Assembly: GCA_030141605.1 (NCBI GenBank)
Contig: JAQGDQ010000057.1
Coordinates: 248,001 to 312,000, forward strand
Source of the DNA: Tubiluchus corallicola
Taxonomy: Eukaryota > Priapulida > Priapulimorpha > Priapulimorphida > Tubiluchidae
DNA length: 64,000 nt
Reading direction: 5' to 3'
The position numbers were made by a program, and so were the translations under genes. Below are positions 1 through 64,000 of the stretch, piece after piece (the stretch's first letter is position 1; the number at the start of each line of letters is the position of its first letter). Below the pieces are notes generated by a model. It searched no databases and was not told the DNA's origin. It worked only from the letters and a program-made list of their open reading frames with translations.

Positions 1-700
1 GTTATTAAGTTGCAATCTTTCGAGTGCAAACCTAAGTCTCAATTTGGACATTGTTGACGAAAAACTGCGTGATGTTGTGCCTAGTAATGACCGATTTCTT
101 TCCATGGTCAATCACTTTTTAGGTCATTTAGGACGTACATTTAACTTTTTCCTGAGAAAGCCGTTGATTCTGAACTTGCGTTTTCCTAAGTTACTTTTCT
201 AGTTGCTTGCTTTCTAAAATTTGTTGAATTATATTGTAAGAATTCTTTATTCGGCTGGGCGAAAACTTTCGTAAAAAAGTTTTGAAACGGCCACAGGAAA
301 CCCTTTGTCCCTTGTTCTTGCAAATTTATGAACGTGAAGCCATTTCTCACTTACTGTGATTAAAGCAAACAATGTCTAATTATTTCTTGTTTTTGTTTTA
401 CAATGGAAATTTATGCAGATATTATTCAATTTTAATGTAGGCTGATGATACCGAGAACAACTCGATTGGTGAAACATTAAATTTTATTAAATAATAAGCC
501 TGTGTACTTATTGCTTTAAAAGAACAGTCCAGAAATTATATTCCTAGGAATGTGTGCTCTAGGGCTAGAAGTAAACATTTTTCGGTTAAGATACGTTTAG
601 TGCACGTTCAATAATCAGTGTACATGTTTTTCAATCTCACATTGTTAGAGGAGAGTTGTAATTACTGAAAGAACGACATCGTCTTAAAACAAAACAAAAC
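1..700. other. Gene-free left edge, probable retroelement remains
   Basis: No exon that joins to a neighbour was found. A frame is open on the + strand from base 2 to about 203, but its product is not recognised and it may be the tail of a retroelement. It is followed by an AT-rich stretch containing CTGATGA at 442-448 and GAAAC at 471-475. That arrangement resembles the hairpin found near the ends of many Penelope-like and LINE elements. The assignment to a retroelement is inference. Confidence 0.3.
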
Positions 701-704
701 TGAT

Positions 705-1180
705 TAATTGAAAGTAAAATTTAAAGGCCTACATAATAACAACAGACATTGAAGTTTTTAACGCATTATTATGATTACCCAAAAAATCATGGTTATTTTT
801 ACATAAAAGAAACTTATAAATTAAACAGCTTACTTTTTTCTGGCGCGTTTCGAATGCATGCATTGCCGTAAAGATCGCCATGTTTTACGTTTTTGGCGCG
901 AGAATGACGTACGAGGTACAGAAAGCGTCTTTGGTTACCGATGTTTATTTACCGATCTTTGGCGATCTTGTGACTGTACTCATTACGTTATTGATCTCAC
1001 GCAGCGAAAAATGGCAGTTTTTCAAATTTAGTACCGCTAATAATGAACTGATTAAATATCAAAAGAAACGAGTTTTACAGGAAGTGCAACATAAAATAAA
1101 TTAATTATTCGTAGTGAGAGTAGGATTTTAGGTTGTAAAAGCTTAAATTATAGTAAAGGTTTAGTTTGACTTTAAGTATG
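705..1180 (-). repeat. Dispersed repeat family R1, copy 1 (inverted relative to the other three)
   Basis: The reverse complement of this stretch matches 4195-4675, 57140-57545 and 62680-63135 over most of its length. Shared landmarks include a GGTAACC box, ACCTCGTACGTCATTCTCG and TTCGAAATTCGCCAGA. The copies have diverged by scattered substitutions and small indels. No coding capacity is shared between copies; the short open frames differ. The copy ends about 60 bases before the ATG of the small membrane-protein gene, so it may supply part of that gene's promoter or 5' leader. It is probably a non-autonomous DNA element or SINE; the class is not determined. Confidence 0.75.
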
Positions 1181-1241
1181 GCTATTGCAGCATAAACACG
1201 TACTTTCAGATTCTTATCCCTTGTCTGATATACTTGGCACC

Positions 1242-4200
1242 ATGTTTGTCATTGGATGGTGTTGTGTTCTGTGCTATGCGATCGTTTTATATATCTTCAA
1301 GAAGTACATATTTCATAGTGGTGAGTACATATGCTTTTTGGTTGACCATATCTAGCTAAAATTCACAAATTTAACAGAATAAAAAACTGCTATTTTAGTC
1401 TGCTAAATAATAGTAATAGTGATGATGATAAAAACAAAGAGAGTGGTAACAACGACAACAGCAACTGCAACAGCTATTGCACAGAATTTCTGGACTGAAA
1501 TGTCACTTTAATCTTGCTAGGCAGTTTACTTAGAAGGACCATCCGTGTGAATTAACGCCAACACATATTGTGCGTTGTAAATCGTCACAATGCACTGACA
1601 TCGCAATAGTAAATGTGAATGTAAATCTGTGAACACATCAGTGAATGTGCATCAGTGAACTCACTTAAGTCACTTTAGTATCTTATAACGAGTGAAGAAC
1701 TTGTGATACGAACATTTTTTCACAGTCAGCTCTCTGTCAGGGTGGCCACCAGGTGGCTTGTATCAATGCAGGTTCTCGAAGTTCTGCGGAATATGCCATC
1801 AGGTGAGTGTGTGGAGATGACTCAAATGACAAAATGGAAGCAGTTCTCTTAATTTGTAGAAAACGTTGTGCAAGCAAACGTTTTCCGAGTCCTTTTTTCG
1901 ATTGAGGGGACCTGGAGATAAGTGAACGTGGAAAGTAGGGAAAGGAACAGAGATCGAGGAACTGAGGCACTAGGACGTATCTAGTAGGTTACTGCTTAGG
2001 ATATGAGGGTAATGGAGGAATGGCGTTGGTGTAATAGAGAAGAAGCAAGCTGAGAGCTGTTGCTAATCAAGTACTTCAAGGATGTTGTCCACAATACAAT
2101 GTAGTCATAATTCGATCAGGCCCTACTGCTCACTCCATTATCAGTATTGCAGCCAGAATTCCCCTTTCAAGTCCGCATTCAGTTTGATGAACCTATGATG
2201 AGGAATATCCAGTGATGTACTAGTGCTGACGAGCAAAAGGTTACAGGACGCAACACCTACTCAGTGAGTTTGGATATTTGTGGAATTAGTCATTGTTAAA
2301 GGAGTCGTTGGTGCTCGAAAAAGGCCAACGAAGAACACGTGAGATAGCATTTGGGGATGTCCAGTCTTCACAAAGACAATTGAACCGCTTAGAACTACGA
2401 AATTATGAAATATCAGCTATTTGATGATAGCTGAGAAACGAGCAGGCTTGGTTGAAGACAGATTCTGTTTGGCTACACAAATTTGGTGTCGCCATTTGTC
2501 GATAATCGCCATGAAAGCGTTTGTTTCACTTCACTTGTTTATTGTTGATAAGCAGCTGTTGTCTTAGAAAGCCAACATATGGCAGACAAGCCAGACAAGT
2601 TCGGTCTGAAGTTCTGGATGGCTGCAGGTGTTCAGAACAAATACATGTTCAACAGCTTCTCATACGTGAGGAAAGATGAAAAGCAGGAAAGGAAACAACA
2701 GTGTACCAATGCACGTTGTTTTGAAGCTTATGGAGCCAGTATTCGTAACCTGTGACGATCATTTCACCTCACTGGATCTTGCTCAAAAACTTGCCAAAAA
2801 GACAGTCTTCTGAGCACTATCCGTCAAAACTGTAGTAAGCTACCCAAGGCCGCAAAGGCACGCTAAGTGTTGCATTCTACAAGAGCATTCAGGCATGCTT
2901 TAGAAAGTTTGACAACAGTTTTGATAGCCAATAACTAGTGCAAGTCATCAAGAAAGTACTATGCATAGTACTATGCAACTACGAAGTGCAGAAATTGTAC
3001 CACTGACAGCTGCAGCATCTGGGGGAACGTGGTATGTGGAAAGTGTAAAAACAAACGCTGCCCTACTCGTACTGTGTAAATTGTTTCAATTGTACACTCC
3101 ATATCTCGGTTTGCCGGATCTCGCTTTTAGAAGAATCAGAAGAATCAGACCCAGTCCGTTGTTTCGTGAGCTGGCAATTAGTTGGCAGGCCGTCACTTTG
3201 TTTACATCATTACATCAGTGTAACCACGTGCATATCTCTATAAGATAAAAACATAGAGTGAATTATGCGGAGTTATTTGAGTCAATTGCCGATAGTTTTT
3301 ATACACTTTTGCTTAGGACCTTCTAGACGTTTTTGAGACATTTAGGCGTTTGACTCTACATTCCCGTGAGTCTAATACACGGCGCCTACTGTATTAGCAT
3401 AGTATCGGTGAATACGGACAGACAACAAATTTGGACCGATGTCACTTTTGTCCAGCAAACCACGATACGAGTATATGGATTCAGTTAATATTCTGATGTA
3501 TCATTAAAATTTCAGTACAATTGAATTATAAGTATTAGTCTTATTTTTGTATAGGGATGAAAACTATGATTAATGTCAATTGATGCTTGCTGGTGCTTCT
3601 TGGTAGTATACTTTTACAGTCCTAATAGATGGTGGTTGTGCAAGCAGATTCGGCTTTCCAGTTAAGTTGATAATCTAGTTAATCATCAAAATCGTGTCAG
3701 ATTTTCTTGCTGAGCTGCTTTGAATTTTCTGACCATTGGAAGGTTCAGTTGTACAATATCACTTGCTTTTGTTACCTGTCTAGTTCCTTTTTACTTTCAG
3801 ATGTGGATGAAGAAGATCCCAACTTCCCACTGCCTGTTAGGTACTTGATCTTTATATTGTTATGTAATTTCAATTTTAATAATTTTCTATTTAAAATGTA
3901 GGTTTTATTTCTAAGCAGATGACTGAATCCCAAATACCCAATCCTCTGCTGTATTGACGATTTTATGTACATAATTAATAGGATTCAATGGCTAAAATTA
4001 TCTTTCGTGAAATATCAATAGAAATTAGAAAATCGTGGATTTTGCTTCTTTATTCAACACCGAAAAATTGCGCAATAACAGGCATTCGAAGAATTGATAA
4101 AACTGTTCACTGTAAAGAAAGGAAAATTACGTTTACTATAGAAATAATTTTAATGGCAAGAACTGGAAGTCCGCCACCACATTCCACATGTTATCACTTA

Positions 4201-4864
4201 AAGTCAAACTAGACCCTCACTATAATATAAGCCTTTACAACTTATAATTCTACTCCCATTACGAGTATCCAATTTATTTTATTATAAACTTGCTGTAAAA
4301 CTTGTTTCTTTTGATTTTCTATCACTTCGTTGCTAGCGGTATTAAAAGTATTTGAAGAACCCCCATTTTTCATTGTGAAAGACGAATGAGTACAGCCACG
4401 AAATCACGAAAGACCGGTAAACAAACACCGGTAACCAGAAAGACTTTCTGTACCTCGTACGTCATTCTCGCTCACTCGCGCTAAAGACGTGAGACATGGC
4501 GATTTTTTACGGCAATGCATGCGTTCGAAATTCGCCAGAAAAAGGTAAGCTATTTAATTTATAAGTCTCTTTTGTTTAATAATAACTATGAACTCTTCAT
4601 GTAATCATAATAATGCGTTAAAAAATTCAATGTGTGTTGGAGTTATAATGGCCTTTAAAATTTGTATTCTACTGTCAACATATTGTTTATTTATTTTTCG
4701 CTTTCAGCCAATACAGTTCGGTTAATAGCAGTCTTCGCAGGTCAGAAACTTGGCCAAAACTCCTCAATAGCTTCCCGGACCTGACTACTGATCCAACTAA
4801 AACACATGGTTTGAAGATGCCTGGTTTCGCTAAGAAAAAGAAGACATCCATGCTTTCGTTATAA
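1242..4864 (+). CDS. Small single-pass membrane protein, 91 residues, three exons
   Basis: Three exons join in frame: 1242-1320 (donor GTGAGT, phase 1), 3801-3840 (acceptor TTTACTTTCAG, donor GTACTT, phase 2) and 4708-4864 (acceptor TTCGCTTTCAG, stop TAA). Their total is 276 bases. The product starts with an uncharged, cysteine-rich hydrophobic segment (residues about 2-19: FVIGWCCVLCYAIVLYIF), then KKY, an acidic stretch DVDEEDP, a serine-rich middle and a basic KKKK patch near the C terminus ending SMLSL. This predicts a signal-anchor membrane protein with a short soluble tail. An AATAAA follows at 4970-4975. The family is not recognised. The join rests on splice signals and phase only; an alternative is that the exons belong to separate transcripts. 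Intron 1 holds a piggyBac pseudogene and intron 2 an R1 repeat. Confidence 0.62.
2160..2935 (+). pseudogene. piggyBac transposase pseudogene fragment
   Basis: Translating across frames gives a run of piggyBac (DDE_Tnp_1_7) landmarks in the right order: a VVGARKRP block near 2305, then IVDKQLL, where the family has the first catalytic Asp in TVDEQL. MADKPDKFGLKFWMAAGV follows from about 2581, then LMEP...CDDHFTSLDLAQKLAKKT and TIRQN...LPKAAK. At least two frameshifts and several stop codons interrupt it, and both ends of the usual ~550-residue protein are missing. It lies in intron 1 of the small membrane-protein gene, on the same strand, and is not functional. Confidence 0.8.
4195..4675 (+). 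repeat. Dispersed repeat family R1, copy 2
   Basis: This copy is homologous to 57140-57545 and 62680-63135 in the same orientation and to 705-1180 in reverse. It begins near TTAAAGTCAAACT and runs through ACCTCGTACGTCATTCTCG and TTCGAAATTCGCCAGAAAAA. It lies inside intron 2 of the 1242-4864 gene and ends about 30 bases before the acceptor of the last exon. Confidence 0.8.
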
Positions 4865-4969
4865 ATCTCAATCATTCCTAATGTTAATTGACTTACACTA
4901 AAAATATTTTCGTTTTGTAACAATTTTGAAAGAAGCAGGTAGGCCTAGATCATAATCAATGAATTTAAT

Positions 4970-4975
4970 AATAAA
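4970..4975 (+). terminator. Polyadenylation signal of the small membrane-protein gene
   Basis: A canonical AATAAA lies 106 bases after the TAA stop of the 91-residue gene, in AT-rich sequence. The position fits a short 3' UTR. Confidence 0.5.
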
Positions 4976-6780
4976 CTTATTTCGACACTGTTGTTGTTGG
5001 GTGCTAGAAGGTGAAGTGAGTCATATAGTTAAACTGAAAGCCATGCAGAGATTGGATCATAACGAAATCACTTATTTTGGTTTGTTTTTGAATATGTGAG
5101 TATCTGCATCTATGTACCGAGGCAATGACACCGCGACAGGACGATGCGCTAGTTGGGACAAAGAAGAGAACATTTTCCTGTTTTTACTACTTTAAATATT
5201 TTACACTACCAGGATGTTTAACACACAATTTTAAAACTGCTGTTTCAATTTGTCAACTCATGAAAATACAGTTGCAAATTAAAAATACTGCTGTTTACGT
5301 AGAAGGTGAACAGCCGAGTGTTACTATGTGTGCATAATGTCAGCCAAGTTAAGCAATGCCACAGCCGGGCAGTACATAATTGGATAGGTGACTGTTAAGA
5401 TTAATGCACATAAGCCGTTTTCTGGTTGTTTACCTTATTGCAGAAGAACTTATCCTCATCGGGACGTGACTAAAAATCTTTGTCAGTTCAGCGTTTCATC
5501 TTAGAGGATTAGCTTTGATAACGAGCTAAATTCCGCTACCATTTTTTAAGTCTCTCAGGTGGGAAGCATGCACGCTGCCATTGAGCTACGCCACCCAGTA
5601 CCATTCCAATGTATGGACCAAACACATATTTTATAATCTTATTGTAATTCAGCTTATTATTGTTTAGCTTAGCTTAAGCGTAAACATACAACAGCACCTC
5701 CTCTTCTCGGACGGCAATGTCACCTCACTGCCGATGTTATGAACGGACAGCAGTCCAATATTCTGCAAAAAAAGCGAATCCATGACAACAGCAACTTACT
5801 TTATACTTAATTTAATACACTGACTAAGTCATGTTACGCATTCTTTACAATGTCTAGGCATTATACAAAAAAACGTAGGAAAATTATACTCATTTTATTC
5901 TTTGCCATAGCTACTGTTTGAATTCTCTATAGGTCCAGCTGTTACACAAAACGTTTAGGAAAAGCGCGAAAAAACTGAAATAAAAAGACATAGATGCCTA
6001 GAAATTATATACAATGTTCAAATTTTACTCATTGCCTGAAACTTACCATGAAGATGCTACATCAACGAGATGTTTGTAACTCCTTACTTTAGCTAAAACT
6101 TCGGATAAGTGGACTGAGTTTTTACCATTAACAGTTTATATTATATTGTAACACTTGAATATTATATTATTATTATAATAATATCATATTTACAAGTACT
6201 TTGCAAGCAATGCCGAGGCTGGTCAGTGACTGGATAGTTGGCCCACGTTCAATGCTCGCTTTCGGAAGCTGGTTTTGTTACTGATGAGGACTTGAAGGAG
6301 GATGTATTCACAGCCGGCGAGAGACATCCCAGACAAAAGAAACATACGTACAAATGCAATACGTGTGTACATCAAGGAATTAATATACAAACTCATTCGA
6401 AAATTTAGTACTTAATTACTTAGTACTGTACAATGTCCATATAAAGTGTTTTAACTCGAAAATAAAATTTATAATTTGGAAAAATTCGTCATTACTCTTA
6501 ATAGGCACTTCTTATCACACTATAAGATGTAACTTGAAATGACTTTACGTCACGTGACTTGTCTAATAACTTCGCGAGTGAAATTTAATCTCGAGCTTAT
6601 AAACTTCATTGCTGAGGAACAATACTGTGACAGAATACATGAACGATGTAATAAGACATAACTGACTTGCAATGAGCTTACGCTACTGAAAAGTAAAAGC
6701 CTTCGCGAGAACTTCATGTCACATTCAGCAGGTTCTACAAAGTTCTGCGCTGTGATGCGTGGTCTTCTTGCTGAGAATAC
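4976..6780. other. Intergenic region between two convergent genes
   Basis: The region lies between the 3' ends of the small membrane-protein gene (+) and the Ig receptor gene (-). I see no further exon. It holds a degenerate tRNA-like SINE fragment around 5465-5600. The only AATAAA that I find on the minus strand after the receptor stop is at 5894-5899, so the receptor's 3' UTR may be about 0.9 kb or may use a variant signal such as ATTAAA near 6588. Confidence 0.5.
5465..5600 (-). repeat. Possible truncated tRNA-derived SINE
   Basis: On the minus strand there is GGCGTAGCTCAATGGCAGC, which looks like a tRNA D-arm with a pol III A box, followed by CTTAAAAAATGGTA. The latter resembles the block after the B box in the SINEs at 9427-9556 and 52730-52905. 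A clear B box is missing, so the copy is truncated or rearranged. It is not a functional tRNA gene. Confidence 0.4.
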
Positions 6781-29532
<22,752 letters not shown>

Positions 29533-29837
29533 TATCGAACAGCTAGCAAAACATTTACAACACTATGATAATGAAACGAGTGATTTCTAACCAGAATAAA
29601 ACTATAAAACAAGACTGCCCTAAATAGTAAAACTCACTGGGTGCAGCGGCAGTTGTTTTTCATTAATGATAAGAACGCATTGTTTATTGTGAAAACAATT
29701 AGATTTTGCTAATTTCCCTTGTCAACCACCTAACAGTATTGCTGGCATTATCTGGTGTGCTTGCAATGGATAAATTTCCACCGCTACAGTTAATATTAAA
29801 TGAACTGTAGTTGAAACAATTAGTAAAACACACTTAC

Positions 29838-29900
29838 CATCTATTAGCAGCCGTGTCCGATCTATGTAGGCTTTAGATACTTAATCGTACATTAATAAGG
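29838..29900 (-). other. Possible 5' untranslated exon of the Ig receptor gene
   Basis: On the minus strand, GATG followed by GTAAGTGTG at 29837 and below is a strong donor about 300 bases upstream of the start codon at 29532. Candidate acceptors (TTTTATAG, CTGGTTAG) lie between. The 5' end of the exon is unknown. This is inference from splice signals only. Confidence 0.35.
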
Positions 29901-30439
29901 AGAGATGGATGGAACAATAAGAAAGGTGGAGGGGTTGCGATGTATATACATAGACATTTTTTATTTATTTCCTAATTAACACCAAAATTACAAAATAAAC
30001 AATAAGTACTATCGTATATTAATAATTGCGATAAGTAAATATATTTATAATATAAGGACCAGTTGGTCATAAAGTCAGCTACCCTTCTCAAATGAATGGA
30101 AATTATAAAAAGATTTTACAACGTTGCTGTCTCATTATTAATTAGAGTAGAGCAAGCACAAATTATGTATGAAAGACGAGGTAACTACATAGAGAAACAT
30201 GGTAAGGCAACAATGTAATAAAATGAAAATGTGCAATGGTACTCGAATATCTGTAAATTATATAAATAACTGATTAAACTATAAAGTAAGGGAACCAAAT
30301 TAAACCAAAGAAGAAAGTAAATTATAATTGAAGAATCAATAATGGAAAACAAAATATGCATGACAAAAGGAAACTAAATATAATGGAACGAATTAATGCA
30401 ATGGTATTCTATCAAAAGAACATAACTAAAAAAACCATA

Positions 30440-31240
30440 ACCATTGCAAAAAATGAAAAATCAGTTTAATAATCTTAATAAATGCTTACAAAATAAACAT
30501 ATGCAACAACAATGTAAAAACGCAACAAATACTAAAGAAAAATGGAAAATAATTAACAATGTAATAAATAAACTCCCTAACAAACTAAGGCGTATTAACA
30601 AAATTAAAATCAACAACACTGTTATTACAAAACCAAAACATATTGCCAACGTGCTAAATGCAACGTTCTTGAATCTAACAAATTTTAGGGTAGTGACTTC
30701 TCAAATTAGCAATAAATTAATTCAAAAATTATAAAAACAAATCGACTAACACATTATTCTCATTCACAAACATCACAGTATGAAAAAATATGGACATATT
30801 AAATAATCTGAATTCTAACAAAGCCAGTGGACCATCTGATATTACCTCCTATCAAAATTCCAAAAGATCATCTGTCATAGCCCCGCATATGTTAATCAGA
30901 TAACTATGAGAGGCAAATTTTCTGCTGTAAGAAAATGGCAAACGTCACTCCAATCCACGAAAAAATTCAAAATATATGACCAAATGAATTATCGCCCAAT
31001 TTCCAAAATACACTGTTTTTCCAAAGTTTGGGAAAGAATTTACACGTAAAAAACATAAACTTCTATCAAAACGTCAGTTTGGCTTCTGTAAACAAGATTG
31101 ACGCCCTAATAATGCACGCTACAGAAAATTGGAGACATAGCTTACACAACAAACAATACATTTTAGAGGTTTTTTGGATTTAAGTAAAGTGTTCGATAGC
31201 TTTACACGAAATTAACACTATTGTTTTTAATGAAACATGA
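30440..31240 (+). pseudogene. Decayed LINE reverse transcriptase fragment
   Basis: An N-terminal Lys/Asn-rich open stretch (30444-30734) is followed, in broken frames, by NYRPISKIHCFSKVWERI. Its YRPIS is the RT block 2 signature. Then come QFGF-like remains and DLSKVFD (RT block with the first catalytic Asp, about 31180). Stops and frameshifts are frequent and the FADD box is gone. The type is jockey or I-like, inferred from block wording. Confidence 0.65.
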
Positions 31241-31960
31241 AAAAATAAAATGTTCTATATTTTCTTTAAGTTAAACAATGTATGAAAACGTGAAAATTAG
31301 AATTATGTAACTAGAAAAACATTCAAAATTTTAGTAATTCAAAATCTTTGCACCACCTGGTGAAACGTCACTACTGACTAGGTAAAAACATATTTAATCT
31401 TATTCACAAGATTAAGTAATTTAAACTTTTGCTTAATCAGTGAAGAGTGTGCTGCGAATGGTTTCTTCATAAAATTATCTAATACAAGCTGATTGTTAGT
31501 AAAAACTTTTGGCGGTTCTAAAATTTATTACAAATGAACACGTATTTTACTAATTGTATCATTTTTCCTACTTTCAATTTGTGCCAGATTAGATTAGATT
31601 TACATTAGATTTATTACATACAATGCCAATGTGTACATGCACATACACAACAATATGTAACATGCAAAGTTTATAAATCATCAGCACATGAAGGCACAAC
31701 ATGACAACATCATAACAAAACTTGTGCAGTGTTAACCTAATAAATGGCATGAATGGACACAAAAAAGATAATTTAAAGAAAAAGTTTTAATGAAAACACA
31801 AAACTCTTTAAATAAATATAACTGGCTAAACAGCATTTTCATATGAAGAGTAATTTCGTTGTGAACACATAAAAAGATGGCCAGGCTTTAGCCAGATAGT
31901 CAATTATAAGCCTTGGTTAATTTTATGTATAAATTAGTAATATTATCAATTTAATAATAG

Positions 31961-31996
31961 CCCCTGGTGAAGGCCTTTTTATACCGAAACGTGTCG
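31961..31996 (+). ncRNA. Hammerhead-like or PLE-end hairpin, degenerate
   Basis: CTGGTGA at 31964-31970, a GG/CC stem and CGAAAC at 31985-31990 have the order of a type I hammerhead core (CUGANGA, stem II, GAAA), but one invariant A is G. Penelope-like elements are known to carry such motifs. Activity is unlikely; this is a pattern call only. Confidence 0.3.
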
Positions 31997-32389
31997 GAAT
32001 CACTAAATTTCTGCGTTTGTATTATTTTTTGTCATATTGATAATTTGATACGGATGCAAACACGCCAGAGCGCCCGGTCGAAGAAAACTACTAATTTTAG
32101 CTATGAGTATTGCGCACTATGCGCAGATCTGTCTAGTTGCGCTCTGGAATCGAGTTTTGTTTTTGTTGTTGGTATTGGAAACGTAAAAGATGTTTTTGTG
32201 TGACCCCAGTCGCCCTATTAATATTTTGCATTTGTTTTTGTTAAAATTAGTTATTGTATTAAATTTAACTATGAACAATTCATCGTGATATTGTATGCCG
32301 TGTCTGATAAATTTGTCCTATCGCGAGCTACACTCGTGTGAATTTATAAGTAAATTCCTGTGCTAAGAATGACCAGGTAAAATCTTCAA

Positions 32390-35300
32390 ATGGCAGAATC
32401 TAACGCTGAAATAGGAGCAACAGAAACCGTAGAATTGGAAGATGGCGGACCAGGTGCTGTATATCAAATTTTCGTTACAATGGAGGAACTTCTTGACAAG
32501 CTGAAGTTACTGAATTATGATGCTGAAGTAACAAAAAACAGACACATCGGTTTAAAACCCATATCCAGGTAACAAGGCGTACTATAGAATTTACAAATTC
32601 ACATGTCTACTGAGGCGTATTCTTTACGAATATTTAGTGTGTAATCAGTAATTAATATGCTTATATTTGTAGGCATTACTTTGTAATCCAGACAAATCCC
32701 GGTGAGCAGTTTTTTATGTTTGTGTCAATAGCAGCTATGTTGATACGAATGTGTGGGAAGCGCTTTGCTCAACCATCAGAGGTGAGTTTCTCCGTAAAGA
32801 TAAACGAATAACTGCATACAATTAAATGTTTTTATTGTTTAAAGTAACAGTACCTAAAATTTTTTATTACTAGGATTTTTATGTATATTGGCTATGACTT
32901 TCACTTATGTACTTGCATTATGTACTTAATAATTGATAGTGCAATGCAAACTATTCAGTGTTAGTCTACAAAACATGCAAACCTTAACTGAGGTGTACGG
33001 CATTACAAGGTTTGTATCATGGTAGTATCATATCATGACCTAGGTGTACCGTTACAGCCCTAACTGAATGTAGCTAGGCCTACTGTAGGTTATGATCACT
33101 CATTTTATTCATGTATGCAGGTTGGAGTAGTATTGATTAATTTAAAAATTATATTTGAACTGAAAGAAAAACTTACATGAAAAATTATTGTGAAACACAA
33201 AAATTAGTATCAACATAGAAGAATAATAACTGACCTCATATAGTAATTACATTATGTATTGTAATTGTATTGCACACAATTTTTGACAAAAGCATCGGCA
33301 ACACAGAAGGTTTATGTACAGATTACGTCATTCTTGTACATTCTGGCATACATTAGTAACAGATAGGTAACCTTAGTTACTTTGCATAGAGCCTCTCCTA
33401 TCACATTATTAATAGGCTAGTTCCAAAGGTATTATAATTTTCTCAAAAGGATTTGCTTCTTTAAAGTTGACTTTCGGCTCGTTAGAAGTGGAAAACTGGA
33501 ATGACTATGTGCCAGTGTGACATTGTTTAGTAAGTTTCAAATAATTATATGGCTTTCAAAAGTTTCTCATTAAATTGTTAGTAGGGATGTTACCTAAACT
33601 GAATTTACAAACCGAAACCGAAATTTATGAAACATAGGAAACAGAAATGAAACCGAACCGGAACATTTTTGCAAAAGCAACTACTATTTAAACTGAAAAA
33701 AAGAAAATTCTGAAATATGTAAAATATTTTGTTTTTTTGTTTGTTTGCTTTTATTTACTGCTAAAAAATTCAAATACAGAAAGTACAAGGAGGTTTTATA
33801 GTATAGAACCTCAAGTTTGATGGAGTGACTTACCTTAGAAAATCCTTTTTGGATCGGTTTCCTTTAATCTTGTTGTAATCCTTTTGGATCAAGTATTCTT
33901 AATGACTAATGTTTAAAGATCATAATGCTTCATCAAACATTAAACAAAATTTATTTTCTAAATATTTTGTAGCCTATTTTTCGTAAATTATAAAATTAAA
34001 ACGTGGTTTGGTAATTCGGTTGATTGGGCCTGAAGACTAAAACTTCGCAGTCAGCACTGAAGATACGGCACATTGCTGGTAAAAGCACTTAACAAGCTGT
34101 TATGTAACAAAATTTTCACTTTATTTGAACTAATTTAACCGAGATTTTTCAGTCGTTTTTGACTTCTAAGAGAAAAGAATAGTTGTTGTTGTTGGCATCC
34201 TTCTGTCTCGGAAGACAATGGAGTGTGCGCCAAGAGAGTCAGTTATTGATCACATTGATGGAGCTGCAGCGTCGACTGTGGCTGAGCAGTCCGATCCTTG
34301 AACCACTGGAGTGGCCTCTCCAGGGCGCACACCTGGGCAAGGTGTATGAAGATCCCGAGTTGCCTAGACAACAGGAACCCACTCTCTTCCTCCCTGGTGT
34401 AGTCCAAAGGAAAGCGGAGCAATACGTTTGGCACCAGGTTGGCTGCAGGAGCTGCCGGAGTCAGTGAACATGCTGCACTGGTTCGCCTTCGGGGCTCCAC
34501 TCCTGATTTGGAAGGTTTACTCCTCTACATGTGGCCGTTGGGTCACTTGACCTCCTCCGCCCCCTCTAGCCGTTTGCTGCTTGTGCAGCTCCTCCGCCGA
34601 GTATCGAGATACAGTGTGGGCATTCCGCAAGCCTATAGCACCTGGTATTCCTCGGCGGTCACCCATCCAAGTACTAACCAGGTTCTATGTTGCTTAACTT
34701 TGGTGATCAGACGAGAACCGGTGTTTTCAACGTGATATGGCCGTAGAGAAAAGAAAAGTAAATTGGATAAATACTAGTAAAACCTCGAAAAAATGATACC
34801 GAAACCGAAAGTGCAATTATCGGAAAACCGAAATGAAAATTTCGTTTTGGTAACATCTCTGTTTGGTAGTAAAAATTTCCTACGTTTTAGGATGATGATC
34901 CAAACAATCTTGTTGCAGACATACTGGCTGAGCTCAGGAATTTGGTAAGTTATTATTATTATTATTATTATTATTGATTTTATTTCAGAAATTTAAGGTC
35001 CATAAAACAAAAATAAAAATACAGTACAACTAAAAATGTACAGAGTTAGTTTACAGAAATATACAAGAAAGAGTTAGTTAGAATGGACACATGAAATTCT
35101 TTCCCACGTCTTAAAAATGTTCGATCTAATAAATTTATCACTATTACACAGCAAGTCATATCACTATTACACACTGAAAAACAGCTTACTTCTGAACTAA
35201 ATGCAGCTTTCCTACATATACAGGAAAAATGTGGTACATTGTAGCTAACATGCATTTGGCTTGCGCTATTGCAACTAGGAAGATTAAAGAATTCTCTAAT

Positions 35301-38300
35301 GGCATTATTATAGGTAATACGCATTTTTCAAATGCGATTATGATTAAACCAGAGACTAGGACAATAAAATGCGTAAATAATGCTACAAGAAACTTCTTTT
35401 AACATCATCTGAACAGTTTTTGAACTTTTAATAACAATAATACAAGTAACAAGCCATGTGACCCAAATATTAATGGTCATTAACAATCTTAAGATGAAAA
35501 CCATTTAGAACCACACTGGAGCACAAGAGATCAACATATTTTTTAGGAAAACATTATAAGCATTTGCTCTTATCAGACTTATAACAAATATCATTTTCTA
35601 AAGCAAAATTTTCACATTTACTGAGCAGATGTTGGAGCAGCGAAGTAACGAAAACACAAAAGTCAACAGCATAGGCTAAATGATTTAATGTAATACTAGA
35701 GAGTTTTGGCTGTTTAATCATACAGACTGCTTGTTCATGCAAATATTAAAAAAATATGCTGGAAGAATACTGCCTTGTTTCACATCATCGAAAACCTTTA
35801 TATCAGTAGAGACATATACCTGCCAAATTAAAGCTTCTGCTTCTGTTGAAGGTAAACTGTGCTACTTTGACATGGCAGCTTATGCAAACCTTGTTCATTA
35901 TATGGTCAAGGTAAACCTTTGCAGATTATTTACAAATTAATTAATTTGCTACGTCTTTTTTCAGGGACAACCTGTATCATTTCCGCCCAATAAACTAAAA
36001 CAAGGGTTTGGTGAACATGTTGTCTACATCCTGGACAAGTTAGCGAATGAAGCACTGAAGTCAACTTTTCACACTTGGAAATTGTATGATATCTCATTAT
36101 AATTAATATATTATTTATATTATAAGTTTATAGAGCTGCACTCTTCTGGTTCTTTCACCAAGGTTGCATAAGAAAGCTTCTTTTCACACAAATGTGATGC
36201 ATATGCACTCGGATGTCTGTAATTTTCAGTCAATTTTCAAGGAACTTGACAGTGGCATCAGTGACCAAGTTTCAAATAGTGCACTGTATTACATGTCTTC
36301 TTTAAAACGTTAATCAATGTTCAAACTACCATTTAAGTTCTTACTAATCTGTACTGTCACTGCTATGCTATTCTTTGTCAAGACTACTGCTTATAGCTTT
36401 GTTAAATATCTGTAACAGTTATTTGCCTGAAAGCCACTGTAATTTTATTTGTTATTATTTCCTTTTCTGCCCATTTCAGCCCTGTCTATCCTACCGAAGA
36501 AACCGAGGAAGAGACAGTCACCGCTGATGAATCTGAAGTGATGCTAAATAAAGTTGAAGAGGAGATGGTATGTAATTATTATTACCTTAGCATTGCTCTC
36601 AGTTTTGTGTATAGTTTTACATTACTAAAGCAACTGTTATTGAGTGATGTCTTACTAGTTATTGTAGTTAAAAGTGCTAAATTTCTGTAGATGGACTGAA
36701 AGTTTAACATAAATTATATATCTTATAAATTAAATATAGCTACGAACAGGTGATGTTTTTCACATTTTTTCTTCATCTTGTTAAGGTGTTACAGTAGGTG
36801 CCGCTTAACTTTGGAACGAAAATGTTTGGGCCCAATTAACCGACTGAACCTGTTAGTTGACAGGCGTAGCATTACTAGTATAGAAGCACGAGTCATCATC
36901 ATTTATTAGCTTAGTATGCACATCAGAGGCTTTAAATGAAATTTAAAAATGACTTGATACCAAAATTCCTATTTAATCATTTAGCATATGGTGCTGATTT
37001 AAGTAAGTGTATTAATAAAAACAAAAATAAAAAATAAACAAATTATTTATTTACACCAAAAAAATCACAAAATTCATGCAAGGGCGGTTGCTTCATTTCT
37101 TACAGAAGAAGTTGGTTTATAAAACTCTCATACTGATAAAAAAGTTTAAAATTTATTGCTGTATGCTGCACGTATTCATACAAAACACCTAGTGCTTAAA
37201 GTGCTTAAGCTGAAATTGTTGATGCCCGTGTTTCCCTGTGAAAAGCAAGGAGTGCTTCAAAAGCAAAATGCTAGGCAAGTGATTAAATGTTTCCCTGTGA
37301 AAAGCAAGGAATGCTTCAAAAGCAAAATGCTAGGCAAGTGATTAAATGTTTACTGTGAAAAGCAAGGAGTGCTTCAAAAGCAAAATGCTAGGCAAGTGAT
37401 TAAATGTTTACTGTGAAAAGCAAGGAGTGCTTCAAAAGCAAAATGCTAGGCAAGTGACTAAATGTTTACTGTGAAAAGCAAGGAGTGCTTCAAAAGCAAA
37501 ATGCTAGGCAAGTGATTAAATGTTTACTGTGAAAAGCAAGCTGGGCTTCAAAAGCAAAATGCTAGGCAAGTGACTAAATGTTTACTGTGAAAAGCAACGA
37601 GTGCTTCAAAAGCAAACTGCTAGACAAGTGATTAAATGTTTAGCTTCCAGAAACAAGGTTAAGTTGCAGATTCAAAGCAAAACCAGTACGTAAGCATATT
37701 AGCACATGATAAACGCACCCTCTTACAAACAAAACCGTATTAACATGACTGTTTCTATGCACATTATGGTGCACAAAAGTCAACTAAAAATGACATAAAC
37801 ACGGTAAAAGCTGTTTGGTCACAGACATAAATTAATTTTGTCTTATTTTGAGCATATGAAGCAAAAATATTGAGTCAGTTATGAAGGGTTATTTGGGTTA
37901 ATTGCTGGCGATTTTTAAATATTTGAATAGGAGTGGGAGGTACCAGATGTTTTTGAGTCAATTAAGCAACTGATCCTATTAACAGTGAGTTTAACAAATG
38001 GCAATTGCTGTGTTAAAATTTTAATAGTAATAGTAAAAAACTGTCAAAGCAACCAAAATTTACTTTTCACTGATTTTTCTAGATATCGAAACACAAAACA
38101 CTTTTTATTTTCAGAAAACTTTTTATTGCCATTTACATTCATTCTGCAACCTATTCCATTACAGTCTTTACTTAGTGGAACAGGAGTGACAAACCTAGTT
38201 TTTAAATTTAACTACACATTTAGAACAGCCCGTGAGTTAGCAAAAATGAACAATCTTACTATGTGTGTTCTTATTTTACATGCTCACTTGTTTCAGTTTG

Positions 38301-41300
38301 AAGATGATGATGATTTAGAGGAAGAAGAACATATATTAGATCTTAATGCTCTTCGTAATCTTAGTCAAAAAAATGTGAGTTTTTTATTTTAGTTTTTTTT
38401 ATTTTATGTTCTTTACAAACCATTTAGGCATTTTTAGTGAAACTTCTTCTACACTTATCATTTCTTTGCTCAATGACATCAGATAGAAATAATGTTATAC
38501 ATAGCTGCATTTAGATGATTAAAGCAAAACCTGATCCAATCTTAAACTGTAGGTCAAAACAATCTATTTCTTAAAATATTGAAAGGGAACACATTATTTT
38601 TTCAAAATTGACTTATATGAAGAAATTATTATCACACATATACAATTTCACATTCGCATCATTAGTTCTTCACTACATGCGTTTCACCATTCGCTAGTAA
38701 ACGGGTACTAGCGCCTGCATTTCGGAAGTTTACGCATTGCACAAAATCCATGTATTTTACCTCTCGGTTCTGATGTGTTAGTTTCTAATGAACTATGCAC
38801 GTTCGACGGCCCATGCTTGAGCACAACTGAAATTTGAAATTTGAATTTTTATGTTAAAACATGCCTACTTTTAGTACAACACACTGGAATCTCGTACAGT
38901 AGCACTGTAGTTGAATTTTCACTTTCACAAACATGTACAACACGCTCGTGGAATATTTTTGCAGTTGAAAATTCTGTTAGTTTGTGATGTCATCAATAGT
39001 TGGGTTCACTTGCCGTTAATTAAGTTTTTAATCTATTATTTAATTATCAAAAACAATTTTGCAGTATTAATCATGTTAAATTGTATACTTTCTATCGGAC
39101 TTGAAAATGTGGTAGTATATGAAAAATCATCCTGTCTTTCTTTAAAGAACTTGTACTATAAAGGTATTTCCTTATATGTATATTTTTTGAAAAATGAACA
39201 CACAATTCGTCACTTCAGCCACAGGCGTACAGGAGAAAGTTTCAAAGAGGTAGAAGAAATTTGCCCTGAAAATTTCTAAGTTGCCCAAGTTTGAGTGATT
39301 TCGAAATAAGTGCAAACAACGGGCTACATTATTAAGTGGGGTAAAGACTGACAAAAGTGTCTAAAAACAAATTATCTTCATTTATCTATATGCAAAACAT
39401 GCAAATCTTAGTTTAAAGCAGAATTATTTGCCCTGAAAATGTTCATTTCATTAGCCAGGGGAGGGCATCCGACACCCCCCTCAACCCCCGCCTTGTATGC
39501 CTATTATTTCAGCTACATGTTAACCTTTCTTTAACAAAAGACTTGCGTTGTGTAGACATTTGAACAAGTTACATTTACAGTAGATGCAGGAAAATTGGAA
39601 GGGTGCATTTCCATATAAGGGGTGTGTGTTCAAGCCTGTGGCTAGTCCCACCATAGATTAAAAAACTGATTCACTATATCTGTGTTAAACATGTGAAAGA
39701 TCAGCTCAGAAAAGGATAATAACATAATTTTTGCCTGAACTGAACTTTCTGGCACATGTCTGTGCATGAACAAATGGTTAGGTGACTGCTGAATGTGGCC
39801 CTGCACAGCTGGGCGTCACTGATTGCAGATGGCATTCCGGCCTGTTTGTTTGTCTGTGTGTCTGTCTGCACAGTAAAATCAAAATGAATGAAGCTATAGT
39901 CATCAAACTTGGCACAGGGATATATCTGGGCAAGAGTTTCAAGTTCACAATTGCAAAATCAGAAACTTTAAAATAACTTATTGTCTTTGGTGAGTTCATG
40001 TGAGGGCTTGGGTCTGCAGGCCCATTATGTCCACTCTAACTGTTATCATCATCAGCATCATCATCATCATCTCTCATTATCTCATAACTAGTGCTATTGT
40101 TGTTCTTGTACCTTTGATGCATTTTGTATAACACGATGTGCTGCATTAAAATGATATTCATTGAGCAAAAACTGCATAACATGATAAACATGATACAATA
40201 TCTTGTTAAAGATTCCCTGGTTTTAAATATCGCACAACAATACTGTAATACACCCATTAGACCTGTTTGGAGTTGGTTGAAGGTCACTGTGACCCACCAA
40301 TTGCAATGTGAGTATCTATAGAAAAAGTAAAAAGTACATTGACTAGTGTGTATAACTCAACGACATGACAAACAATTTTTCTGCTTAGGATTTGACAATT
40401 TTCCATGTTAAATGTTTAGCCGTGCATTATGTATTATATTTTCACATTTAGCCAAGTGCCGGTACCTGTATATGTTAATCGAATTGTTAGTTTTTAAGGC
40501 CTTATCAGGCCTATGTTTTCCTAAATTTCTCTATTCAATGGATGAAGTTCCTCTGTTCATTTTCAAATTTGTCTTTTGTTCGCTTAAACAGGATGTGGAA
40601 AGCAGCAAACCGGAAGAAATAATGGAGTCTACAACCGATGCTGCAGAGTGGAAGTTAGAAGTGGAGAGAGTTATGCCGTCATTAAAGGTTCACATTCGAA
40701 CAGATAACAAGGTAAAATGATAATCCCTAGGCGATTATTTGTCACCATTCTAAAAATTCTAAATATATTATTAAATTTAGCTGATAAATGTTAGAGTTTG
40801 GTCGATGTACCAGTATAGCTATATCATTGTGCAATAGTCTTTCTCATTTAAAACTGTTCACAAGTGTTTGTACCATTATATTTTTTGTGTCCAGTTTACT
40901 GGAAATGCTGGAATATTTATAAATAACACCTTTCATAATTTCTGGAAAATCAGATTAATTTAATTTAAGCGTCAACAGTTCCACATTACAGTAATATTTA
41001 GATAAATCTAGTCAGTAAAGTATATGTATGCTTTTGCTGTAGATTGCAGGGCTACCAGAGCTAGGCTTTTTAATTTAAACCCAATGTTCCATTTGTTGGA
41101 AATAGTTCATTTCATGGAAATTTTAAAGAATGGTAAACAAAATAATTTTTTACAAGTTTCTCCTTAAAGAATTACAAAGAATTTTATAGATTTTTAGCTT
41201 ACTAAAGTTCCTTTCACACACTTATTTCAAAGTGACTGGCAATGCATATAATAATACAGTAACATATAATACAAGAATGAGTTACTTATTCTTTATCTAA

Positions 41301-44191
41301 GAAACTCATTCTTGCATTCCCTAAAAAAAATGACTTGGTCTTGTTGCGGTATTCGATGAAACCATATCGTACCAAAGTGACGCCTTTGGATATATTTACA
41401 TGAAATTTAAAAGAAAAAACAATTGGTCTTCAAAACATGATTGATTTTAGCTTTAGAAATCAGTGTATTTTAAATATACTCTTACAGCAATATAATAGCT
41501 GTAATACCGAGTGCAAATTAAATGATGAAATCCTTTTCAGAAAAATCTTAAAATGATTATCATATTATATGTAAAATTTGAAAAATAGCCATTGATAAAT
41601 AAAGATTGTCTTGTTGCTACAAAAATAATTATGTGTGACTAAAGACAGAAAATGACAAATCAAGATTGCAGACATGGCAGTTTGAAAATAGCAAATCAAG
41701 ATTGTAGCATTTGACTTATATAAATATTATTATCTGTCTCTTTAGAGTTTGATATAAAAATGTGTTGAAACTATGTCCAAAATTCACCATTCATTAAAGC
41801 TAGCTGCATCATTTCACTTTGTAAACATCACCTTTGTAGGATTGGCGAGGCCACCTCGAACAGATGCATCAACATCGGGACGGTATTGAGAAAACTCTTA
41901 ATGAGACCAAAGGCTACCTGGATAAGCTACACTCGGAAATCAGTCGGACATTAGAGAAAATATCTAGTCGAGAGAAATACATCAATACACAGTTAGAAAA
42001 GCAACTTCAGGAATATAGGTATGATGCCTGTGGTTTAATTTCTCATACAGGTGACTAGTTTATTTCACAGCATAATCGCTGAAATACCTTGAGTAAAGAT
42101 GTCCATTTTCAAAAGGTGTGATCAAAACTAGCTGCCAATGTAAGCAGTTACTTTGAGCACTATGCTGAGACTACATTATACATACACACACACACACACA
42201 CAGTAATCACAGCATTTATTATGTATGAAGACATTATTCTCAACAATCACTGAATATAATTTCTTGTATATAGCCTATACATACTACCTTTACTTTAAGA
42301 AGAAAGTTTTTAACAACATTAGAAGTGTGTATCATACATGAATTTTGCTAGCCATTATTATCTATCATTTTACAAATAGATCAGCTATTATATTTATATT
42401 TATTTATGTAGATTTAGTTGACTTGCAAAAAATATGATTTCCTGTACAAATGTGCCTTTATGATTGTCAGTTCATGTGGAGTAATTTTACTTGTAGGTCA
42501 CTCCAAGACCGTCTTGCCGAAGCGAAGGAAAAATACAAGCAAGCAAGTGGTGGAATTACAGAACGTAACCAAACTTTGCAAGAGGTGTTTTGTTTTTTTT
42601 TCTTTTAGACTGCATGGATTTTAAGTATGAAAAACAAGGATTTCAAATCCTTGCAGCACTCCGAGGTATTGTTAGTTAAGTTTTTGCGTATGATTTTTCA
42701 AATACAGTATAATGTGCATTTGTTTAGTCATTTCTTTGTATGCTCTGTAGATTACTGAAGAGTTGGAAAGAGTAAAACAGGAAATGGAAGAGCGTGGTAG
42801 CAGCATGACAGATGGAGGTAATTGGCTTCTTTCTTTTCAATTTCCTAGTATTACTGCTTTAAAAGCCAAGTCCACTGATAAAGCAAACCAGTACCACTCT
42901 CACATCAAAGTCGTCTCTGAAATGTCTTCTACATACGACTGTACTTCATTTTGGGACTCATAGGTTGACTGTGAGTTGTGTACAGGTTTTATATCACTAT
43001 GTGTTCCCATACACTTCAAGACTGAAGAAGCCAATCCACTTGGCACTCCACTGATAATGAGGGGAAGTCTGAGTGGTTGTGGCATTTAGTTCCCAAACCT
43101 AAGGGTCAAATCCCATTCATTTTGGGCCAATTGATTAGGATTTTCTGGCAGCCTTCTGAGGTCTTCTCAGTCTGTCTGTCTTAAGTGAGTAGCTTATCTG
43201 ATCATGTGTTAGCTGATCTGGTACTGGGGAAGAAAGGCAGCTGAGCAGTGGGCTAGACCACCTGTCGACCTTGTATGTCGAGGCTTTGTAAATTGATGCT
43301 GTCAATCCTTAACCTCCGTAAGTCACTATGCTTCTTTCAGCTGCAGCTAATGTGTTTCCTCTTTTAATTAGATGGCTCTGCTACATATCTATATTTATAG
43401 TAAGTTACTGTGTAATGCAGATTGAAATGTCTGTTGTTTATCACATTTACACTTTGCAGTGACAAAATTTTCAGTAATTTGTCTTCACCTAAATTTTGAG
43501 CCTTTTGGTTTGACTTGGCTAGAACCGTTTGTATTTAGGATGATTATAGTAAGATAGCACCATTTTTCCTTTTTTACATGCTAAATGTTGTATTGTGTTT
43601 TAAGCTTAGATCGCTTTTTGTGTACAGGATTGAAGCATTAATTATAACATCCGTATTTTTTGTTTCTTGCAGCGCCTCTAGTCAAGATTAAGCAAGCTCT
43701 GGCTAAATTAAAATCTGAGACTACACAGATGGACGTGCGCACTGGAGTCGTTGAGCACATTCTAATGCAGGTAGTGGACAGTCGGCAGTGACCTTAAAAG
43801 ATATATATTTAAATAGCTAACTTAGATTGTGTCAAGGTCTGCACAATTTATGTCATTCTAACCACTTGACATCCAGTGCCAGTTTCCACTTCAAAACTCA
43901 CTGTAAACAGCAATGATTCATCGCTAGAAATTATTAATGGTTAGCCACACCAGATGCATAATTTTGAAAATCTTGTTGGCATTCACATCTCAAGTGAAAA
44001 TTTTCATATGCCAAGTTGACATCATGTATCACATTGGCATCATTGTGTGTTGTGTTGATTGTGGTACCAGTTTGGTATCATTACACCATGTTTAACTCAG
44101 CTTAATTCACTTTGGGTAATTTAAATTATTGTACTTTGTTGTAATTTCTGCTTAGCAGTAGAACTACAATTACACATACATCATCATCACC

Positions 44192-44234
<43 letters not shown>

Positions 44235-44401
44235 TATCTGTGCCATATGTGTCATACAGTAGCCTGATACTCATTTTTCAGTTAGATGCTCATTTTTGTT
44301 TTGCTTTTTAGACAAAGTTGAGAGACAAGACTGAATTGCAACTGAGTCTCAATGCAGCTACTATAGAAGCAGAAAAACCTTTTATGGACTCAATCTTTTG
44401 A
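32390..44401 (+). CDS. IFT57: Intraflagellar transport protein 57 homologue
   Basis: IFT57 (also called HIPPI) is a subunit of the IFT-B complex that moves cargo along cilia. Twelve exons join in frame to 422 residues, against 429 in human: 32390-32568, 32673-32781, 34891-34944, 35965-36083, 36480-36567, 38297-38374, 40592-40711, 41840-42018, 42497-42584, 42751-42817, 43673-43770 and 44312-44401 (TGA). Hallmarks are MEELLDKLKLLNYD, HYFVIQTNPGEQFFMF and VSFPPNKLKQGFGEHVVYIL. An acidic linker (about 160-200) follows, then WKLEVERVMPSLKV. A coiled coil fills about 250-390 (QLEKQLQEYRSLQDRLAEAK, ITEELERVKQEMEERG). The ATG follows an in-frame AT-rich leader. The exon 4 donor is weak (AAATT then GTATGA), but phase and homology support it. 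Introns carry a hAT MITE, SINEs, a LINE fragment and a minisatellite. Confidence 0.97.
34169..34755 (-). mobile_element. 5S-rRNA-headed SINE with 11-bp target duplication
   Basis: AGAGAAAAGAA at 34169-34179 and 34745-34755 flanks a 565-bp unit. Read on the minus strand it has a 5S rRNA head (34744-34629), a body, and a tail ending GACAGAAGGATGCC followed by (AAC)4. The body from GGAGTGGAGCCCCG through GGCAGCTCCTGCAGCCAA to CTGGAGAGGCCACTCCA aligns by eye with the leader of the LINE at about 18067-18270. The last ~40 bases resemble the LINE 3' end at about 21679-21717. The 5S head supplies an internal pol III promoter. It is non-autonomous and probably mobilised by that LINE family. Confidence 0.9.
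34629..34744 (-). pseudogene. 5S rRNA-derived SINE head
   Basis: The minus strand reads ACGGCCATATCACGTTGAA, then CACCGGTTCTCGTCTGATCA, GTTAAGCAACATAGAACCTG, GTTAGTACTTGGATGGGTGA and ACCAGGTGCTATAGGCTT. This is almost a whole animal 5S rRNA, including the internal A-box and C-box promoter. Substitutions such as CATAGAACC for the usual CGTCGGGCC and the loss of the first few bases separate it from a working gene. It is bounded by SINE sequence and a target duplication, so I call it a SINE head and not a 5S locus. Confidence 0.92.
34980..35850 (-). pseudogene. LINE reverse transcriptase fragment, antisense in IFT57 intron 3
   Basis: The minus strand from about 35840 gives FDDVKQGSILPAYFFN (RT block with VKQG). 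HLAYAVDFCVF follows, in which the catalytic YADD has become YAVD. Then comes LLSKCENFALENDICYKSDK, where the family has a Y-N-x-x-K-S block. Further downstream (35320-34990) are degenerate C-terminal remains. It is broken by stops and frameshifts and not functional. Confidence 0.75.
37230..37642 (+). repeat. Minisatellite, seven ~59-bp units, in IFT57 intron 5
   Basis: Units of the form GTGAAAAGCAAGGAGTGCTT plus CAAAAGCAAAATGCTAGGCA plus AGTGATTAAATGTTT are repeated about seven times. The first two carry CCCT where the later ones have ACT. The last unit has more substitutions. Near-identity of the middle units indicates recent amplification. There are no spacers, so it is not a CRISPR. Confidence 0.97.
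42181..42202 (+). repeat. Short (CA)n microsatellite
   Basis: Eleven CA units in the IFT57 intron between exons 8 and 9. Confidence 0.9.
43060..43325 (+). mobile_element. Probable tRNA-derived SINE in IFT57 intron 10
   Basis: AGTCTGAGTGGTTGTGGCA resembles a pol III A box, and AAGGGTCAAATCCC at about 43101-43114 a B box, at tRNA-like spacing. They are followed by an unrelated body up to about 43325. No second copy of this body was noticed in the window, so boundaries and family are uncertain. Confidence 0.5.
44192..44231 (+). repeat. (ATA)n microsatellite
   Basis: About thirteen units, 80 bases before the last IFT57 exon. Confidence 0.95.
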
Positions 44402-44711
44402 GTTTGGCTGTCACATGTTTCAGAGTCTTTGCCACTTGGATGCAATAGTTGTAGGTCATTACACATTCCAAGACTACTTACAGCAGTTGAAAGTTGTCAT
44501 GTAGCTTGTAAATTTTATGTAGTACTACTTTTATGCAAGTAGATTCTCTCTAACGAGTCTCATTTTTGACATTTTTTGTCTAAATATTAGTCCAAACTGC
44601 TTAAAGCTCAGAAACCTCGATTTTCTTAAAAGAAAAAATTAACCCTCAAACAACATTCATTGTATTTTAATATACAATTAAAAACATTGAAATTACCGTA
44701 CAGTAAATGTG

Positions 44712-44717
44712 AATAAA
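44712..44717 (+). terminator. Candidate polyadenylation signal of IFT57
   Basis: AATAAA lies 310 bases after the TGA stop. A further AATAAA lies near 45465, so alternative 3' ends are possible. Confidence 0.5.
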
Positions 44718-45604
44718 TGCCTTGTTTAAAAACACAAAAGAAATTTAAAAATTGGATTGAACAGAGTCAAATTAATGTAAGATTTCATAATGTAACTGCG
44801 TGATTATCATTATTTTGATCTCTCTTGGTGGAGATTTTGAAAATGGTAGTCATTTTTGAAATGAAAATGACAGAAATGGGTTCCTTCGATCTAACTACCC
44901 CGAGATAGATGTCGTAATCGCTTCTTAATGTTAAAATACTTAACGTTCCCTTACTTTTCATTGCTTGTGCAAAAACTTGGCGGCCATTTTATTTTTTGCA
45001 TTTTTAGCACCTCTTCGCTGATTTTTTAGCTGACAACAGCTTTTTTTGGATTCAGCATAGTCAATCTGCTAAGACTGACTATATATGTTCCCCACTTTTA
45101 GAAAAAACTCCCCCAGAACTTTATAGAAGAACATTTTTTTTGTCTAGTCTGTCACCGAAAACTGAGCGTTTGTGACGAGAGTTGTGAGTAATGAAAATTG
45201 TCCTTGTTGCCCCAGCCTACATGTTAATGCCACAAGTCTTTTCCTCAGTATATCCTTTACACCATTTATTTTAAGTATATTCTTTCTTGATCAAGTTTTT
45301 AATAATACTAAGTGAGTACTAAACTTTAGAACACCAATGTCTTTTATTCTGTATAGGTGACATGTGTGATTTGTGTTTTTTTAATTGATAAACTATGCCG
45401 TCCAATAGTAGCCAATGACGAGGCTGATTTTTTTGCAAATTGAAACTGTATGTGTTGTCTGTAGAATAAATTTTTGAAGTTGTGATTACACTTAATCATT
45501 TATTTTGTGTATAGAGGTTTTTTAAATTATGCATGAGAACTAATAACAGCAGATGCACCAATATAAACATCTACACTATGAAAACAGTAGATACATATAA
45601 AAGG

Positions 45605-46675
45605 ATGGTAATACCAGGCACGTGATAATAATTAGACACGGGTAAAATGGCACAAGAAAAAAATGGCACAGTAAAAGTAGCACAAGAAAAAAGTGGCACA
45701 GTAAACAGTAAAATGGGCATATTTAATAAAATGCGATTTAGGATTAAGACTGCCTAACCTCTGATTGATAATTATTTTTAATTATTTTTACTTCTGCCAA
45801 GGCGATTGTATTTTCAACGCCCTTTGTTGGACTGGTCGTTTGTTTGTTTATGTTTGTCTGTTTGTGTATTTGTTTGTCTGCCTGCCTGTTACCAATGTTA
45901 TCTGTATCAGCATAAACTACTGATCGTGAGTTATGATTATGATTAATTACTACAGTCAAGGAGGTTATATTTTCATCACGGTTGGTGTTTGTTAACAGGA
46001 TCGTGCAAAACTACTTAACAGATTTCGATGAAACCTTGTGGACAACTTGGACCATATAGGCCATAGGATAAGCAAGATCAATTTGTTGCCAGAGAGATGG
46101 GCAAAAAATTGCAAAATTAGCGTTTTCTCATTTTTTGCAAATGTTGATGGAACAAAATATACAAAACTACGTTCGTGGGGCGCTTGACCGAGGCATCGGA
46201 GGAGATTTTATAGCTCCTTGGAAAGAGAAGGGCCGTGATTACAAGATTGGGCAAGATAATAAATACCTCCTCCGGAACGATTACGAGTTAGTTCCGTGTA
46301 ATGTGTATTATCAATGTGAAAAGGTTCAAAGAATTCACTACGTAGAATAGTCGTGCATTGTTGGTTATAATTCTATTTTATGAACAAAATATTTTGCGGG
46401 TTATTTCGCTAGTCTATGTAATAGTTAATTTTTGTATAAATATGTTTTTGTATGTTTGCTAGTTCATCTTTGTTTTATGTTTTTCTTATCAAAAAAATCA
46501 GGCTAGCAAATCTAGTATTGTTCGGCTTTGATGGAGGTTTGCTTTCAACTGAGTGCATCTTAGATTTACACGTGCAATTTTTATACTATTTAATTTGTGC
46601 CATTTTTTCTGTGCAGTTTTTGTCGTGTCAGTTCTTACTGTGCCGTTTTTAATTGTGTTACCAATACCCTATACC
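45605..46675. mobile_element. Non-autonomous element with terminal GGCACAGTAAAA arrays, copy 2 (complete)
   Basis: The left end carries tandem copies of words such as AAAATGGCACAGTAAAA. The right end carries the inverse (TTTTCTGTGCAG, CTGTGCCGTTTTTAATTG), and the outermost bases are GGTAATACC on the left and GTTACCAATACC on the right. The array acts as a long imperfect inverted terminus. The interior aligns with 27544-27740 and about 28540-28620. There is no transposase. The superfamily is undetermined. Confidence 0.65.
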
Positions 46676-47654
46676 ATTGCTACCAATAATCATTAACACC
46701 ATATACCGTACAATAAATTTCAGTTATCACTTGCCACAGCTGTGATCATGCTGTCCACATTATGCATAAAATACGTGAGCAGTGAACATGTTTTGACTGT
46801 TCAGTTTATGTTTGCCTGTTTTTTTTCTTGAAAAATGACAATTTAAGCAAATTAATCATTTGAAATTTGATTACTTATAGTCAGTGAAAGTTTGTAGTAT
46901 TCTCTTAGATTTGCTCCTGTCTCAAGGCTGATTTAATATCTTAACAGTTCATAAGTATGGAGTTTATTGGCAATATTATATAGATTATCATGTTTACCGA
47001 CACTTGCATCTCGCGTTAACTTACAGAAATGAAAAACTTTATGTTACTTACACATACACAAAGACTAACCTTAAGTTGTTATGTACTCTGACATTATAAT
47101 AAGCAATACCATTATTGTCAGGCTTCGTAAGGCTTGGTAAATACATTTACAGTTATAACACAACAAAAGATGCACAGCGTGGGTCACCCAACTAGACAGC
47201 CAATTTCTTGTTGGTAAAGAGATGGACAGGGCAATTTTTTTCGAAAACATTCCTAAGTTTGAAATATGCACCCAAGGTGTATTTCTATAGTGACGTCCCT
47301 GATGTATTAGTAAAGAACATGCCTTGTTGTGGACTAATTTTGTTAAAATCTCTACATCATGCAATTTGTGTTGTTATAATTATATTATTATGTTGTTTAA
47401 TGAATCACACACATCTGTAACTGTGTGTCTAGGTGCAACTTTATCATGTAACTTCATTCTGCAATATTTGATTTTTCTGACTTCTCCCCGTTTTCTTATT
47501 GTTTTAAAGACCTTCACACCAGATCAAACCCATAGGATATTCTGTATAGCAGATTAGTTTCTCGTGCTTGGAAGTGACAAGAAATATACAATAACAGATG
47601 AAAACACTTAAGTACTTACCTTACTAAAACGTTTATGACAGTTACAATAATTCG

Positions 47655-47815
47655 TCGTCGTCTTAATTATGCCCATTATGTCAGTTGTAGATATTGTGCA
47701 GGCAGAATTCTAAAATAGAAGAAATTCGCCCATATGAGAGGTAAACAGTAGTTATCCAACAAGAAGTTAGACACTGCTATGCCAGTGGCGTCAGCACCAC
47801 TTCGGTTTAAATAGC
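47655..47815 (+). repeat. Dispersed repeat R2, copy 1
   Basis: It shares TGTAGATATTGTGCAGGCAGAATTCTAAAATA (in two pieces) and TAGACACTGCTATGCCAGTGG with 55395-55535 in the same orientation. The nature of the repeat is not known. Confidence 0.7.
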
Positions 47816-48263
47816 TAAAATAATTGCTGACTGTGAAACCACTGACTCTGCTTCAACACGGAGACGATTGGTAAGCAAAACATGGGTTTATTGCGTCACA
47901 GAGTTTAACTTGTTTCGGTCGCTAAGGCTACTATTATAAGAACAAGTTTTGTCTAAACAATTGATTACTTGTTACGCGCTATAGTTACTGACAATTCAAG
48001 CATCTTTCATTTGGCGCCATCATGAGGGTTTACCAAAATGCTCTGACACAACTGAATTAAATTTTGGATTCATTTCAAAAGTGAAGACCACTTTATGAAC
48101 GGTAAGTGTAATTTTCTGACAGACAGTTTAACTGATTTAATGTATTCAACGCTACAATGTATACAGTGGTCTTCACAATAACCACATAGTCGAGCGAATT
48201 AACTATGCATTCTTGAACAAAATCATGAAAAAACTGTCATAACTACGGTGATGTGTATGTTTT

Positions 48264-48380
48264 CACTATTTTATGTACACTACTTTTCACTACTATATTT
48301 ACATTACTTTTACTACTACATTTACACAACTTTTACTACTATATTTACACTACTTTTCACTACACTATTCACTACTTTGA
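48264..48380 (+). repeat. Imperfect ~24-bp tandem repeat (ACTACTTTTCACTACTATATTT)
   Basis: About five degenerate units built from TTTACACTAC and TTTTCACTAC. Intergenic. Confidence 0.8.
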
Positions 48381-49239
48381 TCGTTATGGAGCGTCTACTT
48401 TACAAGGCCACTAGATCCCCCCCCCCCAACTGTTTGTTACGCAGAGAAGTCAAACTTCTCGCTTAGAATAGATGTGACGTCACTGTTATAAACCCACGTT
48501 ACCGCAAAAGACTGTGCGCATCTTGTGAAACCCTCTTTATTTTAAACTATTCTCCATATCAAGAATGAGGAATGACTGAGAATAGGCCTGGGCCTCTGGT
48601 TGAAGTAAGCACACTGATTTTAATGTTACTGGGACGACCCCCCCCCCCAACCCCAACCCCACCTTACACGAGAAAAGAAGCTGCCACGAACAGGTTAGGC
48701 CTCAGACCTTAGCCAAAACTCAACCCTTAACCCTTTCTATCACTCCAAAAATGGCATAAAAGCCAAATAAAGATAACCGAGTCTTTCTGGTTATAAATTC
48801 GTGTCAAATGCTGAAATATCTATGACCGGACTGTCCGGATAGTAACCACGATCATATAAATACGCGAAAGTAACTTGAAATTAGAAAAACTGAAACATTT
48901 TTGTACCTCCCTGGAACATAAGGCCATAACTACTAGCTATTTTTCTTATTAATGTACTTGAGGTATATCATGTCCTTTCTTTCTATTCGTGTGAATAAAG
49001 ACATTGAAATTTATTACCGATAACAGATACAGGACAGTTTTTTATTATTACTTAATAATTGTGCATGGACATTACCTATATTTCCAAGAAGCTAATTATT
49101 AAAAAGAATCAAGACTGTCTATATACCTTTCCTCATTCGGCATTTCACACAAAGTTGTAAAAATAGTGCATGCTTAATGTCCATGCATCTCATTAAGGAT
49201 TTAAAAATATATGAAAGTGCAGTAAAGTGTTGACGGACG

Positions 49240-49540
49240 AAGAGGGTCGCATTATGATAGTGTACTGAACACCGCTTTAAGTTTCTCTTGAAGCGAAGTC
49301 ATGTATTTGGTCAAACGACTTTCTCTGTTTTTCACTTGTTCAGTCAATTTAAACAGACAGTGTAAACTGTTTCGCTAATGCTTTTGTAATTTGCAAATAA
49401 ATGACTGTTTTTCTTACACATTATTCTATTGTTTCGTGGACGGATGTTTTGCTTGGCCACCGCATCTGCTGGTACCGAACCAACCTGGATAGTTTTAGCC
49501 CTTGTCGGCAAGGTTACCGCCTGCAGTTCAATATGATCAC
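49240..49540 (+). repeat. LTR-like repeat, copy 1
   Basis: It aligns by eye with 57905-58225. Both contain TACTGAAC...CC, CTTTAAGTTTCT or AAGTTTCTGTTG, TTTGCAAATAAA (an AATAAA), TTTTTCTTACACAT and a terminal block GGTAGTTTTAGCC...TGTCGGC...CCTGCAGTTCA. An internal AATAAA close to a conserved end fits a solo LTR or part of an LTR element. It lies 140 bases before the sulfotransferase start. Confidence 0.55.
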
Positions 49541-49677
49541 ATCGAACAAATTTTAATTTCCGCTTTTTTCATTCTGTTTAAATGCGATGATAATTAATAT
49601 TTGCATTCCTGGTGCAACTCTTTTCTAACTCATAAACCTTGTTTTACAGATTTTATTATTTTCGTATCTCTTTCTAG

Positions 49678-51769
49678 ATGAATCAAGTGGTCGACACCAT
49701 CTCTTCCTTGACGTCACTTATCCGGATTTCGAGCGGCAATCATGTGCGCGCGCCCTCTGCCTGTGACAGCTTACCAGTTATCTACGACAATAGGAGGAAG
49801 GAGCTAGAGAGAGGCAGGGATAATGTGGTACGAGATGTGAGAGTTTATGATGAACTCATTCCAGCTTTTCAGAGAGGCGATATGAGAATTGAACCAAAAG
49901 ACGTTTTCATTGTTGGGTATCCTAAATCAGGTTTGGAAACATTGTGCCAGTTTGATTTTCATTCTTTCGTTTATTCATCATTTCATTTGTTTCTCATCCC
50001 GCCCACCGTCCACCCATCAATTCTTTTGTGAAACACATTTTTTATTTTGTCGTTTATTTGCCTTTTAGGGCGGGCGCCAAGCATTATTGTATCAACATAT
50101 CTATATGTATGACATATATTTTTATATAATATATAATATTGTTATTATATTATATAGATATGGAATTTGGCACGCTTATAGTTTAATATATGCTCTTTAA
50201 AATACGCTTGATTGCCAACATAAGAACTTAAAATGGCCGGCCAAAATCCAAGATGGCGGCAAGCATTACAAATTCATAATTGCGATAAGCAGGAACTATA
50301 AGCTTTATTATTAGTAAAAATATCTGTGTCTCAAATGTATTACATATAAATACAAACTAATGCATGTGTTACAGTCAATTTACAAAATTTAGACATTATA
50401 TAAAATTCCAAAGTAATAATTTCAGGTGCAAGTTGGATCTGGCACATTCTGGCTAAGATGTTGTCTCGTGGAGATGAAGTAGCTTTTGAAAAACACCTCA
50501 AGACGAAGAACTTCATAGACGTGTTACTTGGCTTGACACCTGACGAAAAAATTGCGAAGATAAACGCAACTGTGGCGACTAAAACAGCAACATCGTCCAC
50601 TAGGCGGTGCTTTCTGTCACATCTATGGCCTGAGTACTTACCACCACTGGTGTTTAAACAGAAGTGCAAGGTAAATGTTATGGAAAATGTGTAAATCGTA
50701 AACATGACATTTATTCATTTCTTACCTTGAAGAACGAATAAGATGGCGTCTGAAGATCATTTAGGCACTTTGAAAATGGGTCAGCAAGTGTGAAATATCA
50801 TCTACTTGATCCAGACCCAAACTGTCCCATGCCTTTCCCGCCATGTGTCCTAAGTAACACATGCGCCAAGTGACACATGTCCTAAGAGAACTGACCGATA
50901 TTGACCCATGATGATGATACGCTACTTCATCTTGTTTGTAATAATGCTGTTTCATCATTTTGTAACAAAATGTGTAAATGACATCCGATCTTGGATGGCA
51001 GCCAACAAACTAATTTTAAATGACTGCTAAACTGAACTAAATCACATTCATTCATAATTTCGTGAGTCTCATTGCCTAGAAACCTTTAAAGTTGGGGATA
51101 ACTATGTTGCACCCTTCGAAGCGGTCAAGGATTTGGGTTTTTGTTTTGATGGCAATGGCATTGGTAATAGTCACGTTTCACAAATTGTCAAGAAAGCATA
51201 TTATGCTCTTTACCGTATTGGTCGCATTCGTAATATTCTTTAGTCCGTGCATGACAGCCGAATCTTTAGTCCGTGCATTACAGCTGAATCTTTAGTCCGT
51301 GCATTACAGCTGAATCTTTAGTCCATGCATTTAGTCTTAGTCACATTTCACTTAGTCTTTTGCACGACCTTCAACTAAATTAAGTTACAAATTGCCTATA
51401 GGCAATACAAAATACGGCAGCACGAATCATTACTCAAACTCGCCCCCATGAGCATATCACACCAGTCCTCTGTGACCTGCATTGGCAGCCTTTTCACAAC
51501 CCACAGAATTCAAAATTCTAGTACATGTACTTACTTATAAATTTTTGCATGAACACTGTGCAAAATATTTGTTTGATTTTTTATTTTTGCATAGCACTAC
51601 TCATGATGGCGTTGCAAGTCGTACCCGCGCAGCAGCTGATGTTTAATAAAAAAAACAGATTTATTGACGGTTTACAATCCATACAATTACAATTATAATT
51701 ACAAGTTACAAAACATTACATAAACAATGCAGTACATTAGATTGTCTTTGTAATCTCTATAATAAACTC

Positions 51770-51803
<34 letters not shown>

Positions 51804-54800
51804 CAACAACAATAATAATAATAATAATAATAATAATATTAATAATAATAATAATAGTATAAGTAATGAAATAAACTAGTATTGTTATTATTAAAAATTA
51901 TAAGAAAACTTTAATGATTTTCTCATTGAAGGTTGTACATCTACTTAGTTAGCTATAGTCAGGCAATTAAATTTTATTAATTTTATAACTGCGTTATTGT
52001 TGTGAAATTTTGCTCTTAGATAATTTACGTGATGAGGAATCCTAAAGATGTCGCTTTGTCGTATTATCATCTTCATCAATCGGCAAAGATGTTTGGGCAA
52101 ATCAAAAAATGGGAATTTAACGAATTCCTTCCGTATTTTATAGACGGAAATGGTAATTATTTTACTATTATGTATAGGAAGAACGGCGGCTCATATATGA
52201 CAATTTACTTTTCTGATCGGATTACTTCAGTAAATGAATAATTGCTAATTATTTGGTCAACAAATGATATTTCCGCGTAAAATTCGTTGTTTCCGCGGAA
52301 GACTTATTCCGACCTAAAAACGTTTCCGCGGAAAGAAGTGATATTCACGCTTAAAACATTCCTTTCACAACTTTTTCGTAAATCCACTTGGATAAGTTCA
52401 CAGTCGTACTGTGAATTATGAAATTGATGTAAGCCTAACAATCCTGCACAAAATTTACTTGTTAGCAGTCTAGTAATTTCCAAAATTTTGACAACATTGA
52501 AATTGTGTCATAGGTAGTATTTCTTTTTATCCGTGTATTTATGTTTTGTGTTTTATGGCCTTTAGATTTCGAAATAAATAACTAATTGAATTGATTCTCA
52601 ATAACTGAAATTCTGATTATTCCTTCGTTTAGGACATAATCCAGGGATAACACGTTAAGTAACTTGAAAAAAATAAAGTTATACTTATTTTCAAGGCGGT
52701 CCCGATTATTACTAACCGCATGTTATTTCGATAAACCAGCGTGCTTGGTCGAAAAACCAGCGTGCTTGAAAAACCAGCGTGCTTGGTCGAAAACCGGCGA
52801 CGCCATTTTTAAGGCTTTGGTATCACTCGGTCGGGAGTTGAACCAGCGACCTCCCTTGTAAAAAGCGAGCACGCTACCACTGATTTATAACCCCCGGTTA
52901 CTTTACTTTCACTTTACTTTCTTCGAAAATTCACGAATTTTCGTAACGTGCACATAATCATAAGCCATCAGTGCTGAGGCTGCGAGCCTTATTAGTTGGG
53001 TTTGGGGAAAAATGAACTTATATGGAAAAACAAAAACATTTTTTTCACATTTTCCGGCAGAGGCTATGTTTTTTCTTTGAGAACAAAATTTTTTCACGAA
53101 AACAATATTTTCTCGACTAAATAATTAGCAGTTATACTTTAGTGACCCAATCAGAAAAATGTTACATCACGTATGAGTCACCGTAAAGAACCATTAATAA
53201 GTAGCGTAATAAGCTTATTTATAAAGGGCCAAAATCTATACAAATAAAAAACAGTATTCTAAAGTGTTGTACAAAATAAGGACGCAGAAAAATACAAATT
53301 AATAGAGATTAAAATTAGAAATTTCATAAAGCACAACATTTTTAAAAAGTACACATGATACGTTCAACGTCATAATACTAGGCAATCTTTAAGGGGAGGG
53401 GGAGAGTTAAAACAGACGAATTAATGACGATAGTTAGCTGTCAAGAATATTTTTTATTTGTTTAATACGCAGTTTTTATTAAAAAATATTTAAAATATTT
53501 ACAAGAACGCTCTTCACAAATCAAAGCAAAAGAATAAATAGTAAAAATAATAATAATCAGTAACTTAGACTGCAGCTATAAAAATTTATGACAAGGAGCG
53601 AACGGATAGATGAATGGAGTGGAAAAGTCTTACATGGAAAGTTTGAAAAGATTGTGGCTGAACAGATCCAGCATAGGATAACCTTATCAGTGGTTAACAT
53701 TTGTGGACAAAAACCTATTATTGGGTCTATCTGTTCCTGCCAGGATTAAGTATTGGCCACAAAAAATATTATACAGACTAGAACATATCACGCCATTAAC
53801 GTAGACTGTGTTAAAAAACAGTAGCACAACTTTTGAGTAATTGTGAATGTTTGAGAAACACAATACAAAAAGCGTCACAAGAGAATAGCTAAAATCATTC
53901 ACTGGGCTTTGTATGGTAAATATGAACGACCTAGAAGCCCATCTTGGTGGGAACACTGACAACGTCGCGGAATATTAAAAAGCAAAAATTCTTTGGGTTT
54001 ATCATATTTTTAAGAAAAAAGCTAAAGAAATACATAGCGGATGCCCTGAATTACCTGTAATCGAAAAAGCAGGCAAGAAAGAGGTGTTGCTCTAGAAAGA
54101 GGAATTAACGTAGTAGTGCCGTGGGCTGCAAAGTTTGCAAACAGAACTAAATACGGAGAGAATGTTAAAAAGCATACTGATCGGGAATTAGGAAGACTGT
54201 AAGATAAGTCAGTTATTAGTGTTGAACCCGTAATAACAGAACGTTTAATATGTGTTGAGGGCACTCTAGAAATTGCAGGAGAATCCAAATGGTAGATGGT
54301 CCAGAAACAAGTCATTTTGGGGTGAGAACATATCTGTAGAGGTTAGAGTTTTAGATAGAAAGTCAATGGTCAAAAGCCAAAAGTCAGATAGCCGGGTAAT
54401 ATTAAGCGGTCCTTAATTCCCCCATTTTCTCATCATGGCCAGACACATCCGTGGCAATCTCAAGGGGACCACCAGGAGGTTAAAAGTGCATCCTAGTCAC
54501 ACTATAAGTTTTTCGTGGTAATGACGAGTCATACTAACGGAACAGTTATTTTTCTTCTATGTAGTTATGTTTGGCTCTTGGTTTGATCATGTGGCAAAGT
54601 GGTGGCAGTATCGTACAAATAGCCCACATATTCTCTTCACAAAATACGAGGATGTTCTTAAGGTAATTTTTGTCATTTCTCATGCCTAAGAAACCGAACA
54701 GACAGAAACCTAAAAATAGAGGAGCCGGGTTTTCTTTTAGTGCAAGTCCAAAGATTAATTTTGTAGAAATTTGAAAATAATTATCAGTGGATAACTAAAT

Positions 54801-56820
54801 AATTATAGCATATAATTCTTTATTTAAAATTTCAAGTTGATGTTGGTATAAACGGTCACGTATTACCTTTAAATTTTAAAGTCAAGTTCTTCAAATTCAG
54901 TTGTGAAATCACCTGTGCCTAATAAGGTCATGATTGTATGTAATTTTCAGTTAGAAATTAATTATGTTGTAATCACTCCGATAGTTGTTAGTCTGGTAAA
55001 TTTCAAATCCAAGTTCAGCTACAAGTACTTCACTGTTTATATACTTTCAATAACTAAATTTTTAAACATTGGAGCGCTGAACCTGCTGTAAACAAGTGCA
55101 ATGAAATTTTGTACCCATCACATGAAAACTTTCTTTTTGTGCACATTTCTATTAAACCAGGGCCACAATAAATAAGCCTTTTTACAGTTTCAGCAATTGA
55201 TGATGATCGTAAAAAGGCCAAAGGTTGAGTGAGCCAGACAACACATTTTTATACACGTGACAACGCGTCGCAGCACATGTTATTGTAATAGTAACAGTAT
55301 TAACAGCTAGCTAGAACCTTATCTAGTTCATTTTTTCTTGTTCCCAAACAAGATCCTGCTAGTAAATCACGCTCATCATCATCATATGCTCGTTACGTCT
55401 ATTGTAGATATTGCAGGCAGAATTCTAAAATAAAAAAGCTCTACCTTCAAAACAGGTGAACACAGCACTAATCAAGCAAAAAAAACTAGACACTGCTATG
55501 CCAGTGGTTTGTCATCACCACTTCCAAAAATCGCTCCGCGCACAGACTAATGCATAGTTAAGTAAAGTCCACGTCAACAACTGAAGTTACTGAACTGATG
55601 TTACAGATGGCGTTGTTTTACCCACATGTAACGCGATGGCTGTAGATAAGACGCGTTGCTTGAGTTCAGTTAACTTTTGACCTGCAGTAACTGAGCATGC
55701 GCACAACGTGAAAAGTCTTATTATTAATCAAGTGGGCAGAAATGAACAAATGAACCCAAAAAGAAGGTTGCAGTATTTTGTTTTTGACGTGCTATGTTGT
55801 ATTGGTTATTTGTGTTTACGGAATAAAGTAAAAGGCATAAAGCAAACGAGAAACAAGCAAAAAAGCAAACATTCAGACTAGTGAATTAGCAACCAATACA
55901 GTTTGTTAATTTTTGGCTGATCGGGAGAGCATCAGAGGAACAGTAATTAATTGTTACATTTACTGAGTGTCTTAGTCAAAATGCAAAATCGTTTCAACTG
56001 TACAAACTATTTCTAGGATCGAGAAAAGTACATCCGAAGATTAGCAGAGTTTCTAGAAACAGATCTGAGCTATCACGAAGTACGATCAGTTTCAAAAGCT
56101 ACGAGTTTTACAATGACCAAAGAGTTCATAAGTGATACAAGTAAAACGGTGATTAAGAGCATGGCAACCAGCCTCGATGGTCATTGTAGATGTTCATCTA
56201 AAGACCTCTTAAGCGGCGATTCGTCCACTTCGACTCCTTTTCTTAATCAAGGTATTTCATCTTCACATACAATGATATTACTCATGATATTACATAGGAC
56301 TCCACTGGTTGCATTGACAGCCAATGATTAATTACGAGCTCCCAGCATGAGCTATCATCGTCTTATCCAGTTTGGTTCCCAATGCATCGTCACTTTAGCA
56401 GTAATGATATTAAATGAAGATTAACGGTGACGACGGCCACGATGATAATGGACGATTGTGATCGTGGTGATGTTGATGTGATTGTGAAACAAAAAATATT
56501 ACTTCTGCAAATAGTAAAAAAATTAGCTCAAGAACATCCTCGTTTTTTTTTAAAAGCGAGGAAGTCAGGACAGATTTAAAATAGGCATTTTCGCTATTTA
56601 AGCTTTACAGTGGAAACTATAGCGTCCCTTTGTAATGCCCAAAGGGATTATATGATTATTTTTGAACATGCTAGGCCGTTATTATTACAACCAATGTTTT
56701 ATTGCAGGTATAGCTGGTGAATGGAAACATTATTTCACTGTAGCAGACGACGAAGCATTTGATCAAAAATATTGGATGCACATGTCAGAATGCAGGGGAC
56801 TCTCCTTTGATTATGAATAG
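49678..56820 (+). CDS. Cytosolic-type sulfotransferase (SULT family)
   Basis: SULT enzymes transfer sulfate from PAPS to hydroxyl or amine groups of small acceptors. Six exons join in frame to 358 residues: 49678-49930, 50426-50670, 52020-52152, 54565-54662, 56017-56251 and 56708-56820 (TAG). The PAPS 5'-phosphosulfate loop YPKSGASW is at 81-88 and is split by intron 1. The catalytic His region is FLSHLWPEYLPP (about 145-156). The 3'-phosphate loop YVMRNPKDVALSYYH starts at about residue 169, then GSWFDHVAKWW and LFTKYEDV. The C-terminal GIAGEWKHYFT (322-332) corresponds to KGxxGDWKxxFT. The N terminus is about 50 residues longer than in vertebrate SULT1 enzymes. The ATG follows directly on a TTTCTAG, so a 5' untranslated exon is likely. 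The acceptor substrate cannot be told. Confidence 0.94.
51085..51650 (+). pseudogene. LINE C-terminal fragment in sulfotransferase intron 2
   Basis: Broken frames give VAPFEAVKDLGFCFD, a block YYALYRIGRIRNIL and IQNTAARIITQTRPHEHITP. PVLCDLHWQP then follows, corresponding to the AARLIT...ITPVLxxLHWLP signature of CR1/L2-type ORF2 C termini. A 27-bp motif inside it is triplicated (51240-51335). Dead fragment. Confidence 0.75.
51240..51335 (+). repeat. 27-bp tandem repeat, ~3.5 units
   Basis: CTTTAGTCCGTGCATTACAG followed by CTGAAT is repeated, with the first unit carrying GACAGCC. It lies within the LINE fragment and multiplies nine of its former codons. Confidence 0.93.
51771..51856 (+). repeat. 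(AAT)n microsatellite with an AAC segment
   Basis: AAT units interrupted by CAACAACAAC, about 165 bases before sulfotransferase exon 3. Confidence 0.95.
52730..52905 (-). mobile_element. tRNA-derived SINE, copy 2
   Basis: On the minus strand, AATCAGTGGTAGCGTGCTCG (A box) is followed by GGTCGCTGGTTCAACTCCC (B box, close to the GGTTCRANNCC consensus). CCTTAAAAATGGCGTCGCCG follows. It matches the layout of 9427-9556. At its far end a 20-bp word AAACCAGCGTGCTTGGTCG is repeated about three times. It lies in sulfotransferase intron 3. Confidence 0.65.
53590..53975 (+). pseudogene. LINE polyprotein C-terminal fragment in sulfotransferase intron 3
   Basis: Broken frames give EWSGKVLHGKFEK near 53613 and, near 53850-53960, TQYKKRHKRIAKIIHWALYG followed by KYERPRSPSWWEH. 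This is the K-R-R-H-D-x-x-A-K-x-x-H-W...KYG...W-Y-E-H block seen at the C terminus of a widespread invertebrate RT family. Stops interrupt it; the RT core is absent. Confidence 0.65.
55395..55535 (+). repeat. Dispersed repeat R2, copy 2
   Basis: Same-orientation homologue of 47655-47815, sharing TGTAGATATTGCAGGCAGAA and AGACACTGCTATGCCAGTGG. It lies in sulfotransferase intron 4. Confidence 0.7.
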
Positions 56821-56856
56821 AAAATTACATGTGTGAAATTGTTTCTTGTATTTCTC

Positions 56857-56862
56857 AATAAA
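56857..56862 (+). terminator. Polyadenylation signal of the sulfotransferase gene
   Basis: AATAAA lies 37 bases after the TAG stop, giving a very short 3' UTR. Confidence 0.65.
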
Positions 56863-57139
56863 TAATTGTGCAATTTGAATGTGCGAACCTTACAGTATAG
56901 TGATTATTTGCTTGTAAAAGACATGAAGCTAAAAATCTTCGTAGTAACATGAGCATTCAAAATGTAATTTTGAGCATGGAAAGTATTTCAAGGGCTGCAT
57001 AAATTGGAGAAACTTGTAAATTGCAGATAAGCAGTCACTGATGTTAAAGTTGTCTAATGTATAATCGTATTTGTGTGTATGACAAAGTAACAAATTAAGA
57101 TAAAATAGATTAACAATGATATTAGCAAGTAAATTTATT

Positions 57140-57545
57140 TTTGAACTTAAAATCCTGCTCTCATTGCGAATATTCAATTTATTTTATTATAAACTTACTG
57201 TAAAACTTGTTTCTTTTGATTTCAATCACTTCTATGTTGGCAGTATTAAATTTGAAGAACCGCCATTTTTTTGTTGAACGTTATGAGCAGAGTCACGAGG
57301 TGTCGAGGTCACCAAAAACTGACAAACAAACATCGGTAACCAAAGACGCTTTCTGCACCTCGTATGTCATTCTCGCTCATTCACGCCAAAGACGCAAAAC
57401 ATGACGATCTTTATGCACGTGTTCGAAATTCTCCAGAAAAATGTAAAGCATATATTTTATCAGTCTCTTCTGTTTAATAATAATTATGAATTCCGTGTAA
57501 TTGTTTTTGTGTAATCATAAAATGTGTTAAAAACATATTTACAAA
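57140..57545 (+). repeat. Dispersed repeat family R1, copy 3
   Basis: It aligns with 4195-4675 and 62680-63135. It lacks the leftmost ~60 bases of those copies, starting near TTGAACTTAAAATCC. The shared core GGTAACCAAAGACGC...CTTTCTGCACCTCGTATG is well preserved. Confidence 0.8.
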
Positions 57546-57904
57546 TACGAAGCTTCATTTACAAATCTTCACTTGGAAACAACTCGCCACCACTCATCTT
57601 TAATTATTAAATTGTCTACAGGTTACTGTTTTCTGCAAAGCTTGTTTTAAAACAGGAATGACTAAGCAGGTGATATTATTATTATTATTTCTATTCACAT
57701 TTATGATAATATTTCACGCAAACATATTCAACATTTTATTAGCGCCAAAAATGTGTACAATATAAAAACAAGACGAACACACAATTTCAATTTTCAACCA
57801 AACAAACAAATATTATAAAATTGTTCCTCTTAGTTATTTAAATGGAGAGTTTAATGATTAGTATATAAAATAGATTGTAACTCATCTGACCTCATTTTCA
57901 GTGA

Positions 57905-58225
57905 TATTATACTGAACGCCCCCTTTCACGCTAAAGTTTAAAGTTTCTGTTGAGGCCCAGTTTGCAACTCACCTATATAAAAGCGGTCTTCTCTGTTTTT
58001 TTACTGATTTAATTAGTTCAATGTACCGTGAACTCTATTTCATCATTTTTTGATCTACTTAATGTAATTTGCAAATAAAGGTATCGTTTTTCTTACACAT
58101 CATTCTGTTGTTTCAATAATCGGTGTCAGAAAGGGAATTAGACCACATGGCCTCCTCATCTGTGGGTATCGAATCAACCCAGGTAGTTTTAGCCTTTGTC
58201 GGCGTAGTACCACCTGCAGTTCATT
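57905..58225 (+). repeat. LTR-like repeat, copy 2
   Basis: It aligns with 49240-49540 in the same orientation, including TTTGCAAATAAAG and CTTACACATCATTCTGTTG. TTGGTGTCAGAAG around 58222 resembles the primer-binding region that follows the 5' LTR in some Gypsy-type elements; this is suggestive only. No gag or pol coding remains were recognised. Confidence 0.5.
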
Positions 58226-58259
58226 GGTGTCAGAAGAAGTGGATGATGCATCCCACTCA

Positions 58260-58870
58260 TAATTTACTGTTGATATCCGTAACTTTAACTCTTTAAACAT
58301 CTTTAAATCTCGACTAAAGAATCACATGTCTTTTAATAAGGGGCCCTCTTGCTTTTCAAGTGGTACTCGAAATTCATCTGTATACCATACTAGAATGAGA
58401 GTTGGTTTTTCTCAACTTAATTATGATTTATACTTATAATTGAGATGCGGTTCTGCTTATGAAACAGTCGGTCATTACTTAATTAGCTGCCCTCTTTACC
58501 ACCAGGCCAGACATGACTTATTTACAAATCTCTGCACTCTTTTGTCAGCTTTTAACATCAATGTTTACAGTCTTGCATCAAATGAACTTGTACGTTTGTT
58601 CCTGCACGGGAACTATGAATAATTTTGTGAACACTCAACTTTTTGTTTTAGTGCAGTCTTTTATTTCAAACATCAAGCGCTTTAAATAGTATTAACTTTG
58701 TTACTCTTGTCGCATAGTAATGTTCATATTTATTGCAACATTTTTTGTAGATTGTACATTGTTCTCCATTTGTCTAGCGTTTCGCTCCCACTAGGGAGAA
58801 CATATATAAGCTGTAAAACTGTCTGTTTCAAGCCTAGATGTTACCCCTTCAATAAATTATGGTTAAACCA
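58260..58870 (+). pseudogene. LINE 3'-terminal remnant
   Basis: Coding remains read FKSRLKNHMSFNKGP, then TRMRVGFSQLNYDLY and, at 58440-58622, an open stretch MRCGSAYETVGHYLISCPLY. The latter corresponds to the C-x-C-G-x-x-E-T-V-x-H-Y-L-x-x-C-P-x-Y zinc-like motif of LINE ORF2 C termini. A 3' UTR with AATAAATTATGG follows at about 58850. The endonuclease and RT core are absent. Confidence 0.75.
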
Positions 58871-59991
58871 AAGTTCAATTCACAAAGACTATAATCTGTC
58901 CCAACCAATGATTGTAAAATTTCGACCACCTGTCACCCGAGGTCATTCTTCTAGATATGAAATAAAGCAGTAAGCGTGGAACTTGTCATACCACGGATAT
59001 TGTTTTCTTCCTTCATTCAATGACTTTCATAATTAAAAAAAGTAATCTAACGCATGCTTGACCCGTCACCTGTCGTTAGTGGGCAGGTCGTCATCAGCTT
59101 CAGTAGTCAACAGCGTTTACCGGAAAAAATTTCTAGGTCAAACTTGGCACGGCCTGCTCGAGATATACCTGTGCCGCACGTAAATAGCATATACAGGTCT
59201 TTAATATAATTATAATGCATTCCACGGGTACCTTAGTCACCTAGTTTTTAATTTTCTTCGATTATTCTTTACCCAATGACAGCTTGGAATGTGCTCGATA
59301 TCAGTTTATTGGATTTTCATTTTAACTCTGAAACAGAACTGATAGAAACAAAGTTCAAACGTTTAGCTAGTCTAATAGCGCTTACATTTTTCTGGTACAC
59401 ACTTCAAAAACGATAAATAAAGTTTATTGCAATACTTCTAACTGCCGTACGATGTTTCAAAACTTCGTCATTCTGTTTTTATTGAGATTTATAAATGAAA
59501 ACACAGCAAAACCGGCAATTGAACATTTTCACAGTTTTCTGTCGATTAAATTGCATATTTTCCAGCACTAAATAGGTTTTTTAATTTGGTTAATTAGAAT
59601 CTGTCATTTAGTGGTCGAGCATTCAGAAATTTCAATTGTGTCCATGCGGTCTCTAGTCATGATAAATCAGAGTCTTACTAATGAAGTTTAAAATCCAACT
59701 TCCCTATTTAAGTAACATAGGCAAATTGTTAATTAACATAATTATCAGTAATTGATTAACATGGGTTGAACATTATAATAACATGAGTTAGAGAAATTAA
59801 TTATTAATTAATGTTATTGCTGTATGGTTTGTTAAAATCGTAATGATACACTACCACTGATTAAGCGTTTCTGGGCTGTTCCGGTTAGTGCCCACCGTGG
59901 ACAACGTGGTGATAACATTGACCGCAGAAGAGCAAAGCATTCACTAGTAGCACGAACTTTCACGATCAGTTCCTTTTCCTTGGTGAGACAT

Positions 59992-61420
59992 ATGCAAAAC
60001 ATGCACATTTTCCGAGCGATTTTGCAGGTAAAAAGTTTATTTAGCGTATTTTTGCAGATTTGGTTCGTAAGCTGAAACATCAACTTCATTAAGTTAATTA
60101 ATTACCATTTTTCATAAAGTTTGGTATCTCCCAAAGAATGTTCTAGCTTGTTTTTATGGTAGATAATGAAATCAAAAATTTTAATTTAACTATGAATTGG
60201 ATTTAAGCTGTAGAGCCGTCTTTACCCAATTCAGGGCAAATAAATAAACAGAAAATTAACTGATGGATTGATTAATTAAAGTTTAACATTGCTCTCAGGC
60301 AAAAATCTATTTCCAGTAACCAGGCTAAAGACGCACGTCTATGTTCTCTTTTCGTCTGATTCAAAGCAACTGTTACTAAATAATTTTGCTACAACTTCTT
60401 GCCCGTAAAAGTAGCACTCGCAGGCTAATAAACGTGAATGTTGCTTTTGGCAGTAACTTTGAGAAAGAACTCTATAGACTCACAACTGCCACCAAAATGA
60501 TTTTTTAAGATTTTTATTTGATACGTTTATTTTTTTATTTTGAGGCTGCGTACATCCTGGCAAGCGTCACTATAGCAACGAGCGTTAAAGTTCTGGAAAG
60601 AAACCACCTTCAGAAAAGTCGTGGAAGAAGCAGCCAATATCCTAAGGCATTTGTTTCAGAACCAGGTATGTTTATTTGGAATGCTGCTGAGTTAACTCAC
60701 TTTCTGTTAATTCGCTGACCCTGTCATTTACATTTTGTTTTTTACTGTAGCTAAGACGGCAATGACAATACCTAAACAAGCTCAGTTACATGGTCGAGGA
60801 TACCATAACGTACCACACTATAAGCGTTCTTACAGGCATCACAATGTGGGTTATTTGCCAGCTAAGCAGTTCATAGAAAAAGAAAACAAGCACCGAATAT
60901 GGCAGACCATACTTCAACGTCAAAGGTCTTTGATTCAAAAAGATCAAACTAAAAGAAATAACATTGAAGACTCGCAGACTGTGTTCACTGGAGGTACAGA
61001 GCTGATTTTTACAATCTTATTTGTTTAAAAAAGAAAAATCAGTGTGTTTAAACGATTTGAAAAACAAATAAGAACTTTAACCGGTAACTAACTTGACGAA
61101 ATTTTTCATGAATGACACTTGAAACGAGCATGGTAGGAGGGTTAATTCCTCCCACCTTCCGTTCGTGTTATATTCGATTTTTCGATGCTTGAGTATTGTT
61201 TCGAGTTCAGTCTTTTTCATTCATTTACTCATCTATTCATTCACTCCCTCTGTCAGCAGTTGTTCTTGTTATTCACTTATTTACTCTTTTTTTACAAGCT
61301 ACGTTCGAACCATGTGTTTTGCAAGATGGTTTCATGGTCACATTTGCACAACAAACTGACACCGACCATATCAAATTTAGTTCACCTACAAATGATCTTA
61401 CAGCGTTGACTTCGTGTCAG
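59992..61420 (+). CDS. Secreted protein of unknown function, 5' part (four exons, 174 residues)
   Basis: Four exons join in frame: 59992-60027 (phase 0), 60545-60665 (phase 1), 60751-60993 (phase 1) and 61299-61420 (phase 0, donor GTAAAG). The N terminus reads MQNMHIFRAILQ|AAYILASVTIATS, a signal peptide split by intron 1. The body of about 80 residues is rich in His, Lys, Arg, Gln and Tyr (HGRGYHNVPHYKRSYRHHN). It is followed by a less basic stretch with ATFEPCVLQDGFMVTFAQQ and ALTSCQ, whose two Cys suggest a folded extracellular module. No stop codon was reached, and no convincing next exon (phase 0) was seen before 64000. The family is not recognised. A second in-frame Met at residue 4 could also start it. 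Confidence rests on splice signals, phases and the signal peptide. Confidence 0.58.
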
Positions 61421-61583
61421 GTAAAGTGACAGATATTTAGTTGTTTCAAAAATTAAATTTAAAGCTTTATTTTTATGTGTATCATACTTTTTATGGCCTA
61501 ACAACACACATGCAACGAATAAACGTAATAATTAGTAAAATAGCGGATCAAAAATAATCTTCCTTTTTATTAGTTTTTACCGC

Positions 61584-61718
<135 letters not shown>

Positions 61719-64000
61719 ACCTAAGTGCGCCTATAAAAGCAGTCTTGTGGCAGTGCACAACTATAGTTAAATGATTTTTTGAGAATAGCCTGTCTTGCTG
61801 ATACTCAAGTGAAATTATTTTGAGCTGCTGAAGCTGACACACATCACGATCAGTGAAGCTGACCTGTAGAAACCGGCTTAAAAACTTGCTGTCATGCTAT
61901 CAACACAACTTGTGATATACAGCCGCCCTAAAAACTGCAGTACGTTAAACGCAGTACGGCAGTTACCGTTCGGCGGATGTCGAAAGACCTGACACGGTCT
62001 GTGTAAAAGAGGGCGCGGCAATAATGAGGGTGTACAACCAAAAATTTTGCCTCCATTTGGTTTTAGTACTTATGGATAGTGTTTTATGTTGAAAATTAAA
62101 TCTATAATCAATTATTTAAGAGATTGCATTGTTTATTTAAGATACATAATTTATTATGTTACTACAGTGTGAAGTAAGGCCTATATAAATATTGCAATTA
62201 ACATATAAATTGGATAGGACATTGTTTTAACAATGCAAAGCACGACTTTTGGCATTGCGATCTTTATATGCAAGATCTGTGTTATTCCGTAAACATGATG
62301 CTTGTTCAATCGGTTCTATAAACTTGAAAGTGGAACTTTAACCATAGCTATATAGGCTAGGAGATGAGAATGAAGCACAGCTGCAGCGGCTCCACATTGC
62401 ACTGCCAACAACTCTAGGATAGGTTCTAAGGCAACAACCAAAAACAAGATTCTAGCAGCCAGTTGAATCCGAGAAGCCTCACCATAATGGGCACTTCCAT
62501 CATCTCTTCACCTTCAGAAGCAAATTACAACGTTGCCTAGAGTTGCTTGAACAGTTTAGGAAAGTTCAACTTCAAGTCCAACCTTCTGACTCGGAAAAAG
62601 GAGCGTCATGAACAAAAGTCAGTGAACATAAGTCAGAGAAATTGTTCGGAATTCACCAAAACTCACTAGAAACTTGTTATTTAAAGTCAAACTAAACCCT
62701 CATTATAATATAAGCTTTTACAACTTAAAATTATACTCTCATTGCGAATATTTAATTTATTTTATTATAAACTTACTGTAAAACTTGTCACCTTTAATCT
62801 TTTATAACTTCTTATGAGCGGTATTAAATTTGAAGAACTGCCATTTTTCTTCGCGTGAAACGAATGACGTAATGAGTGCAGTCATGAGGTTACCAGAGAT
62901 CAGTAAACGAACATCGGTAACCAAAGACGCTTTTTGTAGTACGCACGTCATTCTCGCTCAATCTCGCCAAAGACGCGGAAAACGATGCTGTTTGCGGCAA
63001 TGCACGTGTTCGAAATTCGCCAGATATTTTATTTAATTTATAAGATAAAAAAGATAAGTTATTTAATTTACAGGTTTCTTTTGTTTAATAATAAGTATGA
63101 ATTCGTTGTGTAATCATAATCTTTAAGTAGCATGAGGTTAAACATATTTACTATTATTGTTATATTATATTACATCATGCTAATTATGAATACTGTAAAA
63201 GACTTACGTTACTCTCCACTGCTATGATCTGCGACATAGTAGATCATGTTATTAAAAGTGAACACATGTTACTATTTTCTTAATTGTGACGTAAACTCAT
63301 CGGATAGTTTTTTTCCGATAAACTAAAGAGTAGAATCCATTTCTAAGGGGTTGTTGATCCCGAATTATTTCATTCTCTTTCTCCCAGTTCCACAATTTTC
63401 GCTCTAACCTATTAATATTTCCGTAATTACGATATGATATTCACCCAGCCACGATAAGTTTAAATGGTTTCGTCTACAGTAGGGTTCAGCTACGCTTGTT
63501 TCACTTTGCTAAGTAAACATAATGCATGAAAATAACCTCTCATGACTGTTTTCTACGAAGAAAAAACATTTGTTGTTAAAAAGAGTCATACATATTGTCC
63601 TATTACTGACTAAGAACCGTTAGATTCATTAGTTTCTTAGACAATTTTTAGATTAGGCTCATTTTAGTTAGGAAAGCTGTTAAAAAAGTTTAAAACTTTT
63701 AAACGTTTAAAATTAAATTTCTTACATGTTGCTTTATAATCAATTTAGTAAACCATTTATTTACTTAATTTATTTATGTATTTTGCTACACATTCATTAA
63801 AATACACATTAAAAATAAACTACAAAACAATAAAACCATGAATGTTATGACAGACGTAAAGAGGCATACATACGCCTATCGTACACAAGACATTTATCAA
63901 AATTCGAAAACTTCAATCTATTTTTGAAAAGTTTGGAATTGCCTGCAGTGGTCAAACGTGATCGTTTACTGAACTGGATAAGCAATTCCATGCTTGAACA
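61719..64000. other. Right edge, no supported exon
   Basis: AT-rich sequence containing R1 copy 4 (62680-63135). It may be intron or 3' flank of the 59992 gene. I looked for a phase-0 exon and found none worth reporting. Confidence 0.45.
62680..63135 (+). repeat. Dispersed repeat family R1, copy 4
   Basis: It begins TTTAAAGTCAAACTAAACCC and matches copy 2 through GGTAACCAAAGACGC and TTCGAAATTCGCCAGA. It carries a short internal duplication of TTATTTAATTTA near 63020-63070. Confidence 0.8.

Follow-up and report, generated by a model that had tools for sequence, protein, structure and literature searches.

A 5S-headed SINE of Tubiluchus corallicola with body and tail from one LINE, and headless derivatives of that LINE in the same genome

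Architecture of the element and its family

The window, a 64,000-nucleotide stretch of Tubiluchus corallicola contig JAQGDQ010000057.1, carries at 34169-34755 on its minus strand a retroposon in which a 5S rRNA head is followed by a body from the 5′ leader of a LINE, then by a LINE 3′ end and a (CAA)n tail (Table 1). The head matches the full Rfam 5S model (RF00001, model positions 1-120; window 34748-34630, minus strand; 94.3 bits, E 3.9e-19), and an 11-bp duplication, TTCTTTTCTCT, lies at 34755-34745 and 34179-34169, so that the 5S head and target duplication described in an earlier note on this window are both borne out. Outside the 5S head, the element is fully covered by positions 203-529 of a LINE family that we call LINE-B, 2 nt, LINE-B positions 3939-4050 and the CAA tail. 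The hairpin fold of the 3′ end is weak (z = -0.22 in the SINE, -2.15 in LINE-B and -0.99 in a second LINE, LINE-A).

Table 1. Features of the retroposon and of the LINE in the same window.
Feature	Position in window	Strand	Basis or remarks
LINE-A, cousin LINE	17707..21718	+	5′ leader, single APE-endonuclease + RT ORF (18530-21700, Pfam), (GAC)n tail
5′ TSD TTCTTTTCTCT	34745..34755	-	sequence; final CT overlaps initial CT of the 5S-like head
5S rRNA-derived head	34629..34748	-	Rfam RF00001 and comparison with host 5S genes
GCTT microhomology at head/body junction	34629..34632	-	common to 5S 3′ end (TAGGCTT) and LINE-B leader (AATGCTTGCGG)
Body, LINE-B 5′ leader	34304..34632	-	LINE-B 203-529; window copy 92.7% vs L081
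GT at internal-deletion junction	34302..34303	-	LINE-B 529 / GT / 3939; identical in headless L097
LINE-B 3′ end (ORF end and short 3′ UTR)	34194..34301	-	includes GTCT-TCCG-AGAC, potential small hairpin
(AAC)n tail	34182..34193	-	in common with LINE-B; LINE-A tail is (GAC)n
3′ TSD TTCTTTTCTCT	34169..34179	-	11-bp duplication, partner of 34755-34745

The earlier note had also likened the body to the leader of the LINE in the same window (LINE-A), and the last ~40 bases of the element to the end of that LINE. Alignment of the body with the LINE-A leader (17681-18580) scores 121, against a mean of 20.6 (sd 2.2, maximum 32) for 1000 dinucleotide shuffles, and alignment with the LINE-A 3′ end scores 44, against a shuffle maximum of 34. 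By blastn, the SINE body matches LINE-A 18115-18265 over 151 nt at 76% (E 9e-27) and the SINE matches LINE-A 21625-21671 over 47 nt at 79% (E 4e-6), where the two blocks adjoin in the SINE with a gap of 4 nt (2 nt when LINE-B is the comparison). The 5S match, the target duplication and alignments well above the shuffles therefore make the observation real; the likeness at the 3′ end stands too, in a block of ~110 nt rather than ~40.

Near-full copies number at least 40 genome-wide, with identities of 92-100% and with the window copy counted. Their consensus is 562 nt long, and their mean divergence from it of 3.0% (range 1.2-4.5%) is biased low because these are the copies closest to that in the window. 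A 21-nt word across the internal junction has 190 exact matches genome-wide (that in the window and one in a headless copy, L097, counted) and 0 when reversed; 160 copies combine a 5S head with the derived tail by exact pattern, and pattern counts of this kind miss mutated copies. Target duplications of at least 8 nt flank 21/40 copies, as compared with 42/1951 mismatched flank pairs, and a duplication of 8 nt was not found in 19/40 under the same flank test. The consensus contains no T-run of four or more. A 5S-derived head, a LINE-related 3′ end and dispersal in many copies with target duplications place the family among SINE3 elements.

Two subfamilies differ at the internal junction. Among the 100 listed of the 160 headed matches, lengths fall at 411-416 (56), 417-421 (11) and 424-428 (33), and the type II subfamily (L111-L120) is ~12 nt shorter at the junction than type I, with a gap in 10/10 aligned copies at 10 of 12 positions and in 9/10 at the remaining two. 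The junction of another headless copy, L096 (CTGGAGA / CGTTCAAGG), occurs exactly or with one substitution in 9/10 of the short copies fetched, and its motif was not located in the tenth, L116. At position 340, L097, L096 and 7/10 type II copies have C but type I and LINE-B have G, a pattern that sits badly with a simple tree.

Separately, two copies run on into their own 3′ part, repeated in tandem, L045 (C1698:3261-4231; query 353-574 and 353-569) and L036 (C258:3450-4215; query 466-576 and 466-569), which could stem from end-to-end template jumps or from later tandem duplication. Contigs C2264, C1787 and C2138 share near-identical stretches together with their flanks, as do C1491 and C982, and this suggests uncollapsed haplotypes in the assembly.

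LINE-B as the parent family

A genome search with the leader of the window LINE as query led to LINE-B. Positions 124-452 of the SINE match the LINE-B leader (329 nt) at 92-93%, and positions 455-574 match the LINE-B 3′ end (112-124 nt) at 93-95%, each in 6/6 copies. Measured against the majority sequence of five LINE-B copies, the SINE consensus departs at 14 of 442 compared positions. Among themselves, the six LINE-B copies share 97.9-99.5% identity in 15/15 pairs, and a 1078-codon open frame is intact in three of the six fetched (L078, L079 and L081); L078, the one copy tested, has Pfam matches to RT and endonuclease. LINE-A and LINE-B both combine an APE endonuclease with RVT_1, and neither has a Pfam match to RNase H; a C-terminal CX2CX12HX4C motif in the partner LINE was read by eye. 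A PDB search brought up nothing beyond L1, R2 and general RT relatives.

At the protein level the two LINEs are 58% identical, and their tails differ, with (CAA)n in LINE-B as in the SINE and (GAC)n in LINE-A. LINE-A is a sister family of LINE-B, not the parent of the SINE. The idea of an internally deleted LINE that acquired a 5S promoter, already put forward in the earlier note, is supported by the 5S match together with the LINE-B leader and 3′-end matches; the parent named there, the LINE at 17693-21717, turns out to be only a cousin, as LINE-B matches essentially the whole non-5S part at 92-95%. That the SINE aligns with the window LINE at all is because the leader block is conserved between LINE-A and LINE-B. 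A non-coding block of ~120 nt ahead of the ORF (LINE-A leader, window 18324-18443) is 80-87% identical between the two families in 40-nt steps; alignable pieces of the ORF, at 64-72%, fall below it. This block folds stably in the two families (-59 and -51 kcal/mol, values taken without a shuffle control) and is possibly a functional RNA element.

The SINE lacks the 5′ end of the LINE-B leader. In LINE-A and LINE-B, sub-threshold matches to HDV-like ribozyme models lie at corresponding places in the leaders (window 17707-17900; L078:217-380), with 23.8 bits for HDV-F-prausnitzii (gathering score 44, E 0.048) and 24.4 bits for drz-agam-1 (gathering score 37, E 0.0084). Pairing P1 by hand joins the 5′-terminal GGUGUC of LINE-B to GACACU after the core, and the 5′-terminal GUAGUC of LINE-A to GAC(A)UAC after the core; the P1 bases differ between the families, yet pair within each. 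Both families probably carry a self-cleaving HDV-like ribozyme in their 5′ ends. If this reading is right, the 5S head swapped a ribozyme-defined start for a Pol III promoter.

The join between 5S head and body

The consensus head (118 nt, 40 copies) differs from the host 5S gene L104 at 1/118 positions. Eight of the ten fetched host 5S matches end in GTAGGCTT followed by a T-run (TAGGCTT / TTT), while in the remaining pair, L109 and L110, SINE-like sequence follows. The 5S homology of the SINE ends on the last host-5S base before the T-run (GGCTT) and is followed by GCGGGATGCC. At the join the SINE reads TAGGCTT / GCGG and LINE-B ATGCTTGCGG, with AATGCTTGCGGGATGCC in LINE-B at the place of the join, and GCTT is therefore common to both parents. 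Such a join, with a 4-nt overlap, is what would be expected of a reverse transcriptase that jumped templates from LINE RNA to the 3′ end of 5S rRNA.

Headless derivatives of LINE-B

With the 301 nt of the LINE-B 5′ end as query, the best 40 of 1560 candidates were scored, and at least 16 places carry this end: five full or near-full copies (L078-L082), L083 with part of its ORF deleted, and ten others. In L084, L093, L096 and L097 the LINE-B leader is fused directly to the LINE 3′ end, while in L092 and in L098 (the same locus as L099 and L100, with shared flanks) it is fused to the middle of the ORF (~940 nt of each fetched). L054 is a LINE-A copy of the equivalent plan. L054, L084, L093, L096 and L097 retain the LINE 5′ end and bear no foreign Pol III head, and are classed here as SIDEs; the window copy, which starts with 5S, falls outside this class. 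Exact target duplications flank L054 (10 nt), L084 (11 nt), L093 (12 nt) and L097 (7 nt), while L096 sits within an ATT repeat, where a duplication is uninformative. A further place, L094 (C1491; the same locus as L095 on C982, with shared flanks), holds the leader only and ends at about LINE-B position 552 in GACAGAAACAAC, similar to GACAGAAGGATGCCAACAAC of the LINE 3′ end. It has a further internal deletion and no target duplication clear by eye, and is left out of the SIDE count.

The internal junction of L097 is identical to that of the SINE, CACTCCAGTG / GT / TCAAGG. L097 keeps the LINE-B state at seven sites that have a derived state in the SINE (one of them, 215, is variable within LINE-B); 322C and 383C are common to L097 and the SINE. 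Its divergence from LINE-B is even along its length, at 94.4, 93.2 and 93.7% identity for leader, body and tail. L096 is a mosaic by the same measure (leader 98.5%, body 95.1%, tail 91.9%); it has the T of young LINE-B at position 15 and also has the SINE-specific states. In a tree of 53 sequences, the SINEs group with L096 and L097 with moderate support (aLRT 76.8, UFBoot 92) and with L096 at 98.1/98; the position that the tree gives L096, inside the SINEs, is unsupported. The ancestral tail (408A), counted by a short exact pattern, occurs together with the LINE leader in exactly L084, L093 and L097, all headless, and in one headed copy (C1714, among the 40); by a longer exact pattern it occurs in 0 headed copies. 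Because it has the exact SINE junction and mostly ancestral states, L097 looks like an intermediate, and a better candidate for that of the SINE than L096, although L097 itself could be an old recombinant. We dropped L096 as a direct ancestor and read it as a recombinant between a young leader and a SINE-like body and tail.

Clustering of deletion endpoints in the leader

The leader endpoints of 5/6 LINE-B deletions, taken as independent, fall within 45 nt (positions 517-560), a width picked post hoc from data already viewed. Clustering as tight arose in 0/1,000,000 simulated trials with uniform placement over 302-3900, and in 134/300,000 trials with placement limited to 302-1000. The events used were L083, L084, L092, L093, the SINE/L097 lineage and L098; left out were L096 (its junction is the second one of the SINE lineage), L094/L095 (nothing beyond the leader), L099/L100 (same locus as L098) and L054 of LINE-A. 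The 5′ breakpoint of L084 is ambiguous (~557-568, with 560 used), and that of L093 lies in a repeated block (540 used). L054 breaks at the place homologous to the LINE-B cluster. A hairpin, GTCACTG-CTT-CAGTGAC, lies at the cluster, and the whole 61-nt stretch folds no better than shuffled sequence (z = -0.65).

Such clustering speaks for a preferred landing site of a jumping enzyme in the leader but falls short of proof. More tentatively, LINE-B leader RNA, whether made or cut that way, may end at ~520-560 near the hairpin, and the reverse transcriptase may habitually jump onto RNA 3′ ends, reaching leader RNA to yield SIDEs (repeatedly, and in LINE-A also) and, at least once, 5S rRNA to yield the SINE. 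We hold this to be possible but doubtful. If true, a single end-to-end jumping reaction would explain both the middle body and the head of the SINE, and, with them, the LINE-leader origin of SINE bodies.

Proposed origin and alternatives

We propose that the 5S-headed family was built from LINE-B in steps, by way of a SIDE, a jump to 5S and mobilization by LINE-B, and give this reading a probability of roughly 0.73. In the first step, LINE-B RNA would have given rise to SIDEs in which the 5′ leader and ~80-115 nt of the 3′ end are retained; their structure is seen directly in the genome, whereas the mechanism is one that we infer; L097 would represent the SIDE lineage with the exact deletion junction of the SINE. 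In the second, the LINE reverse transcriptase, copying SIDE RNA, would have reached GCTT in the leader and jumped to the 3′ end of host 5S rRNA across the 4-nt overlap, as the exact join suggests. This jump would have dropped the first ~202 nt of the leader, including the probable HDV-like ribozyme, and gained an internal Pol III promoter. In the third, Pol III would transcribe the SINE, and the LINE-B protein would recognize the common 3′ end and CAA tail and use target-primed reverse transcription to insert copies. Transcription by Pol III, mobilization by LINE-B and the template jump are all deduced here from sequence.

The headless stage would be dispensable if a single insertion had involved two jumps, from the LINE 3′ end to the leader and from there to 5S, with L097 and L096 arising later as recombinants of a SINE body and a LINE-B leader. 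The mosaic look of L096, with its young T at position 15, agrees with this, as does the existence of all four combinations of head and junction; because both junction types occur with and without a 5S head, recombination or repeated events are needed, a point strengthened by the L096-type junction in 9/10 type II copies. Nevertheless, L097 is without the seven SINE-specific states (215 being variable within LINE-B) and shows even divergence from end to end, and the ancestral tail tested occurs in 1 headed copy by the short pattern and in 0 by the longer, so we consider a single insertion unlikely. We rate somewhat lower still an assembly at the DNA level, in which recombination or repair would have linked genomic copies without reverse transcriptase. 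From sequence alone the two modes of joining look the same, and the authors of the work on R2 SIDEs deemed recombination likelier there (PMC3414825); against this, the head joins at the last 5S base before the T-run, as expected for an RNA end, and L054, L084, L093 and L097 are insertions with target duplications.

Splicing of LINE transcripts could in principle account for internal deletions whose 5′ breakpoints cluster, but the breakpoints are spread over more than one nucleotide and the junctions, by eye, are without a common GT donor or AG acceptor, which disfavors splicing and makes it very improbable as their source. Descent from LINE-A, with which both blocks align significantly, is hardly credible: LINE-A offers 76-79% over 198 nt in two blocks, against 92-95% over ~440 nt for LINE-B, beyond those blocks blastn finds only weak short matches (E 0.02 or worse), and its tail is GAC, not CAA. 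The LINE-B match refutes LINE-A as the direct parent.

Relation to known systems

Bipartite SINEs, with a middle from a LINE 5′ UTR and a tail from a LINE 3′ end, were reportedly described by Kojima in 2018, with partner LINEs of the RTE or Vingi clade. The Tubiluchus SINE has this bipartite build, with body and tail from the same LINE (LINE-B 203-529 and 3939-4050). GymnSINE of antbirds, mobilized by AviRTE, has a 5S head and bipartite RTE parts, and AviRTE has a 5′ UTR of ~800 nt, an ORF of ~3.2 kb and a 3′ UTR of ~40 nt (PMC4844689). The SINE plan and LINE plan of Tubiluchus are the same as those of GymnSINE and AviRTE, in another host and LINE family. The earlier note had taken borrowing of the 5′ leader for a departure from the SINE pattern; in fact, bipartite LINE-derived SINEs, some of them 5S-headed, have been published (PMC7245038; PMC4844689). 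The architecture is thus already known, and what is new is a stepwise record in a single genome with resolved joins. Here, one genome provides a candidate headless intermediate, clustered deletion endpoints and a 5S end that is exact and overlaps by GCTT.

How SINEs acquire body and head has mostly been inferred from end products. The Tubiluchus genome holds an autonomous LINE, the finished SINE, its 5S source in the host and headless derivatives, one of which has the SINE junction. With all stages in one genome and joins at (near-)nucleotide resolution, the bipartite-LINE route and jumping of reverse transcriptase onto 5S RNA become directly testable. No title or abstract opening among those listed in literature searches names this SINE family, which may nonetheless be catalogued already.

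In the hagfish study (PMC7245038), SINE1-1_EBu has a middle from a LINE 5′ UTR and a LINE 3′ tail, and internal deletion followed by head gain is the route proposed, with intermediates perhaps uncharacterized or lost; the route is that proposed here, but the head is 7SL rather than 5S. R2 SIDEs and jumps to small RNAs (PMC3414825), Persaeus/Zenon (PMC6740152) and NARTc/RIME (PMC4035085) are further short internally deleted elements. Like them, L054, L084, L093, L096 and L097 consist of a LINE 5′ end (with the probable ribozyme) and a LINE 3′ end, whereas in the window element the 5′ end is replaced by 5S. The discussion of a 2026 paper attributes to RTE LINEs the formation of chimeras with tRNA and 5S from which SINEs arise (PMC13174262), and HaSE3 has a 5S head and a tail in common with an RTE-related SINE (PMC3272025).

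A template jump of a LINE reverse transcriptase to 5S rRNA is said to have been proposed by Szafranski in 2004 for a Dictyostelium 5S retropseudogene. That case is, by its title, a retropseudogene; the Tubiluchus element belongs to a family in which no fewer than 160 copies carry the head.
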